From: Thermoplasmatales archaeon
GTDB taxonomy: Archaea > Thermoplasmatota > Thermoplasmata > Thermoplasmatales > Thermoplasmataceae
DNA: 64,000 nucleotides
Assembly: GCA_014874365.1 (NCBI GenBank)
Contig: JACWAH010000007.1
Location: forward strand, 1 to 64,000
Direction: 5' to 3'
Shown: one piece after another, positions 1 to 64,000 of the stretch
How positions within the stretch are numbered: position 1 is the stretch's first letter
Layout: the number at the start of each line of letters is the position of its first letter
Program-made: the position numbers and the translations under genes
The notes under the pieces: generated by a model
Database searches by the model: none
What the model was told of the DNA's origin: nothing
The model's input: only the letters and a program-made list of their open reading frames with translations

Positions 1-1
1 G

Positions 2-118
2 ACTGAAAGAATCCTTTCAGGGATAAAGGAAGTTGTTTACAGCAATGGATCACATGCGCCTGTGGAACTCACAAAGGAGCAGAAATTCCTGCTCGAAATG
101 CTTTCAATTGAATTGTAG
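2..118 (+). CDS. C-terminal fragment, probable transposase (runs off left edge)
   Basis: An open frame enters from the left edge and stops at TAG 116-118, giving 38 residues that end in a basic/acidic helix (KEQKFLLEMLSIEL). The length and style resemble the tail of an IS4/IS1634-type transposase, and it lies tail-to-tail against another transposase fragment on the opposite strand, so it is probably the end of an IS that inserted into that gene. The family assignment is inference, because the catalytic domain is outside the window. Confidence 0.3.
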   Translation, partial: TERILSGIKEVVYSNGSHAPVELTKEQKFLLEMLSIEL

Positions 119-144
119 TGATACAATAGGGCAAAGATAGGTTC

Positions 145-584
145 TCAAGGGAATTGCCTGATTCGTTCATGATCCTGAGGACCTCGTCAAGAAGCTTTCT
201 TGAACGTTCAGGTTCATAGCCCCTCTCTATGGTCTTGTAGGAGAATTCCGACGATATCCCGAGTTTTTCTCCGAACAATCTCAGGAATCCCTCTGCTACA
301 CGGTTGGGCATGCCGAAATATACCTGCATAAGCATGACCTTTACGATGGCAGGAGCGGGGACAGGAGGCTTTCCCGCTCCCCTCTTCTTTTCCGGCATGC
401 GGGATGAGGTAATGTTCACCACATCCCTGATTGTTTCCAGCACATCGGCGATCTCGTTCGTCTGTGCCTGATCATACTGGTGCCAGTTCCTCCTCTACGC
501 CGGTTCTCGCTTCTCGTAGGGAAACGATTTATCCCGAACGGATTTCACGAGGTTCCTCAGATCCTCGACGGTCTTCCTGGACAC
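145..584 (-). pseudogene. IS5-like transposase, N-terminal part only, broken
   Basis: Read from a GTG at 584, the frame gives a basic N-terminus, then an in-frame TAG at 494-496, then a long readable stretch with RRNWxxYD just after the stop and a block of the type VAEGFLRLFGEKLGI followed by FSYKTIERGYE. That block is typical of the N-terminal region of archaeal IS5-like DDE transposases. The similarity ends near position 145, where the frame runs antisense into the gene fragment at 2-118, so the catalytic DDE part is missing. One nonsense codon plus the truncation make it a dead remnant. A TTTAAA box at 606-611 lies about 25 bases upstream of the GTG. The divergent small gene at 635 shares this promoter region. 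Confidence 0.6.
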
Positions 585-615
585 AGATATACATCACGAA
601 CAGGTTTAAATGAGT

Positions 616-633
616 ATGTGGAATACTCCACAT
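616..633. promoter_or_regulatory. Palindrome between divergent transposase and small gene (copy 1)
   Basis: ATGTGGA-ATAC-TCCACAT has perfect 7-base arms and a 4-base centre. It lies between a TTTAAA box (606-611, usable in both directions) and the ATG at 635 of the small gene, so it covers the expected transcription start. On the other side it is just upstream of the same box for the transposase at 584. The position is that of an operator. A similar 7+4+7 palindrome occurs at 6889-6906 in the same gene setting. Confidence 0.5.
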
Positions 634-634
634 A

Positions 635-939
635 ATGAATGGGACAATGATACTATTCCAGCTTCCAGAGAGAACGGATCATAATACTGTGAACAAGTTC
701 ATCCAGAAGTTCTATGGCCAGGATTCAACCTCCGGGAAAGGAAAGTACCGGTACCACAGGCATGGGTTTCTTGAAGACGTCCCCCACAGGAAGCTGTTGA
801 GGGGGGGGTAATAATACTCAGGAGCGGAGATGTTACAAAAGTACTTGATTTCCTCGGACAGTATTCCCTGACACTGCATGTGAGGGAAGTGGGATTAACG
901 AAGGATGATGAAAGTGTTTTAGGGGAGACCCACGAATAA
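635..939 (+). pseudogene. Small transposase-associated protein, copy 1, frameshifted
   Basis: Frame 1 runs from ATG 635 to TAA 809-811. The TAA directly follows a run of eight G (801-808), after which a shifted frame (from GTA 808) continues to TAA 937-939. Joined, they give about 101 residues that align along their whole length with the 102-residue protein at 6537-6845: both start with an I-L-containing strand, share a (L/F)xRxxYG-like motif, a basic middle, a (F/L)LE(D/E)(V/I)P block, a hydrophobic strand, a D-x-x-K-V helix and an acidic end. The strand/helix order suggests a ferredoxin-like fold (inference). One missing or extra G in the G-run explains the break. It could be a dead gene, a phase-variable tract or a sequence error. 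Confidence 0.55.
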
Positions 940-1020
940 TTTTGTCCCAAAGCCGTATCTTGTGCTTAGCTAATGTCTGTTCGTCATATTCCCATAACGT
1001 TTCTTTGGGGGCAGACATGC

Positions 1021-1365
1021 CTATCTGGCCCTCCTATACTTATAGAAGAGATATGCACTGGCCGGCACCACAAAGACATCAAATCCTATGTTTATCACAG
1101 AAAATACCTCGAATCCGTAAAGATGAAGCCTGACTACGGCGAGTATCGCACCTGTTAACGGGAGTATTATTCCTAAAAGGTAGAATATTTTTATTGACTT
1201 TGCCAGCCCTAAACTTATGACCAGATAAATGGTTCCAAACACAATGCCCGCAATGAGTGTGGGTGTCGTTACCTTGAGGATGAAGAGCTGTAGATAATGT
1301 ACGTACGCAGCCGTCCCTATAACTGATGCTGCTGCAACTTCAAGTTCTCTTAACTTTATCGTCAC
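1021..1365 (-). CDS. Small multi-span membrane protein, unknown function
   Basis: This encodes 114 residues. After a charged N-terminus (KLREL) there are about four hydrophobic segments (roughly residues 10-30, 37-53, 58-76 and 85-105) and a positively charged tail (YKYRRAR), so the tail is probably cytoplasmic. I recognise no family. It is the last gene of a minus-strand series that begins near 2870 (small protein, 314-residue protein, broken genes, this gene), so it may be co-transcribed with them. Confidence 0.55.
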   Translation of the reverse strand: MTIKLRELEVAAASVIGTAAYVHYLQLFILKVTTPTLIAGIVFGTIYLVISLGLAKSIKIFYLLGIILPLTGAILAVVRLHLYGFEVFSVINIGFDVFVVPASAYLFYKYRRAR

Positions 1366-1391
1366 TACTCATCAGCTTCCTTTTTTTTCCA

Positions 1392-1559
1392 TCACTCCCA
1401 TTCCACTGTAACCTTCAGTTTCTTCGGCTCCTTGGATACGAATACCGATTTCTGCACGTACAAAGTCCCTATTGAAGGTTCACCTGAAGCCTTCTCCTGG
1501 AACCTGTATGTATTCTTCGTAACCCGCTAGAACTCAAATTCTATCTCCTTCTTGTCCAC
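1392..1559 (-). pseudogene. Small 'GTLYVQK' protein, copy B, with in-frame stop
   Basis: From GTG 1559 the frame gives ten residues, an in-frame TAG at 1527-1529 (codon 11), then a readable remainder ending at TGA 1392-1394, 55 codons in all. The part after the stop contains EPSIGTLYVQKS and ends with KKLKVTVEWE. It is clearly a paralogue of the reading frame at 2709-2870, sharing the EIEF/EIEV start, RVT, the EPSIGTLYVQK core and the KVTVE/KVTAE end. Small proteins with a GTLYVQK core recur in bacteria and archaea without a known function (from memory). The stop codon makes this copy probably non-functional. Confidence 0.5.
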
Positions 1560-1565
1560 ACCACA

Positions 1566-1733
1566 TCACTTCCTTGTCCTCCTATTCCTCACTTTATTTG
1601 CATACATCTCCTGAGGATGTCATCGTTTCGACCCCCAACTTCCTCTATCTTCTGAGATGCTTTTTTCCCATTCTCCGTTGATGTGATCTCATTCACAAAA
1701 GGGGTACTTCAACCCGTCAATTTCCCGCTTCAC
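1566..1733 (-). pseudogene. Degenerate small gene directly after the 314-residue gene
   Basis: A GTG at 1733 follows the TGA of the upstream gene without a gap (TGAGTG), which suggests former translational coupling. The first twelve codons read REIDGLKYPF-like. Protein-like sequence then continues in a shifted frame (VNEITSTENGKK, KIEEVGGRNDD) and returns to the first frame for MYANKVRNRRTRK before TGA 1566-1568. In a single frame there are two internal stops; with two compensating shifts there are none. I take it as a decayed gene of about 55 codons and recognise no family. Confidence 0.35.
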
Positions 1734-2678
1734 TCATATCCACCCCCATATTTTTTCATCCAGCACTGAATAATACTCGAGCAGTGGATGCGTTTCGTGA
1801 TCAACCATGAGGGATGTCATCATGATCCTCACGTATTCATCAGCTTCTGCCGCTGGTACTAAGGTGGTATCTGTAAGTCTTCCATCATCTAAGGTCAGGA
1901 AGAATGCAATTCTTGGTATCCTTGCTTCATTCCCTCTTCTCCGCCCTTCTGCCAGTGCCTTCTCAAAGACGTAAGCCTGGTAAACATGATCCCTTTCAGA
2001 GATTATATCTATACCTTTCATTAAAACCGGAGTCGAAGTGTAGAACAATACCTTAATTTCGTTTCCTGATCCTGTCGCAGTACTCCCCTCTATTTCTGCA
2101 ACAGAATCCGGGTGGTTCTCCACCATATACTTTGCTATTTCGCTGTCTTGCGGAACCGGGACTGAATAGCGAACCACAGCAAGCGGCATGCTAGAGTGCA
2201 GTTCCTCGATTCTCTCCCTCATCGATCTGGAAAAAGTCATCTTTACCATCCTGAAGTTATCGCTGAGACCTATGACTTCGGAGAGGATGTCGTTAATCTC
2301 ATGGAGTCTGCTGCTATGGAACCTGAAGTCGAAAAAGAGCTCACCACTCATTATGTATGCATTGTTCAGTGCAACCGAAGAGACCTCAAGGAGTTTTGAT
2401 ATGATCTTCATGGACTCAACGTTGTTTATCCTCTCTGAGATTGAATTGTAGGATCGCTTTTCAACGAGATCTTTCCTGGAAAGCACAGGAGAAAGTGCAG
2501 GATTCTGTTTGATTGTCTTCTGGAAGAACATTTGCAGGTACGTTTTCTCCCCCTCATGGAAGACATAAGCTGGAACCTGCATGCCCAGCCTGGAGATGAT
2601 ATCGAATATCCCGCCGTTCTGCCTTATCGCTATGACGCATCTTCTGTCCAGCCTCGTATGTACTTCACTTATTTTCAT
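1734..2678 (-). CDS. Conserved-looking protein of unknown function, 314 residues
   Basis: This is an intact 314-residue soluble protein with no signal peptide or membrane segment. The N-terminus (CVIAIRQNGGIFDIISRLGM) could form a helix-turn-helix, but this is only a visual impression. The middle is rich in charged helices (ISERINNVESMKIISKLLEV) and the C-terminal half contains KVLFYTSTPVLMKGIDII and RIPRIAFFLTLDDGRL, suggesting an alpha/beta domain. It is bracketed by two paralogous small genes (2709-2870 and 1392-1559), which points to a mobile or duplicated cassette. I do not recognise the family. Confidence 0.6.
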   Translation of the reverse strand: MKISEVHTRLDRRCVIAIRQNGGIFDIISRLGMQVPAYVFHEGEKTYLQMFFQKTIKQNPALSPVLSRKDLVEKRSYNSISERINNVESMKIISKLLEVSSVALNNAYIMSGELFFDFRFHSSRLHEINDILSEVIGLSDNFRMVKMTFSRSMRERIEELHSSMPLAVVRYSVPVPQDSEIAKYMVENHPDSVAEIEGSTATGSGNEIKVLFYTSTPVLMKGIDIISERDHVYQAYVFEKALAEGRRRGNEARIPRIAFFLTLDDGRLTDTTLVPAAEADEYVRIMMTSLMVDHETHPLLEYYSVLDEKIWGWI

Positions 2679-2708
2679 CTATTCCACCTCATTTCCTGTT
2701 TATTATTC

Positions 2709-2870
2709 TCATTCAGCCGTAACCTTGACATTCTTAGGTTCCTTTGGCTCAAACACGGTTTTCTGCACGTACAGGGTTCCGATCGAAGGCTCTAGATGGG
2801 ATTTACCTTGTAGCCGATACGGATTCTCCGTAACTCGTTCGAACTCAACTTCTATTTCTTTATTTTCCAG
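2709..2870 (-). CDS. Small 'GTLYVQK' protein, copy A
   Basis: The frame ends at TGA 2709-2711 and can be followed upstream to about 2870, where only CTG or other weak start codons are available; no ATG, GTG or TTG is seen in frame after the previous stop. The 53 codons read LENKEIEVEFE at the start, EPSIGTLYVQK in the core and NVKVTAE at the end, matching copy B at 1392-1559. The lack of a good start may mean the 5' end is damaged. It lies 30 bases upstream of the 314-residue gene on the same strand. Function unknown. Confidence 0.4.
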   Translation of the reverse strand: MENKEIEVEFERVTENPYRLQGKSHLEPSIGTLYVQKTVFEPKEPKNVKVTAE

Positions 2871-2879
2871 TTGACCACT

Positions 2880-3156
2880 TCCCCTTTAAATTATAATGCA
2901 TGAATCATTTAAACATACCGCTTGGGATGAACTTATGATGATTTCATGTGGTCAAGAAGGCTCCGCTTACCAAGGGGGGTCAAGACAAACAAATCAGATC
3001 ATCTTATTCTAATGAGGTTGTTTATGTCAAATTATACCGCCGGTTCTAGGATTAGAGGTCGAAGCAGAATAGAACCTTCATGCTTATGGTCGGGGCTACT
3101 CTATACTCCATGAAGTTTGTTCAAGTTGATCCTTTTGATTGGAGTCAATACTTCGC
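2880..3156. other. Non-coding stretch
   Basis: Between the small gene ending upstream at 2870 and the weak small reading frame at 3157 I see no convincing coding frame, tRNA or repeat. The stretch is AT-rich, with a TTTAAA/TTAAAT cluster near 2885-2910 that could be a promoter for the minus-strand genes below it. Confidence 0.4.
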
Positions 3157-3315
3157 ATGAGTCTGCTATTGAAAAACCAACTGAAACTACAAGTACCGCA
3201 GCCACAGAGTTTGCTTGATCTCCAGATTGCCGCAAAAAATGGCAAATTGGTCACGAAAACTACCATCTCACGTCTTGTGCTCCTCTTCATCGGTTTGGAA
3301 GACATAAAAGTGTGA
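3157..3315 (+). CDS. Possible 52-residue small protein
   Basis: ATG 3157 to TGA 3313-3315 encodes 52 residues with protein-like composition (SLLDLQIAAKNGKLVTKTT then SRLVLLFIGLED). There is no clear ribosome-binding site or TATA box at the right distance, and no family is recognised. It may be a remnant of a longer gene or a chance frame. It lies just upstream of the membrane-protein gene at 3368. Confidence 0.2.
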   Translation: MSLLLKNQLKLQVPQPQSLLDLQIAAKNGKLVTKTTISRLVLLFIGLEDIKV

Positions 3316-3367
3316 GGAACCAAGAAAAAACGACTTAAAAATAAATACACTCGCTTTATTACTAGCC

Positions 3368-3802
3368 ATGGAATTTCAACTAAAGGATGGGTGGGATAGT
3401 TACTTGGGATCTGGATTTTTCCTTGGTATGTTCCTCGCGTCATTGTTCGTTATGTACGTATTTGACTCAATACCTGGATTTCCCATTAATCTATACCTCA
3501 TAGCTATGTTTATGTCTTTTGTTGTTTTCATAAGCCTCTTTGGTATGGGGTCTTACAAGCCTGCTAACACAAGCAAACCCGCTAATGTAAATAAACCTGC
3601 CAGCACAAATAATTCGCCTTCTCCCGACTTTAAGAAGGGCTATGATATGGCAAGAGATACATTCCAGTTCTCTGTACCCTGTTATGTATGTGGCCGCCCA
3701 GTCGTTATTTCAGACAAATCAAACATTTCTACGGCAGCGAAAAGTAAGTTGGAAGTCTTAAAAATACATCATAAAGAATGTCAACCTAAGGTCAAGGCAT
3801 AA
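3368..3802 (+). CDS. Two-span membrane protein with C-terminal metal-binding motif
   Basis: This encodes 144 residues. Two hydrophobic segments (about 15-32 and 40-60) are followed by a linker with three imperfect KPAN/KPAS repeats (about 66-82), then a soluble tail with CYVCGRP (about 110-116) and HHKEC (about 135-139). The CxxC plus HxxC spacing suggests a treble-clef or zinc-ribbon-like site. A TATA-like element (TAAAAATA, about 3335-3342) lies about 26 bases before the ATG, so the mRNA is probably leaderless. It looks intact, with an ISL3 element downstream. Function unknown; the C-terminal finger resembles small HNH-type or zinc-ribbon tails but lacks other nuclease residues. Confidence 0.6.
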   Translation: MEFQLKDGWDSYLGSGFFLGMFLASLFVMYVFDSIPGFPINLYLIAMFMSFVVFISLFGMGSYKPANTSKPANVNKPASTNNSPSPDFKKGYDMARDTFQFSVPCYVCGRPVVISDKSNISTAAKSKLEVLKIHHKECQPKVKA

Positions 3803-3994
3803 ATTGGATGATAACGTGGAAATTCAACAGTGACCAAAGAAAAGGATAGTATCCGGAATTTCGTGTATTTATAAATGATACATCACTTGGAACATTTCTC
3901 CACTATATTGGCTATTAGAATTACACAAGATTAGGGACGCTGTGATGTCGAGAGAACCTTCTGTTTCCATGCCTTCGCCTTTCATTATTTTTAT

Positions 3995-5262
3995 TGGATC
4001 TCTTTAACATTGTGGGGGTAACTTGAGACCTCCTGCTACAAGATATATGATCGTGTCTCGATATTTCCGGGCCTTGAACCCATAAGAACGTCTGAATGCT
4101 GTCCGGATCTTGTTGTTCAGTCCCTCAACAACAGCGGAATTTATTCCAGATTTTATTGCCTCCATGATGCCATCAAGATGCCTATTTATGGTCTTCCCAA
4201 GGTTGATGATATCTGGCATCCTTGATCGGGATGCCCATGATATCCATTTCCTCAGGTATGATTCAGCAATGCCTGCATTGATCTGCCACAATCTCTGCAG
4301 TGCGATCTTGAGGTGATATGCATGTGATGTCTGCAGATCAATGGATTTCACCGACATGAGGCGATCCCTTTCCCTGTCTGAAAGATCATCGGAATTCTTC
4401 AGCCAGTCGTACCTGGTGTGCTTGAGTATTTCATTCTCCCTTGCCTCCTTTCTCCGGATCCTGTCAAGCGCATCATTCATCATCTTTATTACATGAAAGT
4501 GATCAAAGACGATTGATGAATCTGGAAAATACTGTTGAGCGCCGGATATGTATGATGGATACATGTCCATGGTGATGTGCTCAATCTTCCTGGCATCAAG
4601 GAAGGGATTCTTCTGCATGAAATTCATGAAAACACCTGAATCCTTTCCCTCCTCGATGTGTATTACCCTGCTGTTCTTTATGTCGTAAAATAGAGTAACA
4701 TAGACATGATGCGTCTCCACCGAGAATGCGTCGATTCCAAGAACCTTCAGATCAGAGAGATCCTGCTCTTTCCTGGCATCGTCAACACAATACTTGAGGA
4801 TCCTCCAGACAGAATCCTCGTTGATTCCGACAATGCGGGAAACCGCAGATACAGGCATCTCTTTTCCCATCTCCACTACCATCGCTTCAAAGTGCAGCGA
4901 GAATCCAGATCCCTTTCTTGCCCAAGGCAGATAGACTGTCTTCTTTCCATGCTCATTGCATCTTATTCTCGGTTCCCCTTGCATGCACTTATGTGGGATA
5001 CTGGAATACGTTCAGATGCCTCCATGTGCGTTCCTCGGTGTCATGGACTCCACACTGCAATCCACAGACAGGGCATGGAAATTTAGATCCTCTTGGGAAA
5101 TCTATGAAGATATCAACCCTCTTTTCCTGGTGATCGAACTTTATTTCCTTAATGATCCACGGCTCCTCTAAACCTAGAAGTCTCCTGAACAGTTCCTCAG
5201 GATTCATAAAATGTAAATGAGTGTGGGTATATTATTTGCCCCCAAAGAGTTCAAGGGATCCA
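3995..5262 (-). mobile_element. ISL3-family insertion sequence
   Basis: The element is about 1.27 kb. The left end (GGATCTCTTTAACATTGTGG then GGGTAA, from 3996) and the reverse complement of the right end (GGATCCCTTGAACTCTTTGG then GGGCAA, to 5261) match at about 19 of 25 core positions, an imperfect terminal inverted repeat. It contains a single ISL3-like transposase gene broken by a frameshift. No 8-base target duplication is visible next to the ends, so either the duplication has decayed or the flank has recombined. Confidence 0.7.
4004..5207 (-). pseudogene. ISL3-family transposase, split by a frameshift
   Basis: The first frame (ATG 5207 to TAA 4989-4991, 72 residues) carries the ISL3 N-terminal zinc motif CPVCGLQC and ERTWRHLNVFQY. 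The second frame (usable ATG 4984, stop 4004-4006, 326 residues) begins near CNEHG, completing the zinc motif, and continues with the DDE_Tnp_ISL3 catalytic domain: GIDAFS, MDMYPSY, VFDHFHVIKMMN and, near the end, NSAVVEGLNNKIR (the ISL3 E motif). The two halves differ by one base in phase around 4985-4995. Unless rescued by frameshifting, the product is inactive. The stop codon lies inside the left terminal repeat. Confidence 0.75.
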
Positions 5263-5277
5263 TATATGAAAGATAAA

Positions 5278-5580
5278 TCACAAACTATGTATTATAGCTG
5301 GTCTAACTATCTTTATGTTTTTTTTGCTTGGCAATTGAGCCGCCAATTTGAACATCTGTTTCACGTTCGCATTCATTTTCTTTTCTAGGATTCTTGCGCC
5401 AAAGGCCTGCTTCTCCTTCAAATATTCATGAGCAAAAGACCTACTCACAAACTCAATGTCAGAAAAATCAAGAACAAAAACTTTACTTTTTCTTTCGGCC
5501 AGAGAGTTGAAAAGTTCCTCGGCCCATGACCTCAGCGCCAAGTCTCGCACATCTAACAACTTTGCGACTTTTACTTCCAT
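5278..5580 (-). CDS. STAS-like protein (DUF4325-type)
   Basis: A 100-residue protein whose core FVLDFSDIEFVSRSFAHEYL (about 35-54) is the hallmark of the STAS-like DUF4325 family: a buried strand, a D-I-x-F-x-S loop and a following helix. Such proteins are usually encoded next to a GHKL-type ATP-binding protein, as here (the gene at 5628-6449, 47 bases upstream on the same strand). By analogy with SpoIIAA/RsbV partner-switching systems it may be a phosphorylatable or switchable antagonist bound by the ATPase; that role is inferred. The gene is AT-rich and flanked by IS elements on both sides, suggesting recent gain. Confidence 0.65.
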   Translation of the reverse strand: MEVKVAKLLDVRDLALRSWAEELFNSLAERKSKVFVLDFSDIEFVSRSFAHEYLKEKQAFGARILEKKMNANVKQMFKLAAQLPSKKNIKIVRPAIIHSL

Positions 5581-5627
5581 GGCTAGTCAGCCTTACTAGT
5601 GATTAAAACCATTGTATTTCAATATGA

Positions 5628-6449
5628 TCATCCTAGGTACTGGTAAATTTCAATGTTATTTTTCTTCAAAGGAATTCTTATGCTTATGAGGGTACCGGGA
5701 AATTTCTGTTGTTCTTCAAGTCGATATAGCTGCGTTTCTTGAGATTTTTTATAATAGAGTCCCTTTCTGGACACAATCATCGCTTCTGCATCAGCTCCTT
5801 CACAGTATATCTTGAGCGAACTTATGAGTCCTGTACCCCTCTCATAATCATTTTTAGTAGACTTCCCACCAACCGCCATTGATATTGCATTCCAGTCTCC
5901 TTCAAAAGAAATTTTATGTTTTTCGAAATTACCTGGTATCGAAATACCGTCATCAATGAAGGATAGTTCAACATATCCTTGATTTTTGTATGCCTGTCCC
6001 ATCATGTACGAATTTTCAAAGTTAGAATGTTGATAGACGTTATCGGTTAGCTCGCTCAGGACATATTTAAATGCCTCCTCTCCTCCACTTGGCTTATGTG
6101 ATTTTATCAAATCACTTATCTTTGCAAATAGAATTCTAAAATCTTCTTCTTCTTTAGGGAGTTCTGAAAAAGGTATGTATGAGTTTCCCTTGCTCAAGAT
6201 CACCTTTAATCCTTTGGCCCACCACATTGGGTCTTGTGTCATTAGATCTAGATATCCTTTCGCGTTGCTACTACCTGTGGAATGTAATGCACAACCATAC
6301 TTCGTTCTAAGATAAGCCAGCAATAGAACACTGGTAGAACTCAACCACTTTCTGTCCTTCAGATCAACGATGCTTTCACCCTTAGCTTGATTCCTAAAAT
6401 CCACGAACTCTGAGTATGACGAGATAAGTTCAGGCAGCTGAGGAGGCAT
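5628..6449 (-). CDS. STAS-like domain fused to a GHKL (histidine-kinase-type) ATPase
   Basis: 273 residues. The N-terminal 75 or so contain a STAS-like pattern (IVDLKDRKWLSSTSVLLLAY). The C-terminal part has the GHKL ATP site: N-box ELTDNVYQHS (about 133-142, Mg ligand Asn137), G1 box FIDDGISIP (about 164-172) and G2 box ERGTGL (about 203-208). No phospho-acceptor His box is visible, so it is not a classical sensor kinase; an RsbW/SpoIIAB-like kinase or ATP-dependent switch is more likely. A TATA box about 24 bases before ATG 6449 implies a leaderless transcript shared with the STAS-like gene downstream. No sigma factor exists in archaea, so the output target is unknown; defence or stress signalling is possible. 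Confidence 0.65.
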   Translation of the reverse strand: MPPQLPELISSYSEFVDFRNQAKGESIVDLKDRKWLSSTSVLLLAYLRTKYGCALHSTGSSNAKGYLDLMTQDPMWWAKGLKVILSKGNSYIPFSELPKEEEDFRILFAKISDLIKSHKPSGGEEAFKYVLSELTDNVYQHSNFENSYMMGQAYKNQGYVELSFIDDGISIPGNFEKHKISFEGDWNAISMAVGGKSTKNDYERGTGLISSLKIYCEGADAEAMIVSRKGLYYKKSQETQLYRLEEQQKFPGTLISIRIPLKKNNIEIYQYLG

Positions 6450-6465
6450 AGTGTTTAATCTTGTT

Positions 6466-6481
6466 GGTTTATATATTATTT
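6466..6481 (-). promoter_or_regulatory. TATA box of the STAS/GHKL operon
   Basis: On the minus strand the sequence reads AAATAATATATAAACC, centred about 24 bases before ATG 6449. This fits an archaeal TATA box driving a leaderless mRNA. Confidence 0.45.
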
Positions 6482-6536
6482 ACATTTGTCTTCCATTGTC
6501 GTCGGGAGTTCTGTGTTGAACAAATATATAAATGGG

Positions 6537-6845
6537 TTATAGCTTGAGAAGCCTCATCTCCTCATCGTCTGGAATCACTTTCCATACCCTGTAATCAGCT
6601 CCGTATTCACTGATCATATCCTTCACTTTTTCAAGGTCTGTCTCCCTTATCATTATCATGCCCTTCTCATACCTGACGGAGGGTATCTCCTCAAGCAAAC
6701 CTTTCTTGCGCTTATTGTACTGGTTATAGTTTGAGTGCGTTTCGTATCCGTACAGTCTCCTGAACAGTGAGTTCACCCTGCTCTTTCGTTTCTTCATGCT
6801 GTTCCTGTAGGGTGCGTGTATCCTGACAAGTATTGTTGTTTCCAT
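6537..6845 (-). CDS. Small transposase-associated protein, copy 2 (intact)
   Basis: 102 residues from ATG 6845; a longer TTG-start version is possible but a TATA-like ATATAAAC lies about 25 bases before this ATG, fitting a leaderless start. Visible order: strand (TTILVRI), basic helix (KKRKSRVNSLFRRLYGYE), basic middle (YNKRKKGLLEEIP), strand (KGMIMIRE), helix (LEKVKDMISEYGA), strand (YRVWKVI), acidic tail. This resembles a ferredoxin-like fold as seen in many small nucleic-acid-binding proteins, but no known family is recognised. It aligns along its whole length with the frameshifted gene at 635-939. It is divergent from an IS5-like transposase with a palindrome between them, so a role in transposition or its regulation is likely (inference). 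Confidence 0.6.
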   Translation of the reverse strand: METTILVRIHAPYRNSMKKRKSRVNSLFRRLYGYETHSNYNQYNKRKKGLLEEIPSVRYEKGMIMIRETDLEKVKDMISEYGADYRVWKVIPDDEEMRLLKL

Positions 6846-6888
6846 GAAAGAACAACACAAAACAGTTTATATGCTTTCTTTCCATAAT

Positions 6889-6906
6889 ACGGTGGTATAC
6901 CACCGT
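6889..6906. promoter_or_regulatory. Palindrome between divergent transposase and small gene (copy 2)
   Basis: ACGGTGG-TATA-CCACCGT is a perfect 18-base palindrome. It sits about 18-36 bases before the transposase ATG (6925), overlapping where that gene's TATA box should be, and about 44 bases before the small gene's ATG (6845), just upstream of its TATA box. It shares the GTGG...ATAC...CCAC core and the 7+4+7 layout with the palindrome at 616-633. A repressor-type operator controlling the transposase is the simplest reading. Confidence 0.5.
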
Positions 6907-6924
6907 CTTTAACAGGGGAATAAA

Positions 6925-7870
6925 ATGTCGAAATGGGGGTAACCTTACAAGGACAGGAGAAACTGGAAGGAATACAACGAGGAGCTCGTGATAAGGGGCA
7001 CGTTCTTCTTCGATCTTGATTTCGCCAGGAAGTGGGATTCAGGATTGAAAAGAATGAATGGCGGAAAGGGGGGATCTCCCCATCTATTCTCCGATTCATT
7101 CATGAAGTTCATGATGATCTGGCACCAGTTCCTGGACTACCGTGCACTTGAAGGCATGGCAAGATCACTTGTGAACATGGGAATAAAACCCCAATATGGC
7201 GATTACACCACCATATGGCACGGCATCCATGACAAGATGCCTGTTATCGATATCTCAGGCCTGAGATATACTGAACCCGGCACAGATGGCACTGGAATGA
7301 AGACAAACAATGCGGGATCGTACAGGATCATGAAATACGGTGATCCGGTTGCGAAGAGGAGGAAGCACCTTATCATCATAATAACCGCTGATGTCAGGAC
7401 AAAGAATATCATCGGGATTGAATCACACATTGAGGGCAACGGATTGCCAGAACCTGAAACTGCAGGTAAACACATAACGGAAGCGGTCATGAAAGGCGTC
7501 ACCGTGAGGGAATTCTATGGTGACGGAGCATCGATGTCAATAATCTATTCAACATGGCGCACTCCATCGGTGCAAAATCCATCATAAAGATCAGGAAGAA
7601 CGCCTCCGCTGACCGATACAGCGGAAGCAAGTACAGGAGGAGAGCCATAAGGAAAACCAGGACAGGGGATACGGAAAGTGGGCAGAGGAGAACCGTTATG
7701 GCATGAGGTGGCCGGGAACAGAAGGCATATTCTCCGCCGTTAAGAGGAAATTTGGTGAGAACTGTGTCAGCAGATCCAGTGAAGGCCTGGCGGCAGAAGG
7801 ATGCCAGAGATTGGGGGTATACGATTATATAAATCAGGGAGCGAAGGAGGAGGTAAAGGCACTGAACTGA
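6925..7870 (+). pseudogene. IS5-like transposase with several disabling changes
   Basis: ATG 6925 is followed by an in-frame TAA at codon 6 (6940-6942). The same frame then continues as PYKDRRNWKEYNEEL, a typical start of archaeal IS5-like transposases, through the DDE-type core (GTDGTGMKT, IIGIESHIEG, EFYGDGA). Around 7531 one base is missing and the protein continues in another frame as DVNNLFNMAHSIGAKSIIK. A second shift near 7660-7675 leads to the C-terminus RYGMRWPGTEGIFSAVKRKF and TGA 7868-7870. One nonsense codon and two frameshifts make it inactive. No terminal inverted repeats could be identified by eye. The RRNWxxY motif is shared with the remnant at 145-584. Confidence 0.75.
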
Positions 7871-7976
7871 TCAAAAAACGGGGGAAAAATGGAAAACGAT
7901 CAGAAAAAGAGCAGGCGTTGGAGGGAATTGTTAAATAGAGCAGAACCTTAATAGATATGCACGGCACCTGCATTTC

Positions 7977-7990
7977 TCTTTATATTTATT
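7977..7990 (+). promoter_or_regulatory. Probable hutH promoter
   Basis: TCTTTATATTTATT lies about 20-28 bases before the hutH ATG at 8005, consistent with an archaeal TATA box and a leaderless or nearly leaderless mRNA. No Shine-Dalgarno sequence precedes the ATG. Confidence 0.4.
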
Positions 7991-8004
7991 CCTGATCACT
8001 GTTC

Positions 8005-9519
8005 ATGATTGAGATTGACGGCAATTCCTTGACTTCAACCAAACTTTATGCGGTTTCAGTATTGAAGGAAAAGGTGAAAATTGCCGGGAAAACCATCGAA
8101 TCAGTGAAGCGTTCCAGGGAAGAGCTCCTGAGCCTAATTAAGGGAGGAAGGAAGTTTTACGGAATCAACACCGGCTTTGGCAGCCTGTTTAACAAAGAGA
8201 TTGGAAAGGATGACCTTTCAGAATTACAGAAAAGCCTCATAAGAAGCCATGCTTCCGGCGTGGGATCTCCACTTCCATTGCATATTGTGAGAGGAATGCT
8301 ACTTGTTAGAATAAACTCCCTGATAAAAGGCTACTCCGGCGTGTCGCCAGAATTGATAGAAACATCCCTGAAGATACTGAACAGCGATCTTTATCCTTTT
8401 GTGCCTTCCTATGGATCATTAGGGGCCAGCGGGGATTTGGCTCCATTGGCACATCTCGCACTGGTCATAATGGGAGAAGGTGAAGTGTTGCTGGACGGTA
8501 TCAGGAAACCTTCCGATATGGCAATGAAAAACCTTGGAGTAGAGCCTTATTCATTTAGGGAGAAGGAAGGCGTTGCATTCATAAATGGAACAGCTGCAAT
8601 TACCTCAATTCTCAGTAATCAGATTTCAAGATTGAAAAGACTTATGCAGATTGCCGTTGGATCCTCAATCCTTTTCTTTGAGTCATTGGGAGGAAACCAG
8701 GCAGCCTTCACCGAATGGGTACTCGGAAGCAGGAATCACGCCGGACAAAAAATGATTGGCAAAGCGTTTAGAGAACTTTTGAAGGACAGGCCAGAAAAAG
8801 AACGGGATAATCCTCACAGGTTGCAGGACCCGTACACTTTGAGGTGTATGCCTCAGGTTTACGGCGCGATAGCGGATACTCTTGAATATTGCAACTCTGT
8901 AGCTGAAAATGAAATGAATTCAGTGACGGACAACCCGCTTGTCCATGATGGCGACATAATTTCTGCTGGTAATTTCCATGGCGAGCCGGTTGCACTTGTT
9001 TCGGACTTTCTTGCATTTGCTGCAACTGATCTTGGTAATTTGATGGAAAGGCAGCTGGCAAGACTTACAGACACTTCCTTAAGCGACCTCCCCCCATTTC
9101 TGACCAGGAAGAGCGGTTTAAACTCCGGCTATATGATCCCACAATACGTTGCGGCTTCACTTTGTAACATGAATAAGGTCCTTTCGTATCCTGCATCTGC
9201 AGATTCAATTCCTACGTCTGCCAACCAGGAGGATCATGTCAGCATGGGGATGACTTCAGCCCTGAAACTTTCTTCAATCACCGATAACCTTGAACACCTT
9301 GTCTCAATCCATCTTCTGCTTTCGTCACAGGCATTCGAACTATCAGGCAAAACCGGAACATCATATTCCAGGAGCTTACTTGGAATCGTAAGAGAAACAG
9401 TACCCATACTTGATCAGGATCGGGCGGTTTACAGGGACATTGAACTTGTCAGGAAACTGATGGATGCACAGCCAGAGAGAATAATTAAAAGGATTTCGGC
9501 TGTTATGGATAATCGATAA
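8005..9519 (+). CDS. hutH: Histidine ammonia-lyase
   Basis: 504 residues, the usual length for HutH. It removes ammonia from L-histidine to give trans-urocanate, the first step of histidine breakdown, in the cytoplasm. The MIO-forming Ala-Ser-Gly is visible in GSLGASGDLAPLAH (about 139-152). Other family motifs are YGINTGFG (about 53-60), NGTAA (about 194-198) and the tail motif with SVTDNPL (about 310-316), which separates HAL-type enzymes from tyrosine mutases only loosely. The partner enzyme urocanate hydratase is encoded 43 kb away (52797-54452) rather than in an operon. It is flanked by a dead transposase upstream and gene remnants downstream, yet it is intact. Confidence 0.93.
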   Translation: MIEIDGNSLTSTKLYAVSVLKEKVKIAGKTIESVKRSREELLSLIKGGRKFYGINTGFGSLFNKEIGKDDLSELQKSLIRSHASGVGSPLPLHIVRGMLLVRINSLIKGYSGVSPELIETSLKILNSDLYPFVPSYGSLGASGDLAPLAHLALVIMGEGEVLLDGIRKPSDMAMKNLGVEPYSFREKEGVAFINGTAAITSILSNQISRLKRLMQIAVGSSILFFESLGGNQAAFTEWVLGSRNHAGQKMIGKAFRELLKDRPEKERDNPHRLQDPYTLRCMPQVYGAIADTLEYCNSVAENEMNSVTDNPLVHDGDIISAGNFHGEPVALVSDFLAFAATDLGNLMERQLARLTDTSLSDLPPFLTRKSGLNSGYMIPQYVAASLCNMNKVLSYPASADSIPTSANQEDHVSMGMTSALKLSSITDNLEHLVSIHLLLSSQAFELSGKTGTSYSRSLLGIVRETVPILDQDRAVYRDIELVRKLMDAQPERIIKRISAVMDNR

Positions 9520-9837
9520 GTATTATTGAGAGGCACTTTCATTAATGATTGGTTGACACTATATGCAAAGTGGCGCATGTGATATCTTTCATATAATCCC
9601 TTCAACGCTCAGGAAGCAAGACAGGTAAGGTTTTGTGTCAAAGGTTTCATGCCAATATCTGCCGAAACCCCGTAGCGAGCTCAACTGGTTCTGGGAATGG
9701 TAACTCAAAAGTCTCCAGCTATACATGCCGGAGCTTCATCTGAAGACCATAAAGAAGATCCTGGGAGAGATATTAAAAGGTACAGAACATATCGGCTTTG
9801 CACCAAAAAGCCACTCTTTGACCGAATTTAGGGGCAG
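9520..9837. other. Intergenic stretch with weak coding remnants
   Basis: No intact gene. A 38-codon frame (ATG 9725, TGA 9839-9841; contains TIKKILGEILKGTEHIGF) looks protein-like and may be the tail of a lost gene. At 9844-9855 the sequence TTTTGGGTGCAA resembles the repeats at 11780-11811. Confidence 0.3.
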
Positions 9838-10167
9838 GTGAATTATTTTGGGTGCAAGAACCATACTCTAATCATAAAAGAACGAGCCTTTCATAATAAA
9901 CAGAGAACGGGCAGTATTAGGTTATTTTACATTAGATATAAGCTGTCAAGATTAGGATGGGACGTCCCTCTTACTTCCCGTAATGCCAAAGGAGAAGATA
10001 CCATTATCTACAACGAAGCCTTCGACAAGAAATATTCGATTCTGACCAAAGGGTTCACGGATGAAGAGGCAGTTGATCCCTTTAAAGAGAAATCCTACGT
10101 GATGGCTTTGCGCCTAAAGTCAATCTTCATCCCGAGGGCAACTGCTGGAAGGCTATTAGGAATATAA
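9838..10167 (+). pseudogene. Possible remnant of a PD-(D/E)XK-like nuclease gene
   Basis: The frame from GTG 9838 becomes protein-like only after about residue 28: IRYKLSRLGWDVPLTSRNAKGEDTIIYN, then KKYSILTKGFTDEEAV. This recalls small restriction-nuclease-like proteins in which GxDxxxYN and a later (Q/E)xK form the metal site; here the expected acidic or Gln residue before the last Lys is replaced (ILTK). The first 28 residues look spurious, and the end continues in a shifted frame (LFEDKRYSGIW) to about 10235. I read it as a decayed gene; the family assignment is from memory. Confidence 0.3.
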
Positions 10168-10241
10168 GAAATACTTCTCTTCGAAGACAAGAGATATTCA
10201 GGAATCTGGACTATCTGCGTGAACTTTCCATAAAGGCTACT

Positions 10242-11189
10242 CTAAGGTTTTCCTGATTTGGGTTTCTTAAACTCCTTTCGAGCTAGCACTCTAAACCTAA
10301 GATCTAAGGTCTCCGCTTCGCTATCGCCAAGTCTATAAGGCATTTTTTTCTCAATCATGAATAATGATCTCTCGTTGGTAGAGTCCCCAGTTTCCATGTC
10401 AATTTTCGATCTAAGATATTTACTATAACCATTCTCCATTATCTCAATTCTTCTCTTGCCTCTTGCATAGACCGAGACTCTCTGTACTTTCTCCTTCTCT
10501 CTTCTCAGGAGTTCAATATCCAAATCCTCCTCCAAGAAGTCTTGGTCAAGGAAAATCGCATCTGGAAAATAATCAAGTACACTCGAAATTGACTCATCTT
10601 CTCTGTATTGTGCAGAGAACAACAAATCAAAAGCGAAACGTTCGAGATAGCCAGCCCTAGCCAAGTTGTACATCTTACGATTAATAACTTTCTTACGGCC
10701 TTTAAAAGCTGATTCCATTAACTTTCCAGCCACAACAAACTTTTCTGCATCCTCTGCATTAATGATTCTGTACGCTGTAGCAATGGAGTTAACCTTATCG
10801 CGCTTCCAACCTGCTCTGGTGAATTCTTTGATCTGATTCTTCTGTATCTCCGTGAGCGGTGATAAAGAGCGACTCTCAACTCCTTCCACGAAACCTTCAT
10901 CCAATCCAAGTGCTAGTCCTGAATGTAAAGATACTTGTTTGGAGACTTTATTTAATATCTCCCTTAATTGGTCCCCGGAATATTCAGGTGATGTCGGATC
11001 TGCTACAAGATTCACGTTTACGTTAGTTATGTTGACATCTCCTGAGGCTCTAATCTTTCCAAATTTCACCAGATTATCAGGAGAAGCATCCCTGGTTTGT
11101 CCTTGTTCATCAGAAAAGTATGCCCTTAACCATTTCGATGCAGACGTGATTTTGTCCGCCAAGAAAAGAAAAAAGGCTTCAAGCGACAT
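10242..11189 (-). CDS. Unknown protein, 315 residues, second gene of an accessory pair
   Basis: The N-terminus (AFFLFLADKITSASKWLRAYF) is a possible amphipathic helix or membrane anchor. A short strand-rich patch follows (KIRASGDVNITNVNVNLV, about 45-62), then a mostly helical, highly charged body with AGWKRDKVNSIATAYRIINAEDAEKF, and a basic C-terminus (KEFKKPKSGKP). No known catalytic motif is seen. It lies 9 bases downstream of the 79-residue gene on the same strand, so the two are one transcription unit. Codon third positions look more AT-rich than in the neighbouring housekeeping genes, suggesting transfer. I do not recognise it; an effector or toxin-like role is only a guess from its context. 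Confidence 0.55.
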   Translation of the reverse strand: MSLEAFFLFLADKITSASKWLRAYFSDEQGQTRDASPDNLVKFGKIRASGDVNITNVNVNLVADPTSPEYSGDQLREILNKVSKQVSLHSGLALGLDEGFVEGVESRSLSPLTEIQKNQIKEFTRAGWKRDKVNSIATAYRIINAEDAEKFVVAGKLMESAFKGRKKVINRKMYNLARAGYLERFAFDLLFSAQYREDESISSVLDYFPDAIFLDQDFLEEDLDIELLRREKEKVQRVSVYARGKRRIEIMENGYSKYLRSKIDMETGDSTNERSLFMIEKKMPYRLGDSEAETLDLRFRVLARKEFKKPKSGKP

Positions 11190-11198
11190 ATTTTACGT

Positions 11199-11438
11199 TC
11201 ACTCTGAAGGAAAAAGCATCTCCATCTCCGATATATCTGTGATTACGGTAAGCGACCCGGGAAGTATTGCCTTCACGTCAGCCACCTTAACTGCTAATTC
11301 AGGATTATCGAGAGTTCTTACCTCTTTACCGTTTAGAGACAATATTCCGGAACCGTTTATCTCAAAACCTAGTCCCTCAAGTATCTCTCTTTTCTCTACG
11401 CCCTGTATAGTTAACCAGACCAAATCTTTGCTGTCCAT
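11199..11438 (-). CDS. Unknown small acidic protein, first gene of an accessory pair
   Basis: 79 residues, acidic and compact, with DLVWLTIQGVEKREILEGLGF at the start and ADVKAILPGSLTVITDISE near the end. No motif or family is recognised. It precedes the 315-residue gene by 9 bases. The order small acidic protein then larger basic protein is shared with toxin-antitoxin and similar two-gene systems, but nothing else supports such a role. Confidence 0.5.
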   Translation of the reverse strand: MDSKDLVWLTIQGVEKREILEGLGFEINGSGILSLNGKEVRTLDNPELAVKVADVKAILPGSLTVITDISEMEMLFPSE

Positions 11439-12223
11439 TTTATCACTTTCGTATTCAAGCTACAGTTATGCGAGCACTATTTCTCAATCTTGTTGGTATC
11501 AAATGCACATACTAATTCTTGTCTATATATATGTGCGTTAACTTCAATTGTCTTCATTTTTATCAATTTACACAATGTACTCAAATAGTCTGAAGATTTT
11601 TGAGCTACAAGCAACATCACGAACATTCATCGTATTCTTGAACATACCAGATACAATACTATTATCAACCTAAGCACAAAAACTTTTACCCAGTTCTAAT
11701 TTTGCACCTAAAATAGTTCACTTGCACTTAAACCCGGTAAAAAATGGCTTTTACGCGCAAAGTTCTTTTTTTTATTTACTTTTAGGTGCAAATTTCATCT
11801 TTTAGGTGCAAGATTGACTTTGGGTACAAAGCTGAACATATCTCAACAGGTGTCATTATTCCCAATTCCGAAAGTGCTTGAATATAAGTCTAAATGGATG
11901 ACGGCATTTGTAAATCCAGGAGATACTTCATTGAGATGCCCTGCCTGCTGAAATATATTAGAGGGCCCAATCTGGAAAATGCCGGGTCGCAATGAATGTT
12001 GCCAGAACTACGGCAGGAACAGGTTTGACTTGCTGGCTATTTCCGACCTCTGCAGAGATCGTTCTCCAGTGAATTCGATAACCTCTTCACCATCAGTGAT
12101 GGATGAATACCGGTTCCCCAACAATCGACCCGAGATTGTTGAAGCAATTGGACTGAAATGGCATGGACTTAGAATGGGACAGGCGCATAACAATGCATAA
12201 TGTTTTGAGAACGTTAGAAATCT
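11439..12223. other. Long intergenic region before thrS
   Basis: About 790 bases without a convincing gene. The first part is AT-rich and contains the TTTTAGGTGCAA repeats. A 73-codon frame at 11979-12200 is open on the plus strand, but its reverse strand is equally open and no family or start signal is seen, so I do not call it. The boundary between the accessory island and the conserved chromosome seems to fall here. Confidence 0.4.
11702..11811. repeat. Cluster of TTTTAGGTGCAA repeats in inverted and direct orientation
   Basis: TTGCACCTAAAA at 11702-11713 is the exact reverse complement of TTTTAGGTGCAA at 11780-11791 and at 11800-11811. Weaker copies are TTGCACTTAAA (about 11722-11732) and TTTGGGTACAAA (about 11819-11830). 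Related sequence occurs at 9844-9855 and at 57472-57484 (GCACCTAAAATAG). This could be the end sequences of a small non-autonomous element or a set of regulator binding sites. Confidence 0.45.
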
Positions 12224-12230
12224 GAGGTGA
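12224..12230 (+). promoter_or_regulatory. Shine-Dalgarno sequence that decides the thrS start
   Basis: GAGGTGA lies 8 bases before ATG 12239. An in-frame GTG at 12227 lies inside this motif, so the ATG is the better start. Confidence 0.55.
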
Positions 12231-12238
12231 CAACCAGA

Positions 12239-14242
12239 ATGGACTCTAAACCTTTAAAAATAAAAAAAGGCCAGAAATTTGTTGATGCACTTGCACCCGG
12301 TTACCTTAAGGACGGGATTATTGCTGTTAAATACCAGAACAAAACCGTGGATTTGCAAATGGAAGCGAAAGAGAACGGAGAGTTTACACCTGTATATTTG
12401 AAGTCTGAAGATGGAACAAGGATACTAAGGCATTCATCCGCACATCTTCTTGCACATGCAATCACAGAATTGTATCCTTCGGCGTTGCTCAATGCAGGCC
12501 CGGCAACAGATGATGGATTCTTTTATGATATTGAAATGCCCCCGGTCTCGACTGAACAACTTGCTGAAATTGAAAAGAAAATGAGGGAAATTTCCTCCAG
12601 AAAGCTGCCAATCACGAGGAAAGTCCTGTCAAAAGAACAATTATACAGAATGTTCGAGGGAAATCCCTATAAGATACAGAAAATCAGAGATTATGTCCCT
12701 GACGGAACTTCTTCGACTGTTTACGAGCAGGGCAATTTCACGGATTTTTGCACAGGCCCGCATGTTCCTTCTACCGATATAATCAAGCATTTTCGTCTTA
12801 CCAGCATAGCGTCAGCACTTTACAAGGTAAATGGAGAACAGAAACATCTTTTGCGAATTTATGGAACAGCGTTTCCGGATGAATCTTCGCTGAAACAGTA
12901 TTTCGTATTAAAGGAAGAGGCCCAGAAAAGGGACCACCGGAAGATTGGTTCTGAGATGGATCTCTACGTGTTTGATTCGGAAAACGCACCGGGATTCCCT
13001 TTATACACGCCAAATGGGACGATTATCAGGGATAAGCTGATAGAATACATGAGGGGACTTAACTCAAGCAATGGGTGGACTGAAGTGGCTACTCCGCATG
13101 TATTCAGGGATACGATGTGGAAACGTTCCGGCCATTACTCGAAATACAGGGAGGACATGTATCTCTTCAACCTTGACGAGGACGGGTATGCTATCAAGCC
13201 AATGAACTGCCCGGGTCACATCCTCATTTTCAGGCGAAATATGTACAGCTACAGGGACCTTCCGGTTAAACTTTCCGAATTCGGGACAGTTTACCGTTAT
13301 GAAAAATCTGGTGAAGTAGGTGGTCTTACAAGACCCAGAAGCTTCACGATTGACGATGGGCATGCGTTCCTCGCACTTTCACAGGTGGAAAATGAGATCG
13401 TTTCAATCCTGAAGATGATAGCCGAGACTTTTAAGACGCTTTTCGGTGGATTGGAGATCAGTTATGAGTTAAGCCTCATCGATGAGGAACATCCTGAAAA
13501 TTTCCTTGTCGGATATGAATGTGCTGACTGTGGCGAGAAATTCGACCTGAGAGGAGCAGTCGATCAGTTGAAGTGCCCGAAGTGCGGATCCACGAAACTC
13601 AGGGTCAATCTGGATAAGTGGAACGAGGCATCGGAAGCCCTGAGATCCGCGATTTCATCTCTGAACTTACCATACAAGGAGACACCTGGTGATGCAGCGT
13701 TCTATGGCCCAAAGATTTCCGTCTATCTGAAGGATGCGCTTGGAAGGAAATGGCAGCTCTCTACGATCCAGCTTGACTTTTTCATGCCGTCCAATTTTGG
13801 ACTGACTTACGTTGACAGTTCTGGAGGAAAATCTCCAGTAATTATGTTGCACAGGGCTGTTTTTGGAAGTATTGAAAGGATTATGGCTATACTTATAGAA
13901 AACTATTCCGGGAAGCTTCCAACCTGGCTTTCACCATATCAGGTAATAGTGGTGCCGGTAAGCGAGCATTACGCAGACTATGCACAGGGTGTGGCCTCTG
14001 CCCTTAAGAAATCGGGCCTGAGAGTATACCTGGACAGCACTTCTGAAACACTGAACAAGAAGCTCAGGTTAATAAGAAGGTTCAGGGCAGCATATATTTG
14101 CGTAGTTGGGGAAAAAGAGCAGGAGAACAATACTGTTACGGTCAGGTCCAGGTCAGATACCATGAAAGAAATGAGGCAAAGCGAGTTTTCTGAGGCCATT
14201 GCTGCAGAGATAGAAAAGCGAAATATTGAACAGTTTATGTAG
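12239..14242 (+). CDS. thrS: Threonyl-tRNA synthetase, bacterial type, with zinc-ribbon insertion
   Basis: 667 residues from ATG 12239. It charges tRNA-Thr. Order: short TGS-like N-terminus; the N2 editing domain with HSSAHLLAHA (about 64-73) and the TxDGFFYD-like motif; the class II catalytic core with motif 2 around MNCPGH (Zn-binding Cys) and VYRYEKSGEVGGLTR; and the anticodon-binding domain at the end. The N2 editing domain marks the bacterial/eukaryotic form instead of the common archaeal form with a DTD-like editing domain. In the catalytic domain an insertion at about residues 427-450 carries CADC and CPKC, a zinc ribbon absent from the textbook enzyme. It is followed at 7 bases by an unknown gene and then the tat genes. 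Confidence 0.93.
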   Translation: MDSKPLKIKKGQKFVDALAPGYLKDGIIAVKYQNKTVDLQMEAKENGEFTPVYLKSEDGTRILRHSSAHLLAHAITELYPSALLNAGPATDDGFFYDIEMPPVSTEQLAEIEKKMREISSRKLPITRKVLSKEQLYRMFEGNPYKIQKIRDYVPDGTSSTVYEQGNFTDFCTGPHVPSTDIIKHFRLTSIASALYKVNGEQKHLLRIYGTAFPDESSLKQYFVLKEEAQKRDHRKIGSEMDLYVFDSENAPGFPLYTPNGTIIRDKLIEYMRGLNSSNGWTEVATPHVFRDTMWKRSGHYSKYREDMYLFNLDEDGYAIKPMNCPGHILIFRRNMYSYRDLPVKLSEFGTVYRYEKSGEVGGLTRPRSFTIDDGHAFLALSQVENEIVSILKMIAETFKTLFGGLEISYELSLIDEEHPENFLVGYECADCGEKFDLRGAVDQLKCPKCGSTKLRVNLDKWNEASEALRSAISSLNLPYKETPGDAAFYGPKISVYLKDALGRKWQLSTIQLDFFMPSNFGLTYVDSSGGKSPVIMLHRAVFGSIERIMAILIENYSGKLPTWLSPYQVIVVPVSEHYADYAQGVASALKKSGLRVYLDSTSETLNKKLRLIRRFRAAYICVVGEKEQENNTVTVRSRSDTMKEMRQSEFSEAIAAEIEKRNIEQFM

Positions 14243-14249
14243 GTGCTGA

Positions 14250-14585
14250 ATGACAGATTGCTTGATTTTCAACATTTCGGTTCCACAAAGGCATCCAGCC
14301 AGTATCTGCGTTGAGTCCTCAAGACTCCTGGAGTCTCTGTCTGGAATTCAGGTGATTTTTGATCCCGTGGGCCAGGAAGAGTCCCTGATGGAATTCATAA
14401 CTGAATTCTCCAGAAAGGAAGAAGTAAAACCAAGTGACAGGACCATCGGGTTTGTGGTCGTGAATCTGGAAAAGAAGAAAATTGCCATCTCGCTTTCCAA
14501 CATCCCGGAGGCGGATAAAAATGGAATTCAGAATGCCGCAGAGAAATTCAGGGCTCTCGGGATAGAGACTGAAGTAGACGTTTGA
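14250..14585 (+). CDS. Unknown small soluble protein between thrS and tatA
   Basis: 111 residues, no signal peptide or membrane segment. Alternating strands and helices are visible: CLIFNISVPQ at the start, SLMEFITEFSRKEEV, TIGFVVVNLEKKKIAISLS and KNGIQNAAEKFRALGIETEVDV at the end, which suggests a small alpha/beta fold. It begins 7 bases after the thrS stop with GGTG in front of the ATG, so it is probably co-transcribed with thrS. No family recognised. Confidence 0.6.
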   Translation: MTDCLIFNISVPQRHPASICVESSRLLESLSGIQVIFDPVGQEESLMEFITEFSRKEEVKPSDRTIGFVVVNLEKKKIAISLSNIPEADKNGIQNAAEKFRALGIETEVDV

Positions 14586-14622
14586 TCTTCAAACATTATA
14601 TAAGAGTCCTTACTACCCAATT

Positions 14623-14922
14623 ATGGCATTTGACTCGCTGCCTGACTGGATCATTATCATTGCCGTTATACTGATACTTTTCGGCGGTGCCAAGAAGATT
14701 CCCGAACTCGCCAGGAATTTAGGCAGGGCATCCGGAGAATACACCAGGGGAAAAATGGAACTGGAGAAGGAGATCCGGAATGCAATTAACAACCCTTCCG
14801 CTGGAAAAGACCAGGTCGATTATATAGAATCGGCCAAGAAGATGGGCATTGATACAACTGGCAAAACGGTTGACCAGGTCAAGCAGGAGATGTCCTCCAA
14901 GTTGAACTTAGAGAACAGATGA
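14623..14922 (+). CDS. tatA: Sec-independent protein translocase TatA
   Basis: 99 residues. The N-terminal membrane helix (DWIIIIAVILILF, about 7-19) is followed by the TatA signature FGGAKKIPELARNLG (about 19-33) and an amphipathic helix, then a charged tail. TatA multimers form the protein-conducting element of the twin-arginine pathway at the cytoplasmic membrane. It overlaps tatC by 4 bases. A likely client in this window is the Rieske protein at 56116-56865, which has a twin-arginine signal. Confidence 0.9.
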   Translation: MAFDSLPDWIIIIAVILILFGGAKKIPELARNLGRASGEYTRGKMELEKEIRNAINNPSAGKDQVDYIESAKKMGIDTTGKTVDQVKQEMSSKLNLENR

Positions 14923-15743
14923 GCGATGGTTTCCATCTATCCGATGTTCTAAAACATCTTGAAGAACTAAGATACAGGTTCATCAGGATAGGCTATTTTT
15001 TTATTTTCTTCTTCCTGATTTTCATCTTCTTCAGAATAGAAGATGTCAATATCCTTGGATACAGATTCCTTTTCGTTTATCCCGATCCCTACCAGAACGT
15101 GTCAGCACAACTCCTTGCTTCCCTGGAGACGCACGTTCTCCCGCCAGGCACTACGTTGTTCGCATTAAGACCTACTGATGGCGTGGTCGCAGACTTTTAC
15201 GTGGCCTTGTTCCTTTCATTGACCTTTTCAATGCCTGCGATTGTTTACCATCTGGGAAAATTTGTTGCTCCCGGAATGAAGAAGAAGGAAGTTGAAACCT
15301 TGTTTTCTCTGGTCGTGCCGGCCGCGATTCTCTTTGCTGTTGGCGCATTCTTTGGGTTGTGGTTCATTGCACCCGTCCTTTTTGGTATTTTCAACCAGTT
15401 TGACATTGGGCTCGGCGCTGCTACCTCGATGGGGATAGTCAATTTTGTCACCTTCCTGATACTTTACATTGTCGCATTTGGCCTTTCTTTTGAGATTCCC
15501 ATAATAATGACTGGTCTTACTAGATTGAGGGTGGTGAATTCTGAGTTCTGGAAAAAAAACTGGAGGTACGCGGTAATTGCCTCCCTGGGATTCGGGATGA
15601 TATTTTCACCAGGAGTCACTGGCTTTACAATGGTTGTGGTAGCTGTCCCCATGATCGCATTATACTTTCTCGGAATCTATGTTTCCATCAGGGTTGAGAG
15701 GGGGCTCGAGTCCGGAGATGATGAGTTCTCTAAACCGCTCTAA
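14919..15743 (+). CDS. tatC: Sec-independent protein translocase TatC
   Basis: 274 residues with six predicted membrane helices. Family marks are the N-terminal HLEELRYRFIR (about 10-20) that helps bind the RR signal and FGLSFEIPIIM (about 187-197), containing the conserved Phe-Glu-x-Pro. It recognises twin-arginine signal peptides and recruits TatA. The start codon overlaps the tatA stop, so translation is coupled. Its last 84 bases overlap, antisense, the end of the crotonase gene at 15660-16412. Confidence 0.9.
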   Translation: MSDGFHLSDVLKHLEELRYRFIRIGYFFIFFFLIFIFFRIEDVNILGYRFLFVYPDPYQNVSAQLLASLETHVLPPGTTLFALRPTDGVVADFYVALFLSLTFSMPAIVYHLGKFVAPGMKKKEVETLFSLVVPAAILFAVGAFFGLWFIAPVLFGIFNQFDIGLGAATSMGIVNFVTFLILYIVAFGLSFEIPIIMTGLTRLRVVNSEFWKKNWRYAVIASLGFGMIFSPGVTGFTMVVVAVPMIALYFLGIYVSIRVERGLESGDDEFSKPL

Positions 15744-16412
15744 TCCTTTCAGATCAATTGAACCAAGATCATAAACTTTGGATATCAGTCCGTCGAGCTG
15801 ATTCGTTTCCCTGGGTTTCGTGCGCTTATAAAACCTGAGTGCGCTGAGGAAATTCCTGCTCATATTTTCGGCCTCCCCCTGTGGCATCAAACCCGGAATG
15901 TTGAGACTATTCACGCCGGATACTTTTCCGGAGAGCATTTGATGCAGGGCACTTTCCGGGAACAACTTCCAAGGAATCCCTGTAAGAAAAGGCATTCCAA
16001 ACTTTATGTCCGGAAAGCCCACTTTCACTCTGTCACCACAGGAAACAATATCACAGGCCAGCGCAAGCTCGTATCCCAGTCCAAGACACAATCCGCTAAC
16101 TTCCGCTATGTAAAGTTTCTCGGATGATCTTACCAGCCATGATACTGTTCTTGCAAGAGTGAAAATATTGTCCATCCTGTCCTCCATCCTGATTAGGATG
16201 CAGGATGTGTCAAATCCTGCTGAGAAAATACCGGCAAGTGCACTTTTGATAATCACTTTTTCAATCTTATCCTCGGTTTCAATGCCTGATAAGGATGTGA
16301 TAAGGTCTTGAAGTACTTCGATGTCGATTACGTTTACCGGCGGGTTGTTGATCAGAACGGTTGCTGAATCTCCGTCCTTCTGTATCGTGACTTTATTCCT
16401 GCCATTGATCAC
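15660..16412 (-). CDS. Enoyl-CoA hydratase/isomerase (crotonase) family protein
   Basis: 250 residues. Crotonase motifs: PPVNVID near the start (about 24-30), FSAGFD (about 63-68, oxyanion hole) and SGLCLGLGYELALACD (about 105-120, second oxyanion hole and helix). The usual catalytic Glu region after VGFPDIKFGMPF is atypical (Asp/Lys where hydratases have Glu), so the exact reaction on the acyl-CoA is uncertain. The GTG start at 16412 directly follows a strong AAGGAGGT, which crowds the start codon. Its 3' end overlaps tatC in the opposite direction by 84 bases. Confidence 0.75.
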   Translation of the reverse strand: MINGRNKVTIQKDGDSATVLINNPPVNVIDIEVLQDLITSLSGIETEDKIEKVIIKSALAGIFSAGFDTSCILIRMEDRMDNIFTLARTVSWLVRSSEKLYIAEVSGLCLGLGYELALACDIVSCGDRVKVGFPDIKFGMPFLTGIPWKLFPESALHQMLSGKVSGVNSLNIPGLMPQGEAENMSRNFLSALRFYKRTKPRETNQLDGLISKVYDLGSIDLKGLERFRELIISGLEPPLNPDGNIDSEKV

Positions 16413-16474
16413 ACCTCCTTATCTTATTCTGAATAAAAAGGATACAATCAAACGCTCAATGGAAAAGAAGAAGG

Positions 16475-16726
16475 TCAGTACATTGTTAGATTGAACTTTA
16501 GATCTGCCTTCTCGTAATCCTCGCGGGACCTTATTTCCAGCAAAGTGGATATTTTCTTCATAAATTCTTCCGCTGAATCGTCATAGTTTTCCCGGCCGAG
16601 AACCAGTCTCCCCTTGCTATCTGAAAATAACACCTGTTCTCCGTTCTTCTTAAGGCAGTGAATGCACTCTGCAGCTGACTCTTCATCGTTTTCCAGATTC
16701 TCAAAGCATTCCCTGTAGTTCCTCAT
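16475..16726 (-). CDS. Unknown small protein at the end of the nuo operon
   Basis: 83 residues, very acidic, with ECIHCLKKNGE (a CxxC pair, about 21-24) followed by strands (QVLFSDSKGRLVLGRE) and a helical C-terminus. Its start overlaps the stop of the gene before it by 4 bases, so it belongs to the operon that begins with nuoA. A metal-binding or redox-related role is possible but not shown. Confidence 0.5.
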   Translation of the reverse strand: MRNYRECFENLENDEESAAECIHCLKKNGEQVLFSDSKGRLVLGRENYDDSAEEFMKKISTLLEIRSREDYEKADLKFNLTMY

Positions 16727-17073
16727 TTGTCACCGCACCTCTTTCCGTCATACTTCGGGTACCGGACATTGTATCTGTCAATTGAATACCAAAGCACATA
16801 TCGATAGAGCTTCAATATCTCCTCAGTTTCTCTGCGATCGCTGAAAAGGATGAAACTTTGTCTTTCTGTCATGCCTTTAAGGAAATTATCGGGTTTTGCT
16901 TTGCCTTCCAGCGTTTCCTCAATCTGCCTGAATGCACTGTTTGCCAATTTTCCAGCCTCATCCTGTCTGGATGATGTCTCAGCAATATCTTTCTTCAACC
17001 GTGACACTGCATCATCCAGGTCGCCGGAAAGCAGTCCATTCCTTATAATTTCCAGTTCAGTTTCAAACTTCAT
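16723..17073 (-). CDS. Unknown helical protein downstream of nuoN
   Basis: 116 residues from ATG 17073, one base after the nuoN stop. A longer frame upstream exists only inside nuoN and is unlikely to be used. The protein is helical and charged (ELEIIRNGLLSGDLDDAVSRLKKDI, then EEILKLYRYVLWYSIDRYNVRYP), with no membrane segment. Tight coupling to nuoN on one side and a 4-base overlap with the next gene on the other suggest a role in complex assembly or in a linked process; no family is recognised. Confidence 0.55.
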   Translation of the reverse strand: MKFETELEIIRNGLLSGDLDDAVSRLKKDIAETSSRQDEAGKLANSAFRQIEETLEGKAKPDNFLKGMTERQSFILFSDRRETEEILKLYRYVLWYSIDRYNVRYPKYDGKRCGDK

Positions 17074-17074
17074 T

Positions 17075-18511
17075 TTACACCCCGAACAATCCGGACGCAA
17101 ACCCAACCAGGGTCTGGAACAGCTGGAAGTAAACTCCAAGAGCAATCACTATAATGGCACACACTACGATTGGAATTGTAGAAAGGCGTGTAATCCTGAA
17201 CTCTTCCGCGGGCTGCCCTCTGTAGATAACCAGTATTACCCTGAGGTAATAGAAAACCGATATTGCACTGTTAAGGATAGCAATGACAGCAAGCCACCAA
17301 AGTTTCACCTCGATCAGGACAAGGAACAGAAAGAGTTTGGAAACGAACCCACCAGTGAATGGAATTCCAGCAAGTGAAAGCAAGAGTATGGACAGCGAGA
17401 TCGCTGCAACCGGGGATTTCTTAGCAAGGCCGGAGAGGTCGGATATCTGTACTTTCGGGTTGGGTGATAAGTTCATGGCAAGGAATGCCCCTCCTTTCAT
17501 GAAAATGTAAACCAGGGAATAGATCATTCCCGCTGCCACGGCGTCATAGACCAGGGTATTGCCCAAAGAATTGTCCTGCGCAAATCCTGCCGCACTGAAA
17601 ACAAGGATCAGGTATCCCGCCTGTGCAATGCTGGAATAGGCAAGCAGTCTCTTGAGATTGGTCTGGGACAGCGCAGAAAGATTGCCATAAGTCATGGTCA
17701 CAATGGCAAGAATTGTAAAGATGAGGTAATAGTCGTATGCCTCCCCGCTGAAACCGGAGATAAAAATCCGCATCATTATCATGAATGCTACAAGCTTGCT
17801 GCCCGTGGAGAGGAACGCAGAAACAGAATTTTCCGATCCGTCATAGGTATCAATGGCCCACTGGTGCATCGGGAAGATTGCCATCTTGAATCCAAATCCG
17901 ATCATCAACAGCAAAAGGGCGACAAGCATTGCCTGGTTTGAAGATATCACCTGGGGAGTGATAGAAAAACTGCCAGTTGCTTCAAAATAATAGGAAAGCC
18001 CCATGACGATTATGGAGGTCGACACTGCCCCTGTGAAAAAGTATTTTGTCGAAGCTTCAAGAGTCCTGTCAGTCTTGTGGAAACCACTCATTACGTACGT
18101 CCCGGTACTCACAGCCTCGAATGCCACGAATAGTATGATCAGGTTTGTAGAAGACGCGGCTATTAGCATGCCGATGGTCACAAACAGCAGTAGCGCGTAG
18201 AATATTTCGGGCTTATGGGAAATATTCATGATTGACGGTACCGTGATCAGCATCGCAGAGATCAGGAACAACAGGGCAAAGTAAGTCCCGAAATTGTTTA
18301 TCAGTATCGTGCCCCCGAAAAGCGAATACGGATTGTTCATGAAGAATAGTTCGATGATGAACGCAACAGCAAGCGAACCAAATGTTACTCCTGCGTAAAG
18401 TCTCCGGCTTACGATGAACATTCCAAGTGCGAGAATGATGAATCCAGCAATTCCAAGGATCAGTTCAGGGACAAAGTATTGGAGTGTGGCGTAACCAGCA
18501 ATGAAAAACAT
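17075..18511 (-). CDS. nuoN: NADH-quinone oxidoreductase subunit N
   Basis: 478 residues, about 14 membrane helices, Mrp-antiporter-like. It is one of the three proton-pumping subunits of respiratory complex I. The antiporter motifs are visible: the conserved Glu helix (ILFVAFEAVSTGTYVMSGF) and the helix with GFGFKMAIFPMHQWAIDTYDGS, where Lys and the HxW region form the proton path, followed by LLAYSSIAQAGY. The start lies 3 bases after the nuoM stop. Confidence 0.9.
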   Translation of the reverse strand: MFFIAGYATLQYFVPELILGIAGFIILALGMFIVSRRLYAGVTFGSLAVAFIIELFFMNNPYSLFGGTILINNFGTYFALLFLISAMLITVPSIMNISHKPEIFYALLLFVTIGMLIAASSTNLIILFVAFEAVSTGTYVMSGFHKTDRTLEASTKYFFTGAVSTSIIVMGLSYYFEATGSFSITPQVISSNQAMLVALLLLMIGFGFKMAIFPMHQWAIDTYDGSENSVSAFLSTGSKLVAFMIMMRIFISGFSGEAYDYYLIFTILAIVTMTYGNLSALSQTNLKRLLAYSSIAQAGYLILVFSAAGFAQDNSLGNTLVYDAVAAGMIYSLVYIFMKGGAFLAMNLSPNPKVQISDLSGLAKKSPVAAISLSILLLSLAGIPFTGGFVSKLFLFLVLIEVKLWWLAVIAILNSAISVFYYLRVILVIYRGQPAEEFRITRLSTIPIVVCAIIVIALGVYFQLFQTLVGFASGLFGV

Positions 18512-18514
18512 TTA

Positions 18515-19999
18515 TCAGATCACCCCGCTTGCGTAGCTGCTTAACAGTTGGAATGCGTAATGGGGAAAGACCCCAAGAATAATTATTGCCATCATGATGA
18601 TTGTAAGTATTACCGAAGAACCAGGCGTAGAATCAGAAATATTCCCAAGATTCTCATTGTATGGCCCGAATAAAGTTCTCTGAGCCATCCATATGTGGTA
18701 TGAAGCGGTTATCAGCATTGCGAATATGATGAGCATTATCCACATTCCCACCTCGGGGAATATTCCTGCAAGTACAGAGAATTCTGCCACGAATCCCGCC
18801 ATGCCGGGAAGACCGAGAGATGCGAGAAGTGCAGCTAACAGGAAAGCCGACAGTATTGGTGCTTCCCTGAATATCCCTCCAAGGGATCCGATCATTTCTT
18901 TCCCGGTTGATCTGGAAATGTAATAAAGTGAAGCAAAAATGAATGCCATTATGAGTCCATGAACCAGTATCTGATACATTCCACCCGTTACGTCAAGAAT
19001 GTAATTGGCACTGTATACAGAATTCTGTATTTCCAATGCAGAGGTCCCAAAAGAGATGGTTACGAAACCCATGGCAGCAGCGCTGGCATAGGCCATCATT
19101 CTCTTCATGCTGGGTTGTGACATTGCCGCAAGACTGAAGTAGATGAGGCTCACTATTCCCAGGATAATCAGAACAGTAGAAAATGAAGCAGGCACTACCG
19201 AAATTACAGGAAGCATGATCCCGAACAGACCGAATCCTCCCATTATGGAGAGGGCTCCGGCAAGGATTATTGTGACTGGATAAGGTGCGCTTTCATAGCT
19301 GTCTGGCAGCCATGAGTGCAGAGGGAACGTTGGCAACTTGACAAGGAAAGCCACAAACAGCCCGAAGAAAACAAAACCGCGCCAGAATACCGGCATGCTG
19401 TTAATCAGTGAAGGAGTCAACAGGGCGGAAATCGACATGGTGAATGTTCCTGTATTCTCGTACTGATATGTATATAAGGAGAAAAAAGAGAGGAGCATCA
19501 ATACAGATCCTATGTGCGTGTAAACGAAGAATTTAAGCGAAATTGAGTCTGCATTTTTCTTTCCGAATACCCCAATCAATAAGTAGACCGGGATCAGGAC
19601 AACTTCCCAGAAGATATAGAAGAACAGCACGTTTGCAGAAAGAAGCAAACCCACCAGGCCAGCCATTGTGAGCATCTCAAGCCCGAAAAATACCTTTCCG
19701 TACCGAGTGCCTGATATATATACAGCTATGAAAGTCACTGCTACGGACAGCAGAACCAGCAGAGCACTGAATCCTGAAAGCTGAAGTGAAAAGTCAAATC
19801 CATAGTAGGATGAAATTGGAATGCTCTGCATCGAATTGAAAACACCATTCAGCGTGTAAAATTTTGATATGAAATATATCAGGAAAATGAGGAAATATAA
19901 ACCAGTCACAATGAGTGCGTAGGGCTTGGCGTACTTACCGCCAAAAAAGGTTCCAACAGTTAATACAAACAATGAAATGTAGAGATACAGCAACAGCAT
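18515..19999 (-). CDS. nuoM: NADH-quinone oxidoreductase subunit M
   Basis: 494 residues, about 14 membrane helices, antiporter-like proton channel subunit of complex I. It shows the conserved Glu region (FYIFWEVVLIPVYLLIG), KLPTFPLHSWLPDSYESAP (Lys and HSWLPD typical of NuoL/M) and MMAYASAAAMGF. It lies between nuoL and nuoN with only a few bases between stops and starts, as expected for one polycistronic unit. Confidence 0.9.
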   Translation of the reverse strand: MLLLYLYISLFVLTVGTFFGGKYAKPYALIVTGLYFLIFLIYFISKFYTLNGVFNSMQSIPISSYYGFDFSLQLSGFSALLVLLSVAVTFIAVYISGTRYGKVFFGLEMLTMAGLVGLLLSANVLFFYIFWEVVLIPVYLLIGVFGKKNADSISLKFFVYTHIGSVLMLLSFFSLYTYQYENTGTFTMSISALLTPSLINSMPVFWRGFVFFGLFVAFLVKLPTFPLHSWLPDSYESAPYPVTIILAGALSIMGGFGLFGIMLPVISVVPASFSTVLIILGIVSLIYFSLAAMSQPSMKRMMAYASAAAMGFVTISFGTSALEIQNSVYSANYILDVTGGMYQILVHGLIMAFIFASLYYISRSTGKEMIGSLGGIFREAPILSAFLLAALLASLGLPGMAGFVAEFSVLAGIFPEVGMWIMLIIFAMLITASYHIWMAQRTLFGPYNENLGNISDSTPGSSVILTIIMMAIIILGVFPHYAFQLLSSYASGVI

Positions 20000-20002
20000 T
20001 TT

Positions 20003-21883
20003 TCAAAACACCCCCAGAACAATGGCAATAATGAATACTACCGCAGAGGCCAGGATTATAAGCGTAAAGTAACTTTCGACAACACCCGACTGCAGTTTCC
20101 TCAGGAATGTTCCGAAATCCAAGCTGCCTCTTCCAATTCTTTCTATGCCTGAATTATAATCCTCCTCAATGGAGGCAAACGAACTTGAAAGTGGTAATAT
20201 AACCCTTTCTGCAATGACATCAGTATAAAGTTTATCCAGATAGAACTTGTTCTTGACGACACTGTAGAGCCTGGATTTTGCAAGATTCATACGCTCCCAT
20301 CTGCTGCCTGAGTAGATAAAGAAAGTTACAACAATTGCTATTGCAGCCAGGATAATCGGCAGATATTCAATGTATGGTGGCACAGTGATAGTGTATGAGC
20401 CTCCAAGGAAGGTGAGAAAGTCGTTCTGAAACAGGCCATATGTCAATGATAAGACTGCCAGCGCAATGAGTGGGAGAAGTGCGTATATCGAGGGATCCTT
20501 TGCATGCGCGGCCAATTCAGACCTCGGCTTACCGAGTGCAACCAGGAAGAACATCCTGAAAGTATAAGCGGCGGTCAGGAAAGATCCAATTGTGAGGAAT
20601 ATCCATGGCAACGCATAATACCACTGGCTCGCAGAAGTCATATATAGATAAGAGGCTGAGATAATGCTGTCTTTGGAGAAATATCCAGCAGTTGGATAAA
20701 TAGCAGCAAGTGTGAGGGACCCGATGAACATTATTGATACAGTCATGGGCATCCTGGTCCAGAGACCTCCCATTTTCCTGACATCTCTAAGATCCATCAT
20801 AGCAAGCAGGATTACCCCTGCCGACATGAACAGCATGGCCTTGAAGAAAGCATGAACGAAAAGGTGGTACATTGAAAAGCCAACTGCACTGCCCTGCAAC
20901 ACTGCGAAAAGCCCGAGGGCTGCCATCATGTATCCAAGCTGGCTTATGGTCGAATAGGCGAGTATCCGTTTTATGTCGTTTACAACAAGGCCAATCATTC
21001 CTGCGAATATCGCCGTAAAGGAACCGAGAATAGCCAGCAAGTACAGGGTATCTGTTCCAGACATGTAATACAGAGGATACAGCCTTGCAATGAGGTAAAT
21101 GCCTGCAGTTACCATTGTGGCGGCATGGATCAGCGCAGAAACCGTGGTGGGTCCCTCCATTGCATCCGGAATCCAAACGTGAAGCGGAAACTGTGAGGAT
21201 TTTCCAATAGCTCCCCCCAGGAAGAGAAGCACAACCAGAGTCAGTTTAGCCGATCCGATCGCGGCAAGAACCAGAGATGCATGGGTGATTAGATACTGAA
21301 TGTTGAGGGGATCAGGATAAAATGCTACCAGAGAAGAATAGAGAATTGCCAGCCCTATGATAAAGAGCATATCACCTATACGAGTGACTATGAAGGCTTT
21401 CTTTGCTGCGGAAGCGGCATTAGGCTTGAAGAACCAGAAGCCTATGAGAAGGTATGAGCAAAGCCCGACAATCTCCCAGAAAAGGAAGAATTCCAGGAGA
21501 TTTGACGAAAGAACAAGGCCAAGCATCCCTGCCGTAAAGAGGGAAGTTTCCGCAAAGTAAACGTGCCTGTTAGGGTCCTTTCCCATGTAATACATTGCGA
21601 AGAGATGTATCATCAGTGAGACGAAGGAAACCATAAGAACCATGGCTATTGAAAGAGGATCGATGAAAACTCCATAGTTGAATGAATAGAACCAGTTAAT
21701 CGAGGAATGTACAGGCGCAGTATAGCCGAGATAAAGAATTAATGACAATAAAAGGGATATTGCGATTGATCCGGATGCAATCAGTCCGGAGAGATTCTTT
21801 CTATAAAGGCCCGCAAAGTAACTTAGCGGAAACCCTATTAATGGTGAAAGAAAGACAAACCATGCTACCAGGGAAAGATCCAT
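20003..21883 (-). CDS. nuoL: NADH-quinone oxidoreductase subunit L
   Basis: 626 residues, the largest antiporter-like subunit. Motifs: FLFWEIVGLCSYLLIGFW with the channel Glu, GKSSQFPLHVWIPDAMEGPT with the channel Lys and His-Trp-Ile-Pro-Asp, SALIHAATMVTAG and LAYSTISQLGYM. The C-terminal part after about residue 510 carries the charged lateral helix and a final anchor helix (TLIILASAVVFIIAIVLG), as in other NuoL. It begins 1 base after the nuoK stop. Confidence 0.9.
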   Translation of the reverse strand: MDLSLVAWFVFLSPLIGFPLSYFAGLYRKNLSGLIASGSIAISLLLSLILYLGYTAPVHSSINWFYSFNYGVFIDPLSIAMVLMVSFVSLMIHLFAMYYMGKDPNRHVYFAETSLFTAGMLGLVLSSNLLEFFLFWEIVGLCSYLLIGFWFFKPNAASAAKKAFIVTRIGDMLFIIGLAILYSSLVAFYPDPLNIQYLITHASLVLAAIGSAKLTLVVLLFLGGAIGKSSQFPLHVWIPDAMEGPTTVSALIHAATMVTAGIYLIARLYPLYYMSGTDTLYLLAILGSFTAIFAGMIGLVVNDIKRILAYSTISQLGYMMAALGLFAVLQGSAVGFSMYHLFVHAFFKAMLFMSAGVILLAMMDLRDVRKMGGLWTRMPMTVSIMFIGSLTLAAIYPTAGYFSKDSIISASYLYMTSASQWYYALPWIFLTIGSFLTAAYTFRMFFLVALGKPRSELAAHAKDPSIYALLPLIALAVLSLTYGLFQNDFLTFLGGSYTITVPPYIEYLPIILAAIAIVVTFFIYSGSRWERMNLAKSRLYSVVKNKFYLDKLYTDVIAERVILPLSSSFASIEEDYNSGIERIGRGSLDFGTFLRKLQSGVVESYFTLIILASAVVFIIAIVLGVF

Positions 21884-21884
21884 A

Positions 21885-22178
21885 CTAATTCCTCATCTCC
21901 CTCAGCGACTGGATGCTGATCTTGCCGAATTTCCTGTATACGGCAAGCATAAGGCTCAGTCCAACTGCGGACTCAATTACGCTGACTGCGATCACAAATA
22001 TGGCGAGTACAAGTGGCGCGGATGAATACTGGCCCATCGCCACAAGATTGATGAGTGACGAATTCAGGAGTATCTCGATGGATATCAGGGTCTTGATTCC
22101 GCCCTTAGAAGTCATTATTCCATAAAGACCAATCGTGAAAGTTAGAAGGGACAGCCCCTGTATAAGATAAAGTTCCAT
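21885..22178 (-). CDS. nuoK: NADH-quinone oxidoreductase subunit K
   Basis: 97 residues with three membrane helices. The middle helix carries the conserved Glu in SIEILLNSSLINLVA (proton path) and the third carries another Glu in AVSVIESAVGLSL, both hallmarks of NuoK. It shares one base with the stop of the preceding gene fragment of NuoJ, indicating coupled translation. Confidence 0.88.
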   Translation of the reverse strand: MELYLIQGLSLLTFTIGLYGIMTSKGGIKTLISIEILLNSSLINLVAMGQYSSAPLVLAIFVIAVSVIESAVGLSLMLAVYRKFGKISIQSLREMRN

Positions 22179-22396
22179 TAATCCTCCCTCCCGGTTATGT
22201 AAAGCATCCCTATAATTCCGCCAACCAGCATCAGCGAAATAAGCTCGAATGGCACAAGGTATGCAGAGAAAAGTTCAGAGCTGATTTCCCCAAGATTCTC
22301 GTTGTAGTAAGAGAAAGTACCTGGAATGGAAAATACTTCTATTCCCAGGGCTATGAAGAATAGCGCGCTGGCAATTGCGGGTATAATCCGGTTCAT
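22178..22396 (-). CDS. nuoJ: NADH-quinone oxidoreductase subunit J, C-terminal half
   Basis: 72 residues with two membrane helices, corresponding to the C-terminal part of the usual NuoJ (last helices, ending with MLVGGIIGMLYITGRED). The N-terminal half is a separate gene overlapping it by 4 bases (22393-22638). Split NuoJ is known in Thermoplasmatales and some other archaea, so this is probably natural rather than a frameshift: each half has its own start and stop in an ATGA overlap. Confidence 0.75.
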   Translation of the reverse strand: MNRIIPAIASALFFIALGIEVFSIPGTFSYYNENLGEISSELFSAYLVPFELISLMLVGGIIGMLYITGRED

Positions 22397-22638
22397 GCGT
22401 CCTCACCGCTTGTGAGCATCAAGCTGAATACCATCAGAGAAACGATTGCGCCGACATACACCAGGAGTTCAACAGCTCCGATGAAAGAAGCACCGAGGAA
22501 AAAGAAGAGGGATGCTGCTGAAACCATAAAAAACATGAGCCATACTGCACTGTGGACAATATTCTTGTCCGTTACCGCTTTGAGGGCAGAAATAACGATT
22601 ATCGCCCCAAAGATCAGAAAGAATATTGTGTAAATCAT
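22393..22638 (-). CDS. nuoJ: NADH-quinone oxidoreductase subunit J, N-terminal half
   Basis: 81 residues, three membrane helices. AVWLMFFMVSAASLFFFLGASFIGAVELLVYVGAIVSL includes the NuoJ signature with the flexible pi-bulge helix (GAVELLVYVGAI). It ends where the second half begins, with a 4-base overlap, and its own start overlaps nuoI by 4 bases. Together the halves form one NuoJ next to NuoK in the membrane arm. Confidence 0.8.
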   Translation of the reverse strand: MIYTIFFLIFGAIIVISALKAVTDKNIVHSAVWLMFFMVSAASLFFFLGASFIGAVELLVYVGAIVSLMVFSLMLTSGEDA

Positions 22639-23066
22639 TTGATAACTTCGCCCTCCTGTTTGGCCAGCTCTTCGGGCGAATAGAGGAAACTGTTCTTGGT
22701 TCTGGATGTTTCAAAAACATGAGTCAGGTATATAGCATCTGTAGGGCAGATCTCTTCACAGTTCCTGCATACCGTACATGTCCCGAAGTTCACGTCAGGG
22801 TAGATCATCCTCTTGTTTCTGGGGTTTTCTCTGTTGACCTTTTCCATCACTATTGATTTATTGGGGCAGACCTGTTCGCAGAGCGTGCATCCAACACAGT
22901 CATCCAGGTTGAGGAATATCCTGAACCGGAATCTTTCTGGCGTGTACGCCTGTTCTTCTGGATACTGAACCGTAACAGGTTTCATCACTGCATGCTTCAG
23001 GACAGTCAATACGCCTTCCAGCGATCCTACGAGAGGTATTCTTCTTCCTGGTTCTTTTACATCCAT
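22635..23066 (-). CDS. nuoI: NADH-quinone oxidoreductase subunit I
   Basis: 143 residues, a two-[4Fe-4S] ferredoxin-type subunit that passes electrons toward NuoB. Both binding motifs are seen: CVGCTLCEQVCP (about 57-68) and CTVCRNCEEICP (about 97-108). An N-terminal helix would lie on the membrane. With no nuoE, F or G in the operon, the electron donor to NuoI is probably not NADH directly; ferredoxin or another protein is possible. Confidence 0.9.
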   Translation of the reverse strand: MDVKEPGRRIPLVGSLEGVLTVLKHAVMKPVTVQYPEEQAYTPERFRFRIFLNLDDCVGCTLCEQVCPNKSIVMEKVNRENPRNKRMIYPDVNFGTCTVCRNCEEICPTDAIYLTHVFETSRTKNSFLYSPEELAKQEGEVIK

Positions 23067-23067
23067 T

Positions 23068-24108
23068 TTACCACCCCAAATACAGGGTAAGGAACCCTGC
23101 TAACACTAGGTTGAATACAGATATTGGAAAGAGATATTTCCAACCTAAATTCACGAATTTATCTATCCTGATCCTTGGCATTGAAAGCCACACGGTGAAC
23201 GAAATCACAACAACAATGACTGTCTTGATAAGCAAGTATATCAATCCAAGATTCCATTCATATGGTCCATTGTATCCGCCGAGATAGAATAGAGAAATAA
23301 TGAAAGATCCAAGCAAAATTGAACCGAACATACCCACGTAGAAAAGGCCGAACCTCATCCCGGAATATTCTGTGGAATAGCCGGAAACTAGCTCACTTTC
23401 ACTTTCTCCCATGTCGAACGGTGTGTATGAGGCCCTGGCAATCATCGCAATATAGAAAACAAACAGTCCCAGCGGCTGCAGTATGCCATAGGGAAGAATC
23501 TCAGTGCTGACCACGGATCCTATAGTAAGGCTGGAGGGCGTTCTCGCAGACGCCATTACGACAATTGCAAGGACGGAAATCATCATTGGAACTTCAAAAG
23601 AAATATCTTTTGCGACGGATCTTAGGGCACCAGTAAGCGCATACTTATTATGGGAGCTTATTCCTGCAAGCATTTCTCCAATAGGCATAATCGCAAGAAC
23701 CGCAAATAACAGGATTATTCCAACTTCAGAGTTTGAAATAACGACATTTCCCACCCAGAAGAAACTGCCGAAAGGAAGGAGCGAAAAGGCGACCATCAGC
23801 CCTGCAAATACCAGGATTGGCGCTACTTTGTAAGGAAAGTCATCTCTTTCCTTAGGGAGGATGGATTCTTTTCCCATAAGCTTAAGGGCATCTGCTATGA
23901 GCTGCAGCGTTCCAAATTTACCTACCCTGTTTGGCCCGATTCTCAACTGCACCCTAGCCATGTATTTTCTGAAGAAGTATATGGTAAGTATGATTGCGAT
24001 CGCAGCGGCAAGCAGGAAAATGATGCTATCGATCAGGTAAGTCAGGAATGTATCTGCATAGTAGCCCAGGAAACTAAAAATATTGTAAGTTCTCGCTAAA
24101 AGGCTCAT
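23068..24108 (-). CDS. nuoH: NADH-quinone oxidoreductase subunit H
   Basis: 346 residues, about nine membrane helices. It forms the quinone chamber with NuoB and NuoD. Marks: RIGPNRVGKFG (about 58-68), a central loop with EVPMMISVLAIV, and PFDMGESESELVSGYSTEYSGM (about 225-246), the acidic E-channel loop. Its start overlaps the nuoD stop by 4 bases. Confidence 0.92.
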   Translation of the reverse strand: MSLLARTYNIFSFLGYYADTFLTYLIDSIIFLLAAAIAIILTIYFFRKYMARVQLRIGPNRVGKFGTLQLIADALKLMGKESILPKERDDFPYKVAPILVFAGLMVAFSLLPFGSFFWVGNVVISNSEVGIILLFAVLAIMPIGEMLAGISSHNKYALTGALRSVAKDISFEVPMMISVLAIVVMASARTPSSLTIGSVVSTEILPYGILQPLGLFVFYIAMIARASYTPFDMGESESELVSGYSTEYSGMRFGLFYVGMFGSILLGSFIISLFYLGGYNGPYEWNLGLIYLLIKTVIVVVISFTVWLSMPRIRIDKFVNLGWKYLFPISVFNLVLAGFLTLYLGW

Positions 24109-25208
24109 CTGTCAATCTCCCCAAAAACAAGATCCGTGGTTCCCAGTATAGATACCAGGTCGGCAATCATCACATTCTTTCCCAGTTCCCTCATTACTGA
24201 GAGATTTCTGAGACTCGGGCTCCTGACTCTTACTCTGTATGGTTTGACCCCGCCATCCCCAACTATGTAAACTCCGAATTCCCCCTTGGAAGATTCGGTT
24301 CTGGCATATACTTCCCCATCGCCTCTCAGCCGGATCATCATTGATTTCTTTGCCTTGGGGTTGAAGAAAGGTCCTTCTGGCAATTTCTTGACTGCCTGTG
24401 AAATTATTTTCACAGACTGCCTTATTTCTTCCACCCGAACAATGTATCTCGCCAGGTTGTCCCCTTTTGTTGATGTTGGAATCTCAAAGTTCAGTTGCGA
24501 ATAAGCCAGATAAGGTTCGGCTTTCCTGACATCGTATTCGACCCCGCTCGCCCTGAGCATATGGCCAGTCACGCCATATTCTATGGCAGTTTCCTTGTCC
24601 AGAACCCCGATCCCCTTGTTTCTTGAAATAAAGATGTCATTCTTGATGAACAGGCTGTTTATCTCCTCGATCTTCTTTGGAGAAACCCTGAGGAACTCCT
24701 CAATCTCAGCTATGACCTTTTCGTTGAAGTCCTGGTACACTCCCCCAATGCTGCAATAGTTTGTCAACAGGCGGCTGCCGCTCGCTTCGACAAACATAGT
24801 CATGATCTTTTCCCTCAGATCAAAACAATAGAAGAACGGTGTAAGCATTCCAAGTTCGAGCCCAAAAGCTGCAAGCCATATCAGGTGGGAGGCAATCCTG
24901 CTCAACTCAGCCATAATGGTGCGTATCCATACTGCCCTTTCCGGTGGAAAGATCCCAAGCAGCTTTTCAGCAGCTTCCAGGTAGCCCACTTCCATTCCTG
25001 GGGCACCTACATAATCCATTCTGTCAAAATAAATAAGGTTATCACAGAAGAACGTGTTTTCACACAGTTTCTCGGCATTTCTATGAAGGTATCCAATTAC
25101 GGGTTCTACCTCCCTGACTATCTCCCCGTCAAGTTTTACCTTCAACCTTAGCACTCCGTGCGTCGATGGGTGATGGGGGCCGACATTCAGATCTACCCAT
25201 TCAGACAT
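24105..25208 (-). CDS. nuoD: NADH-quinone oxidoreductase subunit D (49 kDa type)
   Basis: 367 residues, related to [NiFe] hydrogenase large subunits but without the nickel ligands. NVGPHHPSTHGVLRL (about 8-22) contains the His of the quinone site; GYLHRNAEK and the C-terminal LVSILGTTDLVFGEIDR are family-typical. It docks with NuoB and NuoC. The start is 3 bases after the nuoC stop. Confidence 0.92.
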   Translation of the reverse strand: MSEWVDLNVGPHHPSTHGVLRLKVKLDGEIVREVEPVIGYLHRNAEKLCENTFFCDNLIYFDRMDYVGAPGMEVGYLEAAEKLLGIFPPERAVWIRTIMAELSRIASHLIWLAAFGLELGMLTPFFYCFDLREKIMTMFVEASGSRLLTNYCSIGGVYQDFNEKVIAEIEEFLRVSPKKIEEINSLFIKNDIFISRNKGIGVLDKETAIEYGVTGHMLRASGVEYDVRKAEPYLAYSQLNFEIPTSTKGDNLARYIVRVEEIRQSVKIISQAVKKLPEGPFFNPKAKKSMMIRLRGDGEVYARTESSKGEFGVYIVGDGGVKPYRVRVRSPSLRNLSVMRELGKNVMIADLVSILGTTDLVFGEIDR

Positions 25209-25210
25209 GA

Positions 25211-25672
25211 TTACCAGCCGTCTCCCTGATCGAAGGTGGCGTAATCTTCACCATCTTCGTCGACGTTTATGTATTGAACATTCTTCAAATCGTAATCCTT
25301 CCTCAGCGGGTGGCCGACCCAGTTTTCTGGCAGGAAAAGTCTCTTGAGGTTGGGATGACCCTCGAATTTGATCCCCATGAGATCATACTCTTCCCTTTCT
25401 TCCCAGTCTGCGCTCTTCCAGAGGGGGGTCACGCTCGGAACTACCCCGTTATAAGTTACAGTCTTAACTGAAATGTATTCATTCTTTTCCAGGGAATGCA
25501 GGTGGTATACTACTTCAAGGTAGTCCTTCCTGTCTACTCCTGTTATCAGGGAGAGATGTATGTACCCTTCTGATTTAAGACGCTTTAGCGTTTCGAAGAG
25601 GTTTTCTTTCCTGACTTTGATGATCCTCCTGCCGTCTTTACCTCTCTCTTCACCTGGCTGAAATTCCACCAT
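25211..25672 (-). CDS. nuoC: NADH-quinone oxidoreductase subunit C (30 kDa type)
   Basis: 153 residues from ATG 25672, just past the nuoB stop; an upstream extension to 25753 is open only because it overlaps nuoB. The signature WEEREEYDLMGIKFEGHPNLKRL (about 94-116) and the final GHPLRKDYD identify the family. It is a structural partner of NuoD in the peripheral arm. Confidence 0.88.
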   Translation of the reverse strand: MVEFQPGEERGKDGRRIIKVRKENLFETLKRLKSEGYIHLSLITGVDRKDYLEVVYHLHSLEKNEYISVKTVTYNGVVPSVTPLWKSADWEEREEYDLMGIKFEGHPNLKRLFLPENWVGHPLRKDYDLKNVQYINVDEDGEDYATFDQGDGW

Positions 25673-25674
25673 GT

Positions 25675-26139
25675 TCACCTCACCGCTTCTCCCCTGATCT
25701 TTTTCTGCAACGTTATAATGCCATAAGTAAGCGCTTCCGGCGTTGGAGGGCAACCTGGAACGTATACGTCAACAGGGACGACCCTGTCTACTCCCAATAC
25801 AACGGAATATCCTTGAACGTATGGTCCTCCCTGTATAACGCAGACCCCCATCGCAATTACATATTTCGGATACGGCATCTCATCGTAGAGCCTCTTGACT
25901 CTTGGAGCCATCTTCTTGGTTACAGTTCCGGAAACTATCATCAGATCACTCTGCCTGGGTGAATTTCGGAATATCTCGCTTCCAAATCTAGAAATATCCA
26001 CCTTGGACGCCTGTATTGCCATCATTTCAATTGCACAGCACGCGAGTCCAAATGTGAGCGGCCAGAGCGAGTTGCTTCTCCCCCATTCCAGGGCTTTTTC
26101 CAGGGTAGTAGTCACTATGCCTGGTTCACCTGTCTTCAT
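25675..26139 (-). CDS. nuoB: NADH-quinone oxidoreductase subunit B
   Basis: 154 residues from ATG 26139, which overlaps the nuoA TGA as ATGA; a start at 26148 is also open. It binds the terminal [4Fe-4S] cluster N2 that reduces quinone: the ligands are the tandem Cys in LACCAIEM, the Cys in [12 protein letters not shown] and the Cys in [33 protein letters not shown] is also typical. Confidence 0.92.
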
Positions 26140-26573
26140 TTCAACCACTCCATGTATTTTTCCTTGAATGCGTAGTAAACCACGAATACCGGCATTGCAA
26201 GAAAAATCAAGGTTTCAATAAACGGGTAAAACCCCAGTGTCTTGAAGTTGAATGCCCACGGGAACAAAAGGAGCATGTCTATGTCGAAGAGAAGGAATAG
26301 CAGCAGTACAACGTAATATTGTATGCTTATGAAATTGCCCTTGTATTTCTTGGCTATCTCCCCGGATTCGTATGGTTCCAAATAGGAACTGTCCTTGACC
26401 GGTGGTTCTGATTCATAAGCAAGTCTTTTCACTATGTCCGTGAACTTGAAGGATATGTGCTTTCTTTTTTCATATCTCACCGGTCCCAAAGAAGGCAATA
26501 TTGAAAAGAGCGCTACCATAGCCGCGATTAAGAGAATGAGAACAAATCCCACGGCGATGTAATCAGATAGCAT
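26136..26573 (-). CDS. nuoA: NADH-quinone oxidoreductase subunit A
   Basis: 145 residues with three membrane helices (about 6-27, 85-103, 112-133). YESGE (about 69-73) and [22 protein letters not shown] (with the conserved FDxxxxFxxPWA pattern) are NuoA marks. It is the first gene of the minus-strand nuo operon. A TATA-like CCATTAAATAC lies about 34 bases before the ATG, suggesting a very short leader. Confidence 0.9.
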
Positions 26574-26670
26574 GATTCTTCTGAATTTCTAGAGCGTATT
26601 TAATGGTTTATCGGAGCCTTAAATTAGGCTATTAGGCGATAAGTTTATTTAACACAAAAAATTGGTAATT

Positions 26671-26701
26671 TTAAAAACGGATACCCGAACCCCTAAGGGG
26701 T
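26671..26701 (-). terminator. Possible terminator after gatE
   Basis: On the minus strand, about 20 bases after the gatE stop, ACCCC-TTA-GGGGT (26689-26701) can form a hairpin and is followed within 20 bases by a TTTTTA run. Archaeal terminators usually need only T-runs, so the hairpin's role is uncertain. Confidence 0.3.
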
Positions 26702-26719
26702 GATTTATATTTTGTCGAC

Positions 26720-28510
26720 TTATTTCAATAATCTCTGAAGCACTTCGGTATCTATCGGTCTCTTCGTGAGTTTTCTGATTTTCGCTATTATTTGCCCAGG
26801 CTTAAGGCCATCTTCGATTTCTGATAGTATTTTTTTCAACTCGGCTTCAGAAAGCGGGAGAATCCCGGGATCTTTTATTACCTGTTCAATCGATTGACCG
26901 CTTGCAATCAGACCAAGCATGACTTCAATGCTTTCGCGCTTGAGGCCGTTCTCTCTGGCATACCTGAATATATTGGCTATATTCTCAAACTCTATCTTGC
27001 CTTTGTGGTTCTCCAGTTCAGGTATAGTTTGAAGTAGCATCCTGGCAGAAAGCCTGGCATCCTGACCTATGGCAGTCAGTTCCCTGAACTCATTCACTTT
27101 AAACTCCCTGACAAGAACCGATGAATCCTGCGCAGAAATATCGTACTCCTTCTGGAGTTTTTCTGCAGCAGTTGACAAGCTGTCGATGGGACCAAGATCC
27201 ATGGCCTCCGCGATCATATTAACCAGATCGACGTTGGGAATGTCGGTTTCTGGATACATTCTTTCTCCCCCTGGCAGCGGCCTCAGAAAGTAAGTGGTTC
27301 CATCTTCAGATACTGAACGAGTTTCGGAAAAATCCAGTGATAATAATTTTGTAAGCCTCTCCTTAATTTCTTTCTCCAGCGTTTTTACTTGAGCGTCGTT
27401 GCACAGAACGATCATGAAAGCGTCATTTGCAGCGGGAGCGAGTATCTTCTTTATGCTGTCCGTCTCCCTGGACCCGATTCCATAACCGGGAAGTTCGTCA
27501 GAATGCAATAGCCCGCGAATCCCGAACAGTTTGACAAGATCGGCAATCTCTTTTCCTATTCGCAGGTCTCCTTTCCTGAGAAGCCCATTCATACCCTTTA
27601 ACAGAGAACAAAAAGCCTTCCTGCCATTCTCTAGCTCCTTGCTGACGAGCTTGGACTCAGTGCCAACAAAGGTAGCGGAGCAATCCACGAATTTAATTTC
27701 GATGCTTTCGGTTCCAATATTGTTTTTCAGCGCTTCCATCGCCTTTGCAAGGGACAATTGCCTGTTTATCTCGTTTCTTGCGCCGTCCGAAATAAGGGAG
27801 AGCTTGGAAACCCCTTTAATTTCTACCCTGCCATAACCCAGTGACAAATTTACGTCCTGCCTGATTGCTTCAGCAGAACTCCTGAAATGCCCCGAGCTAG
27901 CCACGAGGAAGCTTATTTCCCTTGCCACCTCAACGGCGTGTGCCTCGTCCTTGATATCCGGGCCTGTGGCTATCTCAAGGAGTGGGATCCCAAGCCTGTC
28001 CAGGCTGTATAATACCTTTTTACCATCTTCCGAGACCCTCCGCGCGGAATCCTCTTCTATACAGATTGTCAGTATTTTCACCGGCCCTCTTGATGTTTCA
28101 ACATGCCCACCTAATGCTACCAGTGAGGTCCTTTGGAAACCTGCGGTATTAGATCCGTCTACCACAATTTTCCTCATTACGGTGAGATGATCCAAAATGT
28201 CAGACTTTAGTGCCAGTGCGACCCTTAGAGCTACCAGCAGCGCATCCTTGTTGATTGGATGCGGAGGATCTTCATCCATTTCCACTAGACATGAGTTGTC
28301 CGTGATTTCGTACTGAAACACCCTTGCCCTGTCCTTCTCGTAAGATACAGCTCTGTCAGTAAGTCCCATTTCCCCGGAAACTGCCCACAGCCTTCTGCTG
28401 AATGATGATGATTTATCTCCACCACGAACGCTGTCGCACTGGCAGAACAACTTTCCTGTGTTAAGCTGTACGTGAATTTCCAGACCAAGCTTGATTTGTG
28501 CGTGGCTCAA
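26720..28510 (-). CDS. gatE: Glutamyl-tRNA(Gln) amidotransferase subunit E
   Basis: 596 residues. With GatD it converts Glu-tRNA(Gln) to Gln-tRNA(Gln), the archaeal route to Gln-tRNA. The GatB/E kinase-like core begins LGLEIHVQLNTGKLFCQC (about 8-25) and contains the zinc ligands, GSNTAGFQRT and MDEDPPHPIN-type motifs. An Asp-tRNA-synthetase-like insertion and the C-terminal helical/tail domain follow (LRPLPGGERMYPETD, then the GatB-like YqeY tail). It overlaps gatD by 4 bases. Confidence 0.93.
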   Translation of the reverse strand: MSHAQIKLGLEIHVQLNTGKLFCQCDSVRGGDKSSSFSRRLWAVSGEMGLTDRAVSYEKDRARVFQYEITDNSCLVEMDEDPPHPINKDALLVALRVALALKSDILDHLTVMRKIVVDGSNTAGFQRTSLVALGGHVETSRGPVKILTICIEEDSARRVSEDGKKVLYSLDRLGIPLLEIATGPDIKDEAHAVEVAREISFLVASSGHFRSSAEAIRQDVNLSLGYGRVEIKGVSKLSLISDGARNEINRQLSLAKAMEALKNNIGTESIEIKFVDCSATFVGTESKLVSKELENGRKAFCSLLKGMNGLLRKGDLRIGKEIADLVKLFGIRGLLHSDELPGYGIGSRETDSIKKILAPAANDAFMIVLCNDAQVKTLEKEIKERLTKLLSLDFSETRSVSEDGTTYFLRPLPGGERMYPETDIPNVDLVNMIAEAMDLGPIDSLSTAAEKLQKEYDISAQDSSVLVREFKVNEFRELTAIGQDARLSARMLLQTIPELENHKGKIEFENIANIFRYARENGLKRESIEVMLGLIASGQSIEQVIKDPGILPLSEAELKKILSEIEDGLKPGQIIAKIRKLTKRPIDTEVLQRLLK

Positions 28511-29718
28511 TTTTGGAGCCTCCTGTTTATTTCCCTTCTGATGGGAATCTGCATCAGTTCATCGAATTGGTCCTCATAATTGCCCATGAGATACATGGTT
28601 TTGGTGAGCGCCACTTCCGGGAGAATATCCCCGGCAGAAATTACTCCGGCATTCTTGAGTTCTCTCCCGGTTGAATAGACGTTGAGGTTTACGTTGCCGG
28701 CCAGGCACTGTGAGGTCATCACCACCTTGATACCGTCTTTAGTCAGGCGCTTGATTTCTTTCGTTATTCCTTCAGAAACATGGCCCAGACCTGTACCCAT
28801 AATTACCAGTGCCCTTTTTGATTCTGCAATGGCGCTCAGTGTTGATGGTTCAAAAGAAGGATAGAAATAGACCAGCGCGACCCTTTCATCAAGTTTAGTG
28901 CTGATGATGGAAACTTCGTCCGTATTCCTGAATTCTTCTATTGCAGTTATTTTGCCGTCCTTAATTCTTGCCAGGTCCTTTCCGTAGATGTCCCTGATTG
29001 CATCCCTCCTTGTGGTATGCATTTTCCTGCTCCGGGTTGCCCTCAAAAGCCTTTCCGAAAAATCCGAGGTGGAATTGTGCATGCTTATTGTAACTTCCCC
29101 GACATTGAGTGCTGAAAACGCGATGGAGGAAGCAATATTCTCAAATGCATCGCTGCTTGGCCTGTCCGGAGATCTTTGGGAACCCGTAAATGTCAGGGAA
29201 CGGGATTGCTTCTCAAACATGAAAGCGAGGGCGGAAGCACTATACGTCATTGTATCCGTACCGTGGAGGATTACAACATGGTTACCTCTGTCCATCTCTC
29301 GCTTTGCGTGAGTGGCCATAGATATCCACTTATCCGGCGTGACGTTTTCACTCAGGATGTTGTCGATTACCTTTGTGCCGAGGTTTACGCCTGTTCCGGA
29401 ATCTCCTATAAGCGATGAAATGTCCAGATGGGGTTTCACAGCACCAGTTGTGTAATCAACCCTGCTTGCAATGGTTCCCCCGGTAGCAAGGATCATTACT
29501 CCATCGGTAACTTCGTGCTCCTCGTTTCTGATCTCCTTATTCTTCTTTGCAGCCTGGGATGATATGACTTCAGTGTTTTCATCTGACAGCGCAACATTGT
29601 AGCCGTTATTCAGCTTGACTGTAATAATCCCATTTTCGAAGCTTATGAAAGTGCCTTCTATTTCATTGCCCTTGTGCAAGAGCTTTATTTTATCACCAAA
29701 ATTGATATTACCTTTCAA
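28507..29718 (-). CDS. gatD: Glutamyl-tRNA(Gln) amidotransferase subunit D
   Basis: 403 residues. An L-asparaginase-like glutaminase that releases ammonia from Gln for GatE. An N-terminal beta domain (about 1-60) is followed by MILATGGTIASRVDY (about 75-89, catalytic Thr) and VILHGTDTMTYSASAL (about 148-163, second catalytic Thr and Asp). The best start is a TTG at 29718; a TATA box about 24 bases upstream suggests leaderless translation from TTG. Confidence 0.93.
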   Translation of the reverse strand: MKGNINFGDKIKLLHKGNEIEGTFISFENGIITVKLNNGYNVALSDENTEVISSQAAKKNKEIRNEEHEVTDGVMILATGGTIASRVDYTTGAVKPHLDISSLIGDSGTGVNLGTKVIDNILSENVTPDKWISMATHAKREMDRGNHVVILHGTDTMTYSASALAFMFEKQSRSLTFTGSQRSPDRPSSDAFENIASSIAFSALNVGEVTISMHNSTSDFSERLLRATRSRKMHTTRRDAIRDIYGKDLARIKDGKITAIEEFRNTDEVSIISTKLDERVALVYFYPSFEPSTLSAIAESKRALVIMGTGLGHVSEGITKEIKRLTKDGIKVVMTSQCLAGNVNLNVYSTGRELKNAGVISAGDILPEVALTKTMYLMGNYEDQFDELMQIPIRREINRRLQN

Positions 29719-29736
29719 GCAGACTGTGATTTGTAA

Positions 29737-29749
29737 TGTATATAATACG
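29737..29749 (-). promoter_or_regulatory. gatD promoter TATA box
   Basis: The minus strand reads ATTATATACAT with its centre about 24 bases before the TTG start at 29718, which would place the transcription start at the start codon. Confidence 0.45.
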
Positions 29750-29838
29750 TTAGCCGAGCGGTCGACCTTGACCGGTTACTTGAGATTTGGACGGCCCTGT
29801 TTACCCATAAAAGACTTATGATCCACGATCAGAATTTT

Positions 29839-30651
29839 TCAGAACAGTTGTGACTGGCTGCTCTTAGGCCTGCTTGCATGCATTAATTCCATCATGCTGA
29901 TTGCATTCTTTGGGGCACCACCTCCAGGATGGTTATTGAAAAATATGTAAATATCGCCAAAACTGTCCTTTTCCCTCATTATATTTTGGGAAATTGTGAT
30001 CAGTTCTTTTTCACTGTAATCATAGGAATACCTGGACAAACCTACATTTTTTTGGTCCCACAGGCTATAGTTTCTGCCGTGTAACCTGACGTATGCAATT
30101 CTTCCCGGATTGTCTGGTCTCTTAAACTCTGAAACAGGGCTGTCTACACTCACCATGTTGCTTCCTGCATCCTGAACCATCCTCCTGAGTTCATCGCTGT
30201 TATCCAAGCTGGAAGACCTTGCTTCCAGAAATGACGTTGATCCGTTAGCTGAAATTTCCTGCAGTAGATATCCAGCTTTCTTGATCCATCCAGAATCTGC
30301 CCATGGAGGAAGTTGAACAAGGACGCCCCCTAACTGGCCGGCTTCTCTTATTGGTTCCATACATTTCGAAGTGAATTCTTTGACTTTAAGCGAAATTTCA
30401 TCTTCTGTAAGCTGGACCAACCTGTGAGAAATGTCCTTTGGCAGTTTCAGGGTGTATCTGAAATCCTCAACTGCCGCCGTTTTCTTAGTCCAGCCCGTTA
30501 CATTCTTTCTGGGCGGAACGGCGTAGAACGTGGAATTTATCTCTAAAGTGCTGAATACAGAGGCATAGTAATTGAGCCTGTCCCTCTTCTCCCTGCCATA
30601 AAATGAGGTCCAGTCGTCGTAATAGTATCCTGAACAGCCAATCCTGATCAT
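29839..30651 (-). CDS. DUF72 family protein
   Basis: 270 residues, TIM-barrel-like DUF72 (YecE) family. Family marks: IGCSGYYYDDW at the start, LEINSTFYAVPP (about 35-46), FRYTLKLPKDISH (about 62-74) and the end FFNNHPGGGAPKNA. The biochemical role of the family is not established. It overlaps the acyl-CoA dehydrogenase gene by 4 bases, so the two are co-transcribed. Confidence 0.85.
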   Translation of the reverse strand: MIRIGCSGYYYDDWTSFYGREKRDRLNYYASVFSTLEINSTFYAVPPRKNVTGWTKKTAAVEDFRYTLKLPKDISHRLVQLTEDEISLKVKEFTSKCMEPIREAGQLGGVLVQLPPWADSGWIKKAGYLLQEISANGSTSFLEARSSSLDNSDELRRMVQDAGSNMVSVDSPVSEFKRPDNPGRIAYVRLHGRNYSLWDQKNVGLSRYSYDYSEKELITISQNIMREKDSFGDIYIFFNNHPGGGAPKNAISMMELMHASRPKSSQSQLF

Positions 30652-31787
30652 TTTCCTTTTAGGATTTCACGTGCAATGATGACCCTCTGGATCTGGTTGG
30701 TGCCTTCGTAAATCTGTGTGATCTTTGCGTCTCTCATATGCCGTTCTGCGTCAAAGTCAGTTGTGTATCCGTAGCCTCCAAAGAGCTGAAGTGCGTCCGT
30801 GGTTATTCTCATCGCAGCATCAGAAGCATACAGTTTTGCCATGGATGAAAGAAGTACCGAATCCTCGTGTTTCTCCCATGCCTTGCATGCCTCGTATGTG
30901 AGCAGCCTGGCTGCTGTGAGTTCTGTATAGAGATCGGAGAGGAGGAACTGTATTCCCTGAAAATCAGAAATTGGTGTTCCAAACTGCTTCCTGCTCTTGA
31001 TATACTCAGTCGCTTCTTCCAGTGCATTTCTGGCAATGCCTATGGCCTGGGCGGCTATACCAACACGACCGGCATCCAGTGTTTCCATTATGACCTTGAA
31101 ACCCTTATTGAGTTCTCCTACGATGTATTCCTCAGGAATAACTGCATCCTTGAAAACAAGTTCAACTGTGCTTGACCCCCTAATTCCCATCTTGTGAATA
31201 TCCCTGCTTATCTCGAAGCCCGGGGTGCCTGAGTCGATAACAAAAGTGGTAATGCCCTTGCTTCCCTTTCCAGGGTCAGTTATCGCGTCGAAAATGAAGA
31301 ATTTTGCAATCCTTCCGTTGGAGATGAAGGTCTTGGTTCCATTTATGATGAATTTCTTCCCGTCCTTCCTGGCGGTCGTTTTAATTGAGGCTGCATCACT
31401 CCCTGCTCCGGGTTCTGTTATGGCAAGTCCGCCTACTGCGCCTTCCACGATTTGAGGGAAATATTTTTGCTTCAGGTGTTCGCCGCCGAACATCATGATC
31501 GGTTCGGCGAAAAGCGTAAGAGCTCCGTCCAGCACCAGTGCAGTGCTGGGACATGCAGCCGATAATTCTTCTATGACCCTTACCAGAAATGAAAAGCTGA
31601 GCCCGGATCCACCGTATTTTTCAGGAATATATGACCCAAAAAGGCCAAGTTCTTTCATCCTCCTGATAAGCGATTCCGGGACGTTCTGATCAAGATCTAT
31701 CTGTTTGGCAAGCGGCTTGACTTCTTTTTCAGCGAATTCCTTGACATATTTCAGCACATCCTCTTCCTGTGCACTAAGTATCTCCAT
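30648..31787 (-). CDS. Acyl-CoA dehydrogenase
   Basis: 379 residues, full length. FAD-dependent alpha,beta-oxidation of acyl-CoA. Marks: GGLAITEPGAGSDAASIKTTA (about 112-132, FAD and substrate binding), FIINGTKTFISNG, and the C-terminal QLFGGYGYT and IYEGTNQIQRVIIAREIL with the catalytic Glu in the YEGT motif, as in short-chain enzymes. A crotonase elsewhere in the window (15660-16412) could act in the same fatty or branched-chain acid route. Confidence 0.92.
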   Translation of the reverse strand: MEILSAQEEDVLKYVKEFAEKEVKPLAKQIDLDQNVPESLIRRMKELGLFGSYIPEKYGGSGLSFSFLVRVIEELSAACPSTALVLDGALTLFAEPIMMFGGEHLKQKYFPQIVEGAVGGLAITEPGAGSDAASIKTTARKDGKKFIINGTKTFISNGRIAKFFIFDAITDPGKGSKGITTFVIDSGTPGFEISRDIHKMGIRGSSTVELVFKDAVIPEEYIVGELNKGFKVIMETLDAGRVGIAAQAIGIARNALEEATEYIKSRKQFGTPISDFQGIQFLLSDLYTELTAARLLTYEACKAWEKHEDSVLLSSMAKLYASDAAMRITTDALQLFGGYGYTTDFDAERHMRDAKITQIYEGTNQIQRVIIAREILKGK

Positions 31788-31846
31788 GATTCTTTATGCA
31801 GAGTTTGTCCTTAATAATTTAGTTTGAAGGCAAATGGGTGGAAAGG

Positions 31847-32425
31847 TCATCTGATTTCTTCCTTTAAGGTAGCAAGAAGATCAGCCGGAATCCTGGCAGT
31901 TTCTTCGTAACCTGGCTGCCTGACTTCAATATAAGCTGCGTCAGTTGACAAAAAGTCCCTGACCTGTTTATCGTTTAGATGAAACTTGAGATATTGTAAT
32001 GTAGATTCCAGGTTCTCGGTAGATCTACCTTCTTCAAACTCAGCATCAATGTCATTATCCTGGAATACGAGGAAGACCTTCTTTTCCACTCCCGACAGCT
32101 TCCTCATTGAATTCAGCATAGTCTTTTCATCCGTGAATTCTATAAACATTGTGACGCTCAGGGTTCCTCTCGATGGAAGCTGTTCGCTGTAAATCTGGAT
32201 GAGGTCTTTGATCTCTTCCGAATCTTTTATCTTTTCCAGATAGACCATTTCGTTGATCTGGTTTACCACTATCTCCCGGTGTTCGAAGAGAAAACTGAAT
32301 GTCTTTGTAACAAGCCTCCGTTTTTTTTCAAATACAGCCAGCCTGTGATTTTCCTCGTCCCTCTTCCTGCCGTAACTTTCGGGAGAAAGGATATCCTCAA
32401 CGGTTATCTTTCCGCTTGAATTCAC
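31847..32425 (-). CDS. DUF3501-type protein, partner of rubrerythrin
   Basis: 192 residues. It matches the DUF3501 pattern: an N-terminal [17 protein letters not shown], a basic helix EKKRRLV, a core [20 protein letters not shown] (about 46-65), and a C-terminal [11 protein letters not shown]. In many genomes this family is encoded next to rubrerythrin, as here with a 4-base overlap, suggesting a shared role in oxidative stress or iron handling; the activity is unknown. Confidence 0.65.
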
Positions 32426-32853
32426 GCTTTCAGCTTATTGAGTGTATCTTCATATTTCTTTGCGTGGGACTTTTCCGCTTTTGATAGAATTTCAAACCAG
32501 TGTGCTATGTCATCGAAACCTTCTTCCCTTGCTACCTTGGCGAATCCAGGGTACATCTGGGTGTATTCGTAGGTTTCCCCGGCAATGGCGGATTTCAGGT
32601 TCTGTTCTGTAGTTCCAATAGGCTCCCCTGTCACCGGGTCTCCAACCTGTTTTAAGTAGTTCATATGCCCGAATGCATGGGCGGTTTCACCATCCGCGGT
32701 CGACCTGAATATTGCAGAGATTTCCTGGTATCCTTCCTCGTCTGCTCCGAGCGCGAAATAAAGGTATCTCCTGTTGGCCTGGCTCTCTCCAGCAAATCCT
32801 GCCTTTAGGTTTTCCAGAGTCTTGCTGTTTTTTAATTTCTCATTTGGTGCCAT
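32422..32853 (-). CDS. Rubrerythrin family protein
   Basis: 143 residues from ATG 32853, with a TATA box centred 24 bases upstream (leaderless); an ATG seven codons earlier lies inside the TATA region and is unlikely. Ferritin-like four-helix bundle with the di-iron ligands in [20 protein letters not shown] (ExxxR type), [14 protein letters not shown] (ExxH) and [15 protein letters not shown] (ExxxYxxMY). It lacks the C-terminal rubredoxin domain, so it is the short (erythrin-like) form. Likely role: peroxide reduction. Confidence 0.85.
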
Positions 32854-32871
32854 ATATGGGAATAACCATTT

Positions 32872-32887
32872 CATATATAATATTTAG
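32872..32887 (-). promoter_or_regulatory. Rubrerythrin/DUF3501 operon TATA box
   Basis: The minus strand reads CTAAATATTATATATG, centred 24 bases before ATG 32853. Confidence 0.45.
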
Positions 32888-32893
32888 TCAGTC

Positions 32894-34042
32894 TCAATTA
32901 ATAATGCTTAAAATCTGTGCAGCACCCATTCCAGCGCAGAAGCCCGCCACGTATCCGGGAAGTTCCATTTCTCCTTCGTTGATTTCAAAGTTCTCTCCCC
33001 TCATCCTTATCTTCAATTTTCTTTTGACTTCGATTCTTGCCTTTACATCCGATGATTCGGGAATGGCCTCTGTTAAAGGATCATAATCTGCAAGATCCGA
33101 GAAGGTGAGCGGTTTTACCATCAAGCCTGTTTTTCCATGAAGGCTGAAAGGGAATCTTATTAGCCTGTGCACATCGGTTGTAACAGGCTCATCTATTTCA
33201 CAGGCATGTTTTTCCCTTACATCGTCTGTAATTCTGGAAACGACCTCACGGTCAAGCTGGTTTAGGAGCCTGTATTTATTTTTCCCGGGCTGTGCTAAAA
33301 TATCCTTCCTTTTTTTGACGATCCCGTTCAAACTCACTGCCTGCTCCAAGGACGATGAGATAGCCGCCCTGTCATTCTCAGCCAGGAATTTAGGATATTC
33401 GCCGTTTGCAATTCCCTTATAGGTATCAGTAACTTCCCTGTCTACCAATTCTGCCCAGCCGGAGAGTTTCCCGTAGTTGTTAATGTTCAGAATCAAGTCC
33501 TTGGCATTGAGCCCCTCGCCCCTGATCATGTTTGATATCTCCCTCCTGGCATCAGAATTCAATGAATAGACCTTTTCCGAGACTACATGGACATGATAGC
33601 CTCTCCCTCCGGAAAAATAGATTCTAAGTTCATCCTCCCTGAACCCGGCAAGGCCTATCAGGAATTCATCTACGAGCCTGAAAGTGTGATCCCTCACATT
33701 ACGAAGTATCTGCTCGTAGGTCATCTCTGAAGCTCCCTTGAGATGATCTGCATCCAGGTCGAAAATCAATTCTGCACCCATCCATCCTTTCTCGATCATC
33801 TTCTTCTCAAGGGGCCACTGATAATAGGTACTGGAATAGTAAAGGTGCCTGGGAACAATCCCGGTGACAAAATTTTCAAGATCTCTATGGGTCTTGAATG
33901 CCAGGTGACGGGTCATTGTTCCGCTAAACGGGATATATCCTACCTCCCTCTTTGATATCTGATCGGGCTCTACTGACTTAAAATCCTTGTAGTATCTAGA
34001 GAATAGCGTTTTAAGTCCCTGATCTCCAACCTGTCCAGGCAT
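32894..34042 (-). CDS. priS: DNA primase small (catalytic) subunit
   Basis: 382 residues. Synthesises primers for replication with PriL. The catalytic triad region is ELIFDLDADH (about 90-99, Asp-x-Asp), and the zinc/nucleotide region includes YFSGGRGYHVHV (about 139-150, with SGGRGxH). A later Asp-containing region and RLIRFPFSLHGKTGL (about 291-305) are typical of archaeal PriS. It is divergent from the S53 protease gene with a 44-base promoter region between them. Confidence 0.92.
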   Translation of the reverse strand: MPGQVGDQGLKTLFSRYYKDFKSVEPDQISKREVGYIPFSGTMTRHLAFKTHRDLENFVTGIVPRHLYYSSTYYQWPLEKKMIEKGWMGAELIFDLDADHLKGASEMTYEQILRNVRDHTFRLVDEFLIGLAGFREDELRIYFSGGRGYHVHVVSEKVYSLNSDARREISNMIRGEGLNAKDLILNINNYGKLSGWAELVDREVTDTYKGIANGEYPKFLAENDRAAISSSLEQAVSLNGIVKKRKDILAQPGKNKYRLLNQLDREVVSRITDDVREKHACEIDEPVTTDVHRLIRFPFSLHGKTGLMVKPLTFSDLADYDPLTEAIPESSDVKARIEVKRKLKIRMRGENFEINEGEMELPGYVAGFCAGMGAAQILSIIN

Positions 34043-34086
34043 CCAATCAAGATAATGTCATAAACTATAATTGTATTCAACCCCTG

Positions 34087-37000
34087 TTGAAAAAAGCCTT
34101 ATCCATTTTACTCGCTTTATCCTTGCTGCTGACAGTGTATACTGGAAACTATTTCAATCAAAACGGTTTGATGGGATCATCCGGTATTCTTGACAATAGC
34201 GCGCTATCTGCGGGAGTTTCGCAGCCCACTCAGTCAGCCACCGGATATCTGGATATTGTGAACATGAGTTCTTTCTCATTAGCAGAAAAAACTCTTTTGG
34301 AAAATGGCATATCAATACATATTGAAGGTGATTTTGCAGTACTGGATTATCCTGTGCCTCAGGTGAATGCCGTTAAAGAATTATTATCCCCTTTTTCAAG
34401 TTCATTCAAATGGATTAATTCCAGTTTTTCCTTTGACCCATTATTGCTTTACCATTCCATGAATTCAATGATAAATGGCCTCCCCTTAGTTCCCAGTGAG
34501 ATAGCGGATGCCTATGACTTTAACTGGGCATATTATCATGGATATTATGGCAATGGAACGACAATTGGTATTATAGATGCTTATGGTGACCCATCACTTC
34601 TTTATGATGTTAGTGTATTCGACAATCTAACTCATCTACCACCTATCAAACTCAGTATAACAGGATCGGCGGGTAACGTTAATTATTCGTCTCAGGCGAT
34701 CAAGAATTGGTCAGTAGAGACGGCAATGGATGTTGAGTGGGCCCATGCAATGGCCCCGGGGGCTAAAATTCGCCTGGTAATTTCACCAGATGCCTCGACC
34801 GGATTAGAAGCTGCGCTCAGCAATATGGTTTCAAACAGGCTTGCAAACGTCATCTCCCTGAGTTGGGGCACTCCAGAGGACTCGGTGGTGAATAGCGGTG
34901 AAATGGCTATATTTCATGATATATACGCTCAAGCTGCCAAAAACAACATTACAATAGTGTCTGCCAGCGGTGATTATGGAGCATACGACGGAACTTCACA
35001 TCTGGAGGTCAACTATCCTGCAAGCGATCCATATGTAACCGCAGTTGGGGGGACGTCCCTCTACTATGGTCAGAATGGATATCAGCAGCAGGCATGGGGC
35101 GGAACCCTGGATGGTTCTTCTTTCGGAAGCGGCGGGGGCTTCAGCAGTTATTTCCCGGTTCCTTACTGGCAGGCCAGCGCAATTAATTCACAAAGGCGGG
35201 GAGTTCCGGACATTGCCCTGGACGGCAATCCCGGTACTGGCGTAGAAGTGGTTGCCCGTGGAGGAACTTATAATGCTGGTGGTACAAGCCTCGGCACACC
35301 AATATTTGCGGCCATTGTATCGCTAATGGATCAGTTCAATAATGTCTCCCTGGGCAACGTTAATCCGATGCTTTACAGCATTTACGATAATACCTCCCTT
35401 TATAACTATTCGTTTACTCAGATAATTTCTGGAAATAATGGTTACTATAGCGCCTACGGTGGCTGGAACCCGGTAACTGGAATTGGTTCGCCCCGTGTCT
35501 CCAATCTAATGAACACCTCAAAACAGTTAAGAGAAGCTTACGGAACTAATGTTATGTTCTCCGGCACGAATTATAACGGCACTGCAGTATCTGCCAACCT
35601 GACATTATCCGTATCTCCTGAAAATGAATCTGGAAACGGGAGCACTTTCTATTACGTTGGATTTGGTGATTATAGTGGAAATTATTACAGAGCTGGCATA
35701 GAAGAATCCCAGCTTGGCCTGAATATTCTTGTGTCTTCAAGCGAGAACGGCGTCAAGTTTTCGCAATACGGGGGCATTTCCAGCCCTGGTTCAGGGAACT
35801 TTACAATTCAGGCCGGTTATTCAGGATATAGCTTCTCCGGCGGACAAAGCGGGAATTTGATTCAAAATACCTTGTTGTTCAGTACTTATGGTTCTATGTT
35901 TCCCGAGATTGGGGTGGAGCAGCTAAATTCGTCTGGCAATCTTACCCGTATTCCCGGTTCATCCTTTTCGGGAATCTCTTTTGGCAATTTGGGAATTTAT
36001 AATGGGACTCAGGGTATTGAAGTCCAGCGTTTGTCCCCTTATGGCCAGAGTTATGACAGCATTTTCCCTGTTTTCAGTAATGCGACTATAATCTTTCATA
36101 CTTCAGGGGGCCATTATAAAACCCCCGTGTCAAATCAAACAACCGGTATTCTCTTTAATGTATCACAATCGGACCCTTACGAGTTTCACTTCTATCTTTC
36201 AAATGGCAGCGCTTCAGCTGCCTGGCTGGATAACGGTACCCCGATCAATTCCAATATTGCCCTGTCAGCTGGAATGCACAATATCACTGCAACCATTGGT
36301 TCTGAGAACATTACAAGGTTAATTGACGTCACAAATCTGCATTACCTTAACGTTACCCTCACAGATGGGACGGACTACGCTTCTTCCGGTGTTGTCACGC
36401 TTGATTACTTCTACAAAACAGATGTGAAGTTTGTTAATACCACCAACTTGTCATTTCTGTTGCCTGATGCCCAGATTTACCTTTCTGTTTCGGCAAATGG
36501 GTACCAACCGCAGTCTTTCGAGCTTGCTCCGGGAACAAGCAATTTTAGCTTAGGAATAAAAGCGAATCCCGATTCCCTCAACATTTTTGCGTCTATTGCC
36601 AAGCTGAACGCTACGGTTATGGGAAACGAATTGAGGTACGAATCAGGCTATTATTATGGCAGCTTCACACCGGGTACGTATAACATAGAAATCAATGGAA
36701 CCGGCATACTTAATCAGACACTTACCCTGAATCTTGAGCCTGGGAGGAATTACACAATTTCTGTTTTGCCCCTGCCGTCCAGAAATTATCATCCACTTTT
36801 CGGTTTTGTTTACGATTCTTATTACAGCTTTGCTCTTGGTAATGTAACTGTGGTTTCCAGCAACTTGCTTTCATATTCAAACAGTTCTGGATTGTTTTAC
36901 ATGGTACTGCCTAATGGCACTCAAACGCTTGAACTGTCAAGGGCTTTGTACCAGAATAAATCTGTTGAAGCATATGCCAACGGTTCCAGCTCAATTACTG

Positions 37001-37473
37001 TCAATCTAAGCGCTTCGGGAAATTATACGTCCCTGTTAAAACTCAGCACATATTTCATCCATATTGATTCAATTTTGCCGCTCTTTTTTTACTATTACTA
37101 TGTATCATGGTCGCTTAATTTTAACAATGTTGCGTTTTACAGAATCCTCTATTCCCCGACTAATAATTTCAGTTCGTCAAATTACGTTGTCGAGCCAGCC
37201 AGTGCCCATTCCGCGTTGATTCCCGTCAACTTTGGATCGGTGAACGAATATTTCATGATTCTAGTGTTTGGAACCGACGGCAGTTTCATCAGCTCTACGG
37301 GCTTTATCCACGGCACTTACCTTTCCCTTATCCCGCTTCTAGTCAATGGATCTATATTCTTTCTCATTGCGGTTTATCTGGTCTTCATGGTAAAATTCTT
37401 TAAAAAGGGAAAGAGGAAGAATGAAATGGACTTGGAAAAAGAGTTTAAGGACGATTCCGGAAAAAAATCTTAG
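34087..37473 (+). CDS. Secreted S53 family (sedolisin) protease, membrane-anchored
   Basis: 1128 residues. Signal peptide (KKALSILLALSLLLTVYTG), an activation prodomain (about 45-145), then the S53 catalytic domain: Glu and Asp of SVETAMDVEWAHAMAPGA (about 207-224), the oxyanion Asp of SASGDYGAYDG (about 296), and the Ser of GGTSLGTPIFAA (about 398). After about residue 480 a long Asn/Ser/Tyr-rich beta extension with many N-glycosylation sites follows, then a single C-terminal membrane helix (LIPLLVNGSIFFLIAVYLVFM) and a basic cytoplasmic tail. It is an acid-active extracellular endopeptidase suited to an acidophile that eats peptides. The start is TTG 34087; a TATA-like ACTATAATT lies about 20 bases upstream. 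Confidence 0.88.
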   Translation: MKKALSILLALSLLLTVYTGNYFNQNGLMGSSGILDNSALSAGVSQPTQSATGYLDIVNMSSFSLAEKTLLENGISIHIEGDFAVLDYPVPQVNAVKELLSPFSSSFKWINSSFSFDPLLLYHSMNSMINGLPLVPSEIADAYDFNWAYYHGYYGNGTTIGIIDAYGDPSLLYDVSVFDNLTHLPPIKLSITGSAGNVNYSSQAIKNWSVETAMDVEWAHAMAPGAKIRLVISPDASTGLEAALSNMVSNRLANVISLSWGTPEDSVVNSGEMAIFHDIYAQAAKNNITIVSASGDYGAYDGTSHLEVNYPASDPYVTAVGGTSLYYGQNGYQQQAWGGTLDGSSFGSGGGFSSYFPVPYWQASAINSQRRGVPDIALDGNPGTGVEVVARGGTYNAGGTSLGTPIFAAIVSLMDQFNNVSLGNVNPMLYSIYDNTSLYNYSFTQIISGNNGYYSAYGGWNPVTGIGSPRVSNLMNTSKQLREAYGTNVMFSGTNYNGTAVSANLTLSVSPENESGNGSTFYYVGFGDYSGNYYRAGIEESQLGLNILVSSSENGVKFSQYGGISSPGSGNFTIQAGYSGYSFSGGQSGNLIQNTLLFSTYGSMFPEIGVEQLNSSGNLTRIPGSSFSGISFGNLGIYNGTQGIEVQRLSPYGQSYDSIFPVFSNATIIFHTSGGHYKTPVSNQTTGILFNVSQSDPYEFHFYLSNGSASAAWLDNGTPINSNIALSAGMHNITATIGSENITRLIDVTNLHYLNVTLTDGTDYASSGVVTLDYFYKTDVKFVNTTNLSFLLPDAQIYLSVSANGYQPQSFELAPGTSNFSLGIKANPDSLNIFASIAKLNATVMGNELRYESGYYYGSFTPGTYNIEINGTGILNQTLTLNLEPGRNYTISVLPLPSRNYHPLFGFVYDSYYSFALGNVTVVSSNLLSYSNSSGLFYMVLPNGTQTLELSRALYQNKSVEAYANGSSSITVNLSASGNYTSLLKLSTYFIHIDSILPLFFYYYYVSWSLNFNNVAFYRILYSPTNNFSSSNYVVEPASAHSALIPVNFGSVNEYFMILVFGTDGSFISSTGFIHGTYLSLIPLLVNGSIFFLIAVYLVFMVKFFKKGKRKNEMDLEKEFKDDSGKKS

Positions 37474-37476
37474 TTC

Positions 37477-39021
37477 CTAAACAGGAAAACTGACGTCCTG
37501 CGACAGCGGAATGTCAGAGCCGTAATTGATGGTGATAGTCTGTCTCTTCATGTATCCTTTCCATGAATCTGACCCGCTTTCCCTGCCTCCGCCTGTTTCC
37601 TTCTCTCCGCCAAACGCACCGCCTATTTCAGCGCCCGCTGTTGCAGTATTTACGTTTACAATACCACAGTCGCTGCCTCTCGCAGATATAAATTCTTCCA
37701 CTTCCCTGAGGTCCTGCGTGAATATTGCAGAAGAGAGTCCCTGTGGAACTGAATTGTGTATCCTGATGGCGTCCTCCAGGTTCCTATATTTGAATACGTA
37801 TAGAATCGGCGCAAAGGTCTCTTTCTTGACTATTTCCATTTCCGGGTTGGCTTCCACTATTGCAGGAACAACGTAATGTCCTCCCTGCAGGTCCTTTATT
37901 TCTGCGTCTTTACCTCCGAACAACACTTTTCCTCCGTGCTTTCTCGCGTCTGCTATTGCAGCCTTGAATTCGGCAACTGCCTCCTGATCTATCAGCGGCC
38001 CAACAACTGTGGATGAATCCAGGGGGTTGCCAATTTTTGCCCTTTGGAAGATGTCCTTGAGCTTTTCCATAAACTGGTCGTATACCTTTTCATGGAGTAT
38101 CAACCGCCTTGTTGAAGTGCATCTCTGCCCGGCAGTTGCCAGGGCTCCAAACGAAACTCCTTTTGCTGCGAGCTTAAGATCGGACTTTTCTGTAACTACC
38201 GCGGCATTGTTTCCGCCGAGCTCAAGAATGGATCGCCCAAGCCTTTTTGCCACGTTCTCGGAAATCTTCTTTCCAATTGGAACAGAACCTGTAAAAGATA
38301 CCAAGGGGATTCTTGTGTCATTGGATATTTTGTTTCCTGTTTTCTTTCCATCTCCCACCATAAGGAAGAAAGCCTCGGGTACTTTGAGCCTCTTATTTAT
38401 GCGTTCGACAACCCGCATTATAGCCGCTGCTGTGAGCGGTGCCTTCGAGGAAGGTTTCCAGATTACTACGTCTCCGCAGACTGCAGCTATAAATGCATTC
38501 CAGGACCATACAGATGCAGGGAAATTGAATGATGAAATCACTGCAACGGTTCCTAGAGGCATGTATTGTTCCATCATCCTGTGGTTTAACCTCTCGCTTG
38601 CAATGTCCAGGCCGTAAAGCTGTCTGGAAAGGCCCACTGCGAAATCTGCAACATCAATCATCTCCTGGATTTCGCCTTCTCCTTCTGTTATAGTCTTTCC
38701 GGCCTCTATGGACAATAGCCTTCCCAGGTTAGCCTTGTTCTTCCTGAGCTCTTCTCCTATCTCCCTTACTATTGAACCGCGCCTGGGAGCTGGAATACTC
38801 TTCCACTTTGTGAATGATTCTTCAGCGGCAGCGATTACTCTTTCATAGTCCTCATCGCTGGTAAGCGTGATTTCAGCAGTCTCCCGTCCGTCTATGGGGG
38901 AATTTGAAGTGATACTTTCCCTCCCGTGTGTCTCTGCCCACATTCCATAATATGTTCCCGAGTTAAGCTGGCCAAGACCCAGAGATCTCAGTACCTCGTC
39001 TTTCTGCCCCTGAATGTCCAT
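37477..39021 (-). CDS. Aldehyde dehydrogenase, ALDH7 (antiquitin-like) type
   Basis: 514 residues, NAD(P)-dependent. Motifs: FNFPASVWSWNAFIAAVCGD (about 164-183), FTGSVPIGKKI (about 243-253), LELGGNNAAVV (about 266-276, general base Glu) and GQRCTSTRRL (about 297-306, nucleophile Cys), plus ETFAPILYVF. The length and the order of motifs fit alpha-aminoadipic semialdehyde/antiquitin-type enzymes. The substrate cannot be told from sequence. Convergent with the S53 gene, 3 bases apart. Confidence 0.88.
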   Translation of the reverse strand: MDIQGQKDEVLRSLGLGQLNSGTYYGMWAETHGRESITSNSPIDGRETAEITLTSDEDYERVIAAAEESFTKWKSIPAPRRGSIVREIGEELRKNKANLGRLLSIEAGKTITEGEGEIQEMIDVADFAVGLSRQLYGLDIASERLNHRMMEQYMPLGTVAVISSFNFPASVWSWNAFIAAVCGDVVIWKPSSKAPLTAAAIMRVVERINKRLKVPEAFFLMVGDGKKTGNKISNDTRIPLVSFTGSVPIGKKISENVAKRLGRSILELGGNNAAVVTEKSDLKLAAKGVSFGALATAGQRCTSTRRLILHEKVYDQFMEKLKDIFQRAKIGNPLDSSTVVGPLIDQEAVAEFKAAIADARKHGGKVLFGGKDAEIKDLQGGHYVVPAIVEANPEMEIVKKETFAPILYVFKYRNLEDAIRIHNSVPQGLSSAIFTQDLREVEEFISARGSDCGIVNVNTATAGAEIGGAFGGEKETGGGRESGSDSWKGYMKRQTITINYGSDIPLSQDVSFPV

Positions 39022-39055
39022 GAGCGGGTAGCTGTAAGTTGGAATTAAGTTTTAT

Positions 39056-39790
39056 TCAGTTGTGATGTTTTTCAACCCAATTAATCAGCGAGTCAAACTG
39101 CAGCCGATCCAACTCATCGATCCTCAGATCCCCAAACCCAGCTGGAGTTGATTCACTGATATTTTTCAGTTTCTTCCGCCTGTTAGAGAAGGCTGATATA
39201 AGGAATTCCAGGCCCTCTACCGATAATTGGTTTTGTCTTTTCAACAATTTCACTATTACCGAATCCACTTCCGGAACTGGGGAAAAGTTACTCCTTCCAA
39301 CCTTTCTTATTAAGGAAGTCTCAAAGGCCAGGTATGCCAGTGCCGATGTGAGGGAAAATGATGCAGTGCCTGGTATGCTTATCAGTCTCGCTCCAAACTC
39401 CCTTTGAAACATGAGAACTGCGGTGGTAAATCTTTCACTGCACAGTTTTTCTATCAGGGCGGACGAAATGTTGTATGGAATGTTTCCCGCAATCCCGTCA
39501 ATGTTTTCCGGAAACCGGATTTTCAGGATGTCTCCATTAATTATGCTAAGTTGATCGGCTTCAATTCTATCGCTGAATTCTGAAGCCAGGAATTCAACAA
39601 ACCTGTGATCGGTTTCTACTGCAATTACCCTGTACCCGTGCTCCAGTAATGAGGACGTTAGAATCCCTTTTCCCGCACCTATTTCGAGGACTGTAGAGCC
39701 TGCGGCAAGGTTCAGTGATTCTGCCTCAAATCTGGCAATGGAAGCATTCTTCAGAAGAACCTGCCCATATTTCCTGTAAAGTTTAGGCAT
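39056..39790 (-). CDS. ksgA: 16S rRNA dimethyladenosine transferase
   Basis: 244 residues. Methylates two adjacent adenines near the 3' end of 16S rRNA (KsgA/Dim1). SAM site VLEIGAGKGILTSSLLEHG (about 34-52), and the catalytic GNIPYNISSALI (about 101-112, N-I-P-Y). The C-terminal AFSNRRKKLKNI is family-typical. It follows the DUF655 gene directly (1 base), in the archaeal rpl21e-rpoF-DUF655-ksgA order. Confidence 0.92.
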   Translation of the reverse strand: MPKLYRKYGQVLLKNASIARFEAESLNLAAGSTVLEIGAGKGILTSSLLEHGYRVIAVETDHRFVEFLASEFSDRIEADQLSIINGDILKIRFPENIDGIAGNIPYNISSALIEKLCSERFTTAVLMFQREFGARLISIPGTASFSLTSALAYLAFETSLIRKVGRSNFSPVPEVDSVIVKLLKRQNQLSVEGLEFLISAFSNRRKKLKNISESTPAGFGDLRIDELDRLQFDSLINWVEKHHN

Positions 39791-40339
39791 CTACTTTGAA
39801 GTAAACATCTTGTACTTTTCCGATCTGTCCCCAAGTTCCTCGATTATCCTAGAAACAATCATCTTTTCAGGATGATGAACCGTCTTAACCCTGTCAGTTA
39901 GGTCCTTGAACGACTCGAAAGGGGACTTTTTCCTCTCATCGAGAATGTTCCACATAGTCTTATTTCCCAATCCCGGGAGCAGTTCAAGTGAATGCAGCCT
40001 GGTGTTGATTGGCTGGGATTTGTTGAAAAAGTCCACGAAGAAGCGTTCCCTTTCCTTCACAACAGATTCAAGCACAAATGGGAGTTCGATCACCGCAGCA
40101 CTTGAAAGTTCATTAAACGATATTCGTCTCTTGACGCTGATGATCTTGGTCCGCATGTCCAGATTCATGCCGATATATATCTTGTCGCCAACCGCGAAAA
40201 CCGCATTTGGCTTGGGAATCAACTCAAGAAGCTTGAACTCATCTTCTCCTATGGCTTCGACAATTGGGGTGTGGTGATAGCCCTTTTCCTCAGGTCTTCC
40301 CTGAGGTAAGTAATCGATAACGTATGCATATTCTTCCAT
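39791..40339 (-). CDS. DUF655 family RNA-binding protein
   Basis: 182 residues. Order: an S1/OB-like strand region (AYVIDYLPQGRP, then VFAVGDKIYIGM), then a helix-hairpin-helix part (LELLPGLGNKTMWNILDERKK, about 118-138). Its place between rpoF and ksgA is widely kept in archaea, suggesting a role in translation or rRNA maturation. It starts 9 bases after the rpoF stop. Confidence 0.85.
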   Translation of the reverse strand: MEEYAYVIDYLPQGRPEEKGYHHTPIVEAIGEDEFKLLELIPKPNAVFAVGDKIYIGMNLDMRTKIISVKRRISFNELSSAAVIELPFVLESVVKERERFFVDFFNKSQPINTRLHSLELLPGLGNKTMWNILDERKKSPFESFKDLTDRVKTVHHPEKMIVSRIIEELGDRSEKYKMFTSK

Positions 40340-40348
40340 CGGCTCCTC

Positions 40349-40651
40349 CTAAAGCTCCTGCTTGATACCTTCAAGAATTCCGTCAAGTTTCTTCTCGTCA
40401 AGCAACACAGAATATGAAGACAGTATTGCAGTGAGTTCTTCCCTTGTTTCCGGAGAGATGTCTGCGATCTTGGTTGCAGCGTTTTCAGGGACTTCAAATT
40501 CCTTCTCGAGCTTCTGGATAAACTTCCTGGTTTTCTTTATCTTGATAAATTTCTCTATGAATTCTATGGCTGAATTCTCTAGTTCAGTGGTCTCTTTCTT
40601 TTCTTTAAGAATCGAGAGTACTTCTGCCTGAGTAATGTATTTCTTTTCCAC
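40349..40651 (-). CDS. rpoF: DNA-directed RNA polymerase subunit F (Rpb4)
   Basis: 100 residues, all helical, with the Rpb4/RpoF layout: a mixed N-terminus (YITQAEVLSILKEKK), SAIEFIEKFIKIKKTRKFIQKL, and a C-terminal HRDC-like half (IADISPETREELTAILSSY). With RpoE it forms the polymerase stalk. It lies between rpl21e (9 bases upstream) and the DUF655 gene. Confidence 0.88.
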   Translation of the reverse strand: MEKKYITQAEVLSILKEKKETTELENSAIEFIEKFIKIKKTRKFIQKLEKEFEVPENAATKIADISPETREELTAILSSYSVLLDEKKLDGILEGIKQEL

Positions 40652-40660
40652 AGGATCACC

Positions 40661-40957
40661 TTATGCAACGATCCTTTTCAGGTGAACTGGAGCTGCTACA
40701 ATTTTCTTCCTTACTGAGCCAACTTTAATTTCCAGAACGTAGCATCTTCCCTGTTTGCCTACAATTATGCCAGTGTGCCCCTGGAAGTTGTGGAACGGCA
40801 TTCCAGAGTGCATTGAGGGATTTATAAAAACTGCGGCCTTGTCTCCTATCTGAAAATTCTTCAGAATTCTGCTTATTGCTGGAAAGCCTTTTTCCTTCAG
40901 GTCTTTGCTCATTTTCATCCGTGAACCTGATCTTGGCCCATGCGACATTCTTGCCAT
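40661..40957 (-). CDS. rpl21e: 50S ribosomal protein L21e
   Basis: 98 residues. Typical L21e features: basic N-terminus (SHGPRSGSRMKMSKDLKEKG), FQIGDKAAVFINPSMHSGMP (about 36-55) and FQGHTGIIVGKQGRCYVLEI. Its ATG directly follows the pus10 stop. Confidence 0.93.
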   Translation of the reverse strand: MARMSHGPRSGSRMKMSKDLKEKGFPAISRILKNFQIGDKAAVFINPSMHSGMPFHNFQGHTGIIVGKQGRCYVLEIKVGSVRKKIVAAPVHLKRIVA

Positions 40958-42136
40958 CTATTCATCCCCTCTTTGTATTCTAATCACATCAAGTTCCGAA
41001 ATTGACAAAGGCGATCCGTAAAGTGTAGACAGCGAAGGATCGGTTCTTCCCGAATCCCCAGAAACCAGCTCCTTGACATATGTGCCTGATTCCGCTGTAA
41101 GCTCTATTATGGCTTCACTGCCGCTGGTTGAAACCAGCGATGCTTCCACTACTTTTCTTTGCCTTATTAGATCGGATCTTCGACTAGCTACCCGCAATGG
41201 AGTTCTTTGATATATAATTTTTCCAGATAGAAATGCGATTGACTCAGCCAACTTGGTCCTGTCAATCACGGTTTTTGATGTTACTGTAGCCCTGTATGTT
41301 TTAATGTGCTTGGAACTCTTTATTTCTTCAACTTTCTTCCGGTCGCAAAACTCCAGGTCAAGAATTTCCACTTTTCCAGTCGAGTTGACCCGTGATTCAA
41401 GGCCTTCGAGAGTTGAGTTCCTTATCTTGGGAGATTCAACTTCGATAACGAATTCCCGTCCGTTTCCAAGCATCCTCACGTCCACATCTTCCCGCCCTGA
41501 ACCATGAAGGTAGAAGTTCTTCCCCTGAAAGATTTCCATGGCTGGTTCCCCTATGTGTTCCTCTATGGATTTTTCTTCACTCCCTTTATGTATCCATCTT
41601 GTTTGAGGAATACCTCTCTGGAGTTTCCTGTACTTCCCGTAAATGAGCACCGGACGAATATAATAACTGAACTGGTCATACCTCAGATCCACGGTTATGA
41701 TTATGTCGGGATCGTCGAACATTGGTTCCCTGCCGAACCTGGTTGATAGCATCTTTCCCGTTTCCCTGTTAAACTCCTTTTTGATAGACTCTCCCTGCAT
41801 TCCAAGGGATTTAAACATGGCAGATTCTGCATCCTCGATCTGTTCAGGAAGAATGCAGCCCACCAGGAATGAGTTAAATTGATAATCCTTCAGGTCACCG
41901 TATATCTTTTCGGCGTATCTATCAAGATCTGAAGTCAACCCGTGGCAGACGGGACATTGGGTTTCTTCAATCAACCAATTTCTTTCACCGAGCAGGAAAT
42001 GAACAAATTTTATGGCATTTCCTCTGCTATAATTTCCAGAAATTGGCACTGAACCATAATAAGCCCTGCCTATGCATCTGGTACAATAATTCTTGAGATT
42101 CAGGAAGGGCTTTTCGACTTCCAGACTATCTGGCAA
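40958..42136 (-). CDS. pus10: tRNA pseudouridine synthase Pus10
   Basis: 392 residues from a TTG at 42136; the frame stays open to ATG 42214, but those codons lie inside rpoP, so the shorter form is preferred with modest confidence. It makes pseudouridine 54 and 55 in tRNA. An N-terminal zinc/THUMP-like part has NYCTRCIGRAYYG and CPVCHGL; the catalytic core has HGSGREDVDVRMLGNGREFVIE with the catalytic Asp in the ExDVRMLG motif, and the end GTYVKELVSGDSGRTDPS. Confidence 0.9.
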   Translation of the reverse strand: MPDSLEVEKPFLNLKNYCTRCIGRAYYGSVPISGNYSRGNAIKFVHFLLGERNWLIEETQCPVCHGLTSDLDRYAEKIYGDLKDYQFNSFLVGCILPEQIEDAESAMFKSLGMQGESIKKEFNRETGKMLSTRFGREPMFDDPDIIITVDLRYDQFSYYIRPVLIYGKYRKLQRGIPQTRWIHKGSEEKSIEEHIGEPAMEIFQGKNFYLHGSGREDVDVRMLGNGREFVIEVESPKIRNSTLEGLESRVNSTGKVEILDLEFCDRKKVEEIKSSKHIKTYRATVTSKTVIDRTKLAESIAFLSGKIIYQRTPLRVASRRSDLIRQRKVVEASLVSTSGSEAIIELTAESGTYVKELVSGDSGRTDPSLSTLYGSPLSISELDVIRIQRGDE

Positions 42137-42257
42137 TAATTGTTTTCTCTGTGTTCGGTCTTTCCTTGATGAAGACCCGGGAACCACATTCACACTCGAT
42201 TTCCGCAGTTCCATAGGATTTCTCCAAGGCCCTACCGCATCTGATGCATTTATACAC
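42126..42257 (-). CDS. rpoP: DNA-directed RNA polymerase subunit P (Rpb12)
   Basis: 43 residues from GTG 42257, overlapping the rpl37ae stop (AGTGTATAA) and ending at TAG 42126-42128. It is a zinc-ribbon polymerase subunit: [10 protein letters not shown] and [15 protein letters not shown] give the CxxC...CxC zinc site, and the tail [11 protein letters not shown] is the RpoP hallmark (normally KxRP...VxAR). It sits between rpl37ae and pus10, its usual archaeal place, and overlaps the possible early start of pus10. Easy to miss because of its size and GTG start. Confidence 0.92.
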
Positions 42258-42522
42258 TCTTCTCTACCTCCGGGGCTTCTACTTTGACTTCCACCTTAAC
42301 GGTTTGTGCCGGGTTGTAGGAACCTCCTGCAAACTTATAGTCGCAATGCTTGCACTGCCATATGCCACTCGCTATGCGGGCAACCTTCTTTTTTCCGCAG
42401 GATGGGCAGTCGTAAAAAGCAATCTTTTGTTTGTTGATCTCGTTCCATGCCTTCTTTAAGGGAACGCCGTAGCGTGGCCCAAATTTGCCGCTTGCTCCAA
42501 CTTTTAGAGTTCTTCTTGCCAT
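42250..42522 (-). CDS. rpl37ae: 50S ribosomal protein L37Ae (L43e)
   Basis: 90 residues. N-terminal [17 protein letters not shown] is diagnostic, followed by a C4 zinc finger [22 protein letters not shown] (about 39-60; ligands CxxC and CxxC) and an acidic tail. It lies 4 bases after rrp42 and overlaps the rpoP start. Confidence 0.93.
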
Positions 42523-42526
42523 AACC

Positions 42527-43309
42527 TCAACTCAGATGCTTTTCTCTTAGATGTTTACCGACATTAATAGATGTGGATATAGCCTTTTTTATTTCATCGA
42601 GGGTAAAAGATCCTGTAGTTCCTTTTTGCATAGCCTTGAGCCTGCCGTCTTCTGATGTTGTTACCGTTATTCTCCCGCTTGAAATCTGTTCTTCTTCCAG
42701 ATCTGGATCGACGACAATGTTCTCTCCAATCTTTACCATTGTTACCGAAACCGGCGTGTTTCTTACCGGGAGCTTGAAGTCCTCTTTCCCAACTACAGAC
42801 CCGCTAACCACTGCAGAGCGCAAAGCTGCTACAGCACCGAGCGTACAGGCATCTATGAGGTTCCCATCATAATCAATCACGTCAATGTCGACAAACACGA
42901 TCCACACTTTCACGGCAGGTTCTATGACCAGTGCCTGGATGTCGATCATCTTGCTTTCTCTGATTCCCCTGTCCACGACCCTGGCAACTTCAATGGAGGC
43001 TTCGTTGGGTGGTCCCGATTCGAAGGTTGGAAATGCCATTGGGAGAAACTCCACATTTGTAGTGAGCACCCCCTGGTTAGGGGTATCTGCAAATGGGGAA
43101 CCCGCTTCTACCTTGATTCCTGCAACTATCTTTGTCTTGCCAAGTTCAACATAGGCTGAGCCTGCTGCCCTCTTAATGTAATCGATCTTGATGGTTGCTT
43201 CCCTGAATTGTTCCAGGGTTCTGCCGTCCCCCCTTTTGCCTTCCTGGAGCTGCCTGATGATGTAGCCTTTCTTTATTTCTGATAATATTCCGCTTTCGTC
43301 TCTTGGCAT
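42527..43309 (-). CDS. rrp42: Exosome complex subunit Rrp42 (non-catalytic RNase PH-like)
   Basis: 260 residues from ATG 43309, one base after the rrp41 stop; an in-frame start six codons upstream lies within rrp41. RNase PH fold: [20 protein letters not shown] at the start, [17 protein letters not shown] and [24 protein letters not shown] near the end. With Rrp41 it forms the hexameric ring of the archaeal exosome; Rrp42 itself lacks the full phosphorolytic site. Confidence 0.92.
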
Positions 43310-43310
43310 T

Positions 43311-44048
43311 TCACTCGCCTCCTGCATCGTCTACCTTTACTTTGGCAGACAGTGCATTTCTCTGGATTTCGTTTATTCTTGAAATTGCATTTATAATCAT
43401 CGATGTAGCAGTATCAAATTCTTCAAGCGAAAGATCTCCGTCCATCTGTAATAATACTATCTTCTTACTCTTAGGGAGTATCGCAATCGGCAGATCTGCC
43501 TGCCCAAAGTTGTCTTCCTCTTTCGAAAGATCAAGCACGACCTTGTCGTTAACTTTTCCTGCAGTGCACCCTGTCACGAAATCCCTCATTGGTATTCCGG
43601 CATCCGCTATCGCAACAGCCGCCGCTGTCAGTCCTGCAATCCTGGTCCCTGCATCTGCCTGAAGTACCTCAATGAAAACATCAATCTGGGCTCTTGGAAA
43701 TTGCTCGACCATTATTGCTGATTCAAGAGCTTCAGAAAGCACCTTAGAAATTTCTATTGACCTCCTGTCGGGGCCCGGCCTTTTCCTTTCATCGACAGAA
43801 AAAGCGGCCATGTTGTACCGTGCCTTCACAATAGCCTTATTTATGTCCTGATTGTGCTTCGGATAGGCTTCTCTCGGACCGTAAACGGAAACAAGAACCT
43901 TGTTGCCACCCCACTCTATAAGTGCGGATCCATCTGCCCGATTTAGCACACCGGCTTCAATCTTTATTGGTCTTAGATCGCCGGGGTTTCTTCCATCCAG
44001 TCTCAGTCCATTCTCCTCTATGAGTTTGATATCACTCTGCGTTCCCAA
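43311..44048 (-). CDS. rrp41: Exosome complex catalytic subunit Rrp41
   Basis: 245 residues. Phosphorolytic 3'-5' RNase of the exosome. [22 protein letters not shown] (about 14-35), [36 protein letters not shown] (basic RNA path), and the active-site region [24 protein letters not shown] with the paired Asp. Its start overlaps the rrp4 end by 17 bases. Confidence 0.93.
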
Positions 44049-44718
44049 TTATTTCACCTTTTTTAGAATCCAGAAAAGCTCTCACTCTGTCAGTGAGGCC
44101 CACTGTGTGTGCCTGGTTCTTCACCAGTTCTATCGCTTCCTTCGCTATAGCCAGGTTTTCCTTTACTCCGTCTATCCAGATGAGGCCGTTCTGACCTATG
44201 ACTATCCTTGTCAAAGTTGCATCCTTTATCATATTAACCATGGTTCCTCCTTTCCCAATAATTCTAGGAACCTTTGGCGCCTCAAGGGATATTATTGCGC
44301 CGCCTTCAAGTTTTCTCAAGCCGACATCTTTCAGTGTGATCCAGCTTTCCTTTATCTCATTAAGAGACAGCACTTTTGCGATCAGGTATTCTCCAACCTT
44401 CATGTATCGATTTAGTTCCCCTGAATTGATTCTCCATGGAGTATCATTCATGTGCAATAGCGACGTATAGGGAGAATTGATATCGACAATCCACATTGAA
44501 GGTCCTATTTCAATTACTTTCCCAATTACCTTGTCCCCCCTTCTTGGCATATACGGGCCGCAAAATGGCACTACATCAACATATTCTTCAGACCTCTGTA
44601 CAGTACCAAAGTAGGACGAGCAGAACGCCGATTCACCACATCGGTGAAGACCGTTCCTTGGCTTCACACCTTCTAATTTGACTTCATCACCTGGAAGCAC
44701 TATTTCTCTTGTTTTCAT
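44032..44718 (-). CDS. rrp4: Exosome RNA-binding cap subunit Rrp4
   Basis: 228 residues. N-terminal strand-rich domain ([13 protein letters not shown]), a central S1 domain ([30 protein letters not shown]) and a C-terminal KH domain ([17 protein letters not shown], about 165-181, G-x-G-G motif). It caps the ring and feeds RNA. It is the first gene of the rrp4-rrp41-rrp42-rpl37ae-rpoP-pus10-rpl21e-rpoF run; the SBDS gene often found upstream in archaea is absent here. Confidence 0.92.
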
Positions 44719-45250
44719 CCTGTTCTAACTCCATTGATCGCGGGAAAAAGGCTGGACTTCAAATTCCAGTCCAATTATTCCTGATACACTTCTGCCAAAG
44801 TATGATAATTTGTATTATAAATGTGTTGTGAGGTTTGGATAGTTTTTAACTTAAAAATAATCTCGTCTTCCAACAAAATGAAATGGCTGTGCCTAAAATC
44901 GCCTATCTAATCCCTTTAATCTTGAAAGTATGCTATTTTGAAGTAAGGACCGGGGCAAAATACTCAGCAACGCGTTACAACCTCATGAGGGCTAGATTCC
45001 TTGACTGGATGGTGTGAGATATACAATATTTAACAGAAATCCAGGGCATCAAATGGCTAATTTAATGGGATATTGAAAGCTGGCAGGTTAAAGTGAATGT
45101 TTTTGGAGGACCTTATACTTAATTTAGGAACTGAGGCGTTTAATTCACATGCATAGGGCGGAAGCAAGTTGATACGCAGATATACAGCTTCGTCAAGCAT
45201 GATACTAAAATATTACGGATACCTGCCTAACATGTTCGGATAACTGACCA
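44719..45250. other. Intergenic region between rrp4 and iorA
   Basis: About 530 bases without a recognisable gene. A hairpin TGGACT...AGTCCA lies near 44752-44772. It resembles a T-arm but no tRNA can be built around it. CATATAG at about 45249-45255 is the probable iorA TATA box. Nothing else stands out. Confidence 0.4.
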
Positions 45251-45276
45251 TATAGTTTGCCGAGTTAATGTTCAGT

Positions 45277-47142
45277 ATGACCAAATTAGACCTCCTAACC
45301 AGTGATTCACCGGGAAGCCTGCTTCTGCTGGGAAATGAAGCTGTAGCAAGAGGAGCGCTCGAAGCAGGAGTCAAGTTTGCTTCTACCTATCCAGGGACTC
45401 CTTCCAGTGAGGTGGGAGAAACGATTGCACGATTTTCACAGAATTCCGGAATGTATTTCGAATATTCGATAAATGAAAAACTTGCCCTGGAAATCGCTTA
45501 CGGTGCCTCTATTTCTGGCTTGAGGTCTCTTGTGTTCATGAAACATGTAGGGCTGAACGTAGCCTCCGATGTCCTCAATTCCATCAGCCACACTGGAGTC
45601 AACGCAGGCCTCGTCATAATGACTGCAGATGACCCATCAATGTACTCATCCCAGAACGAGCAGGACAACAGGCGGTACTCGGACCTTGCTCATGTTCCTA
45701 TGATCGAGCCTTCTTCCCCTCAGGAGGCTAAGGATTTTCTTCTTGAAGCTTTCGAGATTTCTGAAAGATATAAGGTACCTGTACTTTTCAGGACGACAAC
45801 CCGTGTGAGCCATCTCCGGGGAATCGTAAATTTGGGCCCAATTAAGAGGCTCGAAGAAAAAGGGAAATTTGTCAGCGACCATTCAAGGTTTATTGCACTT
45901 CCATCCAATTCATTTCGGCTTAAAGATGAACTGATACTGAAGGAATTATCCCTGGAAAAAGAAAGCAATTCCAGCGTTTTGAACAGAGTCGAAGGCAACG
46001 GAAAAGGAAGGATTGGAATTATAACTTCCGGGGCTGCTTACAACGTTACGGCAGATACCGTGAGCCAGTTTGATGTTGATGCAGACATATTGAAAATCGG
46101 ATTCACTAATCCCCTGCCAACGGAAATCATAGAGGAGTTTATCAGTTCTCACAAAGAAGTAGCAATCTCTGAAGAGCTGGATCCGTATCTGGAAACAAAA
46201 ATAAGGGCAATTGCCCAGTTAAAGAAACTGGGTTCAAGGATTGCCGGGAAACTTGATGGTTTCTTCCCTAAATCCCATGAATATTCTGTGGATATAGTTG
46301 TTTCTTCACTTGCGAAAGCATTCGATATTAAAGACCCCACGACACATGAACAAATTGATTCTGAATTACCTCCACGTCCTCCAGTGCTTTGCCCTGGCTG
46401 CCCGCATAGGGCAACATACTATGCAGTCCGAAGAGCAGTCAAGATGTCTGGAAAGAAGAACGTTGTTTTCTCATCGGATATAGGATGTTATTCACTTGGT
46501 TATTACGAACCTTTTGAAGAAGCTGATATCATGCTCGAAATGGGTTCATCCATAGGGGTAGGCCAGGGAGTTTCTCTCGCAACTGGACAGACCGTTATTT
46601 CATTTATCGGCGATTCCACTTTCTTCCATTCTGGAATTCCATCGCTAATTAACGCAGTCAGGAATAATTCTCGCCTGATATTGGTGGTACTGGACAACAG
46701 GACCACTGCAATGACTGGCCAGGAACCAAACCCTGGAGTCCCGGTTAATGCACAGGGAAATCCCACTAAGGAAATCTCCATTGAAGCTATAATCAGGAGC
46801 ATTGGAATTTCCAGCGTTAATGTGGTTGATCCATATGATCTTAAATCAATGATTCACGAAATTTCCAGCAGCCTCCGGGAAGAGGGCATCAGTGTAATAA
46901 TTGCCAGGAGGGAGTGTGCAATTCTACGGGACAGGGAAATGCGCAAATCCGGAGTCGCAAAGACTTATGAAGTTGATTTGGAAAAGTGTGGCCTTTGTTA
47001 CAACTGTGTTGAAAATTTCGCATGCCCCGCAATTTCAATAGACAATGGCAAAGTCAGCATAAATCCCATCCTGTGTGATGGCTGCGGCGTTTGCTCCGAG
47101 TCGTACGTGTGCCCGTTCAATGCCATAAAGGAGGTGAAGTGA
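45277..47142 (+). CDS. iorA: Indolepyruvate ferredoxin oxidoreductase, alpha subunit
   Basis: 621 residues from ATG 45277 (ATG 45268 is also open, but a TATA box 24 bases before 45277 favours the later one). It oxidatively decarboxylates aryl pyruvates from aromatic amino acids, reducing ferredoxin. Order: N-terminal pyrimidine-binding domain (FASTYPGTPSSEVGETIARF), thiamine-diphosphate domain (LCPGCPHRATYYAVRRA; FIGDSTFFHSGIPSLINAV), and two C-terminal [4Fe-4S] motifs: CGLCYNCV...CP and CDGCGVCSESYVCP. Ribosome start of iorB follows with a strong GGAGGTGA. Confidence 0.92.
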   Translation: MTKLDLLTSDSPGSLLLLGNEAVARGALEAGVKFASTYPGTPSSEVGETIARFSQNSGMYFEYSINEKLALEIAYGASISGLRSLVFMKHVGLNVASDVLNSISHTGVNAGLVIMTADDPSMYSSQNEQDNRRYSDLAHVPMIEPSSPQEAKDFLLEAFEISERYKVPVLFRTTTRVSHLRGIVNLGPIKRLEEKGKFVSDHSRFIALPSNSFRLKDELILKELSLEKESNSSVLNRVEGNGKGRIGIITSGAAYNVTADTVSQFDVDADILKIGFTNPLPTEIIEEFISSHKEVAISEELDPYLETKIRAIAQLKKLGSRIAGKLDGFFPKSHEYSVDIVVSSLAKAFDIKDPTTHEQIDSELPPRPPVLCPGCPHRATYYAVRRAVKMSGKKNVVFSSDIGCYSLGYYEPFEEADIMLEMGSSIGVGQGVSLATGQTVISFIGDSTFFHSGIPSLINAVRNNSRLILVVLDNRTTAMTGQEPNPGVPVNAQGNPTKEISIEAIIRSIGISSVNVVDPYDLKSMIHEISSSLREEGISVIIARRECAILRDREMRKSGVAKTYEVDLEKCGLCYNCVENFACPAISIDNGKVSINPILCDGCGVCSESYVCPFNAIKEVK

Positions 47143-47143
47143 G

Positions 47144-47788
47144 ATGCAGCACAACATCAAGATTGTTGGCGTAGGAGGGCAGGGCGTGGTCACTGCAGGA
47201 ATAGTGATATCCGAGGCCTACAGGATTGAGGGGACCAATGTTGTCATGTCGGAAATTCATGGGTTATCCCAGAGAGGTGGTTCAGTTTCCGTTGATATAA
47301 GAACCGGCAATGTAAAATCCCCATTGGCAAGATACTCTGACATTGACCTCCTGATCGGATTCGAACCGCTGGAGACAGCACGTTATTTTCCAGTATTGCA
47401 TGATGGCGCTACCGTTTTAATGAGCAATGAGAAGCTGCCGCCAGTCTGGTTAGGCATAAGGAACAAGGAGTATCCTGACCTTGCAGATCTGGTTAAAAGC
47501 ACCTCGTCAAGACTGAACGTCATTGAGATAGATGCCGTAGCAATGGCATACAAAGCTGGAAACTACAAATCTGTGAATTCCGTTTTGCTGGGTGCAGCTT
47601 TTGGTCTCGGCCTTCTGAACATACAGAAAGCGAACTTCATTACTGCTCTGAAAAACATTCTGGGTGACAGGGGACTGGAAATCAATCTCAAGGCATTCGA
47701 GTCGGGCATAAATTATGCTAATTCCACCGAAAACCCTGCAAATCAGGGCAGAGGAGAAGTAAATAAATTCGCCCCAAATCCATCCTGA
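47144..47788 (+). CDS. iorB: Indolepyruvate ferredoxin oxidoreductase, beta subunit
   Basis: 214 residues. The gamma-type (POR_N/POR-gamma) domain of the 2-oxoacid oxidoreductases: GVGGQGVVTAGIVISEAY (about 8-25) and EIHGLSQRGGSVSVDIR (about 39-55). Catalytic partner of IorA. GGAGGTGAAGTGAG lies just before the ATG; the start is one base beyond the iorA stop. Confidence 0.92.
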   Translation: MQHNIKIVGVGGQGVVTAGIVISEAYRIEGTNVVMSEIHGLSQRGGSVSVDIRTGNVKSPLARYSDIDLLIGFEPLETARYFPVLHDGATVLMSNEKLPPVWLGIRNKEYPDLADLVKSTSSRLNVIEIDAVAMAYKAGNYKSVNSVLLGAAFGLGLLNIQKANFITALKNILGDRGLEINLKAFESGINYANSTENPANQGRGEVNKFAPNPS

Positions 47789-47862
47789 GAATAGATTGAT
47801 TTGACGTACTTTATCCGTCATTAAAGGAACATTATGTTATACAAGATTGTAATAAAGTCCCC

Positions 47863-48678
47863 ATGAAGCTAACAGTAGCCCATACCCCAGATCCTGACGA
47901 CTCTTTCATGTTCTATGGAATGTTTCAGGGACTCATAGAAACCCACAATGAATATGAACAGGTTGTTGAGGACATTGAAACGCTGAATAAGAAATCCAGG
48001 AATGCCTTATACGATATTACTGCAATTTCAGGAAACGCATATGCAGGGGTACACAACCTCTATAATTTGCTCTCTTCGGGGGCCAGTTTTGGGGTAAGGA
48101 CTGGCCCTATAGTGGTAGCAAAAGAGCAGCTCGACCTGGGAAGAGCCACAGTAGGCATACCTGGTTTTGGCACTTCAGCATATTTCCTCTATAGGTTCTT
48201 TGCTCCAAAACCAAAGAAATTCGTCGAATTAAGGTTTGACACAATTCCAGAAAAAGTTTTATCCGGCGAGATTGGAGCTGGTGTAGTGATCCACGATGAG
48301 CAACTGACTTACCAGGAAAAAGGATTGACCAAGGTTATGGATCTGGGAGATGAGTGGAAAAAATTCTCCGGCAATCTACCAGTTCCGCTTGGATTCAATG
48401 CAGCTAAAGTCAACCTTGACAAAAGTGCGCTGAGCGGATTCATAGACGATTTCAAGAGATCGATTGCGTATGGCTTTGAGCATGAGGACGATGCACTGAA
48501 GTACTCAATGAAATTTGCAAGGTATGACAATATGGAGCTTGAAAGGAAATTTGTCAAGCTGTATGTCAATGAACTTACAGAAGATTTTGGCGATACTGGA
48601 AAGAAAGCACTTGATCTTTATTACAAAAGAGCACTTGAATTAGGGTTGATTTCTAAATTCACTCCTGTAATCCTGTAG
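47863..48678 (+). CDS. mqnD: MqnD-like protein (1,4-dihydroxy-6-naphthoate synthase family)
   Basis: 271 residues. The N-terminus LTVAHTPDPDDSFMFYGMFQG is diagnostic of MqnD-type proteins of the futalosine menaquinone pathway; later motifs are DITAISGNAYAGV, GPIVVA, GIPGFGTSAYFLYRF and VVIHDEQLTYQ. It has a periplasmic-binding-protein fold without a signal peptide, so it is an enzyme in the cytoplasm. A quinone role fits the nuo and Rieske/cytochrome b genes in the same window. The following gene starts directly at its stop. A general substrate-binding-like relative cannot be fully excluded. Confidence 0.78.
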   Translation: MKLTVAHTPDPDDSFMFYGMFQGLIETHNEYEQVVEDIETLNKKSRNALYDITAISGNAYAGVHNLYNLLSSGASFGVRTGPIVVAKEQLDLGRATVGIPGFGTSAYFLYRFFAPKPKKFVELRFDTIPEKVLSGEIGAGVVIHDEQLTYQEKGLTKVMDLGDEWKKFSGNLPVPLGFNAAKVNLDKSALSGFIDDFKRSIAYGFEHEDDALKYSMKFARYDNMELERKFVKLYVNELTEDFGDTGKKALDLYYKRALELGLISKFTPVIL

Positions 48679-50022
48679 GTGAAACTGACGGCTGTCAGGA
48701 ATTGCTTTTCGGGGGAGATCATTGGTAATGTACCTTCCACTATGACGAAACAGGAAAGAGATGAGCTTTTCGATTGGTTACATTCCCTGCCTGAGGCGGG
48801 AATATCCGGGATTGCTCTGGAACTTCACAAATTAGGAGAAATAATTTCGAGGAGGAGGGATGAAATTGCGGCTATATATTCTGCAGAGTCTGGAAAACCG
48901 CTGAAATTTGCACTTTCTGAAATCTCACGATCTGCTGACATTCTAAATAATCTGTGCATTAACATAAAAGCTCATGATAGTGACGATTCCCTGCCGGAAA
49001 TACAGCAGTCGGTCGTTGGAACTCCTTTCAGATCAACTACGCTCAGTATTCCATCTGGCTCGTCAGTCATTGAAGATACAGCAATTTCCATAGCGTCATC
49101 AATTATTGGCGGAAACAAATCCCTGATAGTGCCTGGACTCTGCAACCCGCTTACGATTATTAAGGTGGGTGAAGCGGTTTCAGAAGTCGGAAACCTGGGA
49201 CATCATGTTAAGCTCTTGCCTTCAGCTTCGGTTTCATCGGGTAAGGCCTTCCCCTTAAATGATTCCAGAATCGGGTCCACAAACCTGTTCGGGAGGAAGC
49301 ATGAGATCGAGGAGAATTTCAGGAAATATAATATTGCCCTAAAATACCGACTTTCCGAAAAGAAAAAGTCTGTCGCGGTGATCTGGAAGGATTCCGATGC
49401 AGATCTGGCAGTGGAAACCGTGTTTAACGGTTCTCTCAAAAATGATTCAGGATATGATGACATCAGGTTCGTTGTTGTACATCCCGAACAGTCGAAATAT
49501 GTACAAAACCAGCTTGTGGAGAGATTCACCGGGCTAGTTAACGGGGACCCTTTGCTGCCTGGGACCGACATAGGCCCGGCTGGAAATTCAACAGAACTTC
49601 AGGCTGCAGTAAAATCTCTGGATGAATTTGTCGCCGCAGGAAATGAATATATAGTAAAAGGTGCAAATATCCTTCCTAACCTGGTAGCCCCTTCGCTAAT
49701 CAAGTCTTATGATGGAAAATTTCCATCTGCCCACGAATATAAGTACCTCGCAATTGCAGAGTCCGCATCCGTTGACGATGCAATCCGGTTATTGAATGGA
49801 AGTGGTGGAGTCTCTTCTGCTGTCGTGTTCACTTCCGATGTCCACCTGGGTGGAATATTCTCCAGGCAGCTGGATTGCGATTACATGTTCTACAATGATT
49901 TTCCGTCTTACTCCCGATCGGCGCTGAACGCCAGGAAGTTCGACCTGCAGAGGGCGAAAGACATTGTGTCCAGTCTCACTTCCGGCGACCGAAAGATCAG
50001 GAGGATATTCTATGAAAGCTGA
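48679..50022 (+). CDS. Aldehyde-dehydrogenase-like protein lacking the catalytic cysteine
   Basis: 447 residues from GTG 48679, which abuts the mqnD stop. The ALDH layout is readable: N-terminal helices with AAIYSAESGKPLKFALSEI (about 62-80), a Rossmann part, FGRKHEIEENF in place of the usual FTGS motif, and a C-terminal part with GNSTELQAAVKSL and SVDDAIRLLNG. At the place of the nucleophile (usually GQxC) it has NDSGYDDIR, with no Cys nearby, and the LELGG general-base motif is absent. It is shorter than normal ALDH. It therefore cannot work by the normal ALDH mechanism; a binding, structural or other catalytic role is possible. Coupling to mqnD suggests a link with that pathway. Confidence 0.65.
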   Translation: MKLTAVRNCFSGEIIGNVPSTMTKQERDELFDWLHSLPEAGISGIALELHKLGEIISRRRDEIAAIYSAESGKPLKFALSEISRSADILNNLCINIKAHDSDDSLPEIQQSVVGTPFRSTTLSIPSGSSVIEDTAISIASSIIGGNKSLIVPGLCNPLTIIKVGEAVSEVGNLGHHVKLLPSASVSSGKAFPLNDSRIGSTNLFGRKHEIEENFRKYNIALKYRLSEKKKSVAVIWKDSDADLAVETVFNGSLKNDSGYDDIRFVVVHPEQSKYVQNQLVERFTGLVNGDPLLPGTDIGPAGNSTELQAAVKSLDEFVAAGNEYIVKGANILPNLVAPSLIKSYDGKFPSAHEYKYLAIAESASVDDAIRLLNGSGGVSSAVVFTSDVHLGGIFSRQLDCDYMFYNDFPSYSRSALNARKFDLQRAKDIVSSLTSGDRKIRRIFYES

Positions 50023-50026
50023 CTCA

Positions 50027-51247
50027 TCAGGACTCTGAAGGCTTCTTCATCCTCTTGATGATCTCTTCTCCAAATTCTGAGCATTTGAGCGCCTTTACGT
50101 TCAATACCCGCGCCAGGTCCTGAGTGACTTTCTGTTCCTTGTAGCAATCACCAACCGCATTCTCAATGACTTCCGATGCCAGAGTCCAGCCAATGTGCCT
50201 CAGCATCATTGACCCCGAAAGGATCAGGGAAGTAGGATTGGCCAAGTCCAGTCCTGCATATTTAGGAGCTGTACCGTGTACCGCCTCAAAGATTGCATAA
50301 ACATCCCCAATATTTCCTCCGGGTGCAATGCCCAGTCCGCCAACCTGTGCCGCTACCGCGTCAGAAAGATAATCACCATTCAGGTTAGTCGTGGCGATTA
50401 CGTCATAATCCTGAGTCCTGGTAAGAACCTGCTGGAACATGTTATCAGTAATCCTGTCCTTTATTACGACTTTCCATGAGGAGGTTCCTGGAGAGGAGTT
50501 GAATTCTTCTTCTGTTACCGTGTAATCCTTGAATTCCTCTCGTGCAACTTCGTATCCCCACTCCTTGAATGCACCTTCTGTATATTTCATGATATTGCCC
50601 TTATGGACAAGCGTCACGCTCTTTCTGTGTTCCTGAATCGCGTATTCTATTGCTTTTCTCACAAGTCTCTTGGATTTGAATTTGCTGATGGGTTTTATTC
50701 CTATCCCCGCATCTTCGGGTATCTTGACTCCCAGATTTTCGCTGAGATACCATCTTAAACGCTTTGCCTCGTCGGAGTTGTAACGCCACTCTATTCCCGA
50801 ATAGAGATCTTCTGTATTTTCCCTGAAAATTATCATGTTCATTTTTTCAGGGTTCTTGACCGGGGAGGGAACCCCTGGGAAAAATTTCACCGGCCTCACG
50901 TTGGCATATAGGTCGAAGTACTGCCTCATGGTGACGTTCAGGCTTCGAAACCCCTCGCCGATAGGGGTCGTAAGAGGCCCCTTGATCGATATAACGCACT
51001 TCTTCAGAAGGTCAAGGGATTCCTGAGGAAGATGCTTGCCTGTTTTTTCGAACGCCTCGTCGCCTGCTACAACTTTCTGCCATTCTATGTAAGACTTTCC
51101 ACCGTACGCAAGTTCAATGGCCGAATTCAAGACTCTTACTGCAGTTTTGGATATATCCGGCCCGATTCCATCTCCTTCTATCATGCCTATCGTGGGATTC
51201 TCTGGAACCTTGATCTTAGAATTTGAGTCAATCTCTATGAAGCTCAT
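50027..51247 (-). CDS. icd: Isocitrate dehydrogenase (NADP-dependent type)
   Basis: 406 residues from ATG 51247 (an in-frame TTG at 51271 is less likely: the TATA box near 51283 would put the transcript start about 10 bases before the ATG). Oxidises isocitrate to 2-oxoglutarate in the citric acid cycle. Motifs: IEGDGIGPDIS, PLTTPIGEGFRSLNVTMRQYFDLYANVRPV (substrate loop with Ser, Asn, Arg), the lysine/tyrosine region with FRENTEDLYSGIEW, and VHGTAPKYAG (nucleotide loop). Confidence 0.92.
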   Translation of the reverse strand: MSFIEIDSNSKIKVPENPTIGMIEGDGIGPDISKTAVRVLNSAIELAYGGKSYIEWQKVVAGDEAFEKTGKHLPQESLDLLKKCVISIKGPLTTPIGEGFRSLNVTMRQYFDLYANVRPVKFFPGVPSPVKNPEKMNMIIFRENTEDLYSGIEWRYNSDEAKRLRWYLSENLGVKIPEDAGIGIKPISKFKSKRLVRKAIEYAIQEHRKSVTLVHKGNIMKYTEGAFKEWGYEVAREEFKDYTVTEEEFNSSPGTSSWKVVIKDRITDNMFQQVLTRTQDYDVIATTNLNGDYLSDAVAAQVGGLGIAPGGNIGDVYAIFEAVHGTAPKYAGLDLANPTSLILSGSMMLRHIGWTLASEVIENAVGDCYKEQKVTQDLARVLNVKALKCSEFGEEIIKRMKKPSES

Positions 51248-51432
51248 CTGTGTCGTGGGGAGATCGCCCAAAGGTTATATTAATTCAGAGCCTGAATTCA
51301 TAATCTTTGACATCCCTGGTTTTGTTTTCTGATTTATCTTTCTCTGCAGGGTGCATAAACAACTGTTTTTCGGATGGACTCAATGTCCTGAGAACATTAA
51401 TTAGCTCTCCGGAGTTACAGAAATTTGTCCGG

Positions 51433-52728
51433 GTGCTATGGTTGGGTAGGAACAATTCTGTTGTTGTCGGATTGCAGTTTGGTGACGAAGGGAAAGGGAA
51501 GATTGTAGATTATCTAAGCAGTTCCTTCGACGTTGTTTCAAAGTTTAACGGCGGATCGAACGCCGGGCACACAGTAGTAACTGAGGAAAAAACGTTCAAG
51601 TTCCACCTTGTGCCGTCTGGCAGTCTAAGCACCAAGCACATTGTTCTGGGAAATGGCATGGCCCTTGACCCTGCTATCCTGATTAATGAGATCAACTCCA
51701 TAAGGGATTATAACAGGGATTTGAAAATTCACGTGAGCCAGGGGGCCCATGTCGTGACGCCAATGCACAAGGCACTTGACGTTATTGAAGAAAACATCCG
51801 CGGATCACTGAAAATAGGCACAACTGCGCAGGGAATAGGCCCCGCGTACGAGGACAAATACGCCAGGACCGGGATAAGGATTGAAGAACTCATGTCGAAA
51901 GAAAAAATGAAGCAAAAACTCGACGTAATTACTGCGATGAAACGGGAATTGCTCTCGGGAACGAAATACTCAAGCCAGAAGGAGATCAATTCGATGATTG
52001 ATGAACTGTATTCTGAAGGCAATGAGCTAAAACCCTACATATGCAATACTTCCAGCAAGCTTTACGAATTTGACAGGGAAGGGTTGGAAATTCTGTTTGA
52101 AGGGTCTCATGGAACTTTGCTGGACATTGATCACGGAATGTATCCCTATGTTACCTCTTCCAACACGATTGCCGGGGCTATTTCGCAAGGTGCGGGCTTC
52201 TCTTTCAGGAGAATAAAGAACGTAATCGGGGTAGTAAAAGCCTACACTTCCAAGGTAGGATCAGGTGCCTTCCCAACAGAAATAATTGGGGACAAGGCTG
52301 ATCTGTTGAGAAAGGAAGGGAATGAATTCGGCACGACCACTGGAAGACCGAGAAGGGTTGGCTGGTTGGACCTGAAACTCCTCAACTATTCAATCAGGCT
52401 GAATGACGTGGACTACCTGGCGCTTACCCGTGTGGACACTCTTGGCGTATTTGATTCAATCCGCGTTGTGGTAAATTATGATTGCGAAAATGAATGCAAT
52501 CCTCCCGCCGACCCCAAGGATCTGGATTTCCAGGAGTTTGAAGGCTGGGGAAGGCTAGACAGTGATGCGATTTCCGGAATTACGAGAAACGGATTCAATG
52601 CGCTGCCGGAGAATTTGGTGAACTACATTGAGTTCATCGAGAAAAGCGTAAGGAGAAAGATCAACATTGTTTCAGTGGGCAATAAGAGAAATCTCACAAT
52701 AAACCGTTCCCCCATAATGAGCAACTGA
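51433..52728 (+). CDS. purA: Adenylosuccinate synthetase
   Basis: 431 residues from GTG 51433; a TTG at 51442 preceded by GGGTG is an equally good start. The frame is open further upstream but that part does not look like the family. It joins IMP and aspartate, using GTP, in AMP synthesis. Motifs: GLQFGDEGKGKIVD (P-loop-like, with catalytic Asp), GGSNAGHTVV (catalytic His), and GTTTGRPRRVGWLDL (Asp/IMP loop). Divergent from icd. Confidence 0.92.
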   Translation: MLWLGRNNSVVVGLQFGDEGKGKIVDYLSSSFDVVSKFNGGSNAGHTVVTEEKTFKFHLVPSGSLSTKHIVLGNGMALDPAILINEINSIRDYNRDLKIHVSQGAHVVTPMHKALDVIEENIRGSLKIGTTAQGIGPAYEDKYARTGIRIEELMSKEKMKQKLDVITAMKRELLSGTKYSSQKEINSMIDELYSEGNELKPYICNTSSKLYEFDREGLEILFEGSHGTLLDIDHGMYPYVTSSNTIAGAISQGAGFSFRRIKNVIGVVKAYTSKVGSGAFPTEIIGDKADLLRKEGNEFGTTTGRPRRVGWLDLKLLNYSIRLNDVDYLALTRVDTLGVFDSIRVVVNYDCENECNPPADPKDLDFQEFEGWGRLDSDAISGITRNGFNALPENLVNYIEFIEKSVRRKINIVSVGNKRNLTINRSPIMSN

Positions 52729-52796
52729 AACCTTCATTTGGTTACACTCAGTTTTTTGATCCTAAACTAATATTTACGGTTCAGTGATGCCTGATC

Positions 52797-54452
52797 ATGA
52801 TAGATATTCCCAAGGCACCTACTGGCAATTCTCTAAACACGAAAGGGTGGAGGCAGGAAGCCGCTCTAAGACTTCTTTTAAACAATCTTGACCCGGAAGT
52901 TGCAAAGGATCCCCAGAATCTCATAGTCTATGGAGGAAAAGGCAAAGCCGCGAGAAATCCGGAAGCGCTTTTCAAGATCATAGAGTCATTAAAAAGCCTG
53001 GAAAATGACGAAACGCTGCTTATCCAGTCAGGTAAGCCTGTTGGAATATTCAGGACTACCATTGAAAGCCCGAGAGTCTTGATCTCAAATGCACAGATAG
53101 TACCCAGATGGGCAACTGATGACTATTTTTGGGATCTGGAAAGGAGAGGGCTGACCATGTATGGGCAGATGACCGCTGGGAGCTGGATATACATAGGTAC
53201 ACAGGGAGTAGTACAGGGAACGTTCGAAACGCTTAGCGCGATAGCGAGAAAGGAATTCAAGGCTGATTCCCTCAAAGGAAAGCTTTTCCTTTCATCCGGT
53301 TTGGGGGAAATGGGTGGAGCGCAGCCTCTTGCCGCAAAGATGAACGGAGCAAGCTGCATCATAGTGGAGGTTGACAGGAGCAAGATATTGAGGCGGATAG
53401 AAGGCAAATACCTCGATACCTGGACGGAAAGCCTTGACGAGGCTCTATCACTGGCCAGGAAGGCTGCAGGTTCCGGTAAGCCGATCTCGGTGGGTCTTCT
53501 GGGCAATGCAGCAACAGTTTTTCCCCAGATTCTAAAACTTGGTGTTGTGCCGGACATAATTTCTGATCAGACTGCAGCGCATGATCTGGATCTGGGGTAC
53601 ATCCCGGAAGGTTATTCTGTGGAAGATGCTGCAATATTCAGGCAGGGTGATCTGGATGGGTACCGAACCGCGGTATACGCTTCCATTGTGAAGGAGGCAA
53701 AAGCCATCCTTGAATTCAAGAAGAAAGGCAGCGTGGTGTTTGACTATGGGAATAACTTCAGGACAAGAGCGAAAGAGGGAGGTCTACAGAACGCATTCGA
53801 TATTGCGGGTTATGTACCGGAATACATAAGGGATCTATTCGCTGTGGGATCCGGACCATTCAGGTGGGTCGCGCTTTCCGGCGATCCTGAGGACATTTAC
53901 ACCATTGATGATGCCCTCATAAAGGAGATGGAAAGCAACCAGCATCTTGTGAAATGGATTGCCATGGCCAGGCGCGAGATCAAATTTCAGGGGCTGCCAG
54001 CCAGGATATGCTATGCATCATATGGCGAAAGGGAAAGGATTGGATTGATGATCAATCAACTGGTCAGGCAGGGAAAAGTTTCCGCTCCTGTAGCCATAGG
54101 AAGGGATCACCATGATACCGGCTCTGTTGCTTCCCCATACAGGGAAACCGAAAAAATGAAGGATGGCAGCGATGCCATTGCCGATTGGCCTATTCTTAAC
54201 GCCCTGCTGAATGCGGTTTCAGGAGCCTCCTGGGTTTCAGTTCATCATGGAGGAGGGACGGGGATAGGAAATTCCATACACTCAGGCTTTGTACTGGTAG
54301 CCGACGGCACTCTGGAAACCGACGAAAGAATAAAGCGTGTGATGAACGCGGATCCCGGTATCGGGGTTATCAGGCATGCCGATGCTGGCTATGATTCATC
54401 TATAGACCTAATCAGGAAAGGCGTGAGATTCAGGACACCTTACATTAAGTGA
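52797..54452 (+). CDS. hutU: Urocanate hydratase
   Basis: 551 residues, full length. Converts urocanate to 4-imidazolone-5-propionate with bound NAD+. Motifs: [35 protein letters not shown] (NAD site), and the C-terminal block with [17 protein letters not shown] (catalytic Cys region), [18 protein letters not shown] and [18 protein letters not shown]. Together with hutH at 8005-9519 it gives the first two steps of histidine breakdown; no hutI or hutG is in the window. Confidence 0.94.
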
Positions 54453-54468
54453 CAGGCTCCGCCTAAGC

Positions 54469-56100
54469 TTATTCTCCCAACGCCTCTGCCCTGTACAATT
54501 TCGTGATTCCTGCGATCGCAAGCAAGACCATTGCAAGCCCTATCCCGTAATAAGAACCGTTGACAGTACCCACAGGATTGATGAATGAGACTTCAACTGC
54601 AATGAATATGGCCGAGAATCCAAAGAGCGATGAGTAATATATCCTGGCGCGGTGGCCTGTTGGCTTCTGAGGTTTCTTTTTTGCCGGATCGCCCGGGTTG
54701 AAAATACCGAGTATTATCGCTGCTGAAATCACTGCCAGAAGCGCGGTGACTGTCAGGGTTCCTGCAAGAAAAGCGGCCGAATTGCTGGTATATGAAATAA
54801 TCGTCTCATAGGCGATGATTCCTGAGATTATGGAGAATAGCCCCAGGAACATGAGTAACAGGTAGAATATCTCCGGCCTGGCGAGTTGAAGCTTGTTAGC
54901 TGTATCGCTCTTCTTGACAAGATAGGTCAAAAGTATAGTCACTGCTCCTGGCACAAAAAAGAAAATCGCAACCTGATAATCTGGCACTACAACAGTTGGA
55001 TTCAGGACACCATAAACATACGCCCAAACAGACAGTCCCATCAGATATACTACACCGAGGAAACCAAGTGAAACCGTGAACCATCTGTTTGGTATCTTAA
55101 GGGTAGGGCTCTTATCAATAAATGGAACTGCGAGCAGATATGCCAGAGGCATCCCGGTGAAAATGATGGTGGCCCAGAAAGGATTCAGATACGCCGAAGC
55201 GAAGTGGAAATCCAGTTCCTTGTATACGAAGAGCAGGAACCACGGAGGCGTGGTCGCTAATATGTTTGCCGGAGCAGGGAAGGGGGAGAAGATGACTGGG
55301 ACTCCGCTTATAAGGCCCAAGACAGAGGGTATCAGAACAATCACCGCAATGATGAGAAAGAACTGCTCAGTCATGTATAGGAGGTTGTGGGGATACCATG
55401 GCTTGTAACCGGGTTTCTCCCTATCAATCGCTGGAGCATGATATTTAGATTCCTTTCTTGATGGCATGATGGTGTTGTATTCAGCCAGGAAGAAATGGAC
55501 GGCAAATAGAATTCCGATTAACAGCACCATTATTATATGCCATCCTAGGAGCCTCGAATAGAGAGAGAGATTGGTATTGTTCCCAAAGAAAATGCTGGTC
55601 AGCACGTTTCCTATTACCGGTGTTCCGGAAGAGATGGCTTTTCCTATTGATACCGCGGAGTTTGCTAAAACATCACCATCCATTGTGTATCCGAAGAATG
55701 ATGCTCCAAGGGTGAGGACCAGGAGCAGTATACCCGTGATCCACTGTGACTGCCTAGGCTTCTTGTATGCGCCGATGAAGTAATTCCTCAGTAGATGCAG
55801 GTATACAAGTGCAATCATAACATAGGCCCCGTACAGGTGTGTGGAAAGCAGAATCGAACCGAAGGGAATCGTGTTCACGATGTTCTCGCTGCTGCCGAAT
55901 GCATTTGAAGGCTGGTACAGGAAGAGGAGAAGCAGGCCCGTGAGCACTTCGTAGATAAACGCTATCATTATTAGCGAACCGGTCCAGTACCAGATTCCTC
56001 CATTCTTCCTCATGTAATCAGGCACTCTTCTTGGCAGTGCCTGTGGCTCGTTTAATATCCTGGTTACCAGATTTTCCTGTTTTTCATTTTTATTAGGCAT
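54469..56100 (-). CDS. Cytochrome b subunit of a Rieske/cytochrome b complex
   Basis: 543 residues with about 12-13 membrane helices. Two heme pairs are visible: HLYGAYVMIALVYLHLLRNYF (His...His, about 90-110) and LGWHIIMVLLIGILFAVHFF (about 195-215), which with the quinol-site region fit cytochrome b of bc1/b6f-like complexes. The extra C-terminal helices resemble archaeal SoxN/SoxC-like forms. It lies directly after the Rieske gene and should receive electrons from menaquinol. Confidence 0.88.
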   Translation of the reverse strand: MPNKNEKQENLVTRILNEPQALPRRVPDYMRKNGGIWYWTGSLIMIAFIYEVLTGLLLLFLYQPSNAFGSSENIVNTIPFGSILLSTHLYGAYVMIALVYLHLLRNYFIGAYKKPRQSQWITGILLLVLTLGASFFGYTMDGDVLANSAVSIGKAISSGTPVIGNVLTSIFFGNNTNLSLYSRLLGWHIIMVLLIGILFAVHFFLAEYNTIMPSRKESKYHAPAIDREKPGYKPWYPHNLLYMTEQFFLIIAVIVLIPSVLGLISGVPVIFSPFPAPANILATTPPWFLLFVYKELDFHFASAYLNPFWATIIFTGMPLAYLLAVPFIDKSPTLKIPNRWFTVSLGFLGVVYLMGLSVWAYVYGVLNPTVVVPDYQVAIFFFVPGAVTILLTYLVKKSDTANKLQLARPEIFYLLLMFLGLFSIISGIIAYETIISYTSNSAAFLAGTLTVTALLAVISAAIILGIFNPGDPAKKKPQKPTGHRARIYYSSLFGFSAIFIAVEVSFINPVGTVNGSYYGIGLAMVLLAIAGITKLYRAEALGE

Positions 56101-56115
56101 TTCTTACGCACCAGA

Positions 56116-56865
56116 TTATTTCTTGGTGTAAACACCCGTGCTGCTAGTCGATGATAGCGGTGTTCCACCCGTCAGGTTGTCAGTGTGCCCCTCTATTGTG
56201 GGACCAACAAGGTTAGAAACTGAGTAAGTGTCATTGGTAGAGTCCCAGGCCACCACAACATTTGGTAATGCGAACTTTGTTGGACCTGTGATAACGCCAA
56301 AACCCTGGAATGGATCATAATCGCTTCCATGGCAATCGCAGTGAACTAGCCCGGGAAAATTCGTAGAAGAGGGCGGGTAAAACCTTAGGTTAGGCGGTTC
56401 ACAGCCTAAGTGCTGACAGATTGCACTGGATGCAACTACTGATTTATATGGGCCCTGGCCTGGCTGCGATTTGAACGTCCCTCCTCCAGGGTTAGTGACG
56501 CTGATAGAAGGGATTGCCTTATCTTTGTTTGAACTGTCGCCAAGGCGGAGAAGAAAGTTCGGTTCATCTTGAAGCGGATAGTTGAACAGAACAATTGTAT
56601 AATCATTCACGTTCAATGAATCGGTATGAATTGGGTTCCCGGACTGATCAACAAGGGTAAGAACTGGGTAGTTAGAGACTCCCACACTCGCAGGAATGAT
56701 CCCCTGAACTACTCCCCTTAACGTCAAGGCAACGCCCGCACCGACTGCGACGACCCCCATCAGCTTTATGAAGTTTCTCCTTCCCTGGTCTGATATTTCT
56801 GACTGTGAAGGCTGGTCAACCTTCTTTTCTTCAACTTTCGTTCCACTTTTTTCTGTGTTGGCCAT
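56116..56865 (-). CDS. Rieske iron-sulfur protein with Tat signal
   Basis: 249 residues. QGRRNFIKLMGVVAVGAGVAL (about 28-48) is a twin-arginine signal that may stay as a membrane anchor. The [2Fe-2S] ligands are in ICQHLGC (about 147-153) and VHCDCHGSDYD (about 170-180), giving the Cys-x-His and Cys-x-x-His pairs. It transfers electrons from quinol outside the membrane. First large gene of the operon with cytochrome b; a 33-codon frame precedes it. Translocation would use TatAC (14623-15743). Confidence 0.9.
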   Translation of the reverse strand: MANTEKSGTKVEEKKVDQPSQSEISDQGRRNFIKLMGVVAVGAGVALTLRGVVQGIIPASVGVSNYPVLTLVDQSGNPIHTDSLNVNDYTIVLFNYPLQDEPNFLLRLGDSSNKDKAIPSISVTNPGGGTFKSQPGQGPYKSVVASSAICQHLGCEPPNLRFYPPSSTNFPGLVHCDCHGSDYDPFQGFGVITGPTKFALPNVVVAWDSTNDTYSVSNLVGPTIEGHTDNLTGGTPLSSTSSTGVYTKK

Positions 56866-56887
56866 TCAAATCCCTACTATATCGATA

Positions 56888-56989
56888 TTAATCCAGATTC
56901 CCCTCAGGAACACCTGTGATGATTCCTTTCTTGGTTCCAACTGGTGAGTCCTTTGTTTTTTCAAAGACCATGAAGGTGCTGTATTTCAT
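56888..56989 (-). CDS. Possible 33-residue leader peptide gene before the Rieske gene
   Basis: ATG 56989 to TAA 56888-56890 encodes KYSTFMVFEKTKDSPVG and then TKKGIITGVPEGNLD, a composition and codon pattern like real protein. AGGGG lies a few bases before the ATG, and TATA-like ATTTATTA is further upstream. It ends 22 bases before the Rieske ATG, on the same strand. No family is known to me. It may be a small accessory subunit or a chance frame. Confidence 0.35.
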   Translation of the reverse strand: MKYSTFMVFEKTKDSPVGTKKGIITGVPEGNLD

Positions 56990-57305
56990 ATTCGCCCCTA
57001 ATCTATAAGGTTTGGATAATTACCAATCGTAATAAATGAATTAACCTTTTCGCTGCAACGGCGTACTAGTATGAAGTAAGTTAACTTTACATTCGGTAAG
57101 AATATGTTTTGCAACGCCTGGAATTTCGAATTAGTGCATCTCAATGAAGTCTCTCCGTACTTCCATTCTGGTCATATTCCCATGCTTAAGATATGATAAT
57201 TACTTGATATTGAACGAACTTTATCCCGTGTTATAAAAAATAGGTAATTTAAGAACCGAACTTTACCTTAGGCCATGCGAACGCCAGCCTGAAAAGCAGG
57301 CAAAT
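56990..57305. other. Intergenic region between the Rieske operon and tRNA-Phe
   Basis: About 300 AT-rich bases. It should hold promoters for the Rieske operon (TATA-like elements near 57005 and 57035 on the minus strand) and tRNA-Phe. I see no further gene. Confidence 0.4.
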
Positions 57306-57377
57306 GCCGTGAGCCGGGATTGAACCAGCGACCTTATGATCTTCAGTCATACGCTCTCCCTACTGAGCTATCACGGC
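57306..57377 (-). tRNA. tRNA-Phe (GAA)
   Basis: The minus strand folds as a full cloverleaf: acceptor GCCGTGA/TCACGGC, D-arm GCTC...GAGC, anticodon stem TATGA/TCATA with loop CTGAAGA (anticodon GAA), and T-arm GCTGG-TTCAATC-CCGGC. 72 bases, no intron and no encoded CCA. Confidence 0.95.
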
Positions 57378-57524
57378 TGCTTGGCGATCATAATCAGACA
57401 TTATTTAACTTCTTTCACCTACATTTATGTATTTCTAAATTCAGTTCGTCTGTACATTGCAATCTTCCTTGGGCACCTAAAATAGCTATTGAAAAATAGA
57501 CTCAAATCTGGCCATTAAATTTGA

Positions 57525-57538
57525 CCTAACATCTTAGG
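57525..57538. promoter_or_regulatory. Inverted repeat upstream of the cupredoxin gene
   Basis: CCTAA-CATC-TTAGG has perfect 5-base arms. It lies about 50 bases before the ATG at 57586 and upstream of the probable TATA (TTTTAATT, about 57557-57564). The position fits an activator or repressor site. A related CCTAA...TTAGG pair with a longer gap lies before the Fur-type gene (61129-61151). Confidence 0.3.
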
Positions 57539-57585
57539 CATTTAATCTATATCTGAATTTTAATTGATGCTTTCGGTACAAATTT

Positions 57586-58233
57586 ATGGTCAGTGAAAAG
57601 ATTATCTATTCAATCCTGGTAGTAATAATACTAGCCGGGGGTGCCTCGGTTGGATTGCTGGCTGGCAACGCAATTGGACATACTTCATCGAGCAGTAGTA
57701 CAACTCAGAACATTTATTCTCTCACTATGGTGGTCCAGACGGATGTCCAGTTTAATGCTAGCGTAGGTGGACAACCTGCATTTTATGTACTGCAGAATGG
57801 GACTCTTGAGAGTTCCGCGATGATATATTTCCCCGCGAACACGCTTATTGATCTCACGATAATCGACTATGACACCGGGCCCGCACCATTAGAAAATAAC
57901 AGCTATGCCAATGTCAGCGGAACAGTTGGGGGATTTGAATACGTATTCAACAGTACTGACCCAGCCGGACTGAATCAGTCTCAGGTTGTCACAACGTATT
58001 TCCAGAAAGCCACGAGCATCAATGCGTCAAACGTTGCGCACACTTTCACAATTCCGCAACTTAATCTTAACCTTCCACTGCAACCAATCTCAACAACAAT
58101 TACCCAGTTCTACCTTAACCAGACGGGTTCGTACACGTGGCAGTGCTTTGCTGAATGCGGAACCGGGCCTCTTGGCCAGGGAGCATCTATGGAAACCGCT
58201 GGATGGATGACGGGAACAGTAGTCGTTTACTAA
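57586..58233 (+). CDS. Membrane-anchored cupredoxin, CoxII-like
   Basis: 215 residues. One N-terminal membrane helix (about 6-28), a Ser-rich linker, then an exported cupredoxin domain. Copper-site residues like those of the CuA domain are seen: His152 in NVAHTFTIPQLN (position of the first CuA His) and Cys187 and Cys191 in YTWQCFAECGTGPLG (CxxxC). The second CuA His (four after the last Cys) is missing, replaced by a longer loop ending in Met202. So it may bind copper differently from CuA. The next gene, 4 bases downstream, encodes a multi-span membrane protein. A role in terminal electron transfer is likely but unproven. Confidence 0.6.
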   Translation: MVSEKIIYSILVVIILAGGASVGLLAGNAIGHTSSSSSTTQNIYSLTMVVQTDVQFNASVGGQPAFYVLQNGTLESSAMIYFPANTLIDLTIIDYDTGPAPLENNSYANVSGTVGGFEYVFNSTDPAGLNQSQVVTTYFQKATSINASNVAHTFTIPQLNLNLPLQPISTTITQFYLNQTGSYTWQCFAECGTGPLGQGASMETAGWMTGTVVVY

Positions 58234-58237
58234 TAAA

Positions 58238-59269
58238 ATGGTTGGAATTCCTCCGTTTATTTTGCTACGTTTCTACTCTATATCCCTAATTTTTATTATA
58301 GTTGCTTCAGTTTTGCTTTCCATTTCCATCCTCTTTAGGCAAAAAGAGCTGAAAGAGCGATCCTGCATCAGAATTCTCAGGATTATGTTTGGTTCTTTGT
58401 GGCTGGTTGATGGAATATTGCAACTGCAACCAATGATGTCTGTAGCTTTCATTGGTGAAACAATAACGCCTGCATTGATTATGAGCGCGTACCCTCTCTG
58501 GCTGGCCTCCCTGATTACTAATGCCACTTATGCATGGAACCTGCACCCGTTGATTTATGATGCGCTGGCTGCAACTATTCAGATCTTCGGCGGTTTGGTA
58601 TTAATATTGGGCCCAAGGGGTTTCTTCTATAAATCCGTGGTTGTGTTGAGCATACCATGGGCCATTATTATATGGATATTCGGAGAAGGGTTCGGAAACT
58701 CGCTTTCAATCGGGGCATCGTGGATTGTGGGTTCTCCGGGATCAGTATTCTTTTACCTGGTTGCTTCATTAGTTTTGCTTAACCCAGACAGGATCAATCT
58801 TAAGAAGACTTTCGAAGTGGGATTTGCTTTGTTGTTCATCATCGCTTTTCTCTGGCAGGTAATGCCTCAGAATGGTTACTGGAATGGGACTGACCTTGCA
58901 TTAAACAATGTTGCTTTGTCTGTCAGGCCGACGCAGTTCCAGTTGCTCTCTAACTTTAATTTGGACCTGGGGCTGGCAATGTATAATAATCCACTGCTTT
59001 ACAATTCTCTTATCTCATTATCGTTAGCAGTCGCAGCATTGTTATGGATCCTTATACCAGGGCGGACTTCCGTTTTGTATACCATAATACTTTCAGCGGT
59101 AACTTGGATTGCATTCCTTGATATGGGAGGGCTATTCACTGGCGCCAGTACAGATCCAAATACACCTATACCGGTCATTTTTCTGGCACTTTTTTATTTG
59201 ACAATGATACGCAGGTCCAGTGAAAGAACTGAACCTGAAATATTGGTACAAATGGAGCCAGTTAATTAA
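58238..59269 (+). CDS. Multi-span membrane protein, unknown function
   Basis: 343 residues, about nine to ten hydrophobic helices. The block SLWLVDGILQLQPMMS (about 50-65) is shared with hypothetical membrane proteins in actinobacteria and other bacteria (from memory). Few His residues, so it is not a heme-copper oxidase subunit I. It is 4 bases downstream of the cupredoxin gene and almost certainly co-transcribed, which suggests that both act together at the membrane. No signal for transport class recognised. Confidence 0.6.
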   Translation: MVGIPPFILLRFYSISLIFIIVASVLLSISILFRQKELKERSCIRILRIMFGSLWLVDGILQLQPMMSVAFIGETITPALIMSAYPLWLASLITNATYAWNLHPLIYDALAATIQIFGGLVLILGPRGFFYKSVVVLSIPWAIIIWIFGEGFGNSLSIGASWIVGSPGSVFFYLVASLVLLNPDRINLKKTFEVGFALLFIIAFLWQVMPQNGYWNGTDLALNNVALSVRPTQFQLLSNFNLDLGLAMYNNPLLYNSLISLSLAVAALLWILIPGRTSVLYTIILSAVTWIAFLDMGGLFTGASTDPNTPIPVIFLALFYLTMIRRSSERTEPEILVQMEPVN

Positions 59270-59362
59270 AAAGATTGCCAGTTTTCTCGCTTTGAACTGT
59301 AGCCACTCAGTCTGCCTGTCATTCATCATCAATCAGAATAAGGTATTTCATCATCGTGGCAG

Positions 59363-59747
59363 GTGATAGTCTCGATTAAGATAATAAATTTACATTTGTT
59401 TACTAATACAGTATTGGCGTTAAGATCACGCGGAAAATTCAACTTCTGTAAACGAAGATACCTATTTCGTAATATGAGGGATGAAAGCGAACCATTTTGT
59501 ATAGAATACCGATGCATATTTTGTTCGCTGACAGACAGAATGTAAGAGGGTAGGACTGCATATTGCTCCATGCCTGTGCCTGTAAAGTCAGGGCTAAATA
59601 TGGAAGATAAAGTACCTTCGGGGCGAGGGGAATTGACCCCCGTGGAATTTCTGCCAGCAAGTGTTGAAGCAAGGAACTCCCTGCTAAAACTTGGGGATGG
59701 GACAGCACTCAATGAGATACATTGCGTTGCTGGGGCTGTGGGGTAGT
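59363..59747 (+). pseudogene. Probable C-terminal remnant of a TnpB (IS200/IS605-type) gene
   Basis: One frame, interrupted by TAA 59543-59545, reads first CIEYRCIFCSLTDR, like the TnpB zinc knuckle followed by a degraded DRDxNA motif, and after the stop SGRGELTPVEFLPAS and SLLKLGDG, like the variable TnpB tail (GxxELTPVE). The frame ends at TAG 59745-59747, inside the tRNA-Pro gene, so the element's remnant abuts the tRNA. Upstream RuvC motifs are gone. The family call rests on these short motifs from memory. Confidence 0.4.
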
Positions 59748-59803
59748 TTGGTATCCTACGGGCTTTGGGAGCCTGCGACTCCGGTTCAAATCCGGACAGC
59801 CCC
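59732..59803 (+). tRNA. tRNA-Pro (TGG)
   Basis: Cloverleaf: acceptor GGGGCTG/CAGCCCC, anticodon stem CGGGC/GCCTG with loop TTTGGGA (anticodon TGG), and T-arm TCCGG-TTCAAAT-CCGGA. 72 bases, no intron and no encoded CCA. A long frame on the opposite strand through this gene is spurious. Confidence 0.95.
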
Positions 59804-59939
59804 ATCTGCTATAGGATTGATTTAGCGATTTGAGTGAACCGCAGAAAGTGCAGTGAAAACTGCGGGTTTTATGGAGCGCTTAAATTGAGACCTTCCATGT
59901 TAGGTTTATTTGTTTTTAACTAATAGCGACTCTGTAATT

Positions 59940-61037
59940 ATGCATTCAAAACGCTCTGGGAAGTTCATGCTGGTATTTTATGAAACAACTACCGCATGTG
60001 AGTTGAATTGCATTCACTGCAGAGCCAACGCATCCCTTGACAAAGATGAAAACGAACTCACAACCCAGGAGGCAAAAAACCTGATACTAGAGATATCCAA
60101 CATAGAGGGGGTAACTCCATTGCTGGTGTTTACTGGAGGAAATCCAATGCTCAGGCAAGATCTCTTTGAATTGATGGAATATTCAAAACATAATCACACA
60201 AATTTTTCGCTGAGCCCGGCAGTAACTGATCTGCTTACCAAAGATGCACTTTTTAAAATAAAAGAAGCTGGAACTTCCTCAATCTCAGTTAGCCTTGACG
60301 GATCCACTCCCAATTTGCACAACGGCATTCGCCGTTACGATTCTTTTGCCAGAACAATTGAAGTGATCAGGGAAGCTATTTCAATGGGATTGAGAATACA
60401 GGTAAATACCACGGTAATGCAGCAGAACGTAAGAGATTTGCCCAATATACTTTCGCTTCTGGTGGATCTTAAAGTGCCTGTCTGGGAAGTATTCTTTTTG
60501 ATCAGAACCGGCAGGGGAACATCTGCAGAGGAAATCAGTGCGGTTGAGGCTGAAGACGTCAACGTGTGGCTGTCAGGTATAAGTCCAGAAATTATTACTG
60601 TCAGAACCGTAGAATCACCGATGATTAACAGAACCAGGATACAAAGGCTGGGTGCAGTGAAGAGGCCAAATAGTAACCTTTCTACATTCCTTGAGGAAAT
60701 GACAGATAAAACCTTTGCGTCCAGTGGTTTTGATGTCCAAACACCAACACCAAGGATAGAAACGCTCTTCATCTCAAGCGCAGGGAATGTCTTTCCATCA
60801 GGCTTCTTGCCATTGACCCTTGGGAATATACGAGACAAGAGTTTATACCGTATATACGGGGAGAGCCCGGTACTGGAAAAGATCAGGAAAACGAAAGATA
60901 ACTTAAGGGGAAAGTGTAGTTATTGTGATTTCAGGTATATATGCGGAGGTTCCAGAGCGAGGGCTTTTGCGAATCTGGGCGACTACCTCGCACCTGACCC
61001 AATGTGTACTTACAACCCGGCTCCTTTGAACCAGTAA
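59940..61037 (+). CDS. Radical SAM protein with SPASM domain
   Basis: 365 residues from ATG 59940 (a TTG ten codons earlier overlaps the probable TATA TTTTTAACT). The radical SAM site is ACELNCIHCRA (CxxxCxxC, about 20-28), with GGNPMLRQD and SVSLDG following. The C-terminal SPASM part binds extra Fe-S: CSYCDFRYICGGSRARAF and DPMC. The end is close to AhbC/AhbD/NirJ-like heme-pathway enzymes and to other SPASM maturases; the exact substrate cannot be decided. The neighbouring Fur-type gene hints at iron- or redox-linked control. Confidence 0.85.
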   Translation: MHSKRSGKFMLVFYETTTACELNCIHCRANASLDKDENELTTQEAKNLILEISNIEGVTPLLVFTGGNPMLRQDLFELMEYSKHNHTNFSLSPAVTDLLTKDALFKIKEAGTSSISVSLDGSTPNLHNGIRRYDSFARTIEVIREAISMGLRIQVNTTVMQQNVRDLPNILSLLVDLKVPVWEVFFLIRTGRGTSAEEISAVEAEDVNVWLSGISPEIITVRTVESPMINRTRIQRLGAVKRPNSNLSTFLEEMTDKTFASSGFDVQTPTPRIETLFISSAGNVFPSGFLPLTLGNIRDKSLYRIYGESPVLEKIRKTKDNLRGKCSYCDFRYICGGSRARAFANLGDYLAPDPMCTYNPAPLNQ

Positions 61038-61102
61038 AAATTTCTTGTAGTCTTGTAGATCTAGTCTAGACGCGCCTGGAAAATAAACGGATTCGGATAC
61101 CC

Positions 61103-61115
61103 TAATATCGTATTA
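61103..61115. promoter_or_regulatory. Palindrome upstream of the Fur-type gene
   Basis: TAATA-TCG-TATTA has perfect arms and lies just upstream of the TATA-like CATATTTATT (about 61119-61128) of the gene at 61153. The AT-rich palindrome is of the kind bound by Fur/PerR proteins, so autoregulation is possible. Confidence 0.3.
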
Positions 61116-61152
61116 ATCATATTTATTACCTAAGACGAAATCAACTTTAGGA

Positions 61153-61587
61153 ATGTTACAGGAAACAGAATATGTTAGGAATCTACGGCAGAATCAGCAC
61201 AAGATCACGCCGCAGCGTTTGAGTCTTATCAAATACGTTTGCGAAAATGAAGGACACTTTACCGCCGAGGAAGCTTTTAATAAACTTAGAGAGAGCGAGC
61301 CAACAATCACGCTTGCCACTGTCTACAATATTCTCAAGATATTCACGGGTTCCGGCATCCTGAACACATTCGATTTGAATGGCTCCAGATGGTTCGAAAC
61401 TAACAGCGCGTTGCACATTAACTTTATCTGCGAAAGCTGCGGCAAGATTGAGGACATAGAATCCACTGACATTACTCCATTAATTAGAAAAGTTAGGGAG
61501 AACGGCAATTTATTCACATCCGGCACGATCCTGATGAAGGGCTACTGCAAAAAGTGCAACAAGGAACTTAACGGCAACCATCACTGA
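61153..61587 (+). CDS. Fur/PerR family metal-dependent regulator
   Basis: 144 residues. N-terminal winged helix (HKITPQRLSLIKYV, then FTAEEAFNKLRE, and TLATVYNILKIFTGSGIL) followed by the dimer/metal domain: HINFICESCGKIEDIE and GYCKKCNKE supply two CxxC pairs for structural zinc. The regulatory His/Asp residues cannot be assigned to iron or peroxide sensing by eye. Its end overlaps, tail to tail, the flippase gene by 7 bases. Confidence 0.88.
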   Translation: MLQETEYVRNLRQNQHKITPQRLSLIKYVCENEGHFTAEEAFNKLRESEPTITLATVYNILKIFTGSGILNTFDLNGSRWFETNSALHINFICESCGKIEDIESTDITPLIRKVRENGNLFTSGTILMKGYCKKCNKELNGNHH

Positions 61588-63137
61588 ATATTCTTCTTTT
61601 CATCGTCCAGGTGTTTTGCAAATATCAACGGATTAAGGTTGGTCAGGAATTCCTTTATTTCCTTAACCGATGTTTCTTTCAATAGTATTGTTATTCCGTA
61701 GAAAATAACAAGTGCCACAGCTGAAACTCCCACTAGCTCTACGAAAGGATATGGCTGCAAGAACCGCAGCAGCACTTCCAGCAAAGCTATCACCACAACA
61801 GAAGGAATTAACAGCTTTAATAATCCTGCCCTGAACCTGTATCCGGTTATTCTCCTGACATAGTATCTCAGGTGAAGTGTAGTATAAAGAGATGCCATAA
61901 GGGTTGCAACTGCAGCTCCATCAACTCCAATGGAAATCGCACTGCTTCCAAACACATTTTGTGGAATGAGTATCAGGTCAAGCACGATATTTATCACAAC
62001 CGAAATTACAGTAACCATTCCTACCCTGCTCGTCATGCCTTTTGCAACGAGTGCCGACTGGAAAGGCTGGTAAGACGCAGTTAATAGTGCGGAAAGCGAG
62101 AGGAGAGGCAGAACCAGCGCATAGGGTCTGTAGTAACCATTGAATATGTTTAAAATGTAGGGACTGAGCACTAATGTAATGATTATGAAGGGGAGGATGA
62201 ACAGAATGATGATCCTTTCAAAATCGTTTATGCTCCTGTTAACATATTCCATGTCTCCTTCTTTCATGTATTTAGTAAGCAATGGCATAAAGAACACCGA
62301 GATGGCTAGGGAGAGATTCAGGAGGATTACCGCAATCCTCTGGTTGAGGTAGAATGCGCCAGTTGCGGTGGCATGCCAGTAAAATTGAATTAAAACCTTG
62401 TCAATATTCTGGTTAACTGTTGACAAGCTCATTGATAGCGCAAGTGGAAGCGCGATAACTGTCAACGCCTTGAACAGTTTCCTGCTTGGTCTCTTGAACT
62501 TCCATGGCCGCCCTAGGAACATGGAGGAGGCAAAGTAAGCTGAAAAGCTGAAAATGTATACTACAGGCAGAACAAAAACCATCTCATTCTGGCCGATTTT
62601 CAGGTAATCCAGGTAATAAAGAACTCCGATTGATATGAATGCACCATTCCTGATAACGGATTCCAGTATAGATGGTACTCCCATTCTGGCAGCGTGAATT
62701 CTTGAGGTGAAATGTGCCTGCGGGAAAGCAAGCAGGTTTCTTATGAAATAATAAGGAACAAGTTCCAGAATTACCACGAATTCAGATGTGTACTCAAAAC
62801 CGTTTCCCAGTACTTCCGTCCAGATTAACAGGGAGGAGATTGTCAATACCGTGAAAATCAGCCCAAGTACCAATTTTATGGATAGATAAGTTGAGTTTAT
62901 GGTGGCTTCGTCGTCTCCATCTGCGTGTGCCCTTATTGCAGCTGTTGAGTATCCAAGGTCCCCGGTGAGTGAAAGCACTCCAACAAACCCGATACCAAAT
63001 GCAAGGATGTCCCAGGATTCAGGGAAGAACCTTGTTATGAAGAACATGCCAACAAGGCCGATAGTGGCATTAAGCAGGTTCTGAGCAATGAGTATCGGCG
63101 ATTTATTGGCAAGCAATTCTGTGTAATGGTAAACCAT
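61581..63137 (-). CDS. Polysaccharide/lipid-linked oligosaccharide flippase (MOP superfamily)
   Basis: 518 residues, about 14 membrane helices, of the Wzx/RfbX-like polysaccharide biosynthesis family: an N-terminal helix with LIAQNLLNATIGLVGMFFITRFF, DLGYSTAAIR, the middle LALSMSLSTVNQNIDKVLIQF and a GVDGAAVATLMASL motif near the end. A Thermoplasmatales cell has a glycolipid/glycoprotein surface instead of a wall; such flippases move lipid-linked sugars across the membrane. Divergent from hisS. Confidence 0.85.
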   Translation of the reverse strand: MVYHYTELLANKSPILIAQNLLNATIGLVGMFFITRFFPESWDILAFGIGFVGVLSLTGDLGYSTAAIRAHADGDDEATINSTYLSIKLVLGLIFTVLTISSLLIWTEVLGNGFEYTSEFVVILELVPYYFIRNLLAFPQAHFTSRIHAARMGVPSILESVIRNGAFISIGVLYYLDYLKIGQNEMVFVLPVVYIFSFSAYFASSMFLGRPWKFKRPSRKLFKALTVIALPLALSMSLSTVNQNIDKVLIQFYWHATATGAFYLNQRIAVILLNLSLAISVFFMPLLTKYMKEGDMEYVNRSINDFERIIILFILPFIIITLVLSPYILNIFNGYYRPYALVLPLLSLSALLTASYQPFQSALVAKGMTSRVGMVTVISVVINIVLDLILIPQNVFGSSAISIGVDGAAVATLMASLYTTLHLRYYVRRITGYRFRAGLLKLLIPSVVVIALLEVLLRFLQPYPFVELVGVSAVALVIFYGITILLKETSVKEIKEFLTNLNPLIFAKHLDDEKKNIQ

Positions 63138-63181
63138 GATTATAATCGTTCTATCAGCAGCGTTGATTATTTCTATCAGTT

Positions 63182-63193
63182 GAGGATGTGATC
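63182..63193 (+). promoter_or_regulatory. Shine-Dalgarno region of hisS
   Basis: GAGGATGTGATC matches the archaeal anti-SD in two parts and lies 9 bases before ATG 63203. A TTG at 63194 is too close to it, so the ATG is the better start. Confidence 0.4.
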
Positions 63194-63202
63194 TTGAAGT
63201 CG

Positions 63203-64000
63203 ATGGACAAACTCAGGGGTTTCAGGGAGTTCTATCCTGACGAGATGAGAAGCAGGAGGGTAATCTTCGATGCATCACGGAAGGTATCACAACTCTTCGG
63301 TTATGAAGAGATTTCATTCCCGAGCGTTGAGTCCCTTGATCTTTTCAGGATGAAATCAGGAGAGGAGATAGTTGACCAGACCTATTCTTTCAGGGACAAG
63401 GGAGGGAGAGAAATCACCCTGATTCCAGAAGCGACTCCTTCAGTATCTAGAATGCTTGCAGAAAGAAAGGAACTTCCTAGACCGGTAAGATGGTTCAGCT
63501 TTGAAAAATACTGGAGATACGAGGAACCGCAGGCTGGCAGGGCAAGGGAATTCTACCAGTATAATGCCGATCTTTTCGGCCCATATTCAGAAATGGCAGA
63601 CGCAGAGATGATAGGACTGGCTGGAGCGATTCTCAACGAACTTTCTCTTAAGGGCAAATATTCATTCAGGGTAAGCCACAGGGGATTTATTGAAAAGGTA
63701 CTTTCGAAGCTTGGAGTTTCTAATCCTGCCGCGGTTCTGCCTGTGCTCGATAGATACCACAAAACTACACTGGAAACTACAGTAGCCAGGCTTATTGAAA
63801 CTGGTGTTCCAGAGAAAAGCATTGATCAACTGATTTCAATCCTTAAGGAAGGTTCAAAATTGGATAAGATTGAGGACCTGTTCGCAGACACTGGAATAGA
63901 TTTGACCGGGATTGAAGAAATTGGCTGGCTCAAGAGAGTTGGAAAACTTCTTGAATCTTATTCCATGAAGGACATCGTTTTTGATGCTTCCGTGGTAAGG
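63203..64000 (+). CDS. hisS: Histidyl-tRNA synthetase, N-terminal 266 residues (runs off right edge)
   Basis: An open frame continues through the window end. Class II core: DKLRGFREFYPDEMRSRR at the start, TLIPEATPSVSRM (motif corresponding to the HisRS RPExT-type region), RWFSFEKYWRYEEPQAGRAREFYQYNADLFGP (about 93-124), which is the HisRS motif 2 block with the ATP-binding Arg, and a helical insertion. It charges tRNA-His. The rest, including the histidine A motif and anticodon domain, lies outside the window. Confidence 0.9.
   Translation, partial: MDKLRGFREFYPDEMRSRRVIFDASRKVSQLFGYEEISFPSVESLDLFRMKSGEEIVDQTYSFRDKGGREITLIPEATPSVSRMLAERKELPRPVRWFSFEKYWRYEEPQAGRAREFYQYNADLFGPYSEMADAEMIGLAGAILNELSLKGKYSFRVSHRGFIEKVLSKLGVSNPAAVLPVLDRYHKTTLETTVARLIETGVPEKSIDQLISILKEGSKLDKIEDLFADTGIDLTGIEEIGWLKRVGKLLESYSMKDIVFDASVVR

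Follow-up and report, generated by a model that had tools for sequence, protein, structure and literature searches.

Why should two decayed insertion sequences of an archaeon each pair their transposase gene with a divergent gene for a protein of about 100 residues (SP), with a palindrome lying between the two? Both stand at the left contig end in an archaeal genome of 1.48 Mb related to Thermoplasmatales, within the 64,000-nucleotide stretch analysed here (the window). The original prediction saw in them one recurrent module, in which a small protein controls the transposase through the palindrome.

The first element (about 135-954) retains the 5' part only of an IS5-like group A transposase gene (135-605, minus strand, identified by HMM matches), which is decayed and frameshifted, contains one TGA and one TAG codon and is 81% identical to residues 1-155 of a transposase from E-plasma (G070). 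The assignment of group A to IS5 is tentative, as the best match of the intact relative L040, IS5_2, reaches 61 bits against a cut-off of 140, with IS1182 weaker still. The divergent genes have in common a predicted TATA-like box (TTTAAAT, 605-611), located at the same position in relatives, and palindrome 1 (TATGTGGAATACTCCACATA, 615-634, core 616-633; p = 0.03 against shuffles) is flanked by this box on one side and by the SP start on the other. The SP gene (635-939, plus strand, recognised from its sequence and family matches) begins with the ATG at 635 and is frameshifted in a G-run near 801-808, the reading frame resuming at 784-939. A terminal inverted repeat (AATAATTTTGTCCCAAAGCC, 935-954), which matches that of the multi-copy E-plasma element, places one end of the element at 954; the opposite end is lost.

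In the second element (about 6510-7942) the SP gene is intact (6537-6845, minus strand, an open reading frame of 102 codons for amino acids). It is preceded at about 24 nt by a predicted TATA-like box (TTTATAT, 6866-6872), and palindrome 2 (AATACGGTGGTATACCACCGTCTT, 6886-6909; p = 0.01, the floor of the test), whose core at 6889-6906 is a perfect dyad, separates this box from the start of an IS5 group B transposase pseudogene (6925-7870, plus strand). Codon 6 of the pseudogene is TAA (6940-6942), and frameshifts follow further on. Membership of group B in IS5 is borne out by the intact relative L011, which scores 153 bits with NF033579 against a curated cut-off of 140. Terminal inverted repeats lie on the SP side (CTGTGTTGAACAAATATA, 6511-6528; TGCTSTGTTGAACAAATA in group B relatives, with homology ending at 6507-6511) and on the transposase side (TGCTCTATTTAACAATT on the minus strand, 7926-7942). 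Each of the two palindromes is the sole such site in the window at up to three mismatches, where chance predicts 0.00-0.01.

The two loci thus do share SP, a palindrome and a divergent IS5-like transposase, as had been proposed, but the palindrome is placed differently, between TATA-like box and SP in copy 1 and between transposase and TATA-like box in copy 2. Likewise, the palindrome cores had been located correctly, but the ATAC centre ascribed to both does not hold for palindrome 2, which is centred on TATA. Both transposases are dead, the one truncated and frameshifted, the other by its early stop and later frameshifts, and the loci are partly decayed copies of two-gene insertion sequences. 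Elsewhere in the window, positions 4004-5207 hold a transposase gene of the ISL3 family (326 aa, above the cut-off), preceded by a 72-aa ORF that resembles a split-off N-terminal portion of it, and between both elements (5278-6449) a STAS-like 100-aa ORF was noted by eye beside a 273-aa ORF for a histidine-kinase-type ATPase.

The ends of intact relatives place the SP gene inside the insertion sequence. In E-plasma an element of 1493 bp, bounded by the terminal repeats GGCTTTGGGACAATATTATT / GGTTTTGGGACAAAATTATT, is present in four near-identical copies, of which two show clear 9-bp target duplications (GGCATCTTA, TATTGCTAC). It encodes a transposase of 374 aa and, divergently, an SP of 100 aa. 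In group B relatives SP lies within the terminal repeats TGCTSTGTTGAACAAATA, flanked by target duplications GAATCTGAG, CATTCGCGA and ACTATTCCA, and in the IS1634 group, judged by terminal repeats, it is internal as well. The SP stop codon of intact relatives is mostly 21-70 bp away from the element end or terminal inverted repeat. SP is an internal accessory gene that is copied with the element. One E-plasma element copy (L039, 21-751) adjoins a CRISPR-array-like array of repeats of about 31 bp every 67 bp. Multi-copy fragments of 34-36 C-terminal SP residues, considered as MITEs, proved to be contig ends within repeated IS copies, and loci L018 and L044, whose flanks are identical and which contain an N gap, are one duplicated stretch rather than independent copies.

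The two SP sequences of the window match each other directly at 28% identity over 39 residues. This match is short; the two are firmly linked because the family joins them, 62 of its 81 ORFs being matched in phmmer by both queries, so that their homology stands as predicted, and so do their coordinates. The phenomenon is wider than these two loci. Of 400 genomes from the class, 80 have SP by profile search, as do 13 genomes from elsewhere in the phylum, and many mobile elements of Thermoplasmata-type archaea carry it; the protein is spread across Thermoplasmata and is also present on named contigs of ANME-2/Methanosarcina-type (Methanosarcinaceae) and Aenigmatarchaeota MAGs. Near-identical copies in two bacterial MAGs may be binning errors. 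SP matches no family in Pfam, PHROG or NCBIfam, gave nothing significant against the sequences of solved structures, and was not found among viral contigs, phages and plasmids. A homologous domain forms the C-terminal part of MntA-like nucleotidyltransferases (hhalign probability 98%); these enzymes (L111-L118, L121-L123) are encoded away from transposases, in an architecture that is undescribed as far as searched. A cellular branch of the family is represented in two Aenigmatarchaeota genomes (L195; L196, 2941-3240) by an SP relative directly upstream of a Cdc48 gene.

Is the transposase then the regular partner of SP? A transposase adjoins SP in 77 of the 97 loci with readable context, a count that includes near-copies and one locus (L065) added by hand, so that homologues do not lie mostly away from transposases. 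In 72 loci the transposase is divergent (group A, IS5/IS1182-like, 42; group B, IS5, 20; IS1634, 10), and in five it belongs to IS66, four of these having a co-directional SP gene directly upstream, which overlaps the transposase gene in L058, L065, L068 and L054, and one (L224) being arranged tail-to-tail. The family labels are supported by scores of 190, 354 and 265 bits for IS1634 (L024, L143 and L129; cut-off 100) and of 240 bits for IS66 (L068; cut-off 180). When the neighbours of free-standing SP genes were clustered, transposases again stood out as the main class to recur. Conversely, all close group A and B transposase relatives examined that have an intact 5' end carry SP, which was absent from the distant IS5 relatives examined (25-32% identity) and from one IS1634 relative (L303). 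Distances between SPs correlate with those between transposases within groups (Mantel r = 0.81, 0.29 and 0.70; p ≤ 0.0014). The claim that the small protein travels with its transposase is upheld by this co-inheritance and by its position inside the element. In addition, judging from the sequences, SP has been exchanged between IS5-like, IS1634 and IS66 transposase families, since the SP tree, which is built on few columns and unsure in its branch details, needs at least seven changes of transposase family, at least four of them forced for the IS1634 label. Two other contexts were seen: in L108 (1805-3998) SP lies between a tnpA and a tnpB that look IS607-type, perhaps via nested insertion, and in L227 the SP gene, with a palindrome before it, is followed on the same strand by a gene for a 465-aa WYL-domain protein (355-1749).

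The palindromes likewise recur in other copies, and they keep a fixed distance from start codons. Judged at each locus against 100 dinucleotide shuffles, the palindrome reaches p ≤ 0.05 in 42 of 87 loci (about 4 expected), 23 of them at the floor; about half of the loci miss this level, some of which hold weaker palindromes at the expected place. A comparison of palindromes as 22-mers in fixed register was too rigid because their spacing varies. The order in group A and IS1634 elements is TATA-like box, a few nucleotides, palindrome and SP ATG (TTTAAATAG-TTATGTGGACTATTCCACATAA-TG), and in group B elements transposase start, palindrome, TATA-like box and, after about 25 nt, SP ATG, whereas in IS66 loci the palindrome (ATACTGAA-CTGTGT-TTCAGTAT) immediately precedes the SP start. 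The arms differ greatly between subfamilies, yet the symmetry is retained, and arm divergence correlates with SP divergence (r = 0.48-0.63), a correlation that shared descent alone could produce. Each strand of the E-plasma element contains the half-site a single time, and nowhere but in the palindrome. The TATA-like consensus is found about 24-32 nt ahead of the SP start, a position that suggests leaderless transcripts and hence that the palindrome is read as DNA and not as RNA.

As had been proposed, the structure of SP was predicted, and AlphaFold2 confidently yields a ferredoxin-like fold (pLDDT 88 and 92). The predicted structure has no significant match in structure comparison (best E 0.02), and none of the known DNA-binding motifs, the helix-turn-helix included, was found. 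The protein is basic (median isoelectric point 9.5), with a basic helix 1 and with conserved lysine or arginine residues in this helix and the hairpin after it; no conserved catalytic residues are apparent. Selection on SP is purifying (dN/dS 0.04-0.25). This holds also for two pairs of solo copies, each of which occupies, without a transposase, a conserved, syntenic place in a species pair, L050 (2022-2330) / L232 (318-620) with dN/dS 0.12 and L137 (1621-1923) / L142 (2372-2674) with dN/dS 0.08. In L131, L137 and L142 the palindrome is retained at the start codon. The solo copies hint that SP is retained by hosts.

Taken together, we consider it probable, at roughly two chances in three, that SP is a DNA-binding autorepressor of the divergent promoter common to SP and transposase, analogous to TnpR of Tn3. 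SP would most likely bind the palindrome as a symmetric dimer. As the palindrome lies in the space that separates the TATA-like box from one of the gene starts, that of SP in group A and IS1634 and that of the transposase in group B, bound SP would block TBP, TFB or RNA polymerase at the shared promoter and so repress both the transposase and itself. The expected outcome would be a burst of transposition upon arrival in a new cell and low transposition afterwards; SP and palindrome look like a built-in, portable on/off control of transposition.

But could SP serve transposition itself, like TnpB of IS66, as part of a DNA-protein complex or in target or end recognition, with the palindrome needed only for SP autoregulation or as a site for the transpososome? 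Its constancy as partner of close group A and B transposases would fit such a role, and its overlapping, co-directional position before IS66 transposases, the place of the bacterial TnpB, fits an accessory role equally well; TnpB_IS66 was not found in the order. However, an exchange among IS5-like, IS1634 and IS66 transposases is harder to reconcile with a specific complex subunit, the palindrome is located at promoters, its half-site is confined to it in the E-plasma element, and solo SP copies are retained without a transposase. We thus regard this explanation as unlikely; its main support is the IS66 arrangement.

The link to nucleotidyltransferases raises the further question whether SP is a passenger unrelated to transposition, for instance a component of some stress system, of toxin-antitoxin or nucleotidyltransferase type, by which the element is stabilised. 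The homologous MntA-like domain and the solo branch upstream of Cdc48 point that way, but in the insertion sequences SP is alone, lacks an enzyme partner and apparent conserved catalytic residues, and the fixed palindrome in the promoter common with the transposase would be left unexplained, which makes the passenger role improbable. Still less would we expect the palindrome to be an RNA hairpin, or a site for the transposase or a host protein, with SP uninvolved. Inverted repeats near start codons could be so read; then again, in many of them the dyad symmetry runs through the centre without a loop, unlike an RNA hairpin, they precede the predicted leaderless start, bear no resemblance to the terminal repeats, and accompany SP with different transposase families and also before solo SP genes. 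SP and palindrome may even be a plug-in transcription cassette passed among at least four groups of archaeal DDE transposases, with the solo SPs as host-kept repressors that silence related elements in trans, an extension that we put forward tentatively and hold to be possible rather than probable.

Transposon-encoded regulators are already known; to our knowledge, little is known about the control of archaeal insertion sequences. The open-licence papers searched contain no description of the SP family, its predicted operator or its exchange among IS families, in line with the original prediction, which knew of no such module; within these papers all three are new, and SP is an undescribed family as far as this literature goes. 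One SP family with a readable predicted operator across transposase families makes repression, specificity and silencing in trans directly testable with short DNA and a 100-residue protein, and, if true, palindrome binding by a predicted ferredoxin-like fold that lacks a helix-turn-helix would be an uncommon mode for an archaeal regulator.

How does SP compare with known proteins and systems? Its predicted topology is similar to that of ferredoxin-like folds, with Cas2 among the nearer structures (TM about 0.45-0.5); the homology to Cas2 that this suggested was rejected by profiles (hhalign probability 1.1%). In the MntA-like archaeal nucleotidyltransferases the homologous domain is fused to an enzyme domain and, unlike SP, is not found beside transposases. 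In bacterial IS66 elements TnpB is encoded upstream of the transposase and co-directionally. SP resembles it as a small protein encoded directly upstream of the IS66 transposase, but differs from it in being mostly divergent from transposases of other families, and homology was rejected because none of 36 members gave a PF05717 match at E ≤ 1. In Tn3, TnpR is encoded by a divergent partner gene of the transposase, its binding sites lie in the shared promoter region and both genes are autoregulated (PMC7157771). SP shares with TnpR/res the divergent partner gene and sites, here predicted to be bound, in the shared promoter region. However, TnpR belongs to the serine recombinases, res is a site of recombination, and the promoters are bacterial, whereas SP, at about 100 aa, bears no sign of a recombinase, matches no such regulator in Pfam or NCBIfam and is unrelated to TnpR by family searches. 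According to PMC2266710, most IS families had at that time seldom been observed to carry additional genes. With IS5, IS1634 and IS66 the SP elements share transposase families (IS5-like in the case of group A), terminal repeats and target duplications, to which they add a regulator-like gene and a predicted operator-like palindrome.
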